Below are positions 1 through 64,000 of a DNA stretch of 64,000 bases, piece by piece. Where the stretch lies: the NCBI RefSeq assembly GCF_036924645.1, contig NZ_JAZHRX010000001.1, positions 6,785,501 through 6,849,500 on the forward strand. The letters run 5' to 3'. The stretch comes from Bradyrhizobium sp. AZCC 2176 (GTDB lineage Bacteria > Pseudomonadota > Alphaproteobacteria > Rhizobiales > Xanthobacteraceae). The first letter of the stretch is position 1, and every line of letters begins with the position of its first letter. The notes below the pieces were generated by a model. It was not told where the DNA came from. It was given only the letters and a program-made list of their open reading frames with translations, and made no database searches. Position numbers and translations under genes: made by a program.

Positions 1-726
1 CCCTGATCGGAAGGACTTTGGATCAGCAACGGCAGCGACCAAAGCGGTGGCCAGTACCGGACCGACGCCGGGGGCTGCCTCGAGCCTCATGCTCATCTCG
101 TTGGATCGGTGCCATGCCCTGATCAGCCGGTCGAACTCCAGTATCTGCTGCTTGTTGCTTTGCAGTTGATCCCCGAGTGCCGAAAGACACGCACGAGCTA
201 TGTCCGGAACTCGCTTGTCGTTCGGATCGGTGACGACATTGAGCAGTTCCTCGACACCGTGACGACCGACCGGCGCAACGATCCCGAACTCGGCAAGATG
301 GGCCCGGATTGCATTAATCACCGAGGTCTGCTGGCGGACGAACAAATGGCGGGCGCGGTGCAGCACCAGACCGCTCTGCTGCTCGGCGGTCTTGGTCGGC
401 ACGAACCGCATGTTGGCCCTGGTGACCGCCTCGCAAATGGCCTCTGCGTCAGTCGCGTCATTCTTCTGCCGCTTGACGTAGGGCTTCACATAGGCCGGCG
501 GCATCAACCGCACGGTATGACCCAGTGCCTGGAGCTCGCGCGACCAATGGTGCGCCGAGCCGCAGGCTTCGATACCGACAAGACAAGGCGACAGCTTCTG
601 GAAGAACGTCAGGACATAGCGACGTTTCAGTTGCCGGCGAACAATCACCTGTCCGCCAGCGTCAACGCCGTGAACCTGGAAAACCGACTTGGCGATATCT
701 AAACCGATTGTCGTCATCGTCTGCAT
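1..726 (-). CDS. IS110-family transposase, C-terminal part cut off by window edge
   Basis: The minus strand is open from an ATG at 726 (MQTMTTIGLDIAKSVFQVHG) to the window edge with no stop, about 242 codons. The GLDIAK start and the later KNDATDAEAICEA segment are hallmarks of the DEDD-type N-terminal domain of IS110/IS1111 transposases. The GVGPVLATALVA segment near the edge belongs to the HhH-like Transposase_20 domain. In this family a RuvC-like DEDD nuclease works with a C-terminal serine and inserts a circular intermediate at a specific target. The C-terminal end lies outside the window, so intactness cannot be judged. IS110 elements often lack clear terminal inverted repeats and I saw none between 727 and 830. 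Confidence 0.9.
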   Translation of the reverse strand, partial: MQTMTTIGLDIAKSVFQVHGVDAGGQVIVRRQLKRRYVLTFFQKLSPCLVGIEACGSAHHWSRELQALGHTVRLMPPAYVKPYVKRQKNDATDAEAICEAVTRANMRFVPTKTAEQQSGLVLHRARHLFVRQQTSVINAIRAHLAEFGIVAPVGRHGVEELLNVVTDPNDKRVPDIARACLSALGDQLQSNKQQILEFDRLIRAWHRSNEMSMRLEAAPGVGPVLATALVAAVADPKSFRSG

Positions 727-833
727 GGCTCGCTCCTCTGAATCGTGGGAGCCTTAACAGCGCCCACACCCATGGCACCGATGTGCCGGGTGGAGGAGCC
801 GTCCACAGCAACAACAACGGACATCGCAAACTG

Positions 834-1331
834 TTACATCTGCGCTTGAGGGGGTCGGAATTTGATGACAGCGATCAGACCAATCAGCATGAAGATGGCC
901 AGCACAGCGGCCTGTGTGACCGCGAAGGGTGGTTCGGTCTGCATCGGAGCCAACGTATTGAGAGCCGAAACCTTCCCGAAGCTCTGCACGACCAAAACGA
1001 AGACGTTAAGATAAAGCGACACAACAGCGGTGATTATGTAGATCCAGCGCCATGCGCCTACCAGGTGCTCTTTGTACAAAGCAAACAGCGCGACGGCCAG
1101 GATCACACAAGCCACAATTCCGACACCCAAAGCCGGCGTGAAGCCGTGGATGGGAAAAAGAAATCCAGTCAAGCTGGTGAGCGCCGTTGTGAAGAGAAAA
1201 AGTGCGGTTGTGACCGGCAACGTGTTCGAGGCAAACATCCCGCCCACAACGATCAGTCCACTTCCGATTGCGACAAGGGTGATAATGACGCGCAAGATTG
1301 TGAAGGCGTCCACCGACATCCCTAGGATCAT
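834..1331 (-). CDS. Small integral membrane protein, unknown function
   Basis: This 165-residue protein has four hydrophobic segments, at roughly residues 10-33, 37-58, 66-86 and 92-115, and a fifth near the C-terminus (AAVLAIFMLIGLIAVI, about 140-155). It has no signal-peptide cleavage site and no catalytic motif I recognise. It lies 100 bp outside the IS110 transposase and is transcribed in the same direction. An ATG at 1331 is used here; a second in-frame ATG four codons later (MSVDAF) is equally possible because neither has a strong ribosome binding site. Function unknown. Confidence 0.65.
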   Translation of the reverse strand: MILGMSVDAFTILRVIITLVAIGSGLIVVGGMFASNTLPVTTALFLFTTALTSLTGFLFPIHGFTPALGVGIVACVILAVALFALYKEHLVGAWRWIYIITAVVSLYLNVFVLVVQSFGKVSALNTLAPMQTEPPFAVTQAAVLAIFMLIGLIAVIKFRPPQAQM

Positions 1332-1629
1332 GGAAAGTCCCCGTTGTTGGCGTGCTCGCTCGTACGCCGGTGCGGCGCAGGCGCGAGATGATCGACCTGC
1401 TCGCGGTGGAGGAGCCGAAGCCTAAGCCGGCGAAGATGCGGGCGGTGTTGTACGAGACAGCGATCGACAGTTGTTCAAACGCATGCGGTCGTCTAGTTCG
1501 GCCCTAACCTAACAAGCGGTCAGTGCGCCCAGAAGGCCGGTACCCAACGAAAGAGGTCGCCAGCGACCGCCACATGGCAGGTGTTGTCCAAGCTCATGTT
1601 TGTCTCCTCGTGTACTTGGGTTGTACCAG
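1332..1629. other. Intergenic, possible gene remnant
   Basis: No intact gene. On the plus strand around 1345-1480 there is a short open stretch reading RRREMIDLLAVEEPKPKPAK that looks protein-like but has no start, no ribosome site and no continuation. It may be the tail of a lost gene. Confidence 0.3.
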
Positions 1630-2019
1630 TCACTGTGCGGGCACGAGCGCCGGGGCGCCCTTGTCCTTGATCAAGAGCACCAGGAATTTCGCCGGCTGGG
1701 TGCCGCTTGCGTTCCGGTCGACGACATGAACATCATCGGGGCCTTCATAGAAGGTCTGTCCTGGTGTCAGTGTCACCTGTTGTCCACCCTTCAGCTGCAT
1801 CACGACGGAGCCCTCCAGCACGTAAACAAACGCATGTGCATTGTGTCGGTGAATAGCGCTCGACCCGCCGGGCGCATGCTCGACTGTGATCATCAGAGCT
1901 TCCCTGCCGGGATGCTCCGGAAGGTCCTTAGACATGAGTGACGTGACCTTAGGCTCCTGAGCCACCGCCGTGCGGGTCATGAGGCACAGAAGAACCAACG
2001 CAACGAGTTTGATCGTCAT
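1630..2019 (-). CDS. Secreted single-domain cupin protein
   Basis: From ATG 2019 the product is 129 residues: a signal peptide (MTIKLVALVLLCLMTRTAVA, cut after AVA) followed by a cupin_2 barrel. Cupin motif 1 is visible as GGSSAIHRHNAHAFVYVLEG and motif 2 as PGQTFYEGPDDVHVV, giving His, His and Glu-like/His metal ligands. The frame is open further upstream, but those residues are Arg/Ala-rich and lack cupin or signal character, while GAGGCG lies just before ATG 2019, so this start is preferred. Probably a periplasmic metal-binding cupin. The substrate is unknown. Such small cupins often sit beside NAD(P)-dependent reductases and hydrolases, as here. Confidence 0.8.
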   Translation of the reverse strand: MTIKLVALVLLCLMTRTAVAQEPKVTSLMSKDLPEHPGREALMITVEHAPGGSSAIHRHNAHAFVYVLEGSVVMQLKGGQQVTLTPGQTFYEGPDDVHVVDRNASGTQPAKFLVLLIKDKGAPALVPAQ

Positions 2020-2083
2020 AGTCGCCTCTTTCGTTCGTTGCCCGGGACCGCTCGGACAGACTGGGCGTACCTCCGATGCGGGA

Positions 2084-2560
2084 TCAGGCTGCTGCCTGTG
2101 AGCGGCGGTGCCATTCGTCGAAACCGATGCGGCCGAGGCGCGCCTCGCCCAACGGCACGAGCGAGTGCTCGTCAACCCGGCCGCCCCAGTATCGGGCATC
2201 GGGATCGCTCACGACCTCACGCGGGTCGCCAACCGCCTTCAGATAGCGGGCGATGATTTCATTGAATGGCGCTCGTTCCGGGCCGGCAATCTCCACGATG
2301 CCGCTTCGCGGCGCCGCGAGTGCCACATCGGCAACGATGGCAGCAACGAATTCCAGCACCGCCTTGTCTTCAAATGAGGGCGAATTGGCGAGGTCGATCA
2401 CCACCTGCACGCCGACCAAGGCCTCTTTGAGACCCTCTCCTGTGATGGTGTTGATACCACTTTGGGGGGATGCAGCGACGACGTCGTGACCGCCCTGGCG
2501 GAGAATAGCGACGGTTTTCGAGCCGATCAGGCCGGTGCCGCCGATGACGATGATCTTCAT
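2084..2560 (-). CDS. NmrA/SDR-type NAD(P)-binding protein with internal in-frame deletion
   Basis: 158 residues starting MKIIVIGGTGLIGSKTVAIL, a Rossmann GxxGxxG nucleotide-binding fold. The N-terminal part ends at ...DKAVLEF and jumps directly to VAAIVADVALAAPRSGIVEI, which is normally near residue 190 of these roughly 250-residue proteins; the end (GWHRR..., DPDARYWGGRVDEHSLVP) is normal. About 80-90 residues, including the segment that usually carries the active-site region, are missing without a frameshift. Upstream in-frame codons lack coding character, and ATG 2560 follows AGCGAGGTTAGCC. The remaining protein could bind NAD(P) but is unlikely to be a normal reductase. Confidence 0.75.
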   Translation of the reverse strand: MKIIVIGGTGLIGSKTVAILRQGGHDVVAASPQSGINTITGEGLKEALVGVQVVIDLANSPSFEDKAVLEFVAAIVADVALAAPRSGIVEIAGPERAPFNEIIARYLKAVGDPREVVSDPDARYWGGRVDEHSLVPLGEARLGRIGFDEWHRRSQAAA

Positions 2561-2676
2561 GGCTAACCTCGCTTGTCGCAGGGACACGTGGAGATGGGAG
2601 CCCGCTCTCCTCGAAGTCCAGCCGTCAGCGCGCATTTAGGGGACGATGCGCGCTGACGCCGAACACAAGTGCGCTC

Positions 2677-3519
2677 CTAAGCTGCCTTCCGCTCTTCTTT
2701 CTCTGCGATAAACGCAAGTAGGTCAGCATTGACCTGATCTTGAAGGGTAGCGGTAAGGCCGTGAGGCGCACCGGGATAGTAGATTTCTTTCGCGCCTTTG
2801 ATCAGCTTGGCTGATTTTTTGGCAGAGGCCTTCACTGGCACGATCTGATCATCTTCGCCGTGCATTACAAGCGTTGGCACATCGAACTTTTTGAGGTCCT
2901 CAGTGAAGTCGGTCTCGGAGAAGGCCTTGACGCTATCATAGGAATTCTTAAGACCGGACTGCATGCTCCATAGCCAGAACTGATCTAAGATCCCTTGCGA
3001 GACCTTCGCGCCCGGTCTGTTCGCGCCATAGAACGCAATCGCACCGTCCTTGTAGTACTGCGAGCGGTCTTTCATGAGTCCAGCGCGGATGCCGTCAAAT
3101 ACTTCCATCGGTAGCCCATCCGGATTGCCTTCGGTCTTCAACATGAGCGGCGGCACCGCGGCAATGAGGACAACTTTCTTAACGCGGTCGGTACCATGCC
3201 GTCCGATGTAGCGCGTAACTTCGCCGCCGCCTGTCGAGTGACCGACGAGTGTAACGTCACACAGATCGAGCGCTTCGATGACGGCAGCTAGATCGTCGGC
3301 GTAGCCGTTCATGTCGTTGTGGGCAGAAGCTTGGCTTGAACGGCCGTGACCCCGTCTGTCGTGCGCGATGCAGCGGTAGCCGTGCTGCACGAGGAACATC
3401 ATTTGACCGTCCCAGGCATCGGAACTGAGCGGCCAACCGTGCGAGAATGTGATGACCGGGCCCGCGCCCCAGTCCTTGTAGTAGATTTGCGTGCCATCTT
3501 TGGTGGTGATCGTACTCAT
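2677..3519 (-). CDS. Alpha/beta hydrolase, non-haem chloroperoxidase-like
   Basis: This 280-residue cytoplasmic protein is of normal length for the cofactor-free haloperoxidase/esterase branch of the alpha/beta hydrolase fold. The oxyanion region SHGWP (about 26-30), the nucleophile elbow GHSTGG with Ser95, an acid Asp near 224 (GEDDQIVP) and the catalytic His near 253 (APHGL) are all present. AAAGGAG stands before ATG 3519 (CCTATGTC spacing). These enzymes hydrolyse esters or, with acetate and peroxide, form peracids; the natural substrate cannot be read from sequence. It starts a minus-strand run with the cupin and the deleted NAD(P)-binding gene. Confidence 0.88.
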
Positions 3520-4174
3520 GACATAGGCTCCTTTCCTGCCTTTTTGAATTCTGCAAGAATGGCTTCTATCCGCGCGGCCTGGCCGGCATCACCTTCGCCG
3601 TCACGGCGAGCGCGCTCTTTTCCCTTTTGTTTGAATTTGCAAGGCTATTGTCGCAGGAACTTAGATTGCGACCGGCGTCCGGCGCCAGTGTAGAAGTTCA
3701 ACGCGTCGCTCGCGCTGTCATGGGACAACACACATTGCTCTTCGTCGAAGCCGTTTTCCTCGGCGAAGTGGCTGCCTAAACGTAGGCCAACCCAAACTTT
3801 CCAAAGACATTTTCAGGGCGACATTAAACACGTTTTCAACGGGACATTCCATCAGCCATGTGAACGGCCCCATCACTTTATATTAATCGAGGGCGTCGCT
3901 CTGACAGCCGAAAACTTTCACAACGTTCATGGCGCGAATGGTCGGAGCAGTGTCGTTGAATGACGCGCTGCACGGCCCGTGGACGATCACAGCGCAGCGA
4001 AAGGTCTGACTTCCGAGCTGGGTCATTCGCGTCGGTTTGACTGGACTACGGCGGCTTCCTGTCCCGGTGAACGGCGTTCTCAGGACAGGCGGGCATGTCT
4101 CAAAGGTGCCAGGTGCGGACATCCACCATTATTCGGCGCAGTCGTTACGACCGTCCGTCAACACTATCCGATAC
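3520..4174. other. Intergenic, no intact gene
   Basis: About 650 bp without a supportable gene. The plus strand at 4010-4120 gives GHSRRFDWTTAASCPGERRS, a phrase I recall from short, unlikely ORFs scattered through Bradyrhizobium genomes, so this is probably a dispersed repeat remnant (from memory, not searched). Confidence 0.35.
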
Positions 4175-4732
4175 TCACCTCTTTCCGTAATCCGTGAAAA
4201 CGTAGTCGCGGTTCTGCACCACCGAGTGGCACGAGAACCCGCACTTGGCGTCGTTTTCCTGCGGCGGATTGTCCGCTGCAGTGGCGGGCTTAAACGTATC
4301 GGACGCGGCGTCATAGTTGAACTCGGCCCATCCCCATCCGCCGCTGTCCGCGAACCTCTTGCTGTCCTTCACCATGAAACCAGCGTCAAGCTGAGTACCT
4401 GGCACCGTTGGCTGACCGGGATACGTCTCTTGTATTTTCGGGCTCCAATGAATTTTCGCCATCTTGGCGCCGTCTGGGAAAGGCTTGCCATTGCCGGGCA
4501 CGCCTTCCTTATAGGCGTCGATCATTACCGGATTTCCCACGATCACAGCGATCTTGCCTCCGCTCTCGCTCATCGCGATCACTGGCCAGTCCTCGTATCC
4601 CCTGAACTCAGAGAACCCGAGGCCATTCGGTACTTGCACAGTGTATTTGTCCTGCGCGGAAATTGCGACACCAGCCGCCAAAACGGCGATCGATACCGAA
4701 ATACTGAGACTGATCAGCGTGTTTTTTTCATT
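4175..4732 (-). CDS. Cytochrome P460-family haem protein, start out of frame at an A7 tract
   Basis: The frame encodes a signal peptide (about LISLSISVSIAVLAAGVAISA) and a P460 domain: FSEFRGYEDWPVI, GWGWAEFNYD, then the haem-attachment site CGFSCH (three residues between the cysteines rather than two) and NRDYVFTDYGKR at the C-terminus. P460 proteins are periplasmic c-type haem proteins that oxidise hydroxylamine or act as small redox proteins. The natural start, ATG at 4732 preceded by GGAG, is followed by seven A (4723-4729 on the plus strand) and runs to TGA within five codons. With one more A it would read MKKNTLISL straight into the signal peptide. No other start codon fits. Either a real frameshift, slippage, or a base error. 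Confidence 0.7.
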   Translation of the reverse strand, partial: NEKNTLISLSISVSIAVLAAGVAISAQDKYTVQVPNGLGFSEFRGYEDWPVIAMSESGGKIAVIVGNPVMIDAYKEGVPGNGKPFPDGAKMAKIHWSPKIQETYPGQPTVPGTQLDAGFMVKDSKRFADSGGWGWAEFNYDAASDTFKPATAADNPPQENDAKCGFSCHSVVQNRDYVFTDYGKR

Positions 4733-5284
4733 GTCGCATCTCCTAACCCCGTTGTTGGAAATTGCGTCGTCGCATTGTTTTCTCCGAGGCTTAGGGCTGC
4801 GCTGCCCGTTGCTCACGAAGAACATGATTACAGCATGGATTTGCGCGTTGCGAAATGGGGTCCAATGCCATGTGCATAGCGGTATTTCTAAACTGTCGAC
4901 GATGCCCGCTAATGGAATGCGAGTGGCCTGAATTGAAATACGGGCGCACAAAAGCAGGATGGATGAGACCCCCGCAGAGATCAGATTGGTCCAAGCGTGA
5001 TCTTGAACAAGTATAACCACAATGTGCCTTAAAGCAGCGCGCTGATACCAACGGTGATTCTCGCGCCTCCCGGCCCGTCGGCTCATGTTTGCCGATGTGC
5101 CGATTTCAACACGAGCGCATCGCTGTTTTCATTTGAGGATGCCTCGCGCCGGCATAAGGCGTTCGGCTCGAACGATTTGCTGGTGCACAAACCAACGTAT
5201 CGGATGCGCCGATGAGGGAACCGTTTTCCGAATGGTTATGGGCGTTATCAGGTCACGCGACATCATGCGTTCATGTGGCAGACT
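4733..5284. other. Intergenic, nothing recognised
   Basis: The minus frame stays open upstream of the P460 gene to about 5086, but the residues are of mixed, non-conserved character and precede a signal peptide, so they are not taken as coding. No repeat or RNA feature seen. Confidence 0.35.
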
Positions 5285-6151
5285 TTACGTAGTCGAAGAA
5301 TTCCTGAAGCTGAGCGGGCCCCCTTTGCGCCGACAATATCCGCAACCGAACTCGTTACCCGACGGCGAAATCATAATTGACTGCTTTCGACGCGGGCAGT
5401 CTGCCGTCCAAACACTGCTATTGTGGCCCGCCACCCTGGGATGGAGATCTAACTGTCTTGCCAGTTTCAATATAGGGGCCTCATGGCTTAGTTGCGCTGC
5501 TTCCGCAGCCAAGGTGTTGCCCTTTAGCTCCTCAGCAATAGCCCTAACGATGTCTGTTAGTTCGTCAGTCGAGAGAAGGCCGGGTATGTACGGCGGTCTC
5601 GGAAATTCATGGGGAAACCTAGCGCGCACGAGCGCGCACAGAAGTACCCTTCCCGCCTCGCGCTCAGTGAACTGGCGAGGAGCACCCGCAAGACAACAGC
5701 ACCTCCATTTTGAGTTTACCCAGTAAAAGTCGCCGCTCGCGCGCGCAGCTAAGCTTTCTCTGGTAAATTTCTCGGCATCGGTCGTGAGCGACCAGAGCAA
5801 ATCCCGCTTATCATGACGAAACAAAAAAAGCGCTTCGTTTAGTTCGGTGATGCCCAGGTCCCGCTCCCACACACCAAGGAATAGCGCGTTGGGTGGAATC
5901 CGGCCTTGATGGTTTGGCGCATGGCCCCACGGATCAACGAATGATTTCTCGCTGTCTCCGGCGGAAAGCTCCGGGATATTCGACAAAAAAACCTCCATCG
6001 GTTTGACCGAGGAGGGCTGACAATCGCGCGACCCGCTTCGTTGCCGAATGGCCGCATCCCCTTGCGGAGCCACCTTGCCCGGGAACGGCAGGTTGGCGAG
6101 GGCGTCAGCCCCTCTCTTGATGCTGGCTGTCAGTATAGCAGGTTCAAACAT
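5285..6151 (-). CDS. Hypothetical protein with C-terminal zinc-ribbon-like motif
   Basis: This 288-residue protein is not recognised as a family. The first 200 residues are mixed alpha/beta with no clear motif. The last 60 (about 230-288) read HPRVAGHNSSVWTADCPRRK then FGCGYCRRKGG, which resembles primase-type or CHC2-like zinc ribbons. The first knuckle, usually Cys plus His, keeps only Cys, so the metal site may be incomplete. It faces away from the hypothetical gene at 6816 and lies at the edge of the recombinase island, suggesting an element cargo or replication-associated role (inference). ATG 6151 is preceded by a weak AGAAG. Confidence 0.55.
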   Translation of the reverse strand: MFEPAILTASIKRGADALANLPFPGKVAPQGDAAIRQRSGSRDCQPSSVKPMEVFLSNIPELSAGDSEKSFVDPWGHAPNHQGRIPPNALFLGVWERDLGITELNEALFLFRHDKRDLLWSLTTDAEKFTRESLAARASGDFYWVNSKWRCCCLAGAPRQFTEREAGRVLLCALVRARFPHEFPRPPYIPGLLSTDELTDIVRAIAEELKGNTLAAEAAQLSHEAPILKLARQLDLHPRVAGHNSSVWTADCPRRKQSIMISPSGNEFGCGYCRRKGGPLSFRNSSTT

Positions 6152-6815
6152 CTTCTTCTAGGGCTGGAGTTGAGAAGCCTCGTTTGAAGCCAGCAGCACG
6201 ATGCAATTCGCTCCAGGTTGGGCGAGCCAAGGCTACGGCGCAAAGCCGACCGCCCGCTGCGCCGCCACTAGAGGCCGCACGCGACCAGCCTTGCTCCACC
6301 ACCACTACGTTGGACACGATCCCCGGCCGTGGCATTCGTCGGCACGTCTACGAACTCGCCTCTCGCGAATGAAGGTGGCTTGGCTCGCGGAAGCCTCCAA
6401 CGCTCGTTGGGTCCTTCCCGGGCCGGGGAGGCCCCGCGGTGCCGCCGCCGCCCGAAATTTTCGCATATCCGGTCCAGCCGCAATCCGGCTTGCATTGCCG
6501 GATCAAAACCCCAGTTTTCGCAACCCCGGTTTGGCGGGTCGCCGGTGGACCTTCCTAAAGTGCGCACGCGCTGCCGCCGCAAATGGGATAGGCGTCGGAG
6601 ACCGACGCCTTTATTACTGCCAATAGTTGCATTTTTTCAGCAGCGCCAACTGATGGTCAGCAATCATATTAAGTAGAAACTTTAGTGCGATCATAAGGTG
6701 CAACAATCACTTAGCTCTTTTTAAAGCTGCGCTTGCGTCGTCAAGGTTTGCTTACAAGCGTTTCTAGGGATATTTGACGTGACGCACACAGATTGTCACA
6801 GAACGGTGGTGCGTC
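6152..6815. other. Long intergenic region with orphan terminator
   Basis: The 660-bp GC-rich stretch has several overlapping open frames, none with ribosome sites or family features. It contains an intrinsic terminator-like hairpin at 6591-6615 (listed separately), so a plus-strand transcript, perhaps non-coding, may end there. A -35-like TTGACG lies at about 6774, upstream of the gene at 6816. Confidence 0.35.
6591..6615 (+). terminator. Intrinsic terminator-like hairpin without an obvious gene
   Basis: GGCGTCGG (6591-6598) pairs perfectly with CCGACGCC (6602-6609) across a three-base loop and is followed by TTTATTA. No protein gene on the plus strand ends just before it. Confidence 0.5.
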
Positions 6816-7553
6816 ATGGAAGAAAGATTCTGGTTTACGCCGATCGCATACTCAGCGTTCGGAGTGCTCACGGCCCAGTCCAAGACCAACGTCGACAAAA
6901 TCCGGTCTCGAGGGCAGTACACACCGATCACCGATGTTCCGCGGCCTGTTGCTGATCGTCCTTGGCGAGATCACATTTTTCTGCCGGCGGATGCCATCAT
7001 CTGGGTCGCGATCGATCTGCTGCGTCAGCAAGGGATCACGCGGAATGCTTTGAAGGCATCGCTGCGCGACATTCAATTGTACGCAATATCGGCCTTCAAC
7101 GCTCTCGACGACGACAAGGAAGCGATGCTCGCGCTCACCCATGACGGCCGGCGCTATGCTGTCGCCTGCGCGTGTAGCGGTGCCGACGCAGTCAAGCTCA
7201 CCATCGAGCGCTTCGCCGATCTCGGCGTCAGCGACATCTCAAAGCTGCGCTCCTTCTGCGTGTCCCTTCGCGCCGCTTATGAGATCGTTTCGCTACGCGC
7301 CCGCGCCAATAGCATCCCGTTTCCGCGCCGGGTATGGCCGACACCCGGTGAGCTTGGTGCCGGCGCTAGTCTGCCCACGCAGGGTGTCGCGCCGCGCCGA
7401 TCATCGATCATCAAGGCGTGGTTAGCCGGGTGCGCCGGGCGGACAGAAGGCGTCAGAAGCGCCACGTCTCAACCTTCTCACAAGGGGTTCGTATCCATGC
7501 CTCCAGGACCGGGCCGACCGACTTGCAAAAAGCCGCTGAGCCAAACGGAATGA
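6816..7553 (+). CDS. Hypothetical protein of the recombinase island
   Basis: This 245-residue soluble protein has no family I recognise. The central part (about 55-155) is helical and looks like a folded domain (WVAIDLLRQQGITRNALKAS, LRSFCVSLRAAYEIV); the last 70 residues are basic, proline-rich and low in complexity. The stop at 7551-7553 abuts the GTG of the next small frame, so 6816-8069 is probably one operon ending in the HTH gene. Start ATG 6816 follows GGTGGTGCGTC. Its place opposite the serine recombinase suggests a function in the mobile element (inference only). Confidence 0.55.
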   Translation: MEERFWFTPIAYSAFGVLTAQSKTNVDKIRSRGQYTPITDVPRPVADRPWRDHIFLPADAIIWVAIDLLRQQGITRNALKASLRDIQLYAISAFNALDDDKEAMLALTHDGRRYAVACACSGADAVKLTIERFADLGVSDISKLRSFCVSLRAAYEIVSLRARANSIPFPRRVWPTPGELGAGASLPTQGVAPRRSSIIKAWLAGCAGRTEGVRSATSQPSHKGFVSMPPGPGRPTCKKPLSQTE

Positions 7554-7715
7554 GTGGAGCGCGGTGATGGCGAGGCTGACGCGAAACAGGCAGCGGCGCA
7601 GCGCTTCGAGATCGCGCACAAGTTCAACAGCGGTCGACGCTCTCGGAAGATCGCCGAGTTGCAGGGCGCCGGCCTGCCGCCAGCAAGCGTGGTGATCAAG
7701 AACGTCATGGGTTAG
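7554..7715 (+). CDS. Possible 53-residue protein between island genes
   Basis: A GTG at 7554 directly follows the TGA of the preceding gene and opens a 53-codon frame ending TAG at 7715, 15 bases before the ATG of the HTH gene. The product is basic with FEIAHKFNSGRRSRKIAEL and GLPPASVVIKNVMG. Evidence is the zero-base spacing on the left, tight spacing on the right and coding-like third-position GC. There is no independent ribosome site, so it would depend on coupling to the upstream gene. Confidence 0.4.
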   Translation: MERGDGEADAKQAAAQRFEIAHKFNSGRRSRKIAELQGAGLPPASVVIKNVMG

Positions 7716-7730
7716 TAGGAGTTCGTGGAC

Positions 7731-8069
7731 ATGGCCAACGTGATGACCGACGTGCACGAGGCGAAAGCGCCAGCAGGGGGAAACGCGCGGGGGAATGGTC
7801 GCAAGCCGAGAGGCGCCCCGGAAGACAACGGGCGAATTCAGGTCACTGACAAGCTCGCCTTCACGATCCAGGAAGCCGCGATCATCTGTTCGCTGGGGCA
7901 GACCAAGATTTACGAGGCGATCAAGGACAAGCTGTTGAAGGCGCGGAAATATGGCACGCGCACCGTCATCCTGCGGGCTGATCTCGAAGCTTTCTTGGAG
8001 AGTCTGCCGCTCATTTCGAAAGATAACCCCTCGGGCTCACCCTCAATCGGGTTTCGAACTGAAAAATGA
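7731..8069 (+). CDS. Excisionase/MerR-like helix-turn-helix protein
   Basis: From ATG 7731 the product is 112 residues: a 35-residue basic, flexible N-terminus and an HTH_17-type DNA-binding domain (FTIQEAAIICSLGQTKIYEA, then TRTVILRADLEAFLESLP). This is the classic layout of excisionase-family DNA binding proteins that steer recombinases. AGGAG at 7717-7721 is nine bases from ATG 7731; the in-frame GTG at 7725 is too close to it. The last 27 bases overlap the 3' end of the convergent serine recombinase, supporting joint function as a recombination directionality factor or regulator (inference). Confidence 0.75.
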   Translation: MANVMTDVHEAKAPAGGNARGNGRKPRGAPEDNGRIQVTDKLAFTIQEAAIICSLGQTKIYEAIKDKLLKARKYGTRTVILRADLEAFLESLPLISKDNPSGSPSIGFRTEK

Positions 8070-9722
8070 CGAAATATCAGCTGCATAAGTGCTTAGTTTG
8101 GCGCTCTCCGAGCGCCACTTCGGTACAAAACTGGGCACTCCAAAACCTGCCGATTTTGCGCTTGAAGCCGCGACCAACGTGCGCAGGAGCACGCTTTTCG
8201 ACCCCATGATGCGAACCTCTTTCGCGTCCACTTCGATGCGCTGGGCCAGGGCGCGGAGGTGGTCGCGGCGGCAGCCGCCCGATTCGGTCCGCATGCGCCT
8301 GCGCGCCTGGCTGGCGAAGGTATTGAGTGCCTGCGGCGTGATGCTCGGCCCCGCCCGATCCAGCGCGCCCTCGGCCCGCTCTGCGTCGGCGCGGGCCTGA
8401 TCGCGGATCGACTTCAGCTCGGTCACGCGCTCCTTGAGCATCGGGTCGGACACATCGGCGATTCCGTTTTCGATCGCATCGTACAATCGCTTGAGTTTGG
8501 CTTCTGCTTCGGCTGCGCGCTTGCGCAATTCGGCGATATGCGTCGTTCGACGCTCGGCGCGCTCTTTCCGGCGATGGAGGACGGTCGATAGGATTTGCTC
8601 GAGGCGTTTGGGTTGCAAAAGTCGCTGCTCGATGTGGTCGGCAACGAGGCTGTCCAGCTTCTCCATGGGAACGGTCTGCCCCTTGCAGCCAGTCTCACCT
8701 TGCCGGGCCTTGGTGCAGCAAGTGTAATACCTGTACCTCCCGCTCTTCCCGGTCCTCAGTGTCATCGCGCCACCGCAGGCAGCGCAAAAGCAGATGCCGG
8801 TAAGGAGGGTCGGGCCGCTGACGACGCGCGGCGCGCTCAGTGCGGGGCTGCGCGTCTTGAGCAACGTCTGTACCGCCTCAAATTCGGCGACCTCGATGAT
8901 CGGCGGCACCGCCATTTCGACCACCTCGGCCTCCGGTTTGCGTTCGCGGGTCTTCCAATATTTGGTGTTGAAGCGGTGGCGGCCGGTGTACGTCGTACGC
9001 GTCAGCACCTTGTGCACGGCGTCAATGCCCCAGCGTCCACCGTCACGCGTTCGGATGCCGGCTTCGTTCAAGTGTTTGGCAATTGACTTGACGCCCATCG
9101 CCCCCGATGAACCGTTTCCCTCGCGGGCCAGCCGGAAGATCAGCCGCACGGTTTCGGCCTGGATCGGATCAATCTCTAATGTCTTCTTGATGCGGTGGCC
9201 GCGCTGCTCGGCGGCTTCCACGATGCGGTAACCAATCGGCGGCAGCGCGCCGTTCCAGAAGCCTTGCCGTGCATTCTCCTTCATCGCCCGCAGCGTATGC
9301 TTGGCGTTCTCCTTGGACTGATATTCGTCGAACAGCGCCATGATCTGGCGGATCATGTTGCTCATCGGATCGTCGCCGAGTTCTTGGGTGATCGACACCA
9401 GACGCACGCCGTTCTTGGCAAGCCGACGAACGTAAAACTCAAGCTGGAACTGATCGCGGAAGAAGCGGCTGAAGCTGTGGACCAGCACCACGTCGAACGC
9501 CGGCGGCTTGGTGGTCGCGGCGTCGATCATGCGCTGGAACTCTGGCCGCCGATCGTCGGTGGCGGACGCACCGGGCTCGACATAATCGGCGACGATCTCC
9601 CAGCCGCGCGACGCGCAATAGCCCTTCGCCTGGCGTCGCTGATCCGGGATCGAGAGATCGCTATCGGCTTGCCGTCCCGTCGAGACCCGCAGGTAGAGAG
9701 CAGCCCGAACCGTTGCAGCCAT
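8043..9722 (-). CDS. Large serine recombinase
   Basis: 559 residues with the full large-serine-recombinase layout. The resolvase domain at about 5-155 has the nucleophile Ser14 in YLRVSTGRQ, plus LVHSFSRFFRD and the helix ELGDDPMSNMIRQIMALFDEY. A Recombinase domain follows at about 170-290 (KSIAKHLNEAGIRTRDGGRW). A zinc ribbon around 300-350 has CFCAACGGAM and YYTCCTK...GCKG, and a coiled coil spans about 385-450. It acts on DNA through a Ser14-phosphodiester link, integrating or excising an element. Strong ATG context follows GGGGACATCACC. It is 12 bases downstream of a small partner gene. The 3' end shares 18 identical bases with a repeat near 20.0 kb. Confidence 0.93.
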   Translation of the reverse strand: MAATVRAALYLRVSTGRQADSDLSIPDQRRQAKGYCASRGWEIVADYVEPGASATDDRRPEFQRMIDAATTKPPAFDVVLVHSFSRFFRDQFQLEFYVRRLAKNGVRLVSITQELGDDPMSNMIRQIMALFDEYQSKENAKHTLRAMKENARQGFWNGALPPIGYRIVEAAEQRGHRIKKTLEIDPIQAETVRLIFRLAREGNGSSGAMGVKSIAKHLNEAGIRTRDGGRWGIDAVHKVLTRTTYTGRHRFNTKYWKTRERKPEAEVVEMAVPPIIEVAEFEAVQTLLKTRSPALSAPRVVSGPTLLTGICFCAACGGAMTLRTGKSGRYRYYTCCTKARQGETGCKGQTVPMEKLDSLVADHIEQRLLQPKRLEQILSTVLHRRKERAERRTTHIAELRKRAAEAEAKLKRLYDAIENGIADVSDPMLKERVTELKSIRDQARADAERAEGALDRAGPSITPQALNTFASQARRRMRTESGGCRRDHLRALAQRIEVDAKEVRIMGSKSVLLRTLVAASSAKSAGFGVPSFVPKWRSESAKLSTYAADISSFFSSKPD

Positions 9723-9734
9723 GGTGATGTCCCC

Positions 9735-9971
9735 TCAGTCCTTTCCAAACAACTCGTCGAACAGATCACCGAACCAAGCTTCGAAGACATCGATCTCCGT
9801 TTCGGTCACCGGTACGTCTTCCGGCCAGTCATCCGTCACCGTCAATGTCGTCCGATCGCGCTTCGCCCGTCGACGGCCAGGACGGACGGGCGCGGCCACA
9901 TAGTCATAGAGATCGTCGAATAGCACGCCGCCCGGCGCATGCCGTGGTCGCGATTTTTGCGAGGAAGCCAT
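9735..9971 (-). CDS. Small acidic-tailed protein paired with serine recombinase
   Basis: 78 residues from ATG 9971: a basic N-terminus (MASSQKSRPRHAPGG), an Arg-rich middle and an acidic, aromatic C-terminus (EIDVFEAWFGDLFDELFGKD). It ends 12 bases before the recombinase ATG, so the two form an operon. The frame continues 18 codons upstream, but that part lies in a repeat shared with 13.5 kb, making ATG 9971 the natural start. Function unknown; the constant pairing suggests an accessory or regulatory subunit (inference). Confidence 0.6.
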   Translation of the reverse strand: MASSQKSRPRHAPGGVLFDDLYDYVAAPVRPGRRRAKRDRTTLTVTDDWPEDVPVTETEIDVFEAWFGDLFDELFGKD

Positions 9972-10427
9972 GGCGCCACTGTGGCAATCTTGGCTGATCC
10001 ACTGAACGGCCAAAGTCCACGCCACATCACGCTGCCGTGCTCCGACCCCGCGCTTCTCTTGCAGCGTGAGCGCAATCGCTCACAGCAAGCCATGATCGCA
10101 TGGCAGCAAAGAGCCGGGCCAGCGGAGCACAGTCAAGGCCGCAAGCCGGCGGAGCCGGTCGCGCGCAGCGCGAGCCTTGACGGTGCGCCGTTGGTCCGGC
10201 AGCGGGCTCCCATGCGATCTTGGCCGGACGTCCCGCCGAGTACGCGCAACAAAACGCTACGCTGCGAACGATGGCGCTCGGAACGTTGATTTTGAATGCT
10301 TTCTCGGTTCGAGCGGCACCAGGCGGCTTCATATGGTGCCGCTGCAGTGCCATCCAAAACAGTGTCCAGACAAACACTTACGACCCCCGACGGCACGGAG
10401 CGACATCGTCGCTTTTATCTTGCCGTC
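9967..10427. repeat. Direct repeat copy A (461 bp, with 120-bp insert)
   Basis: This segment matches 13501-13842 in the same orientation, base by base with roughly 10 percent differences by eye, apart from a 120-bp insertion at 10092-10211. Its left edge coincides with the start codon of the small gene at 9971, so copy A is the upstream control region of the recombinase operon. Its right edge runs into the last codons of the DUF1127 gene. Confidence 0.85.
10092..10211. mobile_element. 120-bp palindromic insertion (MITE-like)
   Basis: Present in repeat copy A and absent from copy B at the equivalent position (13626/13627). Its outer ends are inverted (ATCGCATGGCAGC left, ATCGCATGGGAGC as complement on the right) and its arms GAGCC...GTCAAGGC and GCCTTGAC...GGCTC can fold into one long imperfect hairpin. 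The small size, palindromic form and empty-site comparison fit a miniature non-autonomous element. Confidence 0.65.
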
Positions 10428-10675
10428 GCCATCAATCTCGCCAATCGCGAGGGGGGCCGCCAGAACGGCTGGCGCACCTCGTGGTTGACGACGCCGGGAT
10501 CGATGCAGAGGTCGCGCAGCGTCCGCTCGTCGCACTTCGCGAGCTCGCGGCGTCCCACGTGGCGGCGGCGCCACTCGCGCAGCGTCGCGACGATCAAGCC
10601 CAGGGTCAGGCTCCAGCTCGCGCGCGGTGCCACCACCGGTGCAAGGCCTGAAGACCCGGCCTTGTTGCCCCTCAC
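10415..10675 (-). CDS. DUF1127 small basic protein
   Basis: 86 residues with a C-terminal DUF1127 domain (about 35-75): WRRRHVGRRELAKCDERTLR then DLCIDPGVVNHEVRQPFWR, close to the family's RRELxxLxDRxLxDIGLxRxxI pattern. GTG 10675 overlaps the TGA of the MFS gene (10672-10674), so translation is probably coupled. Some DUF1127 proteins of alphaproteobacteria bind RNA or influence phosphate and stress physiology (family knowledge), but the role here beside an exporter is unknown. The final codons lie in repeat copy A. Confidence 0.8.
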   Translation of the reverse strand: MRGNKAGSSGLAPVVAPRASWSLTLGLIVATLREWRRRHVGRRELAKCDERTLRDLCIDPGVVNHEVRQPFWRPPSRLARLMATAR

Positions 10676-12099
10676 CGCGGTTCCCTCGCGCGGCCATAGG
10701 AGATCGCGATCGCGCCTGCGAGCAGCACGGCGGCCGAAATCACAAGCGAGGCATGCGCGCCCGCAATGAACTCGTTGCCCCCTCCGACCAGCGAGCCGAA
10801 CAGGGCAACGCCAAGCACGCTGCCGGTCTGCCGCGTCGCGTTCAGCACACCCGCGGCGATGCCAGATCGCGACTTATCTACACTGCCGAGCAGCGTCGAG
10901 GTCAAGGGCGGCACTAGCAGGCCGAGCCCGCCGCCAAGGACGAGGAGCTGAGCGCCGATCGCCCAGTAGCTCGTGTCTGAGGCCATGGGCAGCAGCGCAA
11001 CGCAGCCCACGGCCGTGATCACCGAAGCCAGCGCGATGGTTTGCGGCGCGCCGAGGCGTTCGCTGACCGACGCGGCGACGAGGTTGGCGGGCAGCACCAT
11101 GGCCATCATGGGCACGAAGGCGAGGCCCGTTGCGAACGGCGACCAGCCACGGATATTCTGAAAATAGAGGCTGAGCACGAAGATCAGGCCGTAGAAGGCG
11201 ATGTTGAAGAGAACCCCGACCAGCGCGGTGAGCGCGAACATGCGATGGGCAAACAGCGAGAGCGGGAGCATCGGTTGTGGCGCGCGAGCCTCGCGCCACA
11301 CGAACAGGAATCCGACCACGGCCGCTGCCGCGAAACCCACGATGACGAGCGGATGGCTCCAGCCGAGCCTGCCGCCCTCGATCAGGGCGCCGGCCAGCGT
11401 GCCGAGCGCTGTGATCGCCGCGGTCTGGCCCGGCAGATCGATTTCGCGCTGTGAGAGCCGCGGCGTCTCCTCGGCATAACGCCAGGCGAGCCAGAGGCCG
11501 GCGGCGCCGATCGGCAGGTTGACCAGAAAGATCGAGCGCCAGCCAACCAGCGCGATCAGCACGCCGCCGACGAACGGCCCTGCGGTGAGTGCGACGCTCG
11601 CGCCTGCTGCCCAGAAGCCGACCGCGCGGCCGCGCTCCTTCGGATCGGCATAGGCGTGATTGAGCAGCGTCAGCGAGTTCGGCACCAGGATCGCCGCCGC
11701 CAGGCCCTGCACGGACCGCGCGACGATCAGGAACACCGCCGACGGCGCCAGCGCGCAGGCGAGCGACGCCAACGTGAAGATCGCAAAGCCCGCCATGAAA
11801 ATCCGTTTGGCGCCGAGGCGGTCGCCGAGCGCGCCGGCGGTCAAAATGAAGGCGGCAAACGCGATGGTATAGGCGGTCACGACCCATTGCAGCTCGGCGA
11901 CGCTACCGCCGAGCGAGGCGCCGATGCTGCTCAGGGCGGTATTGACGATGGTGATGTCGAGCTGCACCACGCCAAGGCCGAGGCTCATGGCGGCAAGCGC
12001 CAGCGCCGTCGCGAGCGGCGAACGGGATGACGTGTTGTCGGAGTGGGCTTGTTCCGGCCGCCCCGCGAATGCGCGAATGTTGGGCGAAGTTGTTTGCAT
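10672..12099 (-). CDS. DHA2-type MFS multidrug exporter
   Basis: 475 residues with about 14 transmembrane helices, the EmrB/QacA size and topology. Motif A is seen as GALGDRLGAKRIF (about 90-102), motif C-like AGPFVGGVL around 172-180, and the first helix has LDITIVNTALSSIG, the DHA2 signature. It would export hydrophobic drugs or metabolites by proton antiport in the inner membrane. ATG 12099 has a leader of about 35 polar residues before helix 1. It is divergent from the ArsR gene at 12349 with a shared 250-bp promoter region, and translationally overlaps DUF1127 at its end, making a regulated exporter operon (inference). Confidence 0.9.
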   Translation of the reverse strand: MQTTSPNIRAFAGRPEQAHSDNTSSRSPLATALALAAMSLGLGVVQLDITIVNTALSSIGASLGGSVAELQWVVTAYTIAFAAFILTAGALGDRLGAKRIFMAGFAIFTLASLACALAPSAVFLIVARSVQGLAAAILVPNSLTLLNHAYADPKERGRAVGFWAAGASVALTAGPFVGGVLIALVGWRSIFLVNLPIGAAGLWLAWRYAEETPRLSQREIDLPGQTAAITALGTLAGALIEGGRLGWSHPLVIVGFAAAAVVGFLFVWREARAPQPMLPLSLFAHRMFALTALVGVLFNIAFYGLIFVLSLYFQNIRGWSPFATGLAFVPMMAMVLPANLVAASVSERLGAPQTIALASVITAVGCVALLPMASDTSYWAIGAQLLVLGGGLGLLVPPLTSTLLGSVDKSRSGIAAGVLNATRQTGSVLGVALFGSLVGGGNEFIAGAHASLVISAAVLLAGAIAISYGRAREPR

Positions 12100-12162
12100 G
12101 GGTCATCCTCAGTTATCTGCGGGAATTTTGCGGCTCAGATAGGCCCGATTTTGCGATTATCC

Positions 12163-12178
12163 TTCGATATCAATCGAA
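12163..12178. promoter_or_regulatory. Palindrome TTCGAT-N4-ATCGAA, likely ArsR operator
   Basis: Perfect 6-bp arms TTCGAT and ATCGAA around ATCA, in the divergent promoter between exporter and ArsR gene. A related site (TTCGGCTATCATCGAA, 54537-54552) lies just before the paralogous ArsR gene. Assignment to ArsR is inference. Confidence 0.5.
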
Positions 12179-12348
12179 TTGTCGAAGCGCGGGATGATCT
12201 TTCGCTTCATGGCGGCGCTTACTTTCGCGGGGCACATCGGTGTCTGCGCAATCTATGTTCCGCGATCGGACCAGTCTCGCGGAACTGCTACCGTCCTGGC
12301 CGTAGTATTTGTGCTTGGCGGTGCGTTCTCATCGGCGTAGGAGGAGAC

Positions 12349-13098
12349 ATGGACACGGGACCCAAAATCGCCCAGGTCGCGGCACTCGTCGGCGATCCGG
12401 CGCGCGCCAACATGCTTAGCGCGCTGATGGATGGCCGAACGTTGACCGCCACGGAACTCGCCTATGTGTCCGGCGTGGCGCCGCAGACAGCGAGTGGCCA
12501 TCTTGCGAGACTCAGGGACGCCGGATTGCTAGCGCTCGAAAGGCAGGGCCGACGACGATATTTTCGTCTGGCCTCTCCGCTCGTCGCGCGCATGCTGGAA
12601 GGTCTCATGGTCTTGGCGCAGGAAGGCCCCGCCCGGCAGCGCAATCTCTGGCGTGGCGGAGAGACGCTCCGACACGCGCGTACGTGCTATGACCACATGG
12701 CCGGCCGCATTGCCGTCGCGATCGCCGACCGGCTGGCCCAACAGTCGTTTATTCTCCTCGACGAGGATGGCGGACAACTAACCGATGCCGGTCGGTCGTT
12801 CTTCGATGAGGTCGGCGTCGATCTTCGCCTCACCTCCAAGCGCCGAGTGTTCTGCCGACCCTGTCTCGACTGGAGCGAGCGCCGGCCGCATCTGGCCGGG
12901 GCGGTCGGTGCTGCCATTCTTCGACACGCTCTCGATCACGATTGGGTCGAGCATGTCCGGGATAGCCGCGCGCTCGTCGTGACCCCTGTTGGTGTTAGTG
13001 GACTCGCCACAACCTTCGGCATCGAGGGCGCACCCCCGACGGACGGCCGCGAAGGGCGGGTTGCATCATGTGGCGTGCCGAGCGGGAAGTTTGTCTAA
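12349..13098 (+). CDS. ArsR-family transcription regulator with C-terminal CxxC domain
   Basis: 249 residues from ATG 12349, preceded by GGAGGA with ideal spacing; upstream in-frame codons are rejected. Winged HTH at about 5-85 (IAQVAALVGDPARANMLSAL, SGVAPQTASGHLARLRDAGL). A second half contains CRPCLDWSERRPHLAG, also present as CKACLDWSERRHHLAG in the paralogue at 54555. The Cys pair may bind metal or sense redox state (inference). The divergent DHA2 exporter is the probable target. The last 30 residues diverge from the paralogue and run toward a repeat, so the natural C-terminus may have been altered. Confidence 0.88.
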   Translation: MDTGPKIAQVAALVGDPARANMLSALMDGRTLTATELAYVSGVAPQTASGHLARLRDAGLLALERQGRRRYFRLASPLVARMLEGLMVLAQEGPARQRNLWRGGETLRHARTCYDHMAGRIAVAIADRLAQQSFILLDEDGGQLTDAGRSFFDEVGVDLRLTSKRRVFCRPCLDWSERRPHLAGAVGAAILRHALDHDWVEHVRDSRALVVTPVGVSGLATTFGIEGAPPTDGREGRVASCGVPSGKFV

Positions 13099-13129
13099 GA
13101 CCGCGAAGATGTCCGAAGGCTTGGGCCGC

Positions 13130-13251
13130 CGTAGGCGTAGCGCGAATTCGCAGGTCGTCGCGGTATTGCCGATTGGAGCGCGTGGCAGGCTCCGGCATCA
13201 TAGCGCCACGGCGAAGCAGTAGTGCCCATCTTCATCGGCCGTGGCGCGCCA
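13130..13251. repeat. Palindromic repeat, copy 1 of 7
   Basis: Core 13196-13251: CATCATAGCGCCACGGC, a 24-base spacer ending CATCTTCATCG, then GCCGTGGCGCGCCA. Arms GCGCCACGGC and GCCGTGGCGC are fully complementary. The left part (GGCGTAGCG...GCCGATTGGAGCG) is shared with copy 3. Confidence 0.85.
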
Positions 13252-13500
13252 TTTGGCTAAAGCGAAGGCCTCGCCAGCGTGTGCGGCTTCAAGCAGGATT
13301 CGGCAGCCACGCCGCGTCCGCTCGGGCTCCCCAACCAAAAATATCGAAAACAACCCCATGCAAAGTAGCAGGCAGTCGCCGGCCCGACGGTTGGGACCAA
13401 TGCTTGACACGTCGGGCAAATCGGCGGCACTCCTTCATCATCGCACAATCCGTCAAACGCCCGTGGGCACGCAATAGCGCGCGCCGTTCGGCGTGATTTT

Positions 13501-13842
13501 GCCATGGCGGCCACTGTGGCAAGCTTGGCCGATCCACTGAACGGCCGAATTCCACGCCACATCACGCTGCCGTGCTCCGATCTCGCGCTTCCCTTGCGGC
13601 GTGAGCGCAATCGCTCACAGCAAGCCATGCGATCATGGCCGGACATCCTGCCGAGCCCGCGCAACAAGACGCTACGCTGCGAACGATGGCGTTCGGAACG
13701 TTGATTTTGAATGCTTTCTCGGTTCGAGCGGCACCAGGCCGCTTCATACGGTGCCACTGCAGTGCCATCCCAAACAACGTGCAGACAAACACTTACGACC
13801 CCCGACGGCCCGGAGCGACATCGTCGCTTTTATCTTGCCGTC
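13501..13842. repeat. Direct repeat copy B (342 bp)
   Basis: Second copy of the segment at 9967-10427 without the 120-bp insert. On the minus strand it would end at an ATG (13505) that opens a short MAKSRRTARA frame in the place where copy A has its small recombinase-partner gene, but no recombinase follows. Probably the upstream remnant of a lost element. The stretch 13252-13500 to its left has no supportable gene. Confidence 0.8.
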
Positions 13843-14001
13843 CAAACCAGCCAATCAGCCGCGGATATTCTGTCGTGTTCGCTATCGTCGTTCTTTCCGT
13901 TCGCTACTCAAATCCATTCTGCCGTTCGCTGTAACCTTTCTCTGCGAGAGTTTTGTCTGATAGACTTCTTTATTTCGTCCTTGAGTTTCGTTGAGGTTGC
14001 G

Positions 14002-15217
14002 ATGATCAGCAAAGCGGATGTTGTCGTTGTTGGTTCAGGCGGCCTTGGGGCCGCTACCGCGTATTATCTCGCCAAGCGCGGCGGGCTCAGCGTCGCCCTG
14101 CTCGACAAACACGATATTGGCTCGCAGACGTCACCCCGCGCTGCTGGCATGGTGAGCTGCGTACGGAAGGGCGACCTCATGATCAAATTGATCAAGGACG
14201 CCTGCCGAAAGATCGAGAGCTTCACCGAGGAAACGGGACAACCGCTGGATTGGGTTCACTCAGGCAGCTTGAAAATCGCTCGACGGCCCCAAGATGCCGA
14301 TGTCATCGCGGCCGATCTGCAACGGGGGAAGCGCATGGGTCTTGATGTCGAGCAGATTTCGCCTGACGCCGCCTGTCGCCTCAATCCATTCCTAAAGTCA
14401 TCCGGCGTCGTAACGGCGCTGCGAATCGGCGATCGATATTTCGATCCCGCGCAAGTTGCCGTTGGATTCGCGCGCGGAGCCGAGGCCAAAGGCGCCATCT
14501 TGCTGCCGAAAACCGATGTAACCGAAGTCACCATTGAAGGTGGAAAGGTCACTGGTATCCAAACCCGCAAGGGTCCCGATTCAAGCACCCGTCGTTGTTG
14601 ATGCCGCTGGCGCGTGGACGCGGCAGGTGGCTGAGGCAAGCGATATCCGCGTCCCGCTCGTGCCCACTCGTCAGCAACTGATCGTGACCGAAGCCTTGGA
14701 GGGCGCCAGGGCGGACCTGCCGATGGTGCGAATAATGGATGCGGCAGTCTACGTCCGGCCCTGTCAGAGAGGTTTCTTGTGGGGGGTCTACGAGGAGGAA
14801 CCCCGTTTCTTTGATATGAAGGTTCTCGGTCCGGCCTTTGACGTCAAGGATATGCCACTTGACGTCGAGGTGCTGCGGCGTGCCGCAGAGGAGGTCAAGG
14901 CGCAGTTGCCTTTTCTGCAGACGGCGAAGACGCGCGAATTCCGCGGCGGCATACCGACGATGACAGCAGATGGCCATCATATTCTAGGCCCTGCGCTGGC
15001 GGCGAAGGGGTTCTTCTTTGCCAGCGGCTGCAACGTGGCCGGTCTTTCGATTTCGCCGACAATCGGCGAGGCACTCGCGGCCTGGATTGTTGATGGACAG
15101 CCGCCAATCGACCTCTCGCCAATGTCCCCTGCAAGATTCAGTGACGAGAATTGGTCGGAAGAACAGCTCAAGCGAGAGGCTGCATGGCAGTATCGCCATT
15201 TCTATGGTGCGGTCTGA
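14002..15217 (+). pseudogene. FAD-dependent amine/amino-acid oxidoreductase (DAO family), frameshifted
   Basis: From ATG 14002 (GAGG at 13993) a DAO-fold protein begins with ADVVVVGSGGLGAATAYYLA, the FAD-binding GxGxxG. That frame stops at 14601 after KGPDSSTRRC. The next frame continues the same protein from about 14577 (IQAPVVVDAAGAWTRQVAEA) to FASGCNVAGLSISPTIGEAL and the stop at 15217. Together the two halves make a complete protein of about 404 residues, like sarcosine, glycine or D-amino-acid oxidases. One extra base (or two missing) near 14570-14580 separates the frames. The rest is intact, so the break is recent or a sequencing error. Flanked by repeats, without operon partners. Confidence 0.85.
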
Positions 15218-15297
15218 TATCTTGGAAGTCTAACCCTGGCGGCAATTCCGCTGACTGTGTTAGGGACTGATCACGATATCAGAAGACTGCCGACCAT

Positions 15298-15417
15298 CAG
15301 GCGTAGCACTATATCGCAGACGGTCGCGGTTTCTTGCGGTCTAGCGTGTGGTAGGCTCCCCCATCACAGCACCACGGCGAAGGATTAGTGCCCATCTTCA
15401 TCGGCCGTGGCGCGCGA
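15298..15417. repeat. Palindromic repeat, copy 2 of 7
   Basis: Core 15362-15417, with CACCACGGCG and CGGCCGTGGCG arms and the shared TAGTGCCCATCTTCATCGG spacer. Left part GGCGTAGCACTATATCGC matches the other copies. Lies between the oxidoreductase and the cyclase gene. Confidence 0.8.
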
Positions 15418-15450
15418 TTTCGAAACAATAGGGGACATCGAACTATCCGG

Positions 15451-16740
15451 CTATTCCATCACGTTGTAGACTACGATCGGCTGGCTGAGTCCTTTCAGCG
15501 CTAGATTGCCAATTTCTTCGACGGACGCAGCGCCCTCGACTGCCGCAGCTACAAGCTGGCCCACCAGGATTTGTCCATTTTTCGCCTCGCCGCACAGCCG
15601 CGCGGCCACATTCGTAATGGTACCAATCGCGGTGTAGTCCATGCGTTCGGCGAAGCCGATCTGGCCCAGGGTGGCGTAGCCTTGCGCAATGCCAACCCCA
15701 AAGCCGATCGTGTGACCGCGACGACGCCAAGCCTTAACCACTCCCGCCGCTATCTCGCGCATCACCACCGCCATCTCCACGGCGCGCTTGGCTGGCTCGG
15801 GCGTGGGCAAGGGGTCATTGAAGAACACCATGATTCCATCGCCGCCATAGTGATCCAGCGTCCCCTCAAAGCGCGCGACGACCGGTCCAAGGGCGCCATG
15901 GTAATCTCGCAATAGAGCCATGACCTCTTCCGGCTCGGCGCGCTCGGCAAAGGCGGTGAAGCCACGAATGTCGCAGAAGACGACCACGATTTCGCGACGG
16001 TGGCTCTCGAGAATGCTTTCGTCGCCGCGCGCGACGATCAGGTCGGCCAATTGAGGCGCCAGAAACCTGCGCAACTTACCAATTCGCTCGATCTCGGCTA
16101 CCTGTGCGGCCACGCGGACCTCCAACTCGCGATTCCAACGCCCTATTTCCTCGGTGCGCTTTCGCAATTCACTGAGCAGTCGAGCGTTTTCGATTGCGAT
16201 CACTGCTTGAGCCGCAAAGTTCTGCAAAATCGCGACCTGCTTTTCGGAGAACGGCCGAACTTCCTTGCGATAGACCGTCAGTGCTCCAAGCAACACATTG
16301 TCTTTGCGAAGTGCGACAACGAGCGCGCTTCGGGCGCCACCCAAGTCTACTACTGCCCGACGAAGCGGATTACCTTGACGGTACGCCTCCTCGTCCATCT
16401 GATCCAGGTTGTGAATAAGCTCCTCGCCGGCGAGCAGTCGCCAGTGTGCGTCTCCGGGCCGGGGCTGGTCCATTCCTGCGCTGAAATAGGTAGCAAGAGC
16501 ATCCGGCACGCCTCGCTGCGCGGCGCGCTCAAAGCGTTCGCCGTCATACGTGGTCACGAATCCGAATGCGGCCTCGCAAAGATGCAGTGCGTTATCGAGG
16601 ATCGTGATGAATACCGGTGCGAGGTCGCCGGTCGAGGAGTTGATGACCCGCAATATTTCGCTGCTGGCCGCTTGTTGAGCCATAGCTTCGTCGCGTTCGG
16701 CTCTGCATTCCGCTAACTCGTGCTCGAGATTGACAACCAT
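15451..16740 (-). CDS. GAF-domain class III adenylate/guanylate cyclase
   Basis: 429 residues from ATG 16740 (GAGGCGGCAACGAG before it). A short coiled coil (ELAECRAERDEAMAQQAASS) leads to a GAF domain at about 45-205 (ILDNALHLCEAAFGFV, FAAQAVIAIENARLL), a second coiled linker, then a cyclase domain at about 245-425. The metal-binding aspartates are present in VVVFCDIRGFTAF and DHYGGDGIMVFFND, and TAIGTITNVAARLC supplies the transition-state Asn/Arg. The GAF domain probably senses a small ligand and controls synthesis of a cyclic nucleotide. No membrane segments, so cytoplasmic. It follows the enolase gene by 64 bases on the same strand. Confidence 0.9.
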   Translation of the reverse strand: MVVNLEHELAECRAERDEAMAQQAASSEILRVINSSTGDLAPVFITILDNALHLCEAAFGFVTTYDGERFERAAQRGVPDALATYFSAGMDQPRPGDAHWRLLAGEELIHNLDQMDEEAYRQGNPLRRAVVDLGGARSALVVALRKDNVLLGALTVYRKEVRPFSEKQVAILQNFAAQAVIAIENARLLSELRKRTEEIGRWNRELEVRVAAQVAEIERIGKLRRFLAPQLADLIVARGDESILESHRREIVVVFCDIRGFTAFAERAEPEEVMALLRDYHGALGPVVARFEGTLDHYGGDGIMVFFNDPLPTPEPAKRAVEMAVVMREIAAGVVKAWRRRGHTIGFGVGIAQGYATLGQIGFAERMDYTAIGTITNVAARLCGEAKNGQILVGQLVAAAVEGAASVEEIGNLALKGLSQPIVVYNVME

Positions 16741-16804
16741 CTCGTTGCCGCCTCGTTGAATTGGTTGCTGACTAGAATCTTCGGGCGTTGCATTCTTGCA
16801 TGGA

Positions 16805-17896
16805 TCAGATCGCGTATCGTTTGATGGCGGCTTCATCCCATTCGATGCCGGCGCCAAGGCGTTCGGGAATCTCGATTTCGCCGTTTCTGACCGCGAACGG
16901 CTCTTGGACAACCGGGTCGGCCCAGTCCTGCCACTCGAGCCAGTGCGCCGTTTCGGTAGCGCGCATCAGATGAGCTGCAAATTCCGGGTACAGATGCGTC
17001 GAAACCTGGATGCCGGCCGCGGCAGCAATCGGAACCGCCCGTAGCCAGCCGCTCACACCGCCAATCCGCATCAGGTCAGGCATCACGTAATCGCTGGCTC
17101 CCGAATGAACCGCCTTGTAGAGCTCACGGGGGCCATAGAAATTCTCGCCGAGCTGCACCGGCGTCTTGAGGTCCCGCGTCAATTGCGCGTAACCCGCCAG
17201 GTTGTCGTAGGCGATCGGCTCCTCCAGCCAATACAAGCCCTGTTCGTCGAGCGCATGACAGCGCTGCAACGCATCGCCCAGTGAAAGCCCCTGGTTGAAG
17301 TCGACCATGAGTTTTACGGAGTCACCTGCCCCCTGTCGAACCTCGCGGATCGCGGCGAGATCAGCAGCCGGTACGTCGCGACCAAGGCGAAGCTTTAATG
17401 CCGTGAAGCCACCTTCGGCGCAGAGCTCTGCTGCCTCTTTCGCCAATGTCGACACGTCGGTTAGCCACAGCCCGTTGCTGTTGTAGGCCGGCACCGGGCC
17501 GACGGTCCCGCCGAGCAGGCGCGCCAGCGGCAGTCCGGCCGCCTTCGCCAATGCGTCCCAGATCGCCATGTCGATCCCGGATATGGCGATCAATGCGGCG
17601 CCTTCATACCCGATCAGGCTTTGCGACCTCCGATTGGATTGGAAGGCATCGAGCGGCGCAATCGGCTTGCCGACGAGCGTCGCGCCAAGCGCTTGAACGA
17701 GCGCAATGATGCCCGCCAGCGCATCTTTCAGGTATGGCTCCAGATAGCTGCGTCCGACGACGCCCTCGCGCGTGTAAACGTCGATCAGGATCAGCGGCCA
17801 ATCGTTGAACCGACCGACTTTCGAAATGATCGGGCGCCGCAGCGGCAGCAAAACCGCTCGCGCATCGATAGACAGCAGCGTGAGCGATCCGCGCAT
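16805..17896 (-). CDS. Mandelate-racemase-like enolase-superfamily protein
   Basis: 363 residues, aligning over the whole length with mandelate racemase. Metal ligands are Asp199 (VDFNQ), Glu225 (WLEEP) and Glu251 (GENF). The His-Asp dyad is Asp274 (MPDLMRIGG) and His301 (STHLYPE), and Glu321 (HWLEWQD) is the electrophilic acid. The KxK motif, whose second Lys is the S-specific base of mandelate racemase, reads Lys168-Leu-Arg170 here. The enzyme therefore may abstract the alpha proton of only one enantiomer through His301, acting as a dehydratase or poor racemase on a hydroxy acid (inference). Divergent from a TetR gene, the likely regulator. Confidence 0.88.
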   Translation of the reverse strand: MRGSLTLLSIDARAVLLPLRRPIISKVGRFNDWPLILIDVYTREGVVGRSYLEPYLKDALAGIIALVQALGATLVGKPIAPLDAFQSNRRSQSLIGYEGAALIAISGIDMAIWDALAKAAGLPLARLLGGTVGPVPAYNSNGLWLTDVSTLAKEAAELCAEGGFTALKLRLGRDVPAADLAAIREVRQGAGDSVKLMVDFNQGLSLGDALQRCHALDEQGLYWLEEPIAYDNLAGYAQLTRDLKTPVQLGENFYGPRELYKAVHSGASDYVMPDLMRIGGVSGWLRAVPIAAAAGIQVSTHLYPEFAAHLMRATETAHWLEWQDWADPVVQEPFAVRNGEIEIPERLGAGIEWDEAAIKRYAI

Positions 17897-17988
17897 GGAA
17901 TCGGGTCCCAGTCCGCATCGGACGGATTTATCTGACGGCAGCGGTATTCCGATGTAAATTCACTTCTCGGTATACCAAGGGGCGAGCT

Positions 17989-18579
17989 ATGAGACGATCG
18001 GCTGCGCAGACGCGACTACATATTCTCGACGCCGCTTATGGACTGTTTTGGCGCCAGGGCTTCCTCAGAGTCTCCATGGACGCGATTGCGGCCCGGGCCG
18101 GCATCACCAAACGGGCGCTGTATCAACATTTTCGGAGCAAAGATGCGCTGATGGCGGCTACTCTGGCGTATTCCAGCGAGTTGGTGATCGAGCGACTAAG
18201 ACAATTCCAGAAGCCGGTCACCACGGGCGACGAACTGATCGAGAGTTACTTCGCTCAGCTCCGTGAATGGGCGAAGAAGCCGAAATATTCCGGAGGGGGT
18301 TTCACGCGTGCCGTAGTTGAACTCGCCGATCTGCGCGGCCACCCTGCTCGTGCAATTGCGCGAAAGCACAAGTCCGCAGTCGAACAATGGCTCGCCGACG
18401 AACTAGCCTCCACGGGAATTCTCTCGCCCGGCGACCGCGCACGGGAGATCATGCTGCTAACGGAGGGCGCCATGGCGCTCATGCTCATCCATGGCGATCC
18501 AGGCTGGGCGAACTCAGCTGCGCAGGCGGCAAAAAGGCTGCTCCAAACACGCCAAGCTCTCGCATCACACCGCCGCTAA
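17989..18579 (+). CDS. TetR-family transcription regulator
   Basis: 196 residues, normal TetR length. N-terminal HTH at about 8-55 (ILDAAYGLFWRQGFLRVSMD, AGITKRALYQHFRSKDAL) and an all-helical ligand domain. AAGGGG precedes the ATG. It is divergent from the enolase gene; the 92-bp gap contains GGTATACC (17969-17976) and a half copy GGTAT (17943), possible operator elements. The ligand is probably related to the enolase substrate (inference). Confidence 0.88.
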   Translation: MRRSAAQTRLHILDAAYGLFWRQGFLRVSMDAIAARAGITKRALYQHFRSKDALMAATLAYSSELVIERLRQFQKPVTTGDELIESYFAQLREWAKKPKYSGGGFTRAVVELADLRGHPARAIARKHKSAVEQWLADELASTGILSPGDRAREIMLLTEGAMALMLIHGDPGWANSAAQAAKRLLQTRQALASHRR

Positions 18580-19104
18580 TGGCACATCGCGTCGGTCGCG
18601 AAACTGGCCGGCATGACCGCTATTGTGGGGCAACCGGACCACCCTGCGAAGTCGGGAACGCAACTGCGCATCAGGCGTAGCGCAAAATCGCTGGCGTCGC
18701 GGCTTTGCCGATTGGAGCGAGTAGTGGGCCGCGGCATCATAGGGCAACGGCGAACGAATAGTGCCCATCTTCATCGGCCGCGGCGCGCCACTTCGGAATA
18801 CGCGATTGACACCAAGATGCGCCAATTTCCCGATGCAAGACGTCAAGCGATACAGAGCGCGAATTAAATTCACCGTAGTTCGCGGCGTGGGTCGGGGACT
18901 TGCGCATTCGAGCGAGAGGTAGGACCGCGGATGGCAGCGCTAAACGGGTATCCTCAAAACCTACGATTCTAGCCGCGACCGCGCGCGACGCCGGCATGAA
19001 GGACCCCGAAGGATCGCGAACTTCGCCGTCGTAAAGTCTGGCAAGGCAGCTTCCTCGTGAGACGCCCCCTTGCCAGAGAAGGTCTTATGAACGCGATGTC
19101 GCTT
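18580..19104. other. Intergenic with repeat copy 3, no gene
   Basis: Apart from the palindromic repeat (18635-18790) nothing with coding character or a ribosome site is visible. Confidence 0.4.
18635..18790. repeat. Palindromic repeat, copy 3 of 7
   Basis: The longest version: left part GGACCACCCTGCGAAGTCGG and GGCGTAGCGCAAAATCGC, then core 18735-18790 with the same TAGTGCCCATCTTCATCGG spacer. One arm carries substitutions (GGGCAACGGC against GCCGCGGCGC). Confidence 0.8.
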
Positions 19105-19563
19105 TCACTGCATGAAGCCTTCGGCGAGGACCTTCCCGGTCACCAGGCTCGCGGTCCCCACACCCCAGATCTGTCGCTCATTGACCCAGGCATAGTCCTT
19201 CGACGCGGTGGAGAGGCGGACGTTTGCGAAGATGTCGAGCACCGGCTCGCCGGGTCGCGGCGCCGCCTGGCCGTCGCCAGACAACGCGATCCGGTGGCCG
19301 TCGTCGGTTTCGATGATCAGGTGCAGGTCGAGGTCCATGCGCCCATCCGCGCGCACCCGCACATAGTCGACGCCGTGCGCATGGCCCGCGAGGCGGCCCT
19401 TGTATCGCCCATCGACCGCAAGGTCGAACCGGGCTCCGTGTAGTGGAATCGCTTCCTGGCCGGCAAGGATGGCGTCCATGCTCACACCGTAGTCGGTGAC
19501 TCCAGTGATATCGAGTTCCATGTCGTAAATCTTCTCGCCCCTCATTGCAGTATTTTGAGGCAT
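19105..19563 (-). CDS. DUF3237-family protein
   Basis: 152 residues from ATG 19563. The sequence follows the DUF3237 pattern: an N-terminal strand with MELDITG, GARFDLAVDGRYKGRLAGHA, YVRVRADGRMDLDLHLIIET, then YAWVNERQIWGVGTASL near the end. The family forms small beta-barrel proteins of unknown biochemical role, often near oxidative degradation genes. The frame is open upstream but without coding character. It stands alone between repeat-bearing intergenic regions. Confidence 0.75.
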   Translation of the reverse strand: MPQNTAMRGEKIYDMELDITGVTDYGVSMDAILAGQEAIPLHGARFDLAVDGRYKGRLAGHAHGVDYVRVRADGRMDLDLHLIIETDDGHRIALSGDGQAAPRPGEPVLDIFANVRLSTASKDYAWVNERQIWGVGTASLVTGKVLAEGFMQ

Positions 19564-20233
19564 TGCATTTCTCTGAGTTATACCGTGCCTTTGGTTCCAG
19601 CGGATGGACAGTTCACTCAAGCGATGAGTGTCACCGCCGCCACCAGTCAGTCGAATGGGGAGCGGCAGTTTCGACACATTCTGCGGATTTTTTTGCGCCT
19701 AGCTGAGTTCGGCGAGCCGGCCCTCAAGGGGCGGATCAGTCACCGAGGCGCAGCCTCGCGGATGCGAGGGGGTCAAACAATAGTCCTCGATCTTGTATCG
19801 AGGATTGCCTGAACGCCGTGTGGCAGACGCTTCGTCATCGCGGCAGATTGACTTCGCGTCCGGTGGGAGCGCAAGCCCATCAGAAGTAGTGCCCCAGAGA
19901 AGGGCGGCGAATACTTGTATGTCCAGGCGCGGTTTCGGCCAAGCGATCATAGCGCCACGGCGAAGGAGTAGTGCCCATCTTCATCGGCCGTGGCGCGCCA
20001 CTTCGGTACAAAGCAACACCGCAGTACCCTATGCTCTCCGTTTCCGCGCCACCATCGCGCAATTGTAAAGCGCCCATGGCCCTGCCCAACAACGGGCTCA
20101 CGGCCTCATCATGATCGGGCTGCGAATCCCCTGCGGCATGCCGGCGACAATCGCGGGGCTGGAAGCGTGCGAGGCGCTCACCCAGTACGTACGCCAAGCG
20201 GCTGGTGTTGACGCCTGAGCGTTTTGCCGCCAT
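19564..20233. other. Intergenic with repeat copy 4, no gene
   Basis: Besides the palindromic repeat at 19945-20000 no gene can be supported. The right end is the promoter side of the thrS leader. Confidence 0.4.
19945..20000. repeat. Palindromic repeat, copy 4 of 7
   Basis: Best-preserved core: GCGCCACGGC and GCCGTGGCGC arms around GAAGGAGTAGTGCCCATCTT. The continuation GCGCCACTTCGGTACAAA (19995-20012) is identical to 8112-8129 inside the serine recombinase gene. Confidence 0.85.
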
Positions 20234-20320
20234 ATGCAGAGTATGAACAAGCTTCGATCAGCCGCATCGACCACCACGGCGACCGCTTACGGCGGATCGC
20301 CTGCTGGTTGTGCGCGCTAG
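20234..20320 (+). CDS. Threonine-rich leader peptide of thrS attenuator
   Basis: A 28-codon frame (ATG 20234, second ATG 20243, TAG 20318-20320) encodes MQSMNKLRSAAS followed by Thr-Thr-Thr-Ala-Thr at 20270-20284 and ends in GGSPAGCAR. Four threonine codons in five, all ACC or ACG, lie 108 bases before a threonyl-tRNA synthetase start and just before an intrinsic terminator. The Thr codons themselves form the first arm of a hairpin (see the attenuator entry). An in-frame stop directly upstream closes the frame. No strong Shine-Dalgarno is visible. As in trp, his or thr leaders, the peptide would have no function of its own; ribosome stalling at Thr codons would be the signal (inference). Confidence 0.7.
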   Translation: MQSMNKLRSAASTTTATAYGGSPAGCAR

Positions 20321-20383
20321 AGACAAGCGTACTTCACCCAGAAAAGGCCCCGCCGGCGACGGACGGGGCCTTTTCCGGTTTTT
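20270..20383 (+). promoter_or_regulatory. Transcription attenuator upstream of thrS
   Basis: Arm 1 (20270-20282, ACCACCACGGCGA, the Thr codons) pairs with arm 2 (20297-20308, TCGCCTGCTGGT). Arm 2 with its left flank (20291-20302, GGCGGATCGCCT) can instead pair with arm 3 (20345-20354, AGGCCCCGCC), the left side of the terminator. When the ribosome stalls on Thr codons, arm 1 is covered, 2:3 forms and transcription continues; otherwise 1:2 and the terminator 3:4 form. Pairings were found by eye; free energies were not computed. Confidence 0.7.
20342..20383 (+). terminator. Intrinsic terminator of the thrS leader
   Basis: AAAAGGCCCCG (20342-20352) is perfectly complementary to CGGGGCCTTTT (20364-20374) across an 11-base loop, with a second T run at 20379-20383. 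It lies between the leader stop and the thrS ATG, so it is an attenuator rather than an end-of-gene terminator. Confidence 0.85.
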
Positions 20384-20427
20384 GATGGTCCCCGTCCGCG
20401 CTTTTTCCCATCACAAGGAACACAGCC

Positions 20428-21639
20428 ATGGACGATCTCGACCACAGAAATCTCGGCGTGAAGCTCAAACTCTGGCACCTTCAGGAAGATGCGCCGGGCA
20501 TGGTGTTCTGGCATCCGCGCGGCAACGCGGTCTACCGGGTGCTGGAGGACTATGTCCGGCGCAAGATGCGCCGAGCCGGTTATGCCGAGGTCCGGACGCC
20601 ACAACTTCTGCCGCAGGAGCTCTGGGGCCGCAGCGGCCACTGGGACAAGTTCGGCGAGCACATGTTCCGGGTCGACGACGGCGAGTTGGCGATGGCGCTG
20701 AAACCGATGTCGTGCCCGTGCCACGTGCAGATCTTCAACAAGGGGCTGCGCTCGTGGCGAGAGCTTCCGATCCGCTATGCCGAGTTCGGCGCTTGCCACC
20801 GCAATGAGCCTTCCGGTTCGCTCCACGGCATCATGCGGACGCGTGCCTTCGAGCAGGATGACGCCCATGTGTTCTGCCGCGAGCAGGACGTGGAGGGCGA
20901 AGTCGCGTGCTTCATCGCCCTGCTGGGCGAGGTCTATCGCGACCTCGGTTTTCCCCACTACGAGGTGGCGCTGGCCACGCGGCCGGCGATGCGCGCCGGC
21001 GACGACGCGACCTGGGACTGGTCAGAGACAAAGCTCGGCGATGCCGCCAGGCAATGCGGCCTCGCGCCTCAAATCAATCCCGGCGAGGGCGCGTTCTACG
21101 GACCGAAGCTGGAATTCGCGCTGCGCGACCGGCTAGGACGATCCTGGCAGTGCGGCACGGTGCAGCTTGACGGCGTGCTGCCGCAGCGGCTCGAGGCGTC
21201 CTACGTCGCCCCCGACGGCAGCCGCGCGAGGCCCCTGATGATCCACCACGCCATCTTCGGATCGCTCAGTCGCATGATCGCGATCCTGCTCGAGCACCAT
21301 GGCGGTGTGCTTCCGTTCTGGCTGTCGCCGGACCAGGTCGCGGTCGCGCCGATCTCGAAAGACCAGGCCGGATACGGCGCGGACGTGCTGGCGGCGTTCG
21401 AGGATGCCGGGATCCGGGCCGTTGCCTATGACGGTGCCGATACTCTTTCGCGGCGCATCGTGGCGGCGCATGAAATGGCGGTGCCGGTGATGGCTATCGT
21501 CGGCGGGCGCGAGATGAGGGACGGCCGGGTGAGCCTGCGCGAGAGCGACGGCTCACAGGCCGACGTTCCGCTGGCCGAGGCGGTGTCCCGCCTGCAGGCG
21601 AGGGCCAGGCCCGGCGCCGTTGTGGCTCAACCCTTGTAA
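20428..21639 (+). CDS. thrS: Threonyl-tRNA synthetase lacking TGS and editing domains
   Basis: 403 residues, about 240 shorter than normal bacterial ThrRS. It begins exactly where the catalytic core begins (DHRNLGVKLKLWHLQEDAPG). Class II motifs are intact: motif 2 region FGACHRNEPSGSLHG, the zinc ligands Cys96 (MSCPCHV), His147 (QDDAHVF) and His272 (MIHHAIFG), motif 3 with FGSLSRM, and a C-terminal anticodon-binding domain from about residue 300. It should charge tRNA-Thr in the cytoplasm but cannot remove mischarged Ser in cis. AAGGAACACAGCC precedes the ATG, and the gene is led by a Thr-codon attenuator. It stands alone, so it is probably an extra copy beside a full-length thrS elsewhere, perhaps for starvation or inhibitor resistance (inference). 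Confidence 0.9.
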   Translation: MDDLDHRNLGVKLKLWHLQEDAPGMVFWHPRGNAVYRVLEDYVRRKMRRAGYAEVRTPQLLPQELWGRSGHWDKFGEHMFRVDDGELAMALKPMSCPCHVQIFNKGLRSWRELPIRYAEFGACHRNEPSGSLHGIMRTRAFEQDDAHVFCREQDVEGEVACFIALLGEVYRDLGFPHYEVALATRPAMRAGDDATWDWSETKLGDAARQCGLAPQINPGEGAFYGPKLEFALRDRLGRSWQCGTVQLDGVLPQRLEASYVAPDGSRARPLMIHHAIFGSLSRMIAILLEHHGGVLPFWLSPDQVAVAPISKDQAGYGADVLAAFEDAGIRAVAYDGADTLSRRIVAAHEMAVPVMAIVGGREMRDGRVSLRESDGSQADVPLAEAVSRLQARARPGAVVAQPL

Positions 21640-21800
21640 AACGTGCCTCAGGCGCCGCATCCCTGGTGTGCCGGGCGTCGGCGCCGCGCCCGCGGACGCA
21701 GGATCCCAGGCGAGCAGGCCCAAGGAAGAGCGCGGTGTGTCGCCTGCTGGCCCATCGTGATCTCGGGATTGATCAAGAAGGCCGCTATCGAAGGGCACCC

Positions 21801-21936
21801 GGACCGCCTGCGAAATCGGAAAGAACGCCGCCCACGAGGCGTAGCGAAAAATCGCAGGGCATCCCGGATTATGCGGCCGGAGCGCGCAGCCGGCCGCCGC
21901 ATCATAGCGCCAAGGCGTCATCGGCCGTGGCGCGCC
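21801..21936. repeat. Palindromic repeat, copy 5 of 7, shortened
   Basis: Left part GGACCGCCTGCGAAATCGG and GGCGTAGCGAAAAATCGC matches copy 3. The core (21900-21936) lost most of the spacer, joining CCAAGGCG to TCATCGGCCGTGGCGCGCC. The 370-bp gap 21640-22006 contains nothing else. Confidence 0.75.
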
Positions 21937-22006
21937 TGCCGGTTTTTGCGCTTTCAGCGGCGACAAGCGGGGTCCCGCTGCCCGAAACTGTCAACGATCA
22001 TCTCGG

Positions 22007-24139
22007 CTAGGAAGCTCGTTTAGTTACCAATCGGCCTCTTTGCTCCCACGGTCCGGCATTCAGGACTGCGCTCGCTACCTTCCCGCTCGAATCCCTTACG
22101 AAGGTGATCCGCGTGTGGTACCCGTCGTCGACATGAAATTCGCGTTCGGATATGGCTTTTAGGCGGACAGGTTTGCCCTTCTCGAAATCCAGGATCGGCC
22201 AAGGTCCGGTCGCCTCCGCAACCAAATTCCCGGCGTCGATCCTGACCTGCAACTCGACACCAGGAACATAGATCGGCGCCCGCGTAACAGCGATCTCGAT
22301 CGGAGCAACCTGCGCACGCGTGATTTTCAGCCGGGTTTGCGAATTGACCGGGCCTCGCAACCTCGCGATGACCTGGCTCAACGTAAGACCCTTGACGGGG
22401 GTGCCGTCAATTTCCGTGATGATATCACCCGGTTTCAATCCAGCCTCAGCCGAGGGCGAGTTATCAAGAGGGCGAATAATTCGCGCGCTGCTGCTTTTCA
22501 ATTCGATATCGGCGCCGATCCCGGAAAAGTTGCTGACAGGACTCATCCTGTCCCGCGAGCTCGATGACTGTCCGAAATCGTATTTGCCGACGAGTTCATC
22601 GAGCGCGACTTGATCGGTCGCCGCGGTTGCGGATATCGGCGCGTCGCGGTCGGGAACCAGGAAGGCTCCGTAGGTCAGGTTGCGAAACGGACGCGTGAAA
22701 CGGCCGTAGTCGGTCGCAACCTGGATGAGTTGTATAGCGATCAGCTGCTCCGCCGGATCGACCCAGAAATAGGTTCCCCAGAGGCCGCTCCAGGTGTAGC
22801 TGCCGACCGATCCGGGCACCCAGCTCGAGGCCGCATCGCTACGGATCCCGAAGCCGAGCCCGAAGGTCGCGCTGCCCCGCGGCCCCATGTCGCCGCCGGT
22901 GAATTGGATGTCTGATGGCAGCGAGTTCGTGGTCATCCGGCGGACGGTGGCGGGCGAAAGGATGCGCACCCCGTCGAGCTCACCACCGTTGAGCAGCATC
23001 TGGCCGAACCGCAGATAGTCCGCGGCCGTCGACACCAGCCCGCCGCCGCCCGAGAACAGCGTGGTCGGCTTGGTGACGTCCCGGTCAGGGCGAATCCATG
23101 CGCCAACCGGCGCGTCGACCAGGCGGGCGAGCTTCTCCGGCGGCACCCAGAAACCGGTATCGATCATGCCGAGCGGCCTGAACAGGCGGCCGTCGAGAAA
23201 CTGGTCCAGCGGTCGGCCTGAAGCGACCTCGATCACTCGCCCCAGAACGTCAGAGCTGTGGCCATATTCCCAGACCTCGCCGGGCTGATGGGCGAGCGGA
23301 AGCCGCGCCAGTCGGGACACGAAGTCCTTCAAAGTGCCGTCACGTGCCAAGCCTTTGTCGTACAGCCCACTGTCGCGGTAGAGCTGGTGCACGGCCGTAT
23401 CGCCGCCTTCGTAGACGAGGCCGGATGTGTGACGCAGCAGGTCCTCGACGGTCATCGGGCGCTTCTGCGGCTCAAGCGTGAGCCTGCTTTGTCCGCTCGC
23501 CGGATCGGTGGTCTCGACACCGACCATCATGTCCTTCAGCTCGGGAAGATAGTGGTGGACCGGGGCGGCGAGATCGAGCTTTCCCTCCTCGACCAGGATC
23601 ATGGCGGCCACGCTGGTGACCGGCTTGGTCATCGAAGCGATCCAGAAGATTGCGTCGGCCTGCAGCGGGATGGTCTTGGCGCGGTCACGATAGCCGGCGG
23701 CGCGCAGATACGCGACCTTGCCGTTGCGGGCGATCGCCGCAACCGCACCCGAGAAGGCGCCGGCGTCAATCTGCGTCTGCTGCCAGGCCGCTATCCGCGT
23801 CAGCCGCGTCGAGGAGAATTCGAGCGCTTGGGGATCGCTTACCGGCGCGACGTCGTATGCAAACCCCCGCCACACGGCGAACACCGCGACAAGGAGGACG
23901 AACATCGGGGCGGCACGTCCCCAAACCGACTTCGGAATGTTGCGCGAGATGAGACTGAGCATGAGATCTTCCCCGATGTGCAGCCAAAGCGCTGCCTTCG
24001 ACGATGACGCGTTTTCATGGTCCTCGAAGTTCTGGAGCATTTCCGCACGATGCCGTGCCAGGAAATCCGGCGCATATAGTCTCAAGAGGAACCCGTACAC
24101 CGCCAGAGAACGAGACCGGGTCTTCCTGATATGCGCCAT
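22007..24139 (-). CDS. Serine beta-lactamase-like hydrolase with PDZ domain
   Basis: 710 residues from ATG 24139, four bases after the PadR stop; an in-frame ATG at 24181 overlapping PadR is the alternative. The N-terminus (FLLRLYAPDFLARHRAEMLQ, about 15-35) resembles the cytoplasmic prefix domain of PadR-associated ABC-type permeases. One membrane helix follows (APMFVLLVAVFAVWRGFAY, about 77-95). A serine hydrolase domain (about 110-510) has the SxxK nucleophile ASMTKPV and a Tyr motif YGHSSDV. A PDZ domain lies at about 555-620 (NSPSAEAGLKPGDIITEIDG), then a C-terminal beta domain. Probably anchored in the inner membrane with the hydrolase in the periplasm, acting on peptidoglycan peptides or esters (inference). 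The PadR pairing points to stress-induced expression. Confidence 0.82.
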   Translation of the reverse strand: MAHIRKTRSRSLAVYGFLLRLYAPDFLARHRAEMLQNFEDHENASSSKAALWLHIGEDLMLSLISRNIPKSVWGRAAPMFVLLVAVFAVWRGFAYDVAPVSDPQALEFSSTRLTRIAAWQQTQIDAGAFSGAVAAIARNGKVAYLRAAGYRDRAKTIPLQADAIFWIASMTKPVTSVAAMILVEEGKLDLAAPVHHYLPELKDMMVGVETTDPASGQSRLTLEPQKRPMTVEDLLRHTSGLVYEGGDTAVHQLYRDSGLYDKGLARDGTLKDFVSRLARLPLAHQPGEVWEYGHSSDVLGRVIEVASGRPLDQFLDGRLFRPLGMIDTGFWVPPEKLARLVDAPVGAWIRPDRDVTKPTTLFSGGGGLVSTAADYLRFGQMLLNGGELDGVRILSPATVRRMTTNSLPSDIQFTGGDMGPRGSATFGLGFGIRSDAASSWVPGSVGSYTWSGLWGTYFWVDPAEQLIAIQLIQVATDYGRFTRPFRNLTYGAFLVPDRDAPISATAATDQVALDELVGKYDFGQSSSSRDRMSPVSNFSGIGADIELKSSSARIIRPLDNSPSAEAGLKPGDIITEIDGTPVKGLTLSQVIARLRGPVNSQTRLKITRAQVAPIEIAVTRAPIYVPGVELQVRIDAGNLVAEATGPWPILDFEKGKPVRLKAISEREFHVDDGYHTRITFVRDSSGKVASAVLNAGPWEQRGRLVTKRAS

Positions 24140-24143
24140 CGCG

Positions 24144-24467
24144 TCACGCGGTCCCCAGTTGGCGGCGCGCGACAACGGCAAGATGTGACAGACGCTCTGT
24201 TTCCGCTCGGAGCGTCGCCAGCCCGCACGCTGTGAGTTTGTAATAGATTCTGCGCGGGTCCCGCGTGTTGCCCTGCGTCACGAGACCGGCTTCGATCATG
24301 CGGTCCAGCGAGCCGTACAACGTTCCCGGCCCCATTTTGACGGCACCTTGGGAGTCCGATTTAACCTGTTGCATGATGTCGTAGCCGTGTCGCTCTTGAC
24401 CGACGAGGGCCAGCAGAATGTGGAACACGGCGGGCGTCAGCGGCAACTGGGGTTCGGATTTGCTCAT
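24144..24467 (-). CDS. PadR-family transcription regulator
   Basis: 107 residues: winged HTH with LTPAVFHILLALVGQERHGY, DIMQQVKSDSQG, MGPGTLYGSLDRMIEAGLVT and YYKLTACGLATLRAE, the short PadR-s2 type without the extended C-terminal dimer helix pair. It starts the operon with the serine hydrolase. A perfect 8-bp inverted repeat lies 12 bases before its ATG, consistent with autorepression. Confidence 0.9.
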   Translation of the reverse strand: MSKSEPQLPLTPAVFHILLALVGQERHGYDIMQQVKSDSQGAVKMGPGTLYGSLDRMIEAGLVTQGNTRDPRRIYYKLTACGLATLRAETERLSHLAVVARRQLGTA

Positions 24468-24478
24468 ACGAATTTATA

Positions 24479-24497
24479 TATATCCGCGACGGATATA
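24479..24497. promoter_or_regulatory. PadR operator candidate TATATCCG-CGA-CGGATATA
   Basis: Perfect inverted repeat of 8 bp with a 3-base centre, immediately upstream of the padR ATG and overlapping an AT-rich -10-like sequence. Assignment to the adjacent PadR is inference. Confidence 0.65.
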
Positions 24498-24571
24498 GTC
24501 AAGGTTGGATTCGTAGCGAAGGGTCGTAGACCGTCGCAGATTTGCGCATAGCAGCGCGCGCCGCACCGCGC

Positions 24572-24623
24572 CATCATAGCGCTACGGCGAAGCAATAGTG
24601 CCCTCATCGGCCGTGGCGCGCCA
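24572..24623. repeat. Palindromic repeat, copy 6 of 7
   Basis: CATCATAGCGCTACGGCGAA, shortened spacer, CTCATCGGCCGTGGCGCGCCA. Lies between the divergent padR and higA units. Confidence 0.8.
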
Positions 24624-24719
24624 CTCTTCGCTAGAGCACGCCACGGCCCGCGTAAGGGACCGTTCCTGCGCTGTCACTCCCACGATCAGACTGCTGCACT
24701 GAGACCGCGACGGTGCCCC

Positions 24720-24770
24720 GTATCATTGAATGATACGCCAGCATTTGATTTCCGTATCATTCAATGATAC
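24720..24770. promoter_or_regulatory. Twin 17-bp palindromic operators before higA
   Basis: GTATCATTGAATGATAC (24720-24736) and GTATCATTCAATGATAC (24754-24770) are each perfect palindromes with one central base and are exact reverse complements of one another. Centres are 34 bp apart, about three helical turns, so two HigA dimers could bind one face. The second one contains the ATG of the toxin remnant. Confidence 0.75.
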
Positions 24771-24910
24771 ATGTCGCATGTGATCAGGACTTCCGGGACA
24801 AAACCGCCGAAGCCGTCTTCAATGGCGAAAGTCCCAAGGGCTTTCCGGCCGACCTTGTTAGAAGAGGACGCGACAATGGCAAAGAAGCTCAAGCCCATGC
24901 ATCCCGGTGA
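24764..24910 (+). pseudogene. higB: HigB-type toxin remnant
   Basis: ATG 24764 opens a 48-codon frame whose residues 9-35 (QDFRDKTAEAVFNGESPKG, then FPADLVRR) match the N-terminus of HigB/RelE-type mRNA interferases, normally about 93 residues. After LVRR it runs into the ribosome-binding region of higA and stops at 24910, inside higA. About 55-60 codons, including the catalytic C-terminal half, have been deleted, leaving operator and antitoxin intact. Confidence 0.75.
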
Positions 24911-25181
24911 GGTTCTGCGGGAGGAGTTCCTGGTACCGCTGAAAATGTCGGCGGGCGCTCTTGCCAAGGCCTGTGGCTTGCCTCGTACTCGGATTGAGCG
25001 GATCGCCGGCGAACAGACGGGCATTACCGCCGATACCGCGCTTCGGCTCGCAAAGGCGCTTGGCACAACCGCGCAGCTTTGGCTCAATCTGCAGAACGAC
25101 TATGACGTTGAGATTGCGAAGCGCGATCTCGGCAAGATCCTCGACCGGATCGAGACCGTAAATAAGCCGGAGGCAGCCTAA
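24876..25181 (+). CDS. higA: HigA-family antitoxin, orphaned
   Basis: 101 residues from ATG 24876, preceded by [52 protein letters not shown] and [20 protein letters not shown] are the conserved XRE-type HTH and C-terminal segments of HigA. HigA binds HigB and represses its own promoter; here the toxin is truncated, so the remaining role would be DNA binding at the twin palindromes upstream, or control of an unlinked target (inference). Confidence 0.9.
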
Positions 25182-25245
25182 CCGGCGGAGCGCAATATCG
25201 CAAGGTGGCGAAGATTTGCGCAATGCCGCGCACGGCCGCGCAGTC

Positions 25246-25301
25246 CATCATAGCGCCACGGCCAAGCAGAAGGGCCCATCGTCATCGACCGTGGCACGCC
25301 A
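25246..25301. repeat. Palindromic repeat, copy 7 of 7
   Basis: CATCATAGCGCCACGGCC, diverged spacer (AGAAGGGCCCATCGTCATCG), ACCGTGGCACGCCA. More diverged than the other copies. Between higA and the fabA-like gene. Confidence 0.75.
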
Positions 25302-25479
25302 CCTGGATCGAGCAAGACAAAGCAACCGAGTGCTGCCATTTGCGCGCCGAAACTCACGAATGAAATTTAGGCCTTCATGGCCGGAGCCCTGTGCCTCACT
25401 GCTAACGCCGGCATCGAAAAGACCGTCGCAACAAAGTCGCCTGACAGCAACCGCCGGCCAAACACTGAAGGAGTTTGTC

Positions 25480-26010
25480 TTGTCCAACCCGAGAGACTTT
25501 CACGCTCCGCAATCGTCCTACACAAAGGAAGATCTGCTCAGATCGAGCGAAGGCGGCTATTTCGGCCCGGGCAATGCCCAACTGCCGGCACCGCCCATGC
25601 TGATGATCGACCGCATCACCGAGATCAGCCTGAACGGCGGCGAATTCGGCAAGGGCCACGTCATCGCCGAGCTGGATATCGCGCCTGGCCTCTGGTTTTT
25701 TGACTGCCTCTTTCAAGGCGATCCGGTGATGCCGGGCTGCCTGGGTCTGGACGCCATGTGGCAGATTGTCGGCTATTGGCTTGGCTGGTCCGGCTCGCCG
25801 GGCAAGGGCCGCGCCGTCGGCGTCGGCGAGGTCAAGTTCCGGGGTGGTATAACGCCAGCCATCAAGCGCGTGCGCTACGAGGTCAATATGCGCCTCGTCA
25901 GGCGTGGCAAGCTGGCTGTTGGGGTTGCGAATGGCCGCGTGTTTGCCGACGGCGCATGCGTCTATCTCGCCGACGATATGAGGGTCGGACTGATCGCATT
26001 CCCGAGCTGA
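25480..26010 (+). CDS. FabA-like hydroxyacyl-ACP dehydratase, catalytic His replaced by Leu
   Basis: 176 residues from TTG 25480 with AAGGAG seven bases before it. It aligns over the full length with FabA ([46 protein letters not shown]). FabA dehydrates 3-hydroxydecanoyl-ACP and isomerises the product using a His-Asp pair. The Asp is present (Asp91, CLGLDAMW), but the His expected in the FGCHF/FDCHF segment is Leu77 ([10 protein letters not shown], codon CTC at 25708-25710, one base from CAC). No fabB or fabI follows. Either an inactive paralogue with another role, or a base error. Confidence 0.88.
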
Positions 26011-26139
26011 GTTGCATTCCGAGAAGAGGCCGCCATGGTGCGCCGCTTCGCCTCTGATCGGAACATCGCTTCATCCTGCGCGTAGATGTGTGCGGAGTGC
26101 TGACTTCGGCCCCGTTCGGCTCCCGCACACGGACGAAAC

Positions 26140-26598
26140 ATGGAACTCGTCACCCACAAGAAGTTCAAGGCCGGCCATCTGATGCCGTGGGGGAAAGGCA
26201 CCGTGGTTTCACGGGCAAAGGGGTTTGTTTTCCTGGCCGGCAACACCGCAACCACGGACGATTACGAACCGTTCAAAAAAGGTGGCGGTGCCGTCGGAGA
26301 CGTGGCCGCGCAGTGGCGCAACATACTTGCAAACATCAAATCCGATCTGGAGGAACTCGGCACCTCGCTGGACCACCTGATCAAGCTTACGTTCTTCGTG
26401 AAAGGGCCCTTCCCCGCCGGCGGCGTATTGAGTTCTCCCAACTTCCGCCAGGACGTGATGGACGAGTTCTTTGCTCAGCATTGCCCCAAGCAATGCAGTT
26501 ACAACAACCCTCCACCCTCGGAGATCATCGGGGTTGCGGCGCTGGCGCATCCCGACCTCGTCATCGAGATCGTCGCGGTCGCAGCACTGCCCGATTAG
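26140..26598 (+). CDS. Rid (YjgF/YER057c/UK114) family protein
   Basis: 152 residues with the chorismate-mutase-like Rid fold: GFVFLAGNTATTDDYEPF, ILANIKSDLEELGTSLDHLI and KLTFFVKGPFPAGG. RidA itself deaminates reactive enamines and needs an Arg in its C-terminal PARSxVEV segment. Here that place reads PPPSEIIGVAALAHPDLVIE without an Arg, so it belongs to another Rid subgroup whose substrate is unknown. Cytoplasmic and trimeric by family. It follows the fabA-like gene by 130 bp in the same direction, possibly one transcript. Confidence 0.82.
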   Translation: MELVTHKKFKAGHLMPWGKGTVVSRAKGFVFLAGNTATTDDYEPFKKGGGAVGDVAAQWRNILANIKSDLEELGTSLDHLIKLTFFVKGPFPAGGVLSSPNFRQDVMDEFFAQHCPKQCSYNNPPPSEIIGVAALAHPDLVIEIVAVAALPD

Positions 26599-26723
26599 CT
26601 GCGTCACGTCGTGCCGGGCCAAGCCTGCGACGCGCGGTGCTGCGCAGCGCCGACCTTCGCCGGCCATGGCCCGTCACGCCCCGCACAGACGGGCGCCGTC
26701 AAATACACAAGCGGGCATCCCGA

Positions 26724-26843
26724 TCAGGAACAGATCCAGATGATCGCAACCGCTATCGGGACCCCCAAACCAAGTGCGCCGAAAATCGCCGGGACGAATT
26801 CGGACAGCAGACTTACCTGATGTTTTACGCCTGGTGACGACAT
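26724..26843 (-). CDS. 39-residue single-pass membrane protein
   Basis: ATG 26843 is preceded by AAGGAG with seven-base spacing, the best ribosome site in this area. The frame encodes a polar N-terminus (MSSPGVKHQVSLLSEFV) and one hydrophobic helix (PAIFGALGLGVPIAVAIIWI) ending CS before TGA at 26724. Small inner-membrane peptides of this layout often modulate larger membrane complexes, but no partner is evident nearby. The call rests on the ribosome site and helix only. Confidence 0.6.
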   Translation of the reverse strand: MSSPGVKHQVSLLSEFVPAIFGALGLGVPIAVAIIWICS

Positions 26844-27177
26844 GACGTTGCTCCTTGGAGCCCCGCGAGCCTCTGCCCGCCCCCAAGATGAACGATCAAT
26901 CGCGCCTTCGGACTAAAGCCCGTGGCGACTCGCTAGAGGGGCAATGCTGGGGCGTTATGGTTAACAAGTGGTTAATCGGCATAAAGAGAAGTTTGCAGAC
27001 CGCGCCTTGAAGACGCGCCGCTTGATCGTGAATCGCGCGCCGGCGGTGCACACGTCGTTCGGCCAGAGTTCCGGAAGAGCGCCTCGCCGGCATCGTCGGC
27101 CGCTCCCCGTCGCGCCCCGGCCGCCGCCAAGGAATGGCGCCTACCCGGCACCACTCCTTTTCAGCGGCGCACGCCAA
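26844..27177. other. Intergenic, nothing recognised
   Basis: About 330 bp with overlapping arginine-rich open frames but no ribosome sites, repeats or motifs. Confidence 0.35.
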
Positions 27178-27522
27178 TCAGAACGAGCAGCCATACGCCG
27201 TGAGCGAAGCCTTCGTTGCATCCAGGGTCTGCTTGCAGGTCGATTCCATGGTCGCCTTCACTGACGGATTCTTGGCCATGTCGACCCACGCCTTGCGCGT
27301 CTGGTCGATCTGCGTCTTGTACATCGCGCGCTGTGCCTCGGGGACCTTGGAGACGACGCAGGCATCGTACTTGGTCAGGAAGTCGTCACAGGCTGCGATA
27401 CCCGTGCTCTGCGCGTGAGCCGTGGTGACGCCCGCGAGCAAGGCGATGCCCGCCGCGAGTGACAGCACCTGTCGGGGGTTCGCGCTCGAACCCGCCACGG
27501 CTTTCGATATTGCTTGACGCAT
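27178..27522 (-). CDS. Periplasmic four-cysteine protein, unknown function
   Basis: 114 residues from ATG 27522; AGAGGA is nine bases upstream, whereas the in-frame ATG at 27531 touches it. Signal peptide with LSLAAGIALLAGVTTAHA cut before QS. The mature part is helical with four cysteines (AACDDF, YDACVV, STCKQT, YGCSF), likely two disulphides. A protein of this kind occurs in several rhizobial genomes to my memory; its function is unknown. Confidence 0.75.
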   Translation of the reverse strand: MRQAISKAVAGSSANPRQVLSLAAGIALLAGVTTAHAQSTGIAACDDFLTKYDACVVSKVPEAQRAMYKTQIDQTRKAWVDMAKNPSVKATMESTCKQTLDATKASLTAYGCSF

Positions 27523-27949
27523 GATTTTCATTCCTCTGTATCAACTGACTAATTTGGATCGGCGGCACGCGCCCGGCTTCGCCCGTATCTCCCCGATCGA
27601 CTCGCAAAGCGGCGCGCGCCGACAACCGGTCGGCGTTGCGGACGTTGAGCAGTTCAAGCGTTGAGCAGTTCGAGGCGAGACCGGGCACCATCGTGCCGGC
27701 CACGAATAAGTGTTCCGTCAATTTGGCGAGATTATGGGTGACGGCGTGGTGACATTGCGACAACCGCGCAGTCGGTGACAGGCGGTCGCTATCATGTTGC
27801 CGTGCGATCACCGTCTTGACGATGTTGCAGGCGTTCTCCTGCGTCGCGAATGAAAGCCTCGGTCGATCCTGATCCTGTCCAGTGACAATTGATGGACATT
27901 GCTCAGGCTGGACTGCCCCGATCCGAAGTCGTCCGGCAGCGCCACCGCT
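27523..27949. other. Intergenic, short tandem duplication only
   Basis: No gene supported. GTTGAGCAGTTC occurs twice, at 27644 and 27660 (16-bp period). Confidence 0.4.
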
Positions 27950-28978
27950 TTACGCGGCTGAGGTATCGATCGAGCGGCGTATCACCCGCCGCACCTCCGC
28001 ATTGGACAGGAACAGATCGTGGTTGATGACGCCCCAGCCAGCTTCTGATGCATCGATGACGCGCACCCCGAGCTGCTCTATGGCGGCCTTCTCGGCGGCG
28101 CCGACCCGTGTCATCCCGCCGGCCAATCGTCCCGACAGCGCCAGTGCGCGGTCGTTTGTCGCGGTAACGACGGTGATCTTGCGGCCGAGCGGACCGATGC
28201 GGGTGACCGCCGACGAGAATACGTCCATGTCGATATCGGGTGAGGCGAACACCACGGCCCCGATCTTGTCGGTACCGCTGTCGCCGTTCCGCGCATAGAG
28301 CTGGCGCAAGCTTTCGAGCGTCAGCATGGTGCCCATGCTGTGCGCGACGATGTGAACGCGGCCGGTGCCGGGAGCCGTGACGGCAGCCTGGAGCACGCGC
28401 TCGAAGCCGTCGCGCGACCACATCGCGCTGTCGCGGTCATAGGCGTAGTCGAACAGTCCGGCCTTGGACGGCCAGGAGAACACCATCGTCTGGCCGCGGA
28501 ATTTGATGCCGTCGGCGAGATGTGCGGCATCGAGCGCGGCCGTCTCGAATGTCTGTTTGAAACCGTGCACGTAGATCAGCACGTCACCCCCGCCGCCCTG
28601 CGCGAGAAGATCGCTGACCTCTCCCGACGCCGGCTCGACGCCATCAAGACGCCAATCGCCAAGCCCGGCCGCGGCGAGCGAGAAACGGCTCTCGTCGGGC
28701 GGCACCAGCTTCGCCCGGGCGACGGTCATCCTTGTCGCGCGCTCCGGCCCGAACCAGGGTTTGGCCCGCCCGCCATTGACCGGCTTGCGTGTGGTAGCGA
28801 CGAGCAATGTCGGTTCGGCGGTAAGCGACGCAGCGTCGTAACGCGCGCCGGTCGCGCCCAAGCTAGCGCATCCACCGAGCGCGAGCACGCTTGCGGAAGA
28901 CACAATCCCGCGCAGCAAAGCGCGGCGGGACGCAAGAGTCTGGAGAGTCTGGTTGTGCAGCAAATGTCGGACGATCAC
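27950..28978 (-). CDS. Lipoprotein alpha/beta hydrolase (DUF900 esterase)
   Basis: 342 residues from GTG 28978 (AAAGG six bases before); the frame extends to 29020 without coding character. The N-terminus has a twin-Arg-like SRRALLRG stretch and a lipobox LALGGC, so it should be lipid-anchored and exported. The DUF900 hydrolase core shows DVLIYVHGFKQTF (oxyanion loop), IVAHSMGT (nucleophile Ser), ASPDIDMDVF (acid) and VINHDLFLSN near the end (His). The likely role is esterase activity in the periplasm or outer membrane. Confidence 0.85.
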   Translation of the reverse strand: MIVRHLLHNQTLQTLASRRALLRGIVSSASVLALGGCASLGATGARYDAASLTAEPTLLVATTRKPVNGGRAKPWFGPERATRMTVARAKLVPPDESRFSLAAAGLGDWRLDGVEPASGEVSDLLAQGGGGDVLIYVHGFKQTFETAALDAAHLADGIKFRGQTMVFSWPSKAGLFDYAYDRDSAMWSRDGFERVLQAAVTAPGTGRVHIVAHSMGTMLTLESLRQLYARNGDSGTDKIGAVVFASPDIDMDVFSSAVTRIGPLGRKITVVTATNDRALALSGRLAGGMTRVGAAEKAAIEQLGVRVIDASEAGWGVINHDLFLSNAEVRRVIRRSIDTSAA

Positions 28979-29198
28979 ACAGGACCTTTGGGAACACGGT
29001 TTCGCAGAACCCGTCACCACAGCTTTCCTGAACTAGCATGGCGAGAAAAGGGCGGACGATGGCAATCGCTTGTTCCGGTTCCCGTCGCGATTCCGTGATC
29101 CGCAGGCGGCGCAACGAAACCATTTCGATCCGCCGCGAAGTCCTCCGGAAACAAAGACCCTCTAACGATGTTGTCTCATCAAACGACGGGGTTAGATC

Positions 29199-29285
29199 AT
29201 GTTGGTGTCGGTCCTGAACCTCATCTACCGCGAATTCCTCAAGCGTGCCCTTTCCGGCATCGCAATACAGGGAGGAAAACTATGA
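29199..29285 (+). CDS. 28-residue small protein, first of an overlapping pair
   Basis: ATG 29199 encodes MLVSVLNLIYREFLKRALSG then IAIQGGKL and stops at TGA 29283-29285, which overlaps the ATG of the next small gene in an ATGA junction. An amphipathic helix with YREFLKRAL is likely. The ribosome site is weak (GGGG). The ATGA overlap and the neighbour's strong features make it credible. Confidence 0.5.
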   Translation: MLVSVLNLIYREFLKRALSGIAIQGGKL

Positions 29286-29368
29286 CCGAAGTCGTGACGG
29301 CATTCCTCATTTTCGCCAGCATTGGCGTATTCCTGGCCCACGCATTTGATGCCTATCGCCTGCGCTAG
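29282..29368 (+). CDS. 28-residue membrane protein, second of an overlapping pair
   Basis: ATG 29282 has GGGAGGAAAACT directly upstream, a near-consensus ribosome site, although these bases also code for the end of the preceding small frame. The product is one hydrophobic helix (VVTAFLIFASIGVFLAHAFD) with a short basic tail AYRLR. It is probably an inner-membrane peptide; function unknown. Confidence 0.65.
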   Translation: MTEVVTAFLIFASIGVFLAHAFDAYRLR

Positions 29369-29460
29369 ATTTGCCTGACATCACGCTGGTACGGTCGCGC
29401 CGCGAGATCAGTCGACGCTGTATGCGCGCGTGGTTCTAATGCGCGCTTGGCGACCTCCTG

Positions 29461-30633
29461 CTATCGGGTGCCATCCTTACCGGCGATGAACACGTCGCGA
29501 TCCGGGAATTTTTCGAACACTTCCACAGGCTGGCCGAAATTCGTAGCGAGCACATCCCTGGGATTTGCTGCGATCCATTGCGACAGATCAATGGTTTCGT
29601 AGGTGCCCGCATTGAATCCGATCAGGATGCGCGCAGGTCCGCCGCCGACATTCTCGATCGAGTGGCCATAGCCCTGCGGGATGTAGCCGACGTCACCCTT
29701 CTGCAATCGCTCGATCCGGTAGCGGCCGTGCGAACCAAACAGCGTGACACTCACCTCGCCTTCGACGACGTACTGCCACTCGTCGGCGTTCGGATGCCAG
29801 TGCAGCGTCCGCAGCGCGCCGGGATCAAGATCGAGGACGACGCCCGTGATCGTCTTCGCAATCGGGAAGCGGCTGGAATCGACCCGCCACTCGCGGCCGT
29901 CCCGATAGCTCGCATGCGGCGGCTGCGCCAGCAGGCGGTATTTGTGGGTCTCCGGCGGCAGCTTCCAGCCCTGCAGCGGCACCGACGGCTCGGCAGGCGG
30001 CGGTTTGCCGCGCGCGAAATACACCTCCTCCTTTGGGAATGTTGCGAACACAGCTTCCGGCAGGCCGAAATTCTTCGCCAGCAGCGCCGGCGGCGTATGT
30101 CCGACCCAGTCGGTGATGCTGAAAGTACCGAATTCGGAGAAGTAGCCGTTGTCGAAGATCAGGATGAAGTGACAGGGTTTGTCGCCGAGGCATTGCAGCA
30201 TGTGGCCGTGGCCGCGCGGGAAGTACCAGACGTCGCCGGCTTCGAAATCGTTGGTCTCGGCAAGGCCGCTTGGATCGACGACGGTGGTGCGGACACGGCC
30301 TTCGAGAACGAACGCCCATTCGGCCGCGGTGGCGTGCCAGTGCAGTTCGCGCATCGCGCCGGGCTCAAGCCGCATCGAGACGCCGGCGATCCCCTTGGAG
30401 ATCGGCAGTTGCGCGACCGTCGCCTCCTTGCCGTAGCTGTTGCCGATGACCTTGCCGTCCGACTTCTCCAGCGCGAATTTGAAAGTCGGAAGATCCCTGC
30501 CGGCAAGCGTTGGGTCCGGAACATTGTTCATGAAGCTCGGATCGCCGCCGGCTGCCGGCTGTGCCCCACCCAGCGCTGCCAGCGAGGCGATGCCTGCGGC
30601 GGCCAGAAACTCCCGGCGTTGCGGATCGGACAT
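29461..30633 (-). CDS. oxdC: Oxalate decarboxylase-type bicupin
   Basis: 390 residues from ATG 30633 with AAGGAG six bases upstream. A Tat-like signal (QRREFLAAAGIASLAALGG) suggests export of the folded metalloprotein. Two cupin domains each carry HWH, Glu and His manganese ligands: LHWHATAAEWAFVLEG with GHGHML, and LHWHPNADEWQYVVEG with GYGHSI. The active-site lid reads SEFGT where Bacillus OxdC has SENST, so the catalytic Glu is kept but neighbours differ; lid sequence decides between decarboxylase and oxidase activity in this family. It would convert oxalate to formate and CO2 in the periplasm. Confidence 0.87.
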   Translation of the reverse strand: MSDPQRREFLAAAGIASLAALGGAQPAAGGDPSFMNNVPDPTLAGRDLPTFKFALEKSDGKVIGNSYGKEATVAQLPISKGIAGVSMRLEPGAMRELHWHATAAEWAFVLEGRVRTTVVDPSGLAETNDFEAGDVWYFPRGHGHMLQCLGDKPCHFILIFDNGYFSEFGTFSITDWVGHTPPALLAKNFGLPEAVFATFPKEEVYFARGKPPPAEPSVPLQGWKLPPETHKYRLLAQPPHASYRDGREWRVDSSRFPIAKTITGVVLDLDPGALRTLHWHPNADEWQYVVEGEVSVTLFGSHGRYRIERLQKGDVGYIPQGYGHSIENVGGGPARILIGFNAGTYETIDLSQWIAANPRDVLATNFGQPVEVFEKFPDRDVFIAGKDGTR

Positions 30634-30975
30634 GATGCTCTCCTTGAGGATGATCCAGCGAAATGCTCCGACGACGGCTCCCACCCGGCCGCGGAAGAAG
30701 CGCCCACTAGACCACAAAGTTGGCGCTGGCGGATGGGGGTGTGCTGGCCGTAACGGACCCCGCCCGGGACAACCAGACGTCAAGCAAGGGCCGGCCGGCA
30801 TCCTCCCGGTCGTCGCAGGCTCAATTGAATGGCTATTAAATCAACGGGTTAGACAGACGCTTGGGGATGGTGCTAGAGAACGCAGGCGGGCAGCGGGATT
30901 TCGATTCCGAAGGTCGGGAGTTTCTGGCCTCTCCAGGCGTGCTCGTTCGGCTTACGGCTATTCGGACATTTCAAC
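30634..30975. other. Intergenic, divergent promoter region
   Basis: 340 bp between divergent oxdC and the gene at 30976. No repeat or RNA feature seen; promoters for both directions must lie here. Confidence 0.4.
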
Positions 30976-31344
30976 ATGAGAAAGATCATCCTGGCGCTGG
31001 CGATCCTGTATCCGGCGGCAGCGCTGGCTCAGGGGACCGCCCCGGCCAATCCCCCGACCGTCGGCGGCAAGCCGCTGGTTGTGGTCGGATCGAAGAAATC
31101 AGCGGCGGGCAAGAAGGAAAAAGAAAAACCCTTGTCGGTCGCCCAGAAGTTGCAGGCTTGCCTGGATATCGACGATGCGACCAAGGAACGGCTGAATTGC
31201 TACGACGCCGTTTATGCGCCACAGCCCAAGCCGAAGGCGCCGGCGGCGAAGGGCGTCAATGACTGCCGCTTCCTCAAGGAGGAAGACGAGCGGTTGGCCT
31301 GCTACAACGGTTTTGCGGACAAGATTCCGAAACTGCCGCGCTAA
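30976..31344 (+). CDS. Exported protein with two C-x-RLxCY repeats
   Basis: 122 residues. Signal peptide MRKIILALAILYPAAALA, a Lys-rich linker, then two similar units: CLDIDDATKERLNCYDAV and CRFLKEEDERLACYNGFAD. Each has two cysteines ten residues apart, likely one disulphide per unit. Similar LxCYD segments occur in periplasmic proteins of several secretion-related families, but no assignment is safe. It is convergent with the next gene. Confidence 0.7.
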   Translation: MRKIILALAILYPAAALAQGTAPANPPTVGGKPLVVVGSKKSAAGKKEKEKPLSVAQKLQACLDIDDATKERLNCYDAVYAPQPKPKAPAAKGVNDCRFLKEEDERLACYNGFADKIPKLPR

Positions 31345-31363
31345 CTAAGTCGGGCGGCGCACC

Positions 31364-31846
31364 TTACCAGGTGGAATTCCAGTTCGGGCCGCCAAAGAAG
31401 CCGAATTGCGACTGCTGCGCGACCCGCATTTGCGGGTGCTGCGCGAACTGCATCGGCAGTGCCGGACGGGTCTTGGCGACCTTGCGCTTGCGCTGGACCT
31501 GCGGCTCGGGCTTCTTCGCTTCCGCCGGGACGAACTCGGCAAACGTCTCCCGCACACGGGCTTGGGCGGCGGCGTCGGCCACAGGAGAGGCAGGGGCCGC
31601 AGCACGCGCGGGCGGCGCGGCGGCTTGGGCCGTCATGGTCGGCGGCGGAACAATGGTCGGAAGGCTGGTGTCGTAGACCACCCGTTCCGGCAGCTTCTGG
31701 TCGGAACGGATGCGAACCACGGTTTTGTCGACCGACGGAACGGCCTGGCTGGCCACAACCGCCTGCTGCGGGACAAACACATCGATCGCCAACAACAGCG
31801 CCAGCAGCACTCCGCCGACAAACAGGAAATAACGCGCTACGGGCAT
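31364..31846 (-). CDS. Membrane-anchored Pro/Ala-rich protein
   Basis: 160 residues: an N-terminal helix (YFLFVGGVLLALLLAIDVFV), an extended Pro/Ala-rich middle and a basic RKRKVAKTRPALPMQ segment before a Gln/Phe-rich end (QQSQFGFFGGPNWNSTW). A single-pass periplasmic protein; family unknown. The stop lies 19 bases from that of the convergent gene. Confidence 0.65.
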   Translation of the reverse strand: MPVARYFLFVGGVLLALLLAIDVFVPQQAVVASQAVPSVDKTVVRIRSDQKLPERVVYDTSLPTIVPPPTMTAQAAAPPARAAAPASPVADAAAQARVRETFAEFVPAEAKKPEPQVQRKRKVAKTRPALPMQFAQHPQMRVAQQSQFGFFGGPNWNSTW

Positions 31847-31990
31847 TGTGATCTCGCTCCCCCCGCGCGAGTACCGCGCGGTTCAGTCGCCCAACGGGCG
31901 ATATAGCGATTAGTTCCTGGCCAACCGGCAAGGTTCAAAAGCAGAGATCACATTTTCGGGGGGAGGCGCGGCACGTTCGGCGGCACAAGG

Positions 31991-32593
31991 TTAAATACGG
32001 CTGGCTGTCACCAGTGAACATTTCGCCTTATTTGCGTTGACGTTGACGAACCCGACCAGCATGCCGGCGTAGCGCTTCCGGCTCTTCATGTTCACGGTAT
32101 CGGGAATGACCCGCCGGCGGTCGGTCAGATGGCTGCCGTCCCGGCGGGTGAAGGTGCAGGCGATCTCGATATCCCTCACCGCATAGTCATTGGCATTGCG
32201 CAATGTGAAGGTCACCAGCGCCTTCGAGCCGAGCCCGCCCCTTCGCCACGATTGCGAGACAATCTTGAGGCCGTCGAGCGGCGACTGGGCGGGAGCCACC
32301 GTTTCCGGCGGCGCGATGTCGAGCGGTGCGGCAGCGGCCGAATTGGCGTCGGGGGAAACGGCCGTCGGCGCCGGGCTCGACAGGGTCGCCTGGACCCCGG
32401 CCGTGTCGTCCGATGTATTTTGCGATGTATCTTGCGTGACGCGCGCAACTTCAGGCGAGGTCGCCGTGGAATGGCCCTCGGCATCGCTTGCCTGCGGGAG
32501 CATCAACCATAAGGCGCAGCCTGCGATGGCGATGGCCGGCAGCACGACAAGCCGTGCTTCGGACTTTCCGAACGACCAGCCGGCGATTCTCAT
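31991..32593 (-). CDS. Membrane-anchored protein with C-terminal FxLyD-like beta domain
   Basis: 200 residues from ATG 32593 (GTGAGGGC upstream). One helix (VVLPAIAIAGCALWLMLP) near residue 20, a 90-residue Ser/Thr/Ala-rich periplasmic linker, then a beta-rich domain from about 120: LKIVSQSWRRGGLGSKALVT, FTLRNANDYAVRDIEIACTF and YAGMLVGFVNVNANKAKCSL, resembling FxLyD domains. Function unknown. Confidence 0.65.
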   Translation of the reverse strand: MRIAGWSFGKSEARLVVLPAIAIAGCALWLMLPQASDAEGHSTATSPEVARVTQDTSQNTSDDTAGVQATLSSPAPTAVSPDANSAAAAPLDIAPPETVAPAQSPLDGLKIVSQSWRRGGLGSKALVTFTLRNANDYAVRDIEIACTFTRRDGSHLTDRRRVIPDTVNMKSRKRYAGMLVGFVNVNANKAKCSLVTASRI

Positions 32594-32871
32594 AGCGGTG
32601 CCCTCACCCGGCAGCGCCGACGCCTGCCGCGCCGCGCACGAAAAAAGCCATACGAGCGTTTGCCGTACGGCTTCTGTCACGACCGCCGCTGTACGGATCC
32701 TGCCGCCCGTCAACAATCACCCAGGGAGGAAATGGTTTCACGCCACCTCGACAATATTGCGGCGGCGGCACGGGATGGCATTGTGGAGGCGTGGCGGCTA
32801 GATTGGCCGGCCGCAACCGGCCTTCAGCGCCGCAACAACAATGCCGCAACAACAATAATGAGGAGACCGAG

Positions 32872-33255
32872 ATGCCGACCGTTATCTGGGACCATGTCCA
32901 TTTGCGCAGTCCCGATCCCGAGGCGACCGCCGCATGGCTGGAAGACGTTCTCGGAGGCGAGATCATCCGTGGTCCCGGGCGGATTGACGTCAAACTCGGC
33001 GGTGCCAATGTGTTCATCGCACCCGTCACAGTCGGCGACGGCGTCAACACCCCGCCGGTGACGCCCTATCAGGGTCTCGACCATTTCGGACTGACCGTGA
33101 AAGACATCGACGCGGTTGCCGCCGAGATCAAGGCCAAGGGCGTCGAGTTCACGAAGGAGCCAACCACCATCCGGCCCGGCGTGCGCATCTGCTTCATCCG
33201 TGGGCCGCAAGGCATTTCGATCGAGTTGCTCGAGCGCGACAAGAAATATGCGTGA
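32872..33255 (+). CDS. VOC-family (glyoxalase/bleomycin-resistance) protein
   Basis: 127 residues from ATG 32872 with GAGGAG before it. Two beta-alpha-beta-beta-beta units: IWDHVHLRSPDPEATAAWLE and GLDHFGLTVKDIDAVAAEIK, with metal ligands His (WDHVHL, LDHFGL) and a terminal Glu (GISIELLER). The family includes glyoxalases, dioxygenases and epimerases; the substrate is undetermined. Confidence 0.85.
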   Translation: MPTVIWDHVHLRSPDPEATAAWLEDVLGGEIIRGPGRIDVKLGGANVFIAPVTVGDGVNTPPVTPYQGLDHFGLTVKDIDAVAAEIKAKGVEFTKEPTTIRPGVRICFIRGPQGISIELLERDKKYA

Positions 33256-33302
33256 CTCCACTTTCGCTGAGCACGACGATCTATCTGGCCGACGCTCGCG
33301 CG

Positions 33303-33647
33303 CTAGGTCATGCTGCCCGGCATGAAGCAGCGGATGCTCAATCCCTGATAACCGCGCATCGGCCAGACCATGGTTCGGCCGAAGCGATTCGGTTCGGTGA
33401 TCACGGCGTCGTCGGGTACGTCATACCACTCGCCGTCAATGCGAACGCGGTAATGTCCGCTTTTCGATTCCCAATCCACGTCGCTGACCGCGCTGCCGTC
33501 CGCGTCGGAGCAACACGGCCCCTTGCCGCTCTTCAGACTGTCGAACCATTGCTTCAGTGGTGAATTGGCGTAACGGCCGTCGGGATCGCGCGCCTCGCCG
33601 CGATCAGCGGCAAGCGGCAACATCAGCAATACGCTGCCGATCATCAT
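33303..33647 (-). CDS. Exported hypothetical protein
   Basis: 114 residues from ATG 33647. Signal peptide MMIGSVLLMLPLAADRGEA; the mature part has LKQWFDSLKSGKGPCCSDAD, a vicinal Cys pair, and a compact beta domain YRVRIDGEWYDVPDDAVITE ending RCFMPGS. Proteins with the GxCCSxxDG pattern are common small exported proteins in rhizobia (from memory); function unknown. Confidence 0.7.
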   Translation of the reverse strand: MMIGSVLLMLPLAADRGEARDPDGRYANSPLKQWFDSLKSGKGPCCSDADGSAVSDVDWESKSGHYRVRIDGEWYDVPDDAVITEPNRFGRTMVWPMRGYQGLSIRCFMPGSMT

Positions 33648-33974
33648 CCGCCTTTTCCAGCGGCCCGCGCGATGACGACCCGTCGTTTCACGGTTGCTGT
33701 TCCCGATGTATGGATGCGGCACGTGGCCGCCGGAATTCATCCAGTTGGTCACCTGTTTCTCTTGCTCCAAGCACCCGCCGGCCGGTGCCAAACCGAGCTA
33801 TGCATTTCGCGGGCCAACTTGATTCGGTTCCCGACCCGTCATCCCCGCGTCACGTCGCAATGGTTCGATCAGGGTTTGCTTATTGGCAGGCAACCTGACG
33901 CGTTGACGGTGCATGCCACGCTTTGGCATAACTCATTGACCGGCTTGGGCGCGGCGGCCGGCATCCGGGGCGTC

Positions 33975-34325
33975 ATGAAAAACGGGCTCTATTCGATCCA
34001 CGTCACCCTGCTGGATGGGCGCACCGGCAAGGGCAGCGGCGTGATTCTGTTCCGCGACGGCCAGATCCTTGGCGGCGACGCCTATCTATTTTATACCGGC
34101 AGCTACACCGTGAAGGGCGATACCTTCAAAGGCGAGGTCCTGGTGCAGCGCCACACCACCCCGCGCGACAATGACAATCCGCTGTTCGGCGGACCCAATC
34201 CGGTTGGCATCGGCGTCTCCGGAACATTCACCGACACCCGCGGCACCATGAACGGAACCGCGCTGGTCGGCAAAGCCAGCCAGATTTTTGGCGCGACGTT
34301 GCACAAGCTGGCGGATATCAACTAG
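33975..34325 (+). CDS. GrlR-like small regulator-fold protein
   Basis: 116 residues from ATG 33975 (CGGGGCGTC before it). MKNGLYSIHVTLLDGRTGKG, VILFRDGQILGGDAYLFYTG and GDTFKGEVLVQRHT follow the GrlR fold, a lipocalin-like barrel named after the type III secretion repressor of enteropathogenic E. coli. Rhizobial members occur away from secretion genes, as here, so the regulatory role should not be transferred. The ATG at 33975 is preferred because upstream residues lack domain features. Confidence 0.65.
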   Translation: MKNGLYSIHVTLLDGRTGKGSGVILFRDGQILGGDAYLFYTGSYTVKGDTFKGEVLVQRHTTPRDNDNPLFGGPNPVGIGVSGTFTDTRGTMNGTALVGKASQIFGATLHKLADIN

Positions 34326-34342
34326 CGCCCGAGCACGCCCGC

Positions 34343-37024
34343 CTACTCCGCCGCCTGCTCCAGCGGTGCTGTGCGCGGCAGAATCATCTGGATGCGCGTG
34401 CCGCCGCCCGGCTGCGAATCGAGATCGAGCCGGCCACCGAGGCGTGTCGTGACAATGCTGTAGACGATGTGCAGGCCAAGTCCGGTGCCACCCTGGTCGC
34501 GTCGGGTGGTGAAGAACGGATCGAAGGCGCGGCGGCGGACGTCGAGGCTCATGCCAATGCCGTTGTCGGAAAAGATGATCTCGACATTGTCCTTGCCGGA
34601 CTCGCGCACCTGGATGTCGACCGTGCCGGGCTTGCCGTCCGGGAATGCATGCGCCACCGAATTGAGGAACAAGTTGGTAAGCACCTGTCCATACGGTCCG
34701 GGATAGCTGTTCATCATCAGATTGGGCTGGCACTCGACATTGAGCGTCAGATTATGTTTGCGCAGGCCCGGCCGCAGGCTCATCACCACCTGCTCGGTGA
34801 GGTCGCCAAGGTCGAAAGAGCGCTGGTCCGAATAGTTGCGGTCGGCGGCGACCTGCTTGAACGACTGGATCAGCTCGGCGGCGCGGTTGAGATTGGCGAC
34901 GAGCTGCGACGACGCATCGCGGCTGGTCTCGAGGAAATCGTTCAGGCTGGAGCGCCGCAGCTCGCCGCGGGCGACCTCGGCTGCAAAATTCGATGTCTTG
35001 CGCTCCAGCGCGGAGGCCACCGTCAGACTGATGCCGACGGGGTTGTTGACCTCATGCGCCACGCCGGCCACCAGCCGGCCGAGCGCCGCGAGTTTTTCCG
35101 CCTCGATCAGCGAATTCTGCGTCTCGCGCAAGTTCCGCAGCGCCCCCTCCGCTGCATCCTTGGCCTTGCGCATCTCGGATTCGACGCGCTTGCGCTCGCC
35201 GATGTCGAGCGCAACGGTGACGATGTTCTCGATCTCGCCGGAGGGATCCAGGATCGGCAGCTTGTTGACCAGCCATTGCCGCATATGGCCGGACGCATCC
35301 CTGTACTCCTCCTCGTAGAAGCCGAGCTCCTTGCCGGCTGCCAATACCCGCTTGTCGGGCTCGTCGGTCTTTTCCGCGCCGTAGCGCGACATCAGATCGG
35401 CGGTGGTGCGACCGATCGCATCCCCCGGCTCGACTCCGAAAATGCCAGCCATATAGCGGTTCATCAGGACATAGCGGAGCTCCTTGTCCTTGACGTTGAT
35501 GACGGCAGGCACGGTGTCGATCACCATTTGCAGCAAGCGGCGGCCTTCGGCGATCGCATCTTCGGCGCGCTTCTGGTCGGTGATGTCGCGCACCGTTCCC
35601 TCGTAGCGGACGACGACACCGGCCTCATTGTGCACGGCGCTGGCGCTGTCGGAGAGCCACAGCACCGAACCGTTGCGCGTGCGAACCTGGTACTCATATT
35701 CACGGACCATGCCGTCGCGCTGCATCAGCCGCTCGTATTCCGCCCGCGCTTCGGGATGGACATAGACCGTACCCGCGATGTCGCCGATGCCGTTGATCAG
35801 ATCCTGCGGCGTGGCATAGCCCATCATCCGCGCCAGCGCCGGATTGGCGTTCAGCAGCGCGCCGCCGGGCGTCGTGACGTAGATTCCGTCGACCGAAGAC
35901 TCGAACAGCTTGCGGTAGCTTTCCTCGGCAAGCCGCTGTTCGGCGAGCGCACGCACCGCCGCCTCGCGCGCGCTGTCGGCATCGACCAGCGTCTGCCGGA
36001 ATACCTCGGCGGCGCGGGCAATGTCGCCGATCTCGTTGTCCACGTCGATCGCCGGAATCGAGGCGCTCTTTTCGCCACGGGCCACCGTGCGGATCGAGTT
36101 CGCGATCGCCGCAAGCGGACGTACGGTGCGGCGAACCACCAGCAGCGAGGCAAAGAGCCCGATCAGGACGCCGGCAGTACCGAGCACGATGCTCTGCCAT
36201 TTTGCTTCGGTCAGCGTCCTCGCAAAATCGCGGGAGAGAACGCGCCCTCGCCGCTCGCTGACGTCGCGCAACAATTCCGTCACGCGCTGGATCAGGCGGC
36301 CCTCCGCGCCAAGCACTTCCCTGTCGATGTCGGATATCTGCCGCTCGCGGATCGATATGTTGACAATCGCCAGCGCATAGTCGTCGACGATCGCGCGCAG
36401 CTTTGGATCGGCGACCGTCATCGAGCGCATGCTCTCCGCAGCCTGTTCGGCAGCCGAAGGGTTATGCGCCAGCAACGCCGAGGCGATGCGGCTCTGGGTC
36501 TGAGACAGGGCCATCGCAAGGTGGGCATCGGACGCCTCGGCGATCGCAGTATCGAATTTTTCGCGCAAGGGCGGCAACGTGACGATCATTTCGGCGCGGC
36601 GGTTGATCAGCGCTGAAATCCGCTCGATGCCGCTGCGGTAGGTCGCCAGGCGCTCGGTGACGCCGTCGATCATGTCCTGCTGCTCGGGAGCGAGCTCCAG
36701 CCGCGTCTTCTTCAGGACCTCGCCGAGCGAGGTCGCGGCTTCGCCGACCTGGACCGACTGCGTGCCGGGGTCGGTAACGAAATCCCGAGCGGCGAGCCGC
36801 AATTCGTTCATGCGGCGGTCGATGTCCTCGGCGAGGTCACCGACGCTCTGTAGCCGCTGCAGCTCGGCAAAAGTCGAATCGATGTGGCGGATGGCGATGA
36901 CGCTGGCAGTCGAGGTGATGATGATCACCGCCAGCACCAGCATGAAACTGCCGAATGTCAGTTGGCCGATCGAAAGCGAGAACGATCGCGGCGGCAGCGA
37001 ATTCGGCGGCGTTTCAGCGGTCAT
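34343..37024 (-). CDS. PAS-containing membrane sensor histidine kinase
   Basis: 893 residues from ATG 37024 (a TTG at 37057 is in frame without a ribosome site). Two membrane helices (about 23-46 and 278-300) enclose a helical periplasmic sensor of about 230 residues. A HAMP linker, a PAS domain with PAC (about 370-500, SVDGIYVTTPGGALLNANPA) and a second PAS (about 510-625) follow. The kinase core has H-box GVAHEVNNPVGISL, N-box LTNLFLNSVAHAF, and G boxes DNGIGM and GGTGLGL. It autophosphorylates and passes phosphate to a response regulator that is not in this window. The HEVNNP H-box resembles the NtrB/DctB-like subgroup. Confidence 0.92.
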   Translation of the reverse strand: MTAETPPNSLPPRSFSLSIGQLTFGSFMLVLAVIIITSTASVIAIRHIDSTFAELQRLQSVGDLAEDIDRRMNELRLAARDFVTDPGTQSVQVGEAATSLGEVLKKTRLELAPEQQDMIDGVTERLATYRSGIERISALINRRAEMIVTLPPLREKFDTAIAEASDAHLAMALSQTQSRIASALLAHNPSAAEQAAESMRSMTVADPKLRAIVDDYALAIVNISIRERQISDIDREVLGAEGRLIQRVTELLRDVSERRGRVLSRDFARTLTEAKWQSIVLGTAGVLIGLFASLLVVRRTVRPLAAIANSIRTVARGEKSASIPAIDVDNEIGDIARAAEVFRQTLVDADSAREAAVRALAEQRLAEESYRKLFESSVDGIYVTTPGGALLNANPALARMMGYATPQDLINGIGDIAGTVYVHPEARAEYERLMQRDGMVREYEYQVRTRNGSVLWLSDSASAVHNEAGVVVRYEGTVRDITDQKRAEDAIAEGRRLLQMVIDTVPAVINVKDKELRYVLMNRYMAGIFGVEPGDAIGRTTADLMSRYGAEKTDEPDKRVLAAGKELGFYEEEYRDASGHMRQWLVNKLPILDPSGEIENIVTVALDIGERKRVESEMRKAKDAAEGALRNLRETQNSLIEAEKLAALGRLVAGVAHEVNNPVGISLTVASALERKTSNFAAEVARGELRRSSLNDFLETSRDASSQLVANLNRAAELIQSFKQVAADRNYSDQRSFDLGDLTEQVVMSLRPGLRKHNLTLNVECQPNLMMNSYPGPYGQVLTNLFLNSVAHAFPDGKPGTVDIQVRESGKDNVEIIFSDNGIGMSLDVRRRAFDPFFTTRRDQGGTGLGLHIVYSIVTTRLGGRLDLDSQPGGGTRIQMILPRTAPLEQAAE

Positions 37025-37262
37025 GTGGGTCGGGGCCGGGCTCCTATCGGGACGCAATATACGATGTATTTCGGGCCGTGGGGAACATGCCGGCCGTTGG
37101 TTAATAGCGGTATATAAGCCGGATTTCTCGGGGCCAGCCCGGTCACACTTGGGCCGTCCCCAGCGCCCTCGCCGCTGGCGCGAATAGCTGCAGCCATTCG
37201 GTTCCAGATGCGGTAGCGCCGCAGCGGCACGCAGGTCGACGCCTTCCCGACGTGAAGCCCGT

Positions 37263-38186
37263 TCAGACGGCCTTCCCGATCGGGCTCGCCTTTCGCGCCG
37301 GAATCGTCATTGCGGCGACGCCGACGACGACACAGGCGAGCCCGATCCAGGCGGTCGAACTTAGCTGCTCGCCGAGGAAAACCACGCCCACCGCGACGCC
37401 GATCGGCACGCGCAAATAGGCCTGCGCCGTGGTGCCGACCGATCCCAGGGTCCGGATCAGGCGGAAATAGATCACGAAGGCGAGCGCTGTGGAGAACACC
37501 GCGAGCCCGAGCAGGGCCAGCATCGAACCGGTCGACGGCTGCAGCGTCCACGGCCGCTCCAGCACCAGGCCGACCGGAATCAGGATCGCCGCGCCGCACA
37601 GCAGCGACCCGGCCGCGGGCACCATCGGATCGAGATCCCTGAAACTCCGGCCGAAAATGGCGGCGCCGGCGTAAGCGATGGCGGCCAGCACCATCACGAG
37701 CTGGGCCGTCAGTTGCTCGCCGAAGCCGGACAGCGCCTGCATCCCGACGATCAGGCAGATGCCGGCCATCCCGGCGATGACGCCGAGCAGCTTCCTTGAC
37801 GTTACCGCCTCATGGCGCGTGACGGCGAGCGTCAGGAAAAACGTGAATATCGGCGCCGTGGAGTTGAGGATGGTTGCCACCCCCGCATCCAGCGCCCGCG
37901 TCCCCCAGGCGACCATCGTCCAGGGGACGACACTGTTGAGGCAAGCCTGAAACAGGAAGCGTCGCCAGCTTGTGGCATCAACGGGCATTCTCACGCCGCG
38001 CCAGCGCAGGATGATCAGCAGCAGCAAGCCGGCAATCAGCGTGCGGCACGCGATCAGGGTGATCGGCGGAATGGTCGCCACCCCGACCCGGATGAAGGTG
38101 TAGGACGCCCCCCAGAGTGTGGCGAGCGCGAGCAGCAGCGCCAGCTCGGTCGCCATGCCGGCGCGTTGAGGATGGGTATCGCCCAT
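37263..38186 (-). CDS. EamA/DMT-family exporter
   Basis: 307 residues from ATG 38186 (or 320 from 38225). Ten hydrophobic helices in two five-helix EamA repeats (LLALATLWGASYTFIRVGVA; GLAVFSTALAFVIYFRLIRT). Drug/metabolite transporters of this size export amino acids, nucleotides or drugs across the inner membrane. No regulator or substrate gene is adjacent. Confidence 0.88.
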   Translation of the reverse strand: MGDTHPQRAGMATELALLLALATLWGASYTFIRVGVATIPPITLIACRTLIAGLLLLIILRWRGVRMPVDATSWRRFLFQACLNSVVPWTMVAWGTRALDAGVATILNSTAPIFTFFLTLAVTRHEAVTSRKLLGVIAGMAGICLIVGMQALSGFGEQLTAQLVMVLAAIAYAGAAIFGRSFRDLDPMVPAAGSLLCGAAILIPVGLVLERPWTLQPSTGSMLALLGLAVFSTALAFVIYFRLIRTLGSVGTTAQAYLRVPIGVAVGVVFLGEQLSSTAWIGLACVVVGVAAMTIPARKASPIGKAV

Positions 38187-38313
38187 GTCCGTGTTCCCGA
38201 TCTCGGTGAAAGCCGGGACGGACATTACAGCCGCAAGCGCTGCGATACTTCGTTATACGCCGAAGTGTGGATGCAGCCTTCGACGCGACCGGGCTTCGGG
38301 CGCGACGGATATG

Positions 38314-39114
38314 TCAGCCGACCGAGCCGACCTCGAACACCTCGCCGTCGTAACCGGCTTCGAGGGGAATGCGGAGCTGGCGGCCGCCATTGTTCCTGGT
38401 CATGACCGGCGTCACAGTGACGACGGATTTGCCTCTGGAGTCGTCGAGCGCGGACTTCACGCTTTGCTGCTTGCCGAGCTTGATCAGGTTGCGCGTGGTG
38501 GGGAACGGCAGCTTGAAGCGTCCGCTCTCGCCGCCTTCCAGTGCCTCGCGCGGCGAGACCCAGATCGAATCGGTGGATTCCCTGCCGTCATGGGCGCCGA
38601 CCTGTTCGGGCGGCGCGGCGGCAAGGAAAAACCAGGTATCGAACCGCTTGGGCATGCCCTCCGGCGTGATCCAGTGCGCATAGGGCACGAGTTCGTCGAG
38701 CGCCAGCACCATGCCGTTGTCGGTCAGCACCTTCAGGAACGTGATCTTGCCATCGCAGAGGTCGGCGCGGTTGATAGCCTCGATCTCGCTGGCGCGCTTG
38801 GCATCGACCAGCGCCTTCGATCCCTTTGGCCGCGCCAAAAGGATCCCGCTTTCCTCAAACGTTTCGCGGATCGCCGCAATGCGGAAGCTGAGCGTGGCCT
38901 CGTCGAGCCCCTCGCCGCCCGAATAGAGTTCTGATGTCGCGATGATCTCCTTGTCGCCCTTGTCGACACTGCCGCCGGGAAACACCAGCGCGCCGGAATT
39001 GAAGTCGATCTCATAATGGCGGACCATCATGAAGACCTCGATTTCCTTGGCGTCTGCGCTGTCGCGCAGCAGCAGGATGGTGGACGCGGGACGCGGGGCG
39101 ACGGTTTCGGCCAT
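38314..39114 (-). CDS. NUDIX hydrolase
   Basis: 266 residues from ATG 39114 with AGGAGTTAGG upstream. N-terminal strand ASTILLLRDSADAKEIEVFM, ALVFPGGSVDKGD, and the Nudix helix with RETFEESGIL, in which the usual GX5E start is separated by an insertion (SELYSGGEGLDEATLSFRIA). This long type resembles NUDT8/NUDT19-like CoA pyrophosphatases. It lies directly upstream of the DHDPS-like and acyl-CoA genes' strand series, which would fit CoA-ester metabolism (inference). Confidence 0.85.
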   Translation of the reverse strand: MAETVAPRPASTILLLRDSADAKEIEVFMMVRHYEIDFNSGALVFPGGSVDKGDKEIIATSELYSGGEGLDEATLSFRIAAIRETFEESGILLARPKGSKALVDAKRASEIEAINRADLCDGKITFLKVLTDNGMVLALDELVPYAHWITPEGMPKRFDTWFFLAAAPPEQVGAHDGRESTDSIWVSPREALEGGESGRFKLPFPTTRNLIKLGKQQSVKSALDDSRGKSVVTVTPVMTRNNGGRQLRIPLEAGYDGEVFEVGSVG

Positions 39115-39130
39115 AACACCTAACTCCTGG

Positions 39131-39237
39131 ACCTCATCCTGAGGAGCGGCCCTTGGGTCGCGTCTCGAAGATGATTGGCACGATCGGGGCCTCGTGGTTC
39201 GAGACGGCGCTTCGCGCCTCCTCACCATGAGGGACTT
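39131..39237. repeat. Intergenic palindrome, CCTCATCCTGAGGAGC type
   Basis: CCTCATCCTGAGGAGC and GCGTCTCGAAGATG on the left are mirrored by GGTTCGAGACGGCGC and CTCCTCACCATGAGGG on the right. This is a palindrome type I know as frequent in Bradyrhizobium intergenic DNA (from memory). Confidence 0.65.
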
Positions 39238-40194
39238 CTAGCCCGCCGCGCTGGATTGCGGTTGCAGATTGGCGCGGCGGTCGACGCGCGCCACCCGCGA
39301 CAACAGATACTCAACTTCGGCCTTCGCCGTCGCTGTGATGGTGGCGCCGGGCTTGCGCTGCGCGCTGGACGAAATGATACCGCGCTTCTGCAGCACGTAT
39401 TTGCGGACCGACAGGCCCGCGCCGGGCTGCTGCTCGTAGCGGATCAGCGGCAGATGCGCGTCGAACAGATCGTGCGCCGCGTCGCGCTTGCCGGCCTTCG
39501 ACAGTTTGACGACGTCGATCAGCAGTTCCGGGAAGGCGTAGCCGGTCATGGCGCCGTCAGCGCCACGCTCCATTTCGAAATCGAGGAACAGCCCGCCATT
39601 GCCCACGAGAATGGAAAGCGGCCGCAGCGAGCCGTCTTTCTGATAGCCACGCAGCGTGGAGATCTTTTCCAGGCCCGGCCAGTCCTCATGCTTGAGCATC
39701 ACGCAGGACGGCGAATCCATCACGATCTTGCGGATCACGGCCGGCGTGAAGATGACGTTGAGCGTCAGCGGATAGTCCTGCAGCACCCAGGGAATCTCGT
39801 CGCCGATCGCTTCCTGTGCCTGCTTGAAATAGCCCGTGATCTGGTCGTCGGTGCGCAAATGCGGCGGCGGCGCGATCATCACGCCGGCGGCGCCTGCGTC
39901 CATCGACGCTTTCGCCAGCGACCGCATCGAGGCAAAGCCCGGCGCCGAGACGCCGACGATGATCTGCATGTTCCTGGCGCGCTTGACGAAGCGAACCGCG
40001 ACCTGCTCGGCTTCAGCCGCATCGAGCTTCGGCGCCTCGCCCAAAATGCCGAGTACGGTGACGCCGTCGCAGCCGACTTCGGCGTAGAAGTCGGTCAGCC
40101 GGTCGATCGATTTCTCGTCGATGCGGCCGTCATCGTGGAACGGGGTCGGCGCGATCGCAAAAGTGCCTGCGGCCTGAGCGGTGAGCTTTGTCAT
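39238..40194 (-). CDS. DHDPS/NAL-family aldolase or lyase
   Basis: 318 residues, an (alpha/beta)8 class I aldolase. The Schiff-base Lys is in CVMLKHEDWPG, the proton-relay Tyr in VLQDYPLT, and the carboxylate-binding GTTGE-type loop reads GILGE. The C-terminal 40 residues are an extra basic extension. True dihydrodipicolinate synthases have GTTGES and a different tail, so this is more likely a keto-acid aldolase/decarboxylase of secondary catabolism. Confidence 0.85.
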   Translation of the reverse strand: MTKLTAQAAGTFAIAPTPFHDDGRIDEKSIDRLTDFYAEVGCDGVTVLGILGEAPKLDAAEAEQVAVRFVKRARNMQIIVGVSAPGFASMRSLAKASMDAGAAGVMIAPPPHLRTDDQITGYFKQAQEAIGDEIPWVLQDYPLTLNVIFTPAVIRKIVMDSPSCVMLKHEDWPGLEKISTLRGYQKDGSLRPLSILVGNGGLFLDFEMERGADGAMTGYAFPELLIDVVKLSKAGKRDAAHDLFDAHLPLIRYEQQPGAGLSVRKYVLQKRGIISSSAQRKPGATITATAKAEVEYLLSRVARVDRRANLQPQSSAAG

Positions 40195-40211
40195 TTAGTG
40201 CCTCTTGTCTG

Positions 40212-40313
40212 GTCATTCCGGGATGGTCCGAAGGACCAGACCGCAGATGCGCAATTGCGCATCGGGGAATCTCGAGATTCCGGGTTCGATGCTTCGCATC
40301 GCCCCGGAATGAC
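40212..40313. repeat. Palindrome GTCATTCCGGGATGGTCC type, copy 1
   Basis: GTCATTCCGGGATGGTCCGA at the left and GCCCCGGAATGAC at the right are complementary ends, with internal hairpins (GATGCGCAATTGCGCATC and GGAATCTCGAGATTCC). Between the DHDPS-like gene and the SDR. Confidence 0.75.
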
Positions 40314-40320
40314 GTCAAAT

Positions 40321-41199
40321 CTAAAACCTTCGCGCGCCCATCTTGATCTGCTCTTCCGAGAAGAAGATTTCCTTGGCGTGCTTGACGATATCCTCGGCCT
40401 TCCATCCCTCATGCGGGGGCTTCCAGCCTTCCATTTCCATCATCCGCATCTCCCGTACGCCGCGCGGGCCGGAGACGCCGAGCACCTTGCCGGTCTGGTC
40501 GCCCGACAAGTCGCTGACCATGTATAGCACGGCCGGCGCGATGCCGTCCGGGCCGAGCGCCGCGCCGGGGTTCTCCTTATAGCGCGGCAGGTCTGCGGTC
40601 ATGCGGGTCAGCGCGCCGGGAGCGAGCGTCCAGATCCGGATATTGTATTTGCGGCCCTCGATCGCCAGCACGTTCGACAGTCCCCAGATACCGCCCTTGG
40701 CGGCGCCGTAGTTGGTCTGGCCGAAATTGCCGATCAGGCCCGAGGTCGAGGACGTGTTGACGATGACGCCACCGCCGTTCTCGCGCATCCATTTGAACAC
40801 GGGCTGGGTGCAGCAGAAGGTGCCTTTGAGGTGCACCCTGATCACCTTGTCCCAGTTGGCCTCCTTGGCTTTTGCAAACGTCTCGTCGAGCAGGATGCCG
40901 GCGTTGTTGACCAGAATGTCAGCCCGGCCGAAATTCTTGATGGCGTCGTCGAACACGGATTGTCCGCCGGCCATGGTCGAGATGTCGGCCCCATTGGCGA
41001 CGGCCCGGCCGCCCTCTTCCTTGATCGCATTGACCACCTTCTGCGCCATCGAAACGTCGGCGCCGGAACCATCGCGCGGCCCGCCGAGGTCGTTGACCAC
41101 GACAGCCGCGCCCTCGCGCGCGAACAGCCTTGCGTAGGCCTCACCGAGCCCGCCGCCCGCGCCGGTGATGATCGCGACCTTGCCGTCGAGTAATCCCAT
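40321..41199 (-). CDS. SDR-family 3-hydroxyacyl-CoA dehydrogenase-like
   Basis: 292 residues. Cofactor site TGAGGGLGEAYARLFAREGA, NNAG motif (ILVNNAGILLD), catalytic Ser in TSSTSG and YxxxK in NYGAAKGG. The NDLGGPRDGSG segment is typical of the dehydrogenase half of peroxisomal type 2 multifunctional enzymes. It would oxidise a 3-hydroxyacyl-CoA with NAD. Same strand as MaoC, DUF35 and thiolase genes, completing a beta-oxidation-like set. Confidence 0.88.
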   Translation of the reverse strand: MGLLDGKVAIITGAGGGLGEAYARLFAREGAAVVVNDLGGPRDGSGADVSMAQKVVNAIKEEGGRAVANGADISTMAGGQSVFDDAIKNFGRADILVNNAGILLDETFAKAKEANWDKVIRVHLKGTFCCTQPVFKWMRENGGGVIVNTSSTSGLIGNFGQTNYGAAKGGIWGLSNVLAIEGRKYNIRIWTLAPGALTRMTADLPRYKENPGAALGPDGIAPAVLYMVSDLSGDQTGKVLGVSGPRGVREMRMMEMEGWKPPHEGWKAEDIVKHAKEIFFSEEQIKMGARRF

Positions 41200-41223
41200 G
41201 GTGTGTTCTCCCAGTTAGTTGCC

Positions 41224-41302
41224 GTCATTCCGGGATGGTCCGAAGGACCAGACCCGGAATCTCGAGATTCCGGGTTCGCGCTATCGCGCGCCCCGGAATG
41301 AC
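41224..41302. repeat. Palindrome GTCATTCCGGGATGGTCC type, copy 2
   Basis: Same ends as 40212-40313 with a shorter centre (GGAATCTCGAGATTCC retained). Between the SDR and MaoC genes. Confidence 0.8.
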
Positions 41303-41309
41303 GAGCAAA

Positions 41310-42170
41310 TCACCCCAACACCGTCTTCCCGCTCCTGATCACGGTGACGCCCCGCGATTTCACCTTGGCTTCGAACGAAACGACGTTGCCGTCCTTCCAC
41401 AATTCCATCGTCACGGTCTCGCCGGGAAAGACCGGCGAGGAAAAGCGCGCGACGTGCTGCTTGAAGGCGGACGGATCGTAGTCGGCATAGGTCTGCAGCA
41501 CGCCGCGGCAGGTGATGCCGTAGGTGCACATGCCGTGCAGGATCGGCCGCGGAAAGCCGGCCTTCTTGGCAAACTCAGGATCGGAGTGCAGCGGGTTGCG
41601 GTCGCCGCAGAGGCGATAGACCAGCGCCTGGTCCGGCCGCGTCGTGATGTCGACGATCTTGTCGGGCGCCCTTGTCGGCACCTTGTGCGGCTCGGGCTGG
41701 CCTTCGGAAGGTCCGCCAAAGCCGCCGTCGCCGCGCGCGAAACGCGAGGCCACCAGCGTGGCCAGCTTCTCGCCGTTCTCGTCCTTCAGCACGGTCTGGT
41801 GGCGGATGACGGCGCCCTTGTCCTTGCCCTTGTCGAAGACGTCAAGCACGGTCGAGTCGGCCGTGATTTTCGCAGCGCTTGGCAGCGGCTTGTGGAAGGT
41901 GATGTCGCGCTCGCCGTCGACCACCATCACGCGGTTGAGATTCATCTCGCCGGGGCTAGAGCCCCACGCCGCCACCGAGGCGAAGGTCGGCACTACCTTG
42001 AGGGGGCGCGGGGTCAACGTGCCTTCGTTGACGTAGGCGAGTTCGTTCTCGTCCATCGGATCGGCCCCCATGCCGATCCCGTAGGCGTAGAGCATCACCT
42101 CGCGGTCGGTATAGGCGTATTTCTGGCCGAGATTTTTCAGGGCCATGAGCTGTTCGTAATTGATCGGCAT
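41310..42170 (-). CDS. MaoC-type enoyl-CoA hydratase 2
   Basis: 286 residues from ATG 42170 (GGGAGAAGA upstream). Double hot-dog protein: the N-terminal half lacks the active site, the C-terminal half has the hydratase 2 motif YRLCGDRNPLHSDPEFA with catalytic Asp and His, followed by PILHGMCTYGITC. It hydrates trans-2-enoyl-CoA to (3R)-hydroxyacyl-CoA, the substrate type for the neighbouring SDR. Length fits the peroxisomal-type hydratase domain. Confidence 0.92.
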   Translation of the reverse strand: MPINYEQLMALKNLGQKYAYTDREVMLYAYGIGMGADPMDENELAYVNEGTLTPRPLKVVPTFASVAAWGSSPGEMNLNRVMVVDGERDITFHKPLPSAAKITADSTVLDVFDKGKDKGAVIRHQTVLKDENGEKLATLVASRFARGDGGFGGPSEGQPEPHKVPTRAPDKIVDITTRPDQALVYRLCGDRNPLHSDPEFAKKAGFPRPILHGMCTYGITCRGVLQTYADYDPSAFKQHVARFSSPVFPGETVTMELWKDGNVVSFEAKVKSRGVTVIRSGKTVLG

Positions 42171-42201
42171 GTTTGAATCTTCTCCCCAATCGCTCGTTAT
42201 C

Positions 42202-42270
42202 GTCACCCCCGCGAAAGCGGGGGTCCAGTAACCACCGGCGTTTACTGGATCCCCGCTTTCGCGGGGACGA
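42202..42270. repeat. Palindrome CCCCCGCGAAAGCGGGGG type
   Basis: CCCCCGCGAAAGCGGGGGTCC, then CCAGTAA and TTACTGG arms, then GGATCCCCGCTTTCGCGGGG. The whole is one long palindrome. Between MaoC and DUF35 genes. Confidence 0.8.
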
Positions 42271-42306
42271 CCACCTCTTGCGTGGCGCGCAGCGCGCGCA
42301 ATTCCA

Positions 42307-42696
42307 CTAGGCCGCCGTGAAGAACGGCAGCGGCGCGCCGTCGGTCGGCTTGAACACCACCTTCACCTTCTGGCCGATCTTCAGGCTCGTTAGATCGCAA
42401 TCGACGATGTTGGTCTGCAGCGACGGGCCTTCCTTCAGCGTGACATAGGCAATCGCGTAAGGACCGGTCGGCGATTTGCGCATCAGGCTGTAGGTGTAGA
42501 TCGTGGCCTCGCCCGAACTCTCCTCCCACACCGTCTTGTCGGAGAAGCAGAACGGGCAGATCGAGCGCGGGAAGTAATGCGGCTCGCCACAGGCGGTGCA
42601 GCGCTTGATCATGAACTTGCCGGCCTTGGCCGCTTCCCAGAACGGCGCGGTCTCGGGATTGGTCACCGGCGCCGGATATTTTTTCGCTTCAGCCAT
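42307..42696 (-). CDS. DUF35 OB-fold/zinc-ribbon acyl-CoA-associated protein
   Basis: 129 residues from ATG 42696, which overlaps the thiolase TGA by one base. N-terminal rubredoxin-like zinc knuckles (RCTACGEPHYFPRSICPFC) and a C-terminal OB fold (YTYSLMRKSPTGPYAIAYVT). DUF35 proteins form complexes with thiolases or MaoC-type hydratases (for example ChsH2 and Ltp2 partners in steroid degradation). The overlapping gene order supports a DUF35-thiolase complex here. Confidence 0.9.
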   Translation of the reverse strand: MAEAKKYPAPVTNPETAPFWEAAKAGKFMIKRCTACGEPHYFPRSICPFCFSDKTVWEESSGEATIYTYSLMRKSPTGPYAIAYVTLKEGPSLQTNIVDCDLTSLKIGQKVKVVFKPTDGAPLPFFTAA

Positions 42697-43844
42697 CACA
42701 CGCGCTCCAGAATGCAGGTTGAGGCGGCGTGACGCACGCCGAGAAGTCCGCCGGTGCCATGGGCGATCGCGAGGTCGCAATTCGGCACCTGCACCTTCGG
42801 ATGGGCTTCGCCGCGCAATTGCCGGACTGCCTCAAGGATTTTCGTCATGCCGCCGCGGTTGACCGGATGATTGCTGCAGAGGCCGCCGCCATCGGTATTG
42901 AACGGCAGCTTGCCGACGCCCGAAATCAGATTGCCGTCGGAGACGAACTTGCCGCCCTCGCCCTTCTTGCAGAAGCCGAGGTCTTCGAGCTGCATCAAAA
43001 CCGTGATGGTGAAGCTGTCATAGATCGAGGCGTACTTGATATCCTTTGGCGTGACGCCCGCTTCCTCGAACGCGCGCGGGCCGGACCAGACGCCGGCGGA
43101 ATAAGTGAGGTCGAGATCCTTGCCGCCGCGCGGGCCTTTCATCGCCTCGCCATGGCCGATCAGCCGCACCAGCGGCTTCTTCAGGCTTTTCGCGATCTCA
43201 GGCGTGGTCACGATCATTGCGCCGCCGCCGTCGGTGACGACGCAGCAATCCATCCGGTGCAGCGGGTCCGAGATCATCGGCGAGTTGATGACGTCCTCGA
43301 CCGTGACAACCTCTTTGAGCATCGCGTGCGGGTTGTACTGGGCGTGATGCGAGGCTGCGACCTTGATCCAGGCGAGCTGTTCGCTGGTGGTGCCATAGTC
43401 GTGCATATGGCGCATGGCACACATGCCGTAGGCATTGTGGGTGGTCGCGCCATAGGCCGCCTCGAAATCGGCTTCCGCGCCGGCGGCACGCGCCGGCATC
43501 GGGCCGGTGCGCGGCTTGCCGGCGAGCGTGACCAGCGCGATCGAGCATTTGCCCGCCGCGATCGCCGCAGCCGCGTGGCCGAGATGGATCAAATAGGAAC
43601 AACCGCCGGTCTCGGTGGAATCGACATGACGCACCTTCAATCCGAGATAATCGACCATCGGCCAGAGGCCGCCGGGGGCGTCGCCGGCGCAGAAATAGCC
43701 GTCGATGTCGGCCTTGGTGAGCCCGGCATCCTCGATCGCCCCCTTGGCGACCTCGGCGTGCAACTGCGCGGTTGATTTGTCGGGTGCGTGCCGGGTGGGA
43801 TGCTCATAGATCCCGGCAATGTAGGCCTTGCCCTTGATGGTCAA
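42696..43844 (-). CDS. Thiolase-fold enzyme (lipid-transfer/SCP-x thiolase type)
   Basis: 382 residues from TTG 43844 with ACGGAG seven bases before it; longer starts add Arg-rich non-family residues. TETGGCSYLIHLGHAAAAIA has the nucleophilic Cys region, GGGLCSNHPVNRGGMTKILE and AIAHGTGGLLG are C-terminal thiolase segments. The DUF35 partner and the missing second catalytic Cys pattern of classical thiolases point to the Ltp2-like group that performs retro-aldol or thiolytic cleavage of branched acyl-CoAs. It is first in the minus-strand cassette. Confidence 0.88.
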   Translation of the reverse strand: MTIKGKAYIAGIYEHPTRHAPDKSTAQLHAEVAKGAIEDAGLTKADIDGYFCAGDAPGGLWPMVDYLGLKVRHVDSTETGGCSYLIHLGHAAAAIAAGKCSIALVTLAGKPRTGPMPARAAGAEADFEAAYGATTHNAYGMCAMRHMHDYGTTSEQLAWIKVAASHHAQYNPHAMLKEVVTVEDVINSPMISDPLHRMDCCVVTDGGGAMIVTTPEIAKSLKKPLVRLIGHGEAMKGPRGGKDLDLTYSAGVWSGPRAFEEAGVTPKDIKYASIYDSFTITVLMQLEDLGFCKKGEGGKFVSDGNLISGVGKLPFNTDGGGLCSNHPVNRGGMTKILEAVRQLRGEAHPKVQVPNCDLAIAHGTGGLLGVRHAASTCILERV

Positions 43845-44763
43845 ATCGTTCTCCGTTGGCGTTTCTTCTTCCGGGTTTTTTCTGGCCTGTCGCCGCCCCC
43901 TTGGCAAGCGCCGAAATATTCCGCCGGGCGAGACGGTAGCGACTGGACTCAACTCGGGATGATTATCAGCGGAAATCGTATCAGGTCGGCACGCCCGGAT
44001 ATGCCAGTGTGTTCTCGCGGCGCGACGCACCCGAGTTGTGCCTGCTCGCTTGCCCCCTCAGGGATGAGGGCGCAGGGAAGACCGGGTGCGCGCTGCACCC
44101 GCGGTCTCGTGTGCAATGTGCACAAAGAAGTGCGCACACGAGCATACAGGTCCAGCGGAGAGCATCCGGCCTTCCCTGCGCAATGGTTTGACGGCTTATG
44201 GCGCGCTCTTCCCGGAGACGAATTCCTCTTGCCTCCGTCGCTGCCGGATTGACGACTGGCCGAACCCGGTTGGGTTCGAACAACCTCCGCCAGCTTGACA
44301 CCAGCCACGGGTGCCAGAACCACACGCTTTTGCCGTACGCGAACTGCGCCGCTCGTCCTGCGCGGATCAATCGCTCACAGCCCCAAGACAAAGCTTGAGG
44401 CCGCCCTGCAATGCCTCGCGCGCGCAACGCCATCGCGTCCACCGCAACCCGCACTCCACGTATCGTGACGACGCGTACGCCCCTCTTCATGAGGCGGGAT
44501 GGCGCGAAGATGGAGCTGATTTGGGGAAAATGAGAAGCGGTATATTTTTGCTGCGCAATCTGGACGACCCAAATCGCGTTGAATCGGCTGGTGAAATTCG
44601 TTCTTTGGCGCAGCGGGTTTCTGTAGCAACTGTAGGGTGGGCAAAGCGTAGCGTGCCCACCATTTAGAGCACCGCCTGTCGAGAGATGGTGGGCACGACG
44701 CTTCGCGTCTTTTGCCCACCCTACTGCTGTCTATTCCGCCGCGAACTGGCTGATGAATCGATC
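43845..44763. other. Long non-coding stretch with a candidate dispersed repeat
   Basis: 920 bp without a supportable gene. At about 43990-44480 all three plus frames give phrases such as EGAGKTGCALHP-like DEGAGKTGCALHPRSRVQ and RRASGLPCAMV, which I remember from a very common short-ORF family in Bradyrhizobium. It is more likely a repeated non-coding element than genes (memory, unsearched). The right end is a separate palindrome. Confidence 0.45.
44632..44724. repeat. Palindrome GTAGGGTGGGCAAAGCG type, copy 1
   Basis: GTAGGGTGGGCAAAGCGTAG with CGTGCCCACCAT, mirrored by ATGGTGGGCACG and CTTTTGCCCACCCTAC. Copy 2 at 59069-59149; degenerate copy at 47382-47450. Confidence 0.85.
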
Positions 44764-45339
44764 TCAGTGCCCAGCCAGTGTCTTGTACGCGGCAACGGCA
44801 CGCTTGAGGTCGTCGTATTCCTCGCAGGGAAGCAGGCAGAGTTTTTCCAGCGCCACCAGCAATTGCTGTGCCTTGGCCGGCTCCCCCAGCACCAGATAAG
44901 CCTCACCGAGATGCTCACGCGCGCTGCGGTGGCGGGAGTTCAGCATCAAGGCCTTCTGATAATGGCCAATAGCCGGACCCATCTGACGCAGCCGCCGATA
45001 GGCATAGCCGATGTAGTTCTGGATATCGGCATTAGTCGGGTCGCGCAGCGCAGCGAGTTCGAACGCTGCGATTGCGCCATTCCAATTCTCTGCGCGTAGT
45101 GCCTTCTTGCCGGCCTTGAAATCGGGATCGAGTTGTGCCCAGTCGGCATCCAATGCAACCGACGTCATAGTGGTGCAGATCGGCCAGGCGTCGGCGGTGG
45201 CGCTCGGCTCAGCCGGCCTTACGGCCACACCGAACGGCGGTGCAGTCGCGATCCGCCCGCCCAGCGAGCCTATGGTGTAGGCGGCCACGCCGCTCACCAG
45301 CACACCGAGCATGATTGCCAATGCGACCGCGCGGATCAT
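44764..45339 (-). CDS. TPR-repeat membrane-anchored protein
   Basis: 191 residues from ATG 45339 (GGGAAGAC upstream). N-terminal helix (VALAIMLGVLVSGVAAYTIG) and two to three TPR units: WNGAIAAFELAALRDPTNAD, NYIGYAYRRLRQMGPAIGHY, LGEAYLVLGEPAKAQQLLVA. Likely a periplasmic scaffold. It follows the larger TPR protein by 52 bases on the same strand. Confidence 0.8.
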   Translation of the reverse strand: MIRAVALAIMLGVLVSGVAAYTIGSLGGRIATAPPFGVAVRPAEPSATADAWPICTTMTSVALDADWAQLDPDFKAGKKALRAENWNGAIAAFELAALRDPTNADIQNYIGYAYRRLRQMGPAIGHYQKALMLNSRHRSAREHLGEAYLVLGEPAKAQQLLVALEKLCLLPCEEYDDLKRAVAAYKTLAGH

Positions 45340-45391
45340 CGTGTCTTCCCGACCTGATGGCTGCCGGGCGCTGGGCCAGACAGCCAAGGAA

Positions 45392-46993
45392 TTATTTTCG
45401 TGCAGAACCTATCGTGTCGTCTTGGCGCGCATATGCCCGGGCCACACGGATTTCCTGCCGCTCCGTATCGGCGTTGCTGGCCAAGTTCACCAGCTTGCCA
45501 AAATAATTGGAGGCCTTCTGCCGGTCGCCTGCGCTGTCGGCAGCGCGGGCGGCTCCCCAGAACGCGCGGAAGCGGTTGGGCGTCTGCTTGAGCGCGGTCT
45601 CGAACTCGTTCAGGGCGGCGGCAGGCTGCCCCGTCTCGAGAAGTAGTTCGGCCAGCAATTCGCGGAACGGATAGAGGCGATTCTCCATCGCGACATGCTT
45701 GACGCTGCCGTCCTCGCCATCGGCCGCGGCTCGCATGAACCGCAGCGCCTGATCGGTCGCACCTTCCTTCAGTGCGATCCAGGCCGAAACGGCCAGCATC
45801 TGCTCTTCGGTCCGGTCCGCCCAATAGGATTGGTCGGCACGCTGCAGTGTCGTTCGCAACGCCTTCATCGCTTCGATCTCTGCCTTGGCGCCTGCAAGAT
45901 CACCCGTGCGGGCCATGCCCAGACCGCGCGTGAAGCGGATCAACGAATCCGCCATCGGATATTGGGTGGCAATCATAGGCAGCTCGGCGGCGCCAGCCCA
46001 ATCTGCGCGTTCCAGGACATAACGCGCGGGCATGGCGGACTTGGCGGTGAAATTAACGAAGGTGATAGGACGATCGCCGCGATCGGCGGTGGCGAGCGAC
46101 CTCTTAATCATGGCATCAGCCTTGGCATCCTGTGCGAGCTGCAGGTGGGCATAAACTATGAAATCCGACGCATGATAGTAGTCCGGCTGGATCTCCAGCG
46201 ACGACGCGTTGGAGGCAATGGATTCCTCCCACAGGCCGACCATGGAGTAGATATGCGACGGCATGTGCCGCGCGTGCGGCACGGCCGGCGCAATGCCGGC
46301 GTAGCGCCGTGCCGACGCGATTCCCTTTTCGGCGAGCGGCGCAAAATCGTAGGCGTGAATCAGGTAGTGTGTCACGCCCGGATGCTGCGGATTCTGCTCG
46401 AAGAGTTTCTCCAATAACGCCGCGGACTTGATTTGATTGGCGTAGGTGAGGTCGCTTTTCGGTGCGGCGGCTTGAAGCGTCAACGCATAAAAGGCCTGGA
46501 CTTCGTAGTCGTCAGGATAGTTTTGCGCCATCTGCGCCATCGCGGTATTGTAGGCTGCCAGTCGGGCATTTACATCGACCTTGTCGTGGTCACGAAAATA
46601 GGCGCTCAGCGCCTCGATCCAGTCACGTTCGCGCTGGGTCTTCGGCCCGGCAGCCCGCGCCTTCTCGAGTGCGGCCCAGGCTGCCTGCGCGTCCGCCCGT
46701 GACGGAGTAGTTGCAAGAGTGTTGCCGAGCAGGTCCATCGCCACGCCCCAATACGCCATGGCGCAAGTGGGATCCTGCTGCAGGATCTCTTCGAATTTCC
46801 GGCGGGCGATCACGAACCAGTACGAATGAAGCATGGCGACACCGCGGTCAAACTCGACCTGCACTTTGGGGTCGCAGGAGGTAGCGAAGGTTACCTTACC
46901 GAGATTTTGGTCTTGCTGGCCGATTGCGCCGCTTGCGAGCGCCGCACTGATCAGGCCGGCGGCAAACAAGGTTCGTCCCGATTTCGCGTTCAT
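45392..46993 (-). CDS. Large exported TPR protein
   Basis: 533 residues; TAAAGGAG precedes the ATG. Signal peptide (GRTLFAAGLISAALASGAIG). The mature protein consists of helical TPR-like repeats from FDRGVAMLHSYWFVIARRKF through HYLIHAYDFAPLAEKGIASA to LLAELLLETGQPAAALNEFE. The pattern DRGVAMLHSYWF...DPTCAMAYWGVA is shared by a family of exported TPR proteins of unknown function in proteobacteria. No enzyme motif. Probably works with the smaller TPR protein downstream. Confidence 0.82.
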   Translation of the reverse strand: MNAKSGRTLFAAGLISAALASGAIGQQDQNLGKVTFATSCDPKVQVEFDRGVAMLHSYWFVIARRKFEEILQQDPTCAMAYWGVAMDLLGNTLATTPSRADAQAAWAALEKARAAGPKTQRERDWIEALSAYFRDHDKVDVNARLAAYNTAMAQMAQNYPDDYEVQAFYALTLQAAAPKSDLTYANQIKSAALLEKLFEQNPQHPGVTHYLIHAYDFAPLAEKGIASARRYAGIAPAVPHARHMPSHIYSMVGLWEESIASNASSLEIQPDYYHASDFIVYAHLQLAQDAKADAMIKRSLATADRGDRPITFVNFTAKSAMPARYVLERADWAGAAELPMIATQYPMADSLIRFTRGLGMARTGDLAGAKAEIEAMKALRTTLQRADQSYWADRTEEQMLAVSAWIALKEGATDQALRFMRAAADGEDGSVKHVAMENRLYPFRELLAELLLETGQPAAALNEFETALKQTPNRFRAFWGAARAADSAGDRQKASNYFGKLVNLASNADTERQEIRVARAYARQDDTIGSARK

Positions 46994-47460
46994 CGTGAGT
47001 CTCCTTTAGGCCTTGCGAGTGATGGTCCGTAGGCTTGAGTGGTCGGATGCCTCTCCGTCCCTCCTCGTTATCCAGTTTCGGTTTGTTGCCCCTGCGCCTG
47101 CAAAGCGCGCAGATCAACCACGCCGGCCCCAACGCGCTACAAATCGCGCCTGCAACCGGTTTTGAATGAATGCGCAATGCTTGCTGCTGAAGCCACCGAC
47201 GTCGCCCTCAATCAAAGGATTTTGGCACGTCTCTCTGGCGCTTACCGAGTGAAGCTTAATCCTCTTTCCATGCTCCCGAAAGAGCCTGCAACGCGCGCAC
47301 AATATCTGAATTGAGTCCGGAGTGTGCACCGAAGCGAGCATTTGACCGCTCCTTCGGACTTATAGGTTCCGCGCTAGCGCGCAGGGTGGGCAAAGTGTGC
47401 CCACCATCACAAAGGAAATCGTCGACGCGGCGCCGTGCGTCTGCCCACCCGATCGGTGCC
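46994..47460. other. Intergenic with degenerate palindrome
   Basis: No gene. 47382-47450 holds a worn copy of the GGGTGGGCAAAG palindrome (GGGTGGGCAAAGTGTGCCCA ... GTCTGCCCACCC). Confidence 0.5.
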
Positions 47461-50400
47461 CTACTCCGCCGCGAGTTGCCGCGGCGCCGGCGGCGGGTTG
47501 ACGAGGTCGGCGGCGAGTTGCGTGTAGCGCGCTTTTGCGTCCTGCACCGCCTTCTCCTTCACCGGGCCGTAGCCGCGGATGCGGTCGGGCAGCGAGAGAA
47601 TTTCGACGGCGGTATCGTGGGTGAGCGGCGACAGCAGGCCGAGCACGGTGGCGACGTCCTTCTCATAGCCAGCAATAAGATCGCGCTCGAGCTTGCGGTC
47701 GGCGCTGTAGCCGAAGATGTCGAACGGCGTGCCGCGCAAGAAGCGCAATTTGGCCAGCGTCCGGAACACCGGCATCATCCAGGCGCCGAACGCGCGCTTC
47801 TTCGGCCGGCCGAGCGCATCGAGGCCGCCGCCCAGGATCGGCGGCGCCAGATTGAAGTTGAACTTGAAGTCGCCTTCGAACTGGTCGCGAACCTGCTTTT
47901 CGAAACGGCCGTCGGTGAACAGCCGTGCGACCTCGTACTCGTCCTTGTAAGCGAGCAGTTTGGCGTAATTGATCGCGACCGCGCGCGGAAGCGCGTCGCC
48001 GTAGCCGCCGTCGGTGGCGGCGTCGCGGACACGTTTCACGAGACCCCGATAGCGCTCGGCGAGCGCGGCGTTTTGATATTCGGTCAGAAATGCGCTGCGG
48101 TGGGCGATGATCTCGTCGAGCGACATCGCATCCAGCGTCTTCGGTGCAACGACCTCGTCCTGCCCCTTCATCATGGCCTCAAGCCGCGCCGGGTCGGCGG
48201 CGGCAAGACGGCCGAGCTGGAAGGCCTGCGTGTTCATCTTGATCGAAACGCCGTTGACCTCGATCGCCTGCAGAATAGCCTTCGCCGACAGCGGCAGCAG
48301 GCCCTTCTGATAGGCATAGCCCAGCATCATGATGTTGGTGGCGATGGAATCGCCGAGCAGCGCCTCGGCTGGCTTGGTGAAGTCGTAGAAAGAAGAGTCC
48401 TTGCGCAGCTCGGTCTCCAGCACGTGGTTGACCTTGCGGCTCTGGAAATTGAAGTCGCGGTTGAGGATGAAGTCGGCGGTCGGAATGACGTGGGTGTTGA
48501 TGACGCCGACAGTGCGGCTGGCTTCGCAGAGCGTGATGGTGTCCTTGGCGGCGGCCACCACCTCGTCGGCGGCTATCACCAGATCGGCGGTGCCGGTGAC
48601 GATGCGCGAACAGGTGACGTCGGCGGTGTGTTCTGACAGGCGCACATGGCTGAGCACCGCGCCGCCCTTTTGCGCGAGGCCGGACATGTCGAGGATCATG
48701 CTGGCCTTGCCCTCGATATGCGCGGCCATGCCGAGCAGCGCGCCGATCGTCAGCACGCCGGTGCCGCCGACGCCGCCGACCGCGATGTTGTAGGGCCGCT
48801 CCAGCGAGGGGAACGCAGCCGGCTCGGGCAGATCGCCGATGTCGCCAAGGCTTGTGTCACCAAGGCCTGTGTCGCCAAGGTTCGCCGGCGCGCGGCGGCG
48901 CGGCTTGCCGCCGTCGATGGTGACGAAGGACGGGCAAAAGCCCTTCAGACACGAATAGTCCTTGTTGCAGGTCGACTGGTTGATGGTGCGCTTGCGGCCC
49001 ATCTCGGTTTCCAAAGGCTCCACCGAGATGCAGTTCGACTGCACCGAGCAATCCCCGCAGCCTTCGCAGACCGCCGGATTGATCATGACGCGGCGCGCCG
49101 GGTCTTCCATCAGGCCGCGCTTGCGGCGGCGGCGCTTTTCGGCCGCGCAGGTCTGCACGAAGACGATCGCCGAGGTGCCCTTGAGCGTGCGGCAGGTCTT
49201 CTGGACCGCGTCGAGTTCGTCACGGTGCGCGACCTTGACGCCGGGCGCGATGTCGGACGCCGGATAGGCGCCGGGGTTTTCCGAAACCAGATAGATGTTG
49301 CGGATGCCCTCGGCGTGAAGCTGGAAGGTGATCTGCTGCGGCGACAATTCGCCGTCGACATGCTGGCCGCCGGTCATCGCGGTGGCGTCGTTATAGAGGA
49401 GCTTGTAGGTGATGTTGGCGCCCGACGCGATGGCCTGCCGAATCGCGAGGCTGCCGGAGTGGAAGTAAGTGCCGTCGCCGAGATTGGCGAAGACGTGTTC
49501 TTCCTTGGTGAAGGGCGCGACGCCGACCCACGGCACGCCCTCGCCTCCCATGTGGGTGTAGGTCTCGGTCGAGCGGTCCATCCACAGCGCCATGAAGTGG
49601 CAGCCGATGCCGGCAAAGGCGCGGCTGCCTTCGGGCACCTTGGTCGAGGTGTTGTGCGGGCAGCCCGAGCAGAAATACGGCGTGCGGGTGACGGGGGCGA
49701 CCGCCTGCATCTGGGTCGCCTGCCGGCCGTTGAACCAGTCGGCCTTGGCGCGAAGCATCGCGGCGATTTCGGGATTGAGATTAAGTCGAAGCAATCGTTC
49801 CGTCAGCGAGCTTGCCAGCGAAGCGACGCTAAGCTCGGCGGCAAAAGTCAGGAAGCGCTTGTCGTGATCGTCCATCTTGCCGACGATGCGCGGCCGGACG
49901 TCGTCGCGCCAGTTGAACAGCTCCTGTTTCACTTGATTTTCGACGATTTCGCGGCGCTCCTCGACGATGAAGATTTCCTCGAGGCCAACGGCAAAATTGC
50001 GCACGCCTTCCGGCTCCAGCGGCCAGGGCATGCCGATCTTGTAAAGCCGCAAGCCAATCTTGGCGGCGACTTCCTCGGTGATCCCGAGTTCGCGCAGCGC
50101 CTGACGGATGTCCTCGTAGCTCTTGCCTGACGCCATGATGCCGTAGCGGGCATTCGGCGAATCCATGGTGATGCGGTTGATCTTGTTGGCGCGGGCAAAG
50201 GCGATCGCGGCATAGCCCTTGTAGTCCTGCAGGCGCAGGTCCTGGGCATAGCGATCGTCGGGCCAGCGCAGATTGAGCCCGCCCGGCGGCATCTCGAAAT
50301 CGGTCGGAATGATGAAGGGCGTCATCTCGTCGGTGAGGTCGATCTCGGCGGTAGTTTCCACCGTCTCGGTGATCACCTTCATGCCGACCCAGCAGCCGGA

Positions 50401-50982
50401 GTAGCGCGACATCGCGATACCCAACAGGCCCATCTCGATCATTTCATGGATGCTGGAGGGATAGAGGTAAGGCATCAGTGCGGAGATGAAGGCATGGTCC
50501 GACTGATGCGGGACGGTCGAGGACTTTGCGCCGTGGTCGTCGCCGGCAAGGACGAGCACGCCGCCGTTTTTGGCTGAGCCCGCCGTGTTCCCGTGTCTGA
50601 AGACGTCGCCACAGCGGTCGACGCCGGGGCCCTTGCCGTACCAGATACCGACCACGCCATCATATTTGGCGCCGGGCGAAAGGTTGAGCTGCTGCGAGCC
50701 CCAGATCGCGGTGGCCGCGAGGTCCTCGTTCACGCCGGGCTGAAACTTGATGTTGTATTGGTCGAGGTGTTTTCGCGCGGCGAAGAGCTGCTGGTCGTAG
50801 CCGCCGAGCGGCGAGCCGCGATAGCCGGAAATGAAGCCTGCGGTGTTCAGCCCTGCGGCGCGGTCACGGCGGATCTGCGCCATCGGCAGGCGGACCAGCG
50901 CCTGGATGCCGGTCAGGAAAATGTGGCCGGTACCTTGGGTGTATTTCTGATCGAGACTGATCGGACCCTGGTTGATTCCCAT
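47461..50982 (-). CDS. Fused indolepyruvate ferredoxin oxidoreductase
   Basis: 1173 residues, the long single-chain form. N-terminal pyrimidine-binding domain (about 10-330, GFISGYRGSPLGGYDQQL), TPP domain (about 430-640, FCSGCPHNTS and GEGVPWVGVAPF, ANLGDGTYFHSG), a short cysteine region CEGCGDCSVQSNC and CNKDYSCLKGFCPS suited to iron-sulphur clusters (about 655-705), then the gamma domain (about 740-925, GGVGGTGVLTIG) and a C-terminal DUF6537-type region. It converts arylpyruvates from amino acid breakdown to aryl-acetyl-CoA using ferredoxin. Linker 712-727 reads LGDTGLGDTSLGDIGD, encoded by a 15-bp tandem repeat near 48840-48890. Confidence 0.93.
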   Translation of the reverse strand: MGINQGPISLDQKYTQGTGHIFLTGIQALVRLPMAQIRRDRAAGLNTAGFISGYRGSPLGGYDQQLFAARKHLDQYNIKFQPGVNEDLAATAIWGSQQLNLSPGAKYDGVVGIWYGKGPGVDRCGDVFRHGNTAGSAKNGGVLVLAGDDHGAKSSTVPHQSDHAFISALMPYLYPSSIHEMIEMGLLGIAMSRYSGCWVGMKVITETVETTAEIDLTDEMTPFIIPTDFEMPPGGLNLRWPDDRYAQDLRLQDYKGYAAIAFARANKINRITMDSPNARYGIMASGKSYEDIRQALRELGITEEVAAKIGLRLYKIGMPWPLEPEGVRNFAVGLEEIFIVEERREIVENQVKQELFNWRDDVRPRIVGKMDDHDKRFLTFAAELSVASLASSLTERLLRLNLNPEIAAMLRAKADWFNGRQATQMQAVAPVTRTPYFCSGCPHNTSTKVPEGSRAFAGIGCHFMALWMDRSTETYTHMGGEGVPWVGVAPFTKEEHVFANLGDGTYFHSGSLAIRQAIASGANITYKLLYNDATAMTGGQHVDGELSPQQITFQLHAEGIRNIYLVSENPGAYPASDIAPGVKVAHRDELDAVQKTCRTLKGTSAIVFVQTCAAEKRRRRKRGLMEDPARRVMINPAVCEGCGDCSVQSNCISVEPLETEMGRKRTINQSTCNKDYSCLKGFCPSFVTIDGGKPRRRAPANLGDTGLGDTSLGDIGDLPEPAAFPSLERPYNIAVGGVGGTGVLTIGALLGMAAHIEGKASMILDMSGLAQKGGAVLSHVRLSEHTADVTCSRIVTGTADLVIAADEVVAAAKDTITLCEASRTVGVINTHVIPTADFILNRDFNFQSRKVNHVLETELRKDSSFYDFTKPAEALLGDSIATNIMMLGYAYQKGLLPLSAKAILQAIEVNGVSIKMNTQAFQLGRLAAADPARLEAMMKGQDEVVAPKTLDAMSLDEIIAHRSAFLTEYQNAALAERYRGLVKRVRDAATDGGYGDALPRAVAINYAKLLAYKDEYEVARLFTDGRFEKQVRDQFEGDFKFNFNLAPPILGGGLDALGRPKKRAFGAWMMPVFRTLAKLRFLRGTPFDIFGYSADRKLERDLIAGYEKDVATVLGLLSPLTHDTAVEILSLPDRIRGYGPVKEKAVQDAKARYTQLAADLVNPPPAPRQLAAE

Positions 50983-51246
50983 TTAAGCCCTCTGTGTCAC
51001 CGGCGTGAGCCTTGATCGACGATGCTTTTTATCTAGGCATCTGAACTTGTTAGAACCAGTCTATGTCGGATTTTCCTGGCCACGCACTACAAATCTCGCC
51101 GCCGAAGCCGCGCTTTCAAAGATCGCAATTTCGTGCCGGGAATAACGGCAACGCTTTTCGGTTTGTGTCGTCCGGGAGCCTCGGCGCGAAACGGCATGAC
51201 ATCCCTCCCCTGCATGCTTTCGCGCTATAACGCCTCCGGAGGCCAG

Positions 51247-52500
51247 ATGGTGCAGGGACCACGCCGGACCATGCGGACGATTCTCGCTGGGGTGCTTTTG
51301 TGCACTGCGTTCGCCATTGCCACGGGCCATGCCCAATCCAAGCCAGATTTGAGGAGCGAGCCGAGCGCCGAAGATATCGCGCGCGGCAAGGCGCTGACCG
51401 ACGCCGGCGACTGCGCGAGCTGCCACACCGCCGATTCCGCAAAGCCGTTCGCTGGGGGCAAGCGGATCGACACCCCGTTCGGCGGCATCTATTCGCCCAA
51501 TCTGACGCCGGACCGCGAGACGGGCTTGGGCGCCTGGAGCGATGACGACTTCTACCGCGCTTTGCGCTTCGGCGTGGCGCGCGACGGCTCGCGCTATTAC
51601 CCGGCCTTCCCCTATCCGAATTTCACCAGGCTGACGCGCCAGGACATTTTTGCCATTCGCGCCTACCTGGCGACGCTGGCGCCGGTGAGCAACGCGCCGC
51701 GCGCGCCCGAGCTGCGCTGGCCGTTCAATTATCGCGTCGTGATGCGCGGCTGGAACTGGCTGTTCTTCAAGCCCGGCATTCTGATGCCGGACCAGCAGAA
51801 GAGCGCGGAGTGGAATCGTGGCCGCTATCTGGTCGAGGGCGTCGCGCATTGCGGCACCTGCCATACGCCGAAGAACATCCTTGGCGCGGACAGGCGCGGC
51901 CAGAAGTATGGCGGCGGGCGGGTCGCGGGCATGTTCGCGCCGCGGCTGGACGGCGCCGAGCGCAGCGGGCTGAAATCCTGGAGCGTGGAAGACATCACGG
52001 AGTATCTGCAGAGCGGCCGCAACGCCAGGAGCCATGCCGGTGAACTGATGTCGGAGGTCGTGGTCAATTCGACGTCTGTCATGAGCGATGCGGATGTCCG
52101 CGCGATCGCGGTTTACCTGAAAGACCTGCCGGCGGGCGCGCCGGAGCCGAAGGTCACTCCGCCTCCACCGACGCAAATGGCCGCGGGCGAAAAGCTCTAC
52201 AAGGGTGCCTGCATCGCCTGCCACGAGGCCGACGGCTCGGGCGCGCCGCGGATCTATCCGCCGCTGCCGGGCAACGCCAACCTGCAATCCGCTGACGCAT
52301 CGAGCACGCTGCGCATCATCCTCGACGGCGCGGAGACCGTCACGACGCCGCGCGCGCCCAACAAAGGATCGATGCCGGCCTATGCCGCGAAGATGACCGA
52401 CCAGCAGATTGCCGACGTGACGAACTACATCCGCAATGCCTGGGGCAATGCGGCGCCGCTGGTAACGGCAGAACAGGTCGCGAGGGCGCGCCGCAAATAG
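51247..52500 (+). CDS. Tri-haem cytochrome c (dehydrogenase electron-transfer subunit type)
   Basis: 417 residues from ATG 51247 with GGAGG five bases upstream. Signal peptide TILAGVLLCTAFAIATGHA. Three class I haem sites: CASCH (about 60), CGTCH (about 205) and CIACH (about 325), each with a distal Met region, the third domain ending YAAKMTDQQIADVTNYIRNA. This is the layout of the cytochrome subunit of membrane alcohol, gluconate or aldehyde dehydrogenases, which pass electrons to ubiquinone or oxidase. No dehydrogenase subunit is adjacent. Confidence 0.92.
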   Translation: MVQGPRRTMRTILAGVLLCTAFAIATGHAQSKPDLRSEPSAEDIARGKALTDAGDCASCHTADSAKPFAGGKRIDTPFGGIYSPNLTPDRETGLGAWSDDDFYRALRFGVARDGSRYYPAFPYPNFTRLTRQDIFAIRAYLATLAPVSNAPRAPELRWPFNYRVVMRGWNWLFFKPGILMPDQQKSAEWNRGRYLVEGVAHCGTCHTPKNILGADRRGQKYGGGRVAGMFAPRLDGAERSGLKSWSVEDITEYLQSGRNARSHAGELMSEVVVNSTSVMSDADVRAIAVYLKDLPAGAPEPKVTPPPPTQMAAGEKLYKGACIACHEADGSGAPRIYPPLPGNANLQSADASSTLRIILDGAETVTTPRAPNKGSMPAYAAKMTDQQIADVTNYIRNAWGNAAPLVTAEQVARARRK

Positions 52501-52672
52501 AAGGCGCGCCGCAAATAATCGTGTCCCCCTGCGCCGCAAGCTCCACACGGCAAATCTCACACCGGGAACCGGGCGAATCATCAGTTCCAACATTACGGGG
52601 TTGCAACATTGGCGGGGAACATCCGCGCACGCCAACCATTGTCTTCGGGATGCTTAACGGAGGAACTCATTC

Positions 52673-53101
52673 ATGGCATATCAACCCAATCCGAACGATC
52701 CCTACGGCGCCGGCCTGAGCGATGAAGAAATCCGCCGTCAGGCCCGCCTTAACAATCTCGACAATGATTTGCAGGCCGATCCCACGCTCGGCGAGGGTCC
52801 TCCGAGCGGCACCAAGGTCGCCATGTTCGCTGTCGCTATCGCCGTGGTGCTGGGCGCCCTGTTCTATGGTCTCAACAATACGACGGTAAACCAGGCGGGT
52901 ACATCGCCGGAGAACCGGACCGCACAGACGCAGCCGGCTAACCCTGCGGCGCCTCCGGGGATGCGTGACGTAACGCCGCGCAGCAACACCGACCCGGGCA
53001 CCACCACAGGTGCTGCGACCAATCGACCGGCGTCGCCTAGCACGGACATGAACAAGCCGACCACGCCGCCTGCGGACAACGCGCCGGCCAGCAAGCAGTA
53101 A
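52673..53101 (+). CDS. Single-pass membrane protein with Pro/Thr-rich tail
   Basis: 142 residues. CGGAGGAACTCATTC precedes the ATG. Polar N-terminus (SDEEIRRQARLNNLDNDLQA), one helix (VAMFAVAIAVVLGALFYGLN, about 48-67), then a disordered Thr/Pro/Asn-rich periplasmic tail. Function unknown. Followed by a strong terminator. Confidence 0.75.
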   Translation: MAYQPNPNDPYGAGLSDEEIRRQARLNNLDNDLQADPTLGEGPPSGTKVAMFAVAIAVVLGALFYGLNNTTVNQAGTSPENRTAQTQPANPAAPPGMRDVTPRSNTDPGTTTGAATNRPASPSTDMNKPTTPPADNAPASKQ

Positions 53102-53123
53102 CGCTCATCATCTGAAACGACGC

Positions 53124-53153
53124 GCAGCGGGCCCATTGGCCCGCTGCTTTTTT
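53124..53153 (+). terminator. Intrinsic terminator
   Basis: GCAGCGGGCC (53124-53133) and GGCCCGCTGC (53138-53147) pair perfectly around CATT, followed by six T. It ends the membrane-protein gene; on the minus strand only the hairpin, without an U run, faces the convergent gene. Confidence 0.92.
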
Positions 53154-53173
53154 GTGGCTGGCCGAATTTGGGG

Positions 53174-53986
53174 CTAGCTGAACATCTTGTTGAGTTCGCC
53201 GCCGGGATAGCCGTTGGCGAACTCCTTGAATGTCCCCTGCTCGGCCATCTCCTTTGATGCCTTCATGAAGCCGGCCCACGCCATCCGCGCCAGCGCGCCG
53301 CCGACGCTGATCCGGCGGACGCCGAGATCGGAGGCCGCCGCCAGCGACGGGCCGGCGGCGCCGACCAGGAGATTGACCGGCTTTGGATGCACCGCCTTCA
53401 CCACAGCCGAAATCTCTTCCGGCGTTGAGATACCGGGCGCATAGAGACAATCGGCGCCGGCTTCGGCATAAGCAGTGAGCCGGTCGATCACGAGCTTCAG
53501 ATCCTTCTGCCCGCGCAGGAACGCCTCGCAGCGGCCGGTGAGCAGGACGCCGCTATTGTCGGCATCGATGGCTTTCCGCGCCGCCTTGATGCGATCGACT
53601 GCCAAAGCGCGATCGAACAGGGGTTTTGCATTATCACCGGTAAAGTCCTCGATCGAAAGTCCTGAAACGCCGGTCTTCACCGCGCGTGCCACATTGACGG
53701 CGACCTTGTCCGGCTCGTGCGCAAAGCCGTCCTCGAAGTCGGCATTGACGGGGATATCGACCGCCGCGCAGATCGCGGCGAGATGTGTGCAGACATCGTC
53801 AACGGTGACGCGGTTGTCGGCCTTCGCCAGAGTCCAGGCAAAGCCCGCGCTGGTGGAAGCCAGCGCCTTGAAGCCAAGATGCTGCAGGGCTACCGCGCTG
53901 CCGACGTCAAAGGGATTGGGGATGATGAAGCATCCGCTCTCGTGCAATTTCCTGAATGCGGTGCGTTTGTCAGCAGGTGTCAGCAT
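53174..53986 (-). CDS. Isocitrate lyase/PEP mutase-family protein
   Basis: 270 residues, (alpha/beta)8 barrel. PNPFDVGSAVALQHLGFKAL, the metal-binding NADFEDGF, GVSGLSIEDFTGDN and GRCEAF follow the PEP mutase/oxaloacetase branch. The lyase-type KKCGH active loop is absent, so isocitrate cleavage is unlikely; C-C or C-P bond chemistry on a small keto acid is probable. GGGAGCGACCC before ATG. Confidence 0.87.
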   Translation of the reverse strand: MLTPADKRTAFRKLHESGCFIIPNPFDVGSAVALQHLGFKALASTSAGFAWTLAKADNRVTVDDVCTHLAAICAAVDIPVNADFEDGFAHEPDKVAVNVARAVKTGVSGLSIEDFTGDNAKPLFDRALAVDRIKAARKAIDADNSGVLLTGRCEAFLRGQKDLKLVIDRLTAYAEAGADCLYAPGISTPEEISAVVKAVHPKPVNLLVGAAGPSLAAASDLGVRRISVGGALARMAWAGFMKASKEMAEQGTFKEFANGYPGGELNKMFS

Positions 53987-54054
53987 GGGTCGCTCCCCTC
54001 ATGTTTGTTGGCGCCCGCGTAGATAGGTGCGCAACGCCCGTTCTGCCAGACGCC

Positions 54055-54363
54055 TCACGCCACGACCTTGCGCAGGAACGTCCGCTCCTCGGCGAGGATG
54101 AACTTGTTCTCCTCGGCGAAATTGAAGTTGGCCATGCCTTCGCTGTCGGCGCGCAGCCGCGCGCGGTAGCTTTCATAGGCAGCGAGGCTCTCGAACGAGA
54201 TCAGCGCAAACGCGATGTTGTTGGTGCCCTCATGCGGCATCCAGTAGCCGAGCAGGTCGCCGCCGCATTTCGGGATGATGGTGAGCCAGTTTTTTGAGTA
54301 CTGCTCGAACAGCGCGCGCTTGAATGGATCGAGCTGGTAGCGGATGAAAACGGTGACGGTCAT
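54055..54363 (-). CDS. NIPSNAP-family protein
   Basis: 102 residues, one NIPSNAP ferredoxin-like domain: [40 protein letters not shown] and [20 protein letters not shown]. Small dimeric alpha/beta-barrel proteins of uncertain role. It follows the PEP mutase-like gene's start by 70 bp on the same strand. Confidence 0.85.
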
Positions 54364-54389
54364 GTGGGGGCTCCTGTGCTTCCTAGGCC

Positions 54390-54498
54390 GTCATTGCGAG
54401 CGAAGCGAAGCAATCCATAGCGCCGCAAGCGGAGGAATGGATTGCTTCGTCGCTGCGCTCCCTTGCGCAAACGCTTCGCGTTTGTCGCAGGCAATGAC
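54390..54498. repeat. Palindrome GTCATTGCGAGCGAAGCGAA type
   Basis: GTCATTGCGAGCGAAGCGAA and GCAATCCAT are mirrored by ATGGATTGCTTCGTCGCTG and GGCAATGAC, with an extra inner hairpin (GCAAACGC-TTCGC-GTTTG). A very common rhizobial palindrome type (memory). Confidence 0.85.
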
Positions 54499-54536
54499 GT
54501 TCGAGGCAACAATACCCGCTTGCCCTACCGCAATGC

Positions 54537-54552
54537 TTCGGCTATCATCGAA
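54537..54552. promoter_or_regulatory. Second ArsR operator candidate
   Basis: TTCGGCTATCATCGAA, similar in length and ends to TTCGATATCAATCGAA at 12163, placed two bases before the ATG of the ArsR gene, so binding would block start of a leaderless or near-leaderless message. Confidence 0.4.
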
Positions 54553-54554
54553 CT

Positions 54555-55253
54555 ATGAAAGCAGGCCCCGACATCGCCATGGTCGCCTCCCTGGTCGGCG
54601 ATCCCGCGCGTTCCAACATGCTGACCGCGCTGATGACCGGCCGCGCGCTGACCGCGAGCGAGCTGGCGCACCAGGCCGGCATCACGCCGCAGACCGCGAG
54701 TTCGCATCTGGCAAAACTCGAGGCCGGCGGCCTGATCGAGCCGGAGAAGCAGGGCCGTCACCGCTATTACCGCCTCACCGGCCCCGACGTCGCCCATGTG
54801 CTCGAAGGCTTGGCAGGTCTCGCCGAGCGCGCCGGCCACACCCGCGTGCGCACGGGGCCGAAGGAGCCGGCGCTGCGGCGGGCGCGGATCTGCTACGATC
54901 ATCTGGCAGGCGATCTCGGCGTGCAGATGCTCGACAGCCTGCGCAAGCAGCGGCTGGTCCGGCAAACCAAACAGGACATCGAACTCACCGGCGAAGGCAA
55001 GCGCTTCATGGCGCAGGCGCTGCAGATCGACACGGAGGCGCTGGCGCACCCGCGCCGGCCGGTCTGCAAGGCCTGTCTCGACTGGAGCGAACGCCGCCAT
55101 CATCTCGCCGGCACGCTGGGTGCCGCCGTGATGAACCGGTTCACCGAACTCAACTGGGCGTCGCGCGATCCGACGCCGGGCAGCCGCGTCGTCAACTTCA
55201 CCCGCACCGGCGAAAAGCGCTTCGCGGCGCTGTTCGGGAGTGAGCCGGCTTAA
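54555..55253 (+). CDS. ArsR-family regulator, paralogue of the one at 12349
   Basis: 232 residues. HTH (VASLVGDPARSNMLTALMTG, AGITPQTASSHLAKLEAGGL) and the C-terminal domain with CKACLDWSERRHHLAGTLGA. It lines up with the 12349 protein over about 215 residues. The ATG has no Shine-Dalgarno sequence (CGAACT precedes), so the message may be leaderless. The gene 90 bp downstream, a secreted hydrolase, is the likely co-regulated partner. Confidence 0.9.
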   Translation: MKAGPDIAMVASLVGDPARSNMLTALMTGRALTASELAHQAGITPQTASSHLAKLEAGGLIEPEKQGRHRYYRLTGPDVAHVLEGLAGLAERAGHTRVRTGPKEPALRRARICYDHLAGDLGVQMLDSLRKQRLVRQTKQDIELTGEGKRFMAQALQIDTEALAHPRRPVCKACLDWSERRHHLAGTLGAAVMNRFTELNWASRDPTPGSRVVNFTRTGEKRFAALFGSEPA

Positions 55254-55341
55254 GCGCTCCGCAAAAAGTGAAGCCGTGCTGGCTTTACCGCGCGCGCTCA
55301 TCACATCAATAAGGCCCACATCCCAAAGGATGGAGCCTGCG

Positions 55342-56382
55342 ATGCAACGCGCGATCGTGATCTGCTTTTCGATTATCGTGGGCAGCCTCCCCTGCGCGCT
55401 GGCAGCCGAGCCTGCCGTGCGCGAGTTCTCTGCGCGCGAACCCTCTGCGCGCGAACCCTATGGCATCGCGCTCGAGGGTTTTGCGTATCCCTACCCCGTC
55501 CACCTGCTGCCGCTCGTGAACGACGGCGAGCAGATGCGGATGGCCTATATGGACGTAGCTCCCGCGCAGCCGAACGGGCGGACCGTGGTGCTGCTGCATG
55601 GCCGCAATTTTCCATCGAGCTATTGGGCGCCAGTCATCAAGACGCTGAGCGATGCCGGCTATCGCGCGGTGGTGCCGGACCAGATCGGCTTCGGCAAATC
55701 CTCCAAGCCGCAAGGCGAGCTGCATTTCGACACGCTGGCGCGCAACACGATCGCACTGCTCGATCATCTCGGAATCGCAAAGGCCGACATCGTGGCGCAT
55801 TCGCTCGGCGGCATGCTTGGCGTGCGGATCGCGCGCGCCTGGCCCGACCGGATTGCGCATCTGTTGCTGACCGCTCCGATCGGCCTGGAGGATTACCGGC
55901 TCTACGTACCGCCGACGCCGACCGAAAAAATTCTGGAGAATGAAGACAAGCTCACGGCGGACGGCTATCGCAAGCAGTTAGAAACCAATTACGCGCTGAA
56001 GCTGCCGCCCGAACAGGTTACGCCGTTCATCGACGCGCGTTTCAATATCAAGGGCAGCGCCGAATATCCGCGCTGGCTGCGCGCCTTCGTCAGCTCCGCG
56101 CAAATGATTTACCGCGAGCCGGTCGCGCACGAGATCCCGCTGATCACGCAGCCGACGCTGTTCGTGATGGGCGCCGACGACCACAACGCGCCGGGAAGAG
56201 CCAATGCGCCGGAAGCGCTGCGCGCGAAAATGGGACAGAACGCCGAGCTGGCCAAAGCGCTCGCCGCGAAAATGCCGAACGGCCGGGCCGAGGTGATTCC
56301 CAATACCGGACACCTGGTCTTCCTGGAGGCGCCGGCCAGATACAGTGAACTGTTGCTCGGATTTCTGGCCGTAGCGCCATGA
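55342..56382 (+). CDS. Secreted alpha/beta hydrolase
   Basis: 346 residues from ATG 55342 (GGATGGAG six bases before). Signal peptide AIVICFSIIVGSLPCALA. After it, SARE-P repeats (15-bp DNA repeat CTCTGCGCGCGAACC twice). Hydrolase core: VVLLHGRNFPSSYW, VVPDQIGFGKSSKPQG, nucleophile AHSLGGM, acid MGADDHNAPG and His in NTGHLVFLEAP. A periplasmic esterase or hydrolase with undetermined substrate. Confidence 0.9.
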   Translation: MQRAIVICFSIIVGSLPCALAAEPAVREFSAREPSAREPYGIALEGFAYPYPVHLLPLVNDGEQMRMAYMDVAPAQPNGRTVVLLHGRNFPSSYWAPVIKTLSDAGYRAVVPDQIGFGKSSKPQGELHFDTLARNTIALLDHLGIAKADIVAHSLGGMLGVRIARAWPDRIAHLLLTAPIGLEDYRLYVPPTPTEKILENEDKLTADGYRKQLETNYALKLPPEQVTPFIDARFNIKGSAEYPRWLRAFVSSAQMIYREPVAHEIPLITQPTLFVMGADDHNAPGRANAPEALRAKMGQNAELAKALAAKMPNGRAEVIPNTGHLVFLEAPARYSELLLGFLAVAP

Positions 56383-56466
56383 CAAATCACGACATTCATG
56401 TTCCATTCAGATGTTCCTGAATAGGTTCCGAACCGTGCCGCCTTGCGGCCATGAACGGGAGAAAAC

Positions 56467-56721
56467 ATGAAGTACCTTTTCGCAGCAGTTTTGGCCCTGG
56501 GCACCGTTGCCAGCTTCAGCGCGGCGGAAGCCGCCGGCGGATGCGGCCCCGGCTGGCATCGCGGCCCCTATGGTGGCTGCCAGCCCAATCGCCGGGCCGT
56601 TGTGGTTCGTCCAGCCCCGGTCGTCGTGGTGCGGCCTGCAGCTCCGGCCGTCGTGGTGCGGCCCGGCCGCGTGTGCCCGTATGGCACGGTGTGGCGCTAT
56701 GGACGCTGCCGCGCTTACTGA
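56467..56721 (+). CDS. Small secreted GCxxG/CxPY-rich protein
   Basis: 84 residues; GGGAGAAAAC before ATG. Signal peptide KYLFAAVLALGTVASFSAAE. Mature part: GGCGPGWHRGPYGGCQPN, a valine/proline-rich repeat (VVVRPAP, VVVVRPAAP, VVVRPGR) and VCPYGTVWRYGRCRAY. This is the GCG_CRPN-type family of small exported rhizobial proteins; function unknown. Ends at a strong terminator. Confidence 0.85.
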   Translation: MKYLFAAVLALGTVASFSAAEAAGGCGPGWHRGPYGGCQPNRRAVVVRPAPVVVVRPAAPAVVVRPGRVCPYGTVWRYGRCRAY

Positions 56722-56740
56722 CGTTTCCAAAGCATGACAA

Positions 56741-56767
56741 AAGCCCCGCTCGCGCGGGGCTTTTTTT
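56741..56767 (+). terminator. Intrinsic terminator
   Basis: AAGCCCCG and CGGGGCTT arms around CTCGCG followed by seven T in total. Confidence 0.92.
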
Positions 56768-56798
56768 ATTCCTTATCCAAACAATTCCTGGCGACATC

Positions 56799-57149
56799 TC
56801 ACCAATAGTAACGACGACGACGCCAGTAGCGGCGGCGCCAACGACGGCGGCGATGCCAACCCCAATATCTGCGACGCCGGCGGCGCCAACCCCAGTGCCG
56901 GCGACGCCAGCCCCAGTGCCGACGGCCCCAGCCGCGATGACGGCCGCGACCCCAGCGCACTTCTTCGGGTGTGAGGCGGTCGACCTCATCGCCTGATGTG
57001 ACGGCGGGTTGAGCGTTCGCATCGGGAGGGAGTTTAGCGTCGTCGGCGAGCGGCGCCGGCATCAGCGGCGCGGCCTGCGCGCTTGCTGCAAGCGCGACAC
57101 CGCCCGCGGCAAATCCAAGGGCGAGTTTCAGAAAGTGGCGGCGTTCCAT
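56799..57149 (-). CDS. Tat-signal protein with Arg/Trp-rich C-terminus
   Basis: 116 residues from ATG 57149 (AGGAGGAAGATGTG upstream). Twin-arginine signal ERRHFLKLALGFAAGGVALA, AQA cleavage, a 35-residue linker, and a C-terminal 50 residues composed almost only of Arg, Trp, Tyr, Gly and His (GWRRRHWGWRRRRRRYWGWH). Such extreme basic-aromatic tails suggest binding to polyanions such as LPS, DNA or RNA (inference). Convergent with the gene at 56467. Confidence 0.65.
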   Translation of the reverse strand: MERRHFLKLALGFAAGGVALAASAQAAPLMPAPLADDAKLPPDANAQPAVTSGDEVDRLTPEEVRWGRGRHRGWGRRHWGWRRRHWGWRRRRRRYWGWHRRRRWRRRYWRRRRYYW

Positions 57150-57389
57150 CACATCTTCCTCCTCCGTTGCTGTGTGCGAAGAAGAGAGTTTCGAGCTGCC
57201 TAGATGAACGCGCGGTGAACTGCGCGTTCAGCTTTGCTCCGAACGAAGTCGATCAAGATTTATTTTTGCGCGCGGCTCCTCGCAGCGGAACATTTGTCGT
57301 CGTTGCGGCTTTTCTGCATCGCGCGCGCGTGTGATCCCGCTTCGCTCTGCGAGCTACGCCGGACGAGCTGCGCGGGAACGACAACCCTG

Positions 57390-57704
57390 TTACGCCACGA
57401 GCTCCTCGGCCAGCACCAGCACCTCCCGTGTCCGCGTCACGTCCGGCCAGTCGCGGTTGAAGTCGGCCACCAGGCGCTTCATCTGCGGCCCCTCGATCGC
57501 GCGATCGAGCGTGGTTTTGTCTGTGAATTGGTACATCGCGTGGTGCAGCGACGGATCGGTGACGCTCCAGTAGCGCCATGCCTTCACGGCGCCGAACGAT
57601 TTCATCGCATCCGGCAGATGTTCCCGCGAATACCAGGTATCGAACGCCTCGCGCTTGGCGGGGTCTGATACAGTGGCGCGGACGACGAAGAAGGCTGCGG
57701 GCAT
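57390..57704 (-). CDS. Dimeric alpha/beta-barrel (EthD-like) protein
   Basis: 104 residues from ATG 57704 with GGGAGAGAAAC upstream. [40 protein letters not shown] and [14 protein letters not shown] [20 protein letters not shown] follow the EthD/ABM ferredoxin-like fold. No catalytic motif is apparent. Confidence 0.8.
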
Positions 57705-57817
57705 GTTTCTCTCCCAATGATTTTGTAGGGTGGGCATCTGCGTATCTTTCAACACGCAACTGTCACATGCTCCGTGATATCAACGCCGCGCGCAACGCGT
57801 TATCCGAGGTGCCACCC

Positions 57818-59061
<1,244 letters not shown>

Positions 59062-59068
59062 GGGCTTC

Positions 59069-59149
59069 GTAGGGTGGGCAAAGCGAAGCGTGCCCACCAT
59101 TCTCGTGCGAGTCAAAGTTGGTGGGCACGCTTCGCTTTGCCCACCCTAC
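59069..59149. repeat. Palindrome GTAGGGTGGGCAAAGCG type, copy 2
   Basis: GTAGGGTGGGCAAAGCGAAG and CGTGCCCACCA mirrored by TGGTGGGCACGCTTCGCTTT and GCCCACCCTAC; nearly perfect 30-bp arms. Confidence 0.9.
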
Positions 59150-59170
59150 GCGCCTTCACGAGCAGGCACG

Positions 59171-59518
59171 TCAATTCAGCTTCATCGGCGCATCCCCAAC
59201 TACCCGGAGATCGATCCTGCCGATCAGGTCCGAACGGAGCGCCCCGGCGGCGCTGATGGCGTCGCTGGTCTGCCGCAATGTGCTGACATTCGATCCGAGC
59301 GATACGATTCCGCCGAGTATCGCGGCGATCGATCCGAGGGCAGCGACCTGACTGGATCCGAACAGGCCGAGCATCGTGACGAGCAGCAATCCGACGCCGC
59401 CGGCGATGGCCGCCTTGGAAACCAGAATGATCTTTCGGCATCGCTCCGAGACTTCGGCGAGCTCCTCAAGCCGCTCCTCGATGAGTGAAATCTCGTCGGT
59501 CGGGTCGTCTTCGGGCAT
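59171..59518 (-). CDS. Small membrane protein with two helices
   Basis: 115 residues from ATG 59518. An acidic coiled N-terminus (TDEISLIEERLEELAEVSER) precedes two hydrophobic segments (AAIAGGVGLLLVTMLGLFG and VAALGSIAAILGGIVSLGS) and a polar end. Function unknown. The upstream in-frame part is Trp/Pro-rich and overlaps a GTGGGGTGGGTT-type repeat, so it is excluded. Confidence 0.6.
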   Translation of the reverse strand: MPEDDPTDEISLIEERLEELAEVSERCRKIILVSKAAIAGGVGLLLVTMLGLFGSSQVAALGSIAAILGGIVSLGSNVSTLRQTSDAISAAGALRSDLIGRIDLRVVGDAPMKLN

Positions 59519-59593
59519 CAGATTCAAGATCGAGCACCAACGTGTCATTTCGTGGGGTGGGTTAGCCACCCTACCCGCCGTTCACCTTTCGCG

Positions 59594-60583
59594 CTAGGCG
59601 GGCTCCAGGCCGAGCGCCAGCGCGCTCTCGATCCAGGCCGGCAATTCGCGCTGATACAGCGCATTGCTTTCCTTGAAGCCGAGTGCCGGATCCAGCACGA
59701 AAGTGGCGAGAACTTCCTTCACCTTCGGATCGCTATTGGCCGCGACGCACAGTTCCGCCAGCCGGTCGACGATCGGTTGCGGCACAGCCTTCGGCACCGC
59801 CCAGCCGGTGAAGCCGCTCAAGGTGAAGAACTTCGATGTCGCGCCTTGTTCGGGCAGCGTCTTGACGTTCGGGATCGCGTCGACCTTTTTCGAATGCACC
59901 GCGAACACAACACCTTTATTCCCTTGCAGAACGGTTTGGGCTGCCGTGTAGCTGCCCATCGCGACATCGAGCGTGCCGTCCAACAGCCCCGTCCACATCG
60001 GCGCTTCGCCCCGGTAGTGGATCGGTTCGATCTTGAGGCCATACTGCTTGTTGAGTTCATTGATCGTGATGTGCGGCGCCGAGCCCGCGCTATAGGTGCC
60101 GAAGTTTACCTGCCCCTTCTTGCGCGCGAACGCGACGAAATCGTCCAGCGTCTTGACGCCGGACGCCAGGCTCGCGACCAGCAGCAGACCGGCGCCCGGA
60201 ATGATGCTGACTAGCGTCAGGTCTCTATCCATGTCATAGCCCGGGTTCTTCATCATGACCCGGTTCATCACATAGGTCGCGGAAATCGAGCACAGAATGG
60301 TGTGACCGTCCGGCTCCGCGCGCGCGACGTCCGCCGCGCCGATCGAGCCGGACGCGCCCGCCTTGTTCTCGATGACGACGGTCTTTCCCACCTGCCTGGA
60401 GATGAAATCGCCGAAGGCGCGCGCGAGCAGATCGGTCTGCCCGCCCGCCGGATAGCTGCAGACCATCCGGATATTTCGCGACGGCCACGCAGCTTGCGCC
60501 GAGGCGCCACGCGAGAGCAAAGGCATCGCGGCCGCCGCCGTGCCGGCAGCGATGAAGTGACGGCGATTGATTTTCGCAAACAT
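59594..60583 (-). CDS. Tripartite tricarboxylate transporter binding protein (Bug/TctC)
   Basis: 329 residues; GGGAGGAATCA precedes ATG. Tat-like signal INRRHFIAAGTAAAAMPLL. The TctC/Bug pattern is clear: WPSRNIRMVCSYPAGGQTDL, AFGDFISRQVGKTVVIENKA GAS, IRYRGEAP-type EPIHYRGEAPMWTGLLDGTL. It binds a carboxylate in the periplasm. The TctA/TctB membrane partners are not adjacent, as is usual for the many orphan Bug proteins of Bradyrhizobium and Burkholderiales. Confidence 0.92.
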   Translation of the reverse strand: MFAKINRRHFIAAGTAAAAMPLLSRGASAQAAWPSRNIRMVCSYPAGGQTDLLARAFGDFISRQVGKTVVIENKAGASGSIGAADVARAEPDGHTILCSISATYVMNRVMMKNPGYDMDRDLTLVSIIPGAGLLLVASLASGVKTLDDFVAFARKKGQVNFGTYSAGSAPHITINELNKQYGLKIEPIHYRGEAPMWTGLLDGTLDVAMGSYTAAQTVLQGNKGVVFAVHSKKVDAIPNVKTLPEQGATSKFFTLSGFTGWAVPKAVPQPIVDRLAELCVAANSDPKVKEVLATFVLDPALGFKESNALYQRELPAWIESALALGLEPA

Positions 60584-60823
60584 TGATTCCTCCCTGAATT
60601 TTCAAGGAGCGTAGCGCATCGCCCGGCTACTGCCACATGCGAATGCCGGGACAGATTGGCGCACTTAGCGAAATTCGGGCTCTCCTCACATGATCCCGCA
60701 AGCGCGCTAACTCGATGATGGTATTTGCAACTGCCACGGGTGCGAACCGACGGCGCTTTATGCGAGTTGGATGGGGATGAAGCGAGCGCAGGCTGGACGA
60801 GCTGTCCACTGTAGCGCGTACAG

Positions 60824-61420
60824 TTAGAGCGCGCGGGATGCGGGCCGCAGCATCGGCGTCAGCACTGGAGAAGAGCCACTTTGGATTCTGCCGGTGATCT
60901 TGAAGCCATGACGTTCATAGAGCGAAATGTTACGCGGATTCGAGCTTTCGAGGTAGGCCGCGATGCCCTCCTCGTCGCATCGTCGAAGGGCGTGCTTCAT
61001 CAGCAACGTGCCGAGCCCCTGCCCGAACCTGTTCGGATCGGTGGCGATAAAAGGCAGATACCAATGCGGCTCAAGGGGATGATGTTCGGCCATTCCTTTC
61101 ATGACGGCCCCGATATCCTCGGCGGTCTCCGGGCGCTGGGTCTCCTCCATGATTGCGCCCATTTCTGCTTCATCTGGCTCGACGCCTGGCGGCAGCCACA
61201 GGGCAACGGCGCGAGCCCCTTCAGTAATGTAGGCTGTGCCATGCTCGAAAGCCCGGCCGCCGAGAGCATTGACGAACCGAGGCATTGTTCTGAGGTACAC
61301 GGACGGATCGGGCCAAGCCCAACGCGCCATCGGGTCGGCTGCAAAGCCGAGCACAATGGTGCTGATCGCGCCTGCCTGGACGTTTGCGTCCGCGGATTTG
61401 ACTTCCGGCGCCACCGACAT
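60824..61420 (-). CDS. GNAT-family N-acetyltransferase
   Basis: 198 residues from ATG 61420. PHWYLPFIATDPNRFGQGLG then TLLMKHALRRCDEEGIAAYL is the acetyl-CoA-binding motif A (Q/RxxGxG/A variant), and SSNPRNISLYERHGFKITGR is motif B. N-acetyltransferase on an unknown small molecule or peptide. Confidence 0.88.
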   Translation of the reverse strand: MSVAPEVKSADANVQAGAISTIVLGFAADPMARWAWPDPSVYLRTMPRFVNALGGRAFEHGTAYITEGARAVALWLPPGVEPDEAEMGAIMEETQRPETAEDIGAVMKGMAEHHPLEPHWYLPFIATDPNRFGQGLGTLLMKHALRRCDEEGIAAYLESSNPRNISLYERHGFKITGRIQSGSSPVLTPMLRPASRAL

Positions 61421-61436
61421 CCTGTCGTTCCCTCGG

Positions 61437-61632
61437 TCACCATTCGATCTTAGGCATCGTTAATGTAAACGGGCCAATGCCTTCTTCAAGAACCAGACCG
61501 GCTCTTAATTCTTGTGAACGCGTGAAGGGCACAAAGCGCACGAGGGCGACGGTGCGCATCGTCGTCTTGTCAAGGGCGATTTTTTCGACGACCGCGAGCT
61601 GCTTCGGCGGACGGCGGCGTTTATGAAAACTA
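61437..61632. other. Short stretch upstream of GNAT gene
   Basis: A minus-strand 40-codon frame from ATG 61559 to TGA 61437 (VALVRFVPFTRSQELRAG and GIGPFTLTMPKIEW) ends 16 bases before the GNAT start. No ribosome site; RFVPFT-like phrases recur in unlikely rhizobial ORFs, so it is noted but not called as a gene. Confidence 0.3.
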
Positions 61633-62448
61633 CTACTGTTGTCCGGACTGCAACTGCACTGGCGCCCGCGCTTGTGCTCTGGCTTGCGTCGGCGGAAGCG
61701 TCGACACGGGCTTACGCGCAGGGTTGGCAACTGGCCGTGGCGGATTAGCTGATGTCGCCGCCGATGTCTTGGGCCGCAGGTTCTGCTCGGAGGCACTGGA
61801 GATCGCGCGCGCCATTTGTTCCTGGCTCGCCTTGAGCTGTTCGGTGATCCCAGCATTTTCGCGGGCCAGTTCTTCCTGGCTGGCCTTGAGCTGCTCGATC
61901 TCCTGCTGCACGCTTGCGAGATCACGCGCCATCGTTTGGAGCGATTGTGTCACCTCGGGCGGGATCGGGTCCGATGCCGCGGCTTGCGGCACGGTCTGAG
62001 CCGGAGGCGGTAATTGCAAAAGTCCTGCATCCGCCGCAGCCACCTGAACGGCAGGCGGGCTCTGCTCGGCGGCAAGCTTTGATGTTTCCGACGGCAGCGA
62101 CGAAGCCGCGGCCAGTTGCGGTGCCCACCGGGAGATCATCGGCGTGACCGTCTCGCCATAGGACTGCCAGGCGAAAGCAGCGGTACAGATGCCCGCTGTC
62201 AACAGCAGGCCGATCAAGCCGCGTAGCGCCGGTCTGCCTCGCGATGGATGACGAAGCCTGTTCACGGGCTTCTTCTCCAGCTTGGAAATCTGTTCGTTGA
62301 ACCGTGCGAGTTCTTCATCCGCGCGAGCGATCTGCTCATAAGCATGCGCGAGCCGTTCATCGGCGCGCGCGACCAGCTCCATCTCTTGCGTGGACAGTGC
62401 CGGATTAACGTGCGGGTCGGTTTGCTTGGTGTTCACCGAGGAATCCAT
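61633..62448 (-). CDS. Membrane-anchored coiled-coil protein
   Basis: 271 residues; AGGAGGCGCCTC before ATG. Cytoplasmic coiled coil (ARADERLAHAYEQIARADEE), one helix (ALRGLIGLLLTAGICTAAFA, about 75-95), then a periplasmic part with a second coiled coil (QTMARDLASVQQEIEQLKAS, QEELARENAGITEQLKASQE; a near-repeat) and a Pro/Ala/Arg-rich tail. Proteins of this build are common in Bradyrhizobium; function unknown, perhaps envelope organisation (inference). Confidence 0.75.
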   Translation of the reverse strand: MDSSVNTKQTDPHVNPALSTQEMELVARADERLAHAYEQIARADEELARFNEQISKLEKKPVNRLRHPSRGRPALRGLIGLLLTAGICTAAFAWQSYGETVTPMISRWAPQLAAASSLPSETSKLAAEQSPPAVQVAAADAGLLQLPPPAQTVPQAAASDPIPPEVTQSLQTMARDLASVQQEIEQLKASQEELARENAGITEQLKASQEQMARAISSASEQNLRPKTSAATSANPPRPVANPARKPVSTLPPTQARAQARAPVQLQSGQQ

Positions 62449-62657
62449 GAGGCGCCTCCTGCCAGTTTGCCGTCAACTGAACGAGCGATCGTCGGATTGT
62501 AGACACTCCTTACCGCCGTTTTGACCAAAGCAAGGCTGGAGGATGGAAAGTATAGGGCTGATTTTGGGCAACAACCCTGCAGGCATCGCCTTGAGGTCGC
62601 GTCGCAGCGCTCTACTTCCGACAGCTGGAAGCGAGCTGCCCTGGCCCTAACGACGGC

Positions 62658-63923
62658 TCAGTTGGCCTTGCGGCTCAGGAAGACCGGGATGTCGAGAACC
62701 TTCTCCTCGACCGGATTGCGCGCAGGCATGGCACGGCCGAACGGATCGAGGCGCTGCGGCGCTGCCGGCCGCGCCGGTTCCGCGATCGGCCTTGCCGGTC
62801 GCACTTCGGGGTGGCGGGACGGCGGGAGCATCGACGGCGGACTCTCAAATCTCGGCGCCGACACACTACGCTCGATCCGGTCGGCGGTGCGGCGCCTGTC
62901 GTTGCTCAGCCGGCCGGCGAGGTCCGTCAGCGAGCTTTCCGCCGGCTGCGACTGGCGCGCCGGGCTGAGATTGTCGATGCCGGTAGCCACGACCGAGACG
63001 CGAACGATACCTTCGAGGCTTGCATCGAAGGTGGCGCCGACGATGATGTTGGCGTCCGGATCGGCCTCGTCGCGGATGCGGGTCGCCGCTTCATCGACCT
63101 CGAACAGCGTCAAATCCCTGCCGCCGGTGATGGAGACGATCAGGCCACTGGCGCGCTTGATCGAGGGATCCTCGATCAACGGATTGGAAATCGCAGCCAC
63201 CGCGGCGTTGAGCACGCGCTTGTCGCCGGAGGCCTCGCCCCTGCCCATCATGGCCTTGCCCTTCTCGCGCATGACTGAGAGCACGTCGGCAAAATCGAGA
63301 TTGATCAGACCTTCCTTGACGATGAGGTCGCTGATGCAGGCCACGCCCGAATACAGCACCTGATCGGCCATCGCGAAGGCATCGGCGAACGTGGTCTTCT
63401 CGTTGGCCACCCGGAACAGGTTCTGGTTCGGGATGATCAGCAGCGTGTCGACCTCCTTCAGCAGCTCCGCGATGCCGGCCTCGGCATAACGCATGCGGCG
63501 CTGGCCCTCGAACTGGAATGGCTTGGTGACGACACCGATGGTGAGAATGCCGAGCTCACGCGCGGCCCTGGCGATAATGGGCGCGGCACCCGTACCGGTG
63601 CCGCCGCCCATGCCGGCGGTGATGAACACCATGTGCGCGCCGCTCAATTGCTCGCGCACCATATCGATCGCCTCTTCCGCTGCCGCGCGGCCGATGTCGG
63701 GCTGCGCGCCGGCGCCAAGGCCACCGGTCACCTGCGCGCCCATCTGGATAACGCGCCCGGCCTTCGAACTGGTGAGCGCCTGCGCATCGGTATTGGCGAC
63801 GAGGAAGTCGACGCCTTCGAGCCCGGCCTCGATCATGTTGTTGACGGCATTGCCGCCGGCGCCGCCGACCCCGCACACAACAATGCGCGCCTTCAGCTCG
63901 CGGATATCGGTCATGCCGGTCAT
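62658..63923 (-). CDS. ftsZ: FtsZ cell-division GTPase, short-linker type
   Basis: 421 residues. The tubulin/FtsZ GTPase core is complete: [19 protein letters not shown] signature [10 protein letters not shown] (about 108), T7 synergy loop [14 protein letters not shown] with the NxDxxD catalytic acids (about 205-218). A linker of about 75 residues leads to a C-terminal peptide [12 protein letters not shown], similar to the FtsA/FtsN-binding tail. Rhizobia usually have a main FtsZ near 590 residues with a long linker; this length fits a second, shorter FtsZ. Upstream genes (ftsA would lie at higher coordinates) are outside the window, so which copy this is cannot be settled. Confidence 0.93.
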
Positions 63924-64000
63924 TTTTGCCCCACGATTGCTCCGCGACGCTGCGGAATGAGAAAACAGGGATAGCTAGCCACGCGCAGCCTTGCGGTCTG

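Follow-up and report, generated by a model that had tools for sequence, protein, structure and literature searches.

A putative threonine-codon leader-peptide attenuator upstream of an auxiliary, editing-less threonyl-tRNA synthetase gene in Bradyrhizobium and other bacteria

Among the closest described systems, pheM-pheST of E. coli is governed by a peptide-leader attenuator, and thrS and thrZ of Gram-positive bacteria are controlled by T-boxes. E. coli thrS, for its part, has a translational operator of tRNA-like form, which is located at the ribosome-binding site and binds ThrRS. In Streptomyces coelicolor, an auxiliary tryptophanyl-tRNA synthetase (TrpRS; trpS1) is reportedly under ribosome-mediated attenuation, a finding ascribed to Vecchione and Sello in 2010, and its link with antibiotic resistance is said to be established. 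Also described are the uORFC-8-2 motif, a leader ORF before cysS of Rhodobacterales for which an attenuator was proposed from comparison (PMC8632094); the trpL/rnTrpL attenuator RNA of S. meliloti, which starts with the AUG of the leader ORF (PMC7298713, PMC10117765); SEP5, an S. meliloti sORF with clustered Thr (and Lys) codons before an aspartate dehydrogenase gene (PMC10117765); and E. coli ThrRS, which is named as autoregulating (PMC2965389). A peptide-leader attenuator of thrS appeared in none of the literature matches listed, as judged from titles and the starts of abstracts, and a relevant survey of 2010 could already include thrS.

The present study concerns one locus in the window, that is, the whole 64,000-nt stretch of Bradyrhizobium sp. 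AZCC 2176 DNA that was analyzed. Sequence and comparative evidence indicate, with a probability that we put at roughly 0.92, that an auxiliary gene, thrS2, is controlled by a ribosome-mediated transcription attenuator at positions 20208-20427, which responds to the level of charged tRNA-Thr. The predicted system resembles pheM-pheST in the peptide-leader attenuation of an aminoacyl-tRNA synthetase operon, but pheM-pheST concerns the housekeeping PheRS and Phe codons. It resembles the S. coelicolor TrpRS system as a second, inducible synthetase gene with a peptide-leader attenuator, but that system reportedly concerns tryptophan, Actinomycetota and antibiotic resistance, whereas no inhibitor is known for thrS2. 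B. subtilis thrZ is likewise a second ThrRS gene induced when charging of Thr-tRNA fails, but it uses T-box antitermination and encodes a full-length enzyme.

With uORFC-8-2, the locus shares an alphaproteobacterial synthetase gene, a leader ORF with cognate codons in a stem, and an intrinsic terminator; that motif has two tandem Cys codons and precedes cysS, whereas the thrS2 leader has Thr runs, an auxiliary editing-less target, a probably leaderless start, a defined antiterminator and a spread beyond one order. S. meliloti trpL is likewise an alphaproteobacterial attenuator; its RNA begins at the leader AUG, as is probable for thrS2, but it has Trp codons and biosynthesis genes, and SEP5 is a leader ORF with clustered Thr codons that differs by its combined Thr and Lys codons and by preceding a biosynthesis gene, not thrS. 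Attenuation of this kind is already known for synthetase genes (pheST, trpS1 and, as proposed from comparison, cysS), to which thrS2 adds a distinct ThrRS clade that apparently moves horizontally; its unusual features are a target that lacks proofreading, a start that is probably leaderless and an occurrence that crosses classes and phyla.

The thrS2 gene (20428..21639, plus strand) encodes a 403-aa protein identified as a threonyl-tRNA synthetase by TIGR00418 (439.3 bits against a cut-off of 383.65 in the profile search), Pfam and its tree grouping, and the sequence AAGGA at 20415-20419 on the same strand is its likely ribosome-binding site. In the three thrS2 proteins checked with Pfam, only the class II core (PF00587) and the anticodon-binding domain (PF03129) were detected and the TGS and editing (tRNA_SAD) domains were absent, unlike in the full-length protein of locus L224, which gives both TGS and tRNA_SAD. 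The protein aligns to solved ThrRS structures, e.g. 1qf6, and alignments with the housekeeping enzyme and with solved ThrRS chains showed that the class II motifs are kept, as are a Cys and two His that we take to be the zinc ligands. These data indicate that thrS2 is, by sequence, a threonyl-tRNA synthetase by family but not of the full-length bacterial ThrRS type. A Tyr-Gly-Pro-Lys motif, considered on account of where we presume the obafluorin and borrelidin determinants of ThrRS to lie, was invariant in the 13-sequence ThrRS alignment examined for inhibitor-resistance residues.

Since a full-length thrS is also present at G000:C1:6982841 (47% identity to thrS2 over the core), thrS2 is the second thrS of the genome. 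In this assembly, the full-length gene shows an N-terminal frame change before the catalytic core (L002, 702-2861 and 1126-2754), and its relatives have open frames of about 680-840 aa. The frame change is either an assembly error or real; if real, thrS2 would be more important in this genome.

The original prediction placed a 28-codon leader from 20234. The comparison corrected this: the conserved leader ORF (20243..20320, plus strand; MNKLRSAASTTTATAYGGSPAGCAR) has 25 codons, from ATG 20243 to a TAG at 20318-20320, as defined by sequence and alignment. In the leader alignment, close relatives carry ATATAC where the window has ATG 20234. As this upstream ATG is unconserved and lies inside the -10 box, the leader is taken to begin at 20243. 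The predicted Thr-Thr-Thr-Ala-Thr run was indeed found at 20270-20284 (plus strand), encoded by the putative regulatory codons ACC ACC ACG (GCG) ACC, which also form the 5' part of hairpin 1:2.

A leader promoter was recognized by comparison and a motif scan, with the -35 box TTGACG at 20208-20213 and the -10 box CATATG (CATATA in close relatives) at 20231-20236, both on the plus strand, the latter ending 6 nt upstream of the leader ATG. A generic sigma-70 scan of 19500-21000 gave no promoter at the stricter threshold; the promoter came from comparison. TTGAC was present in 50 of 53 leaders, compared with 30 of 2120 random positions of the same loci, followed in those 50 by 15-19 nt and a -10 box ending 4-13 nt before the start codon, in a scan restricted to -10 boxes ending 2-14 nt upstream of that codon. 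A Shine-Dalgarno-like motif was seen in none of the 53 leaders in the scanned window, against 212 of 2120 control positions. Because the promoter lies just upstream and a Shine-Dalgarno-like motif is missing, transcription probably starts at or near the AUG, and the leader ORF is probably leaderless.

Conservation was assessed at 55 thrS2 loci from Alphaproteobacteria, Burkholderiaceae and three Myxococcota, drawn from the genus (23), family (3), class (12) and phylum (4) samples and from named genome records (13). The named-record loci came from the best 80 matches; 65 of these were open for >150 codons on the upstream side, which classed them as full-length, and were set aside from the reading of leaders. 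The fragmentary L026, and L098 and L099 as repeats of genomes already counted, were left out; 53 leaders were tabulated, while L017, with an altered terminator missed by the pattern, and L005, because of its Thr count, were read by eye. A leader ORF is present at all 55 readable loci, with at least three Thr codons in 54, up to nine of them consecutive; L005 has only two, after a six-base deletion. The order of leader ORF, GGCGG-like segment and CCCCGCC-type hairpin recurs at 55/55. The Thr run and the pairings, whose conservation in orthologues had been set as a refutation test, are kept down to about 55% protein identity, and they occur in another class and another phylum as well. Judged from sequence, the same switch thus stands before the same gene in different classes and phyla and is not confined to alphaproteobacteria.

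The 53 tabulated leaders represent 44 different peptides and 52 different DNA sequences, and Thr accounts for 267 of their 1349 residues. The peptides diverge strongly among families while retaining the Thr run (MNAMRQNPSTTTTTTASGGRSCGRAR, MLHSRRNTTATTTTTIRFGGLGTGRLRA, MKHVGRTPLTTTTTRFGGPIGWLVR and MSGIHLISTTTTTTTSICGSPGGRAR), as does the Paraburkholderia leader (MDLYSFSFAAVTTTTTTTLMGGSSGGCAR); the three Myxococcota loci have MSCVSTTTATTSTTTASAGVVSVRVSMD and two leaders with a GTG start, and in L067 the Thr codons are scattered without a run. Thr codon usage varies (ACC 164, ACG 54, ACT 13 and ACA 1 in 48 leaders), and the run appears to be conserved as amino acids. The distance from the first Thr codon to the GGCGG-like segment (segment 2) is 18-36 nt in the same number of leaders and 21 nt in the window type.

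These data also bear on the idea that the short ORF and hairpin belong to a separate gene, for a small RNA or a small protein, with a terminator of its own, and that thrS2 has another promoter. Termination in the leader would leave a leaderless mRNA of some 130-140 nt, like the trans-acting rnTrpL (PMC7298713, PMC10117765), but the unit stands upstream of thrS2 at all 55 loci read, no other nearby gene is widely shared, and the Thr run fits the downstream product, so that we regard an independent gene as very improbable. A trans role of the leader RNA could exist in addition to attenuation, which we continue to favour.

The structural parts of an attenuator were recovered in the window by folding, and the 194-nt region was more stable than 200 of 200 dinucleotide shuffles (z -5.4). 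The prediction that the Thr codons are the first arm of a hairpin held: hairpin 1:2 (20270..20308, plus strand), supported by folding and the partner-swap test described below, pairs 20270-20287 with 20291-20308 and would hold segment 2 off the terminator arm. The proposed alternative pairing of segment 2 with the left terminator arm was likewise recovered as antiterminator 2:3 (20290..20355, plus strand; folding and partner-swap), in which 20290-20307 pairs with 20338-20355 around an inner hairpin at 20310-20332, with GGCGG at 20291-20295 facing CCGCC at 20350-20354 as its core. Sequence and folding also bore out the perfect 11-bp intrinsic terminator (terminator 3:4; 20342..20374, plus strand; AAAAGGCCCCGCCGG...CGGGGCCTTTT), which is conserved in the alignment; its stem pairs 20342-20352 with 20364-20374 (hairpin energy -25.6 kcal/mol), a T run follows further 3' at 20379-20383, and the thrS2 start at 20428 is 53 nt beyond the stem.

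The same leader might instead act mainly on thrS2 translation or mRNA decay and not on transcription termination. This would suit the Myxococcota loci L093, L097 and L103, where no T run follows the last hairpin, which makes a plain intrinsic terminator doubtful there, but T-rich sequence stands after or at the end of the terminator in the window and 28 aligned proteobacterial or unclassified leaders, and the window hairpin lies 53 nt upstream of the gene and leaves the likely ribosome-binding site uncovered. We thus consider control at that level improbable and transcription attenuation the better reading. By analogy with the Gram-positive thrS and thrZ genes, which use T-boxes, one might expect on thrS2 a T-box or some other leader that binds tRNA or a ligand; the one Rfam match of the window at gathering thresholds is an unrelated SAM-I-IV riboswitch, and in ten related loci searched with E up to 1, three Rfam matches were obtained, all below the gathering score and none a T-box. 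Such a leader is hardly to be expected here, less so than any other alternative considered, and the leader-peptide attenuator is retained. The SAM-I-IV riboswitch lies at 6027-6128 on the minus strand of the window (68.2 bits).

Masking 20243-20284 had been proposed as a test of whether the terminator is lost. In the complete RNA at equilibrium, masking halved it, with the mean pair probability falling from 0.91 to 0.51, but did not abolish it. In the window's nascent RNA ending before the right arm, which is in this folding model the state relevant to the attenuation mechanism, masking brought the pairing between GGCGG and the left arm up from 0.0 to 1.0. Across leaders, a stalled ribosome on short RNAs ending 12 nt past the terminator made no difference to the terminator at equilibrium in 12 of the 13 leaders, the window's included; because a finished terminator persists at equilibrium, the antiterminator has to precede it on the nascent RNA for the model to work. 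Stall-masked nascent folds contained the antiterminator in 13/13 leaders of one set and 24/25 of a second, L091 being the exception. Even without a ribosome, the antiterminator was favoured or partly formed in the nascent folds of L019, L063, L064 and L066 (4 of 13). Segment 2 was paired 5'-ward (4 or 5 of 5 positions) without a ribosome, as expected for hairpin 1:2, in 20 of 25 leaders and failed to do so in five. Single-leader z-scores over both hairpins were modest (mean -1.7, mononucleotide shuffles).

RNAalifold on the MAFFT leader alignment recovered the terminator and no other pairing. Since this consensus fold gave the terminator alone, covariation was tested by swapping arms between species, using 21 representative leaders whose arms outside the invariant core were exchanged in 20000 permutations. 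The antiterminator arms paired better with their own partners than with swapped ones (-21.0 vs -18.2 kcal/mol), 3/20000 permutations being as good, and so did the arms of hairpin 1:2 (-19.1 vs -17.7 kcal/mol; 315/20000), whereas a control pairing went in the opposite direction (19846/20000); as the representative leaders are related, these counts are not exact probabilities.

Segment 2 reads GGCGG in 49 of the 53 leaders, GGTGG in three (L024, L173 and L100) and GCGGG in one (L089). It lies in the leader frame, as Gly-Gly, in 46 and in another frame in seven (L024, L068, L069, L070, L089, L093 and L173), and it thus appears to be conserved as nucleotides even where the frame shifts. The left terminator arm is CCCCGCC in 51/53, CCTCGCC in L109 and CCCCACC in L100. 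In L100 the change is two-sided, GGTGG facing CCACC outside the CCCC/GGGG stem of the terminator; because both sides changed together, the antiterminator core pairing is kept. The classical peptide-leader attenuator originally proposed is therefore supported by the conserved Thr run, segment 2 and pairings at the thrS2 loci. The parts, their order and spacing, their conservation and their covariation all rest on sequence and its comparison among loci.

The start site, ribosome stalling, read-through and charging of tRNA-Thr by ThrRS2 are what we infer from these parts, as follows. The 5' end of the RNA would coincide with the leader AUG at 20243 or lie a few bases from it, and a ribosome would load there and translate the 25-codon leader. 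When Thr-tRNA is plentiful, the ribosome would pass the Thr codons, segment 2 (20291-20308) would be held in hairpin 1:2 or under the ribosome near the stop codon, the terminator at 20342-20374 would form, and transcription would end upstream of thrS2. When Thr-tRNA is scarce, through threonine starvation or because the housekeeping ThrRS is lost or inhibited, the ribosome would stall at the first Thr codons and leave GGCGG, which starts 21 nt downstream, free to pair with the left terminator arm, so that the polymerase would read through into thrS2. The editing-less ThrRS would then be made and tRNA-Thr recharged.

R1, a covariance model of the leader that consists mostly of sequence information with eight pairs, was searched against thrS and whole genomes. 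No match (E up to 0.01) was obtained at any of the 133 loci (99 + 34) that were classed as full-length thrS by an upstream open frame or by open-frame length; most of these had several hundred bases 5' of the gene, and a few were cut by contig ends. On whole genomes of the class, R1 gave a match in 49/289 (E up to 0.001). The seven best matches were thrS2 leaders, and below them came leader ORFs built alike, which carry Thr and Lys codons where the gene is asd and Lys codons where it is dapA; some weaker matches were a terminator alone or unrelated sequence.

The asd leaders with mixed Thr/Lys codons comprise L228 in the window genome (G000:C1:5775468-5775598; MTTSTKATAKTKAPSGGSGAVRA) and L205, L206, L208, L211, L215, L216, L218, L221 and L222; asd was named by a family model for L228 and by eye from the downstream protein for the others. 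SEP5 is perhaps of the same type. The dapA leaders with Lys codons are L229, also in the window genome (G000:C1:1308083-1308213; MITRSCAALSSKKGPHLGTRDRRAR; dapA named by a family model), and L226 (named by eye). L224 (genome G661), found in the genome scan, is the only full-length thrS (TGS and editing domains) noticed with such a leader, which is Thr-rich (MTYPTTATMTTTATRCGGP). L209, L210, L212 and L213 have leader-like ORFs, e.g. MFAQMHARKNAAMTRSGGPCGEFVR, with no target gene assigned. Because the codon content matches the product across thrS2, asd, dapA and the full-length thrS, the mechanism receives independent support, and R1 can be used to search alphaproteobacteria for other leader-peptide attenuators, having picked up the leaders of asd, dapA and one full-length thrS.

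In the genus sample, thrS2 was found whole or broken in 24 of 146 genomes; it also occurred in 7/248 genomes of the family sample (four of the seven in the genus), 13/385 of the class sample and 9/349 of the phylum sample. Scores in the phylum sample separated thrS2 (656 bits or more) from every other match (607 bits or less). A tree was built from the cores of 28 short and 22 full-length ThrRS; three Myxococcota and one full-length sequence were missing from it because the motif did not catch them. The short enzymes formed one group (support 100/99). Members of the window's genus were split between two positions: the L001 and L019 types stood together and L024 grouped with a sequence from a different family of the same order (100/100), and thrS2 of named Burkholderia and Paraburkholderia records grouped with Acidocella (100/98). 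When neighbouring ORFs of at least 100 aa were compared in 20 stretches of 11-17 kb, which represented 12 lineage groups, with frames overlapping thrS2 set aside, no conserved neighbour occurred in more than three groups; as no neighbour is widely common, no operon or biosynthetic cluster explains thrS2. The tree and the lack of common neighbours therefore point to a one-gene unit in which thrS2 and its attenuator would have moved horizontally together.

Five of the 24 genomes of the genus carry a thrS2 that is interrupted, split or shortened, and the gene is therefore dispensable; the broken loci are L021 (G108), L022 (G069), L023 (G019), L025 (G023) and L026 (G057). Around thrS2 in the window, a repeat family defined by a 19-mer seed has six of its seven genome copies (at most one mismatch) within 12 kb, at about 13232, 15398, 18771, 19981, 21918 and 24604.

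Why thrS2 is kept is clearly less certain than how it may be controlled, the candidate reasons being a backup under starvation or a bypass of ThrRS inhibitors. Tentatively, and with more doubt than belief, the attenuator and thrS2 may be seen as a self-contained, horizontally moving ThrRS-bypass cassette that answers a block of ThrRS, whether from starvation or from an inhibitor made by a soil competitor, with an inhibitor-insensitive replacement enzyme: blocking of the housekeeping ThrRS would lower Thr-tRNA, the leader ribosome would stall, and thrS2 would be switched on. If this is true, induction of thrS2 may also bring Thr-to-Ser mistranslation under stress, the editing domain being absent.

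The attenuator would extend peptide-leader attenuation, so far described for few synthetase genes, to threonine and thrS, and it appears that one attenuator stayed with one gene while the latter passed between families, between classes and seemingly also between phyla. Because the thrS2 clade is without proofreading, the switch predicts that an error-prone enzyme is accepted when Thr-tRNA fails, and ThrRS inhibitors are a candidate selective force on thrS2.
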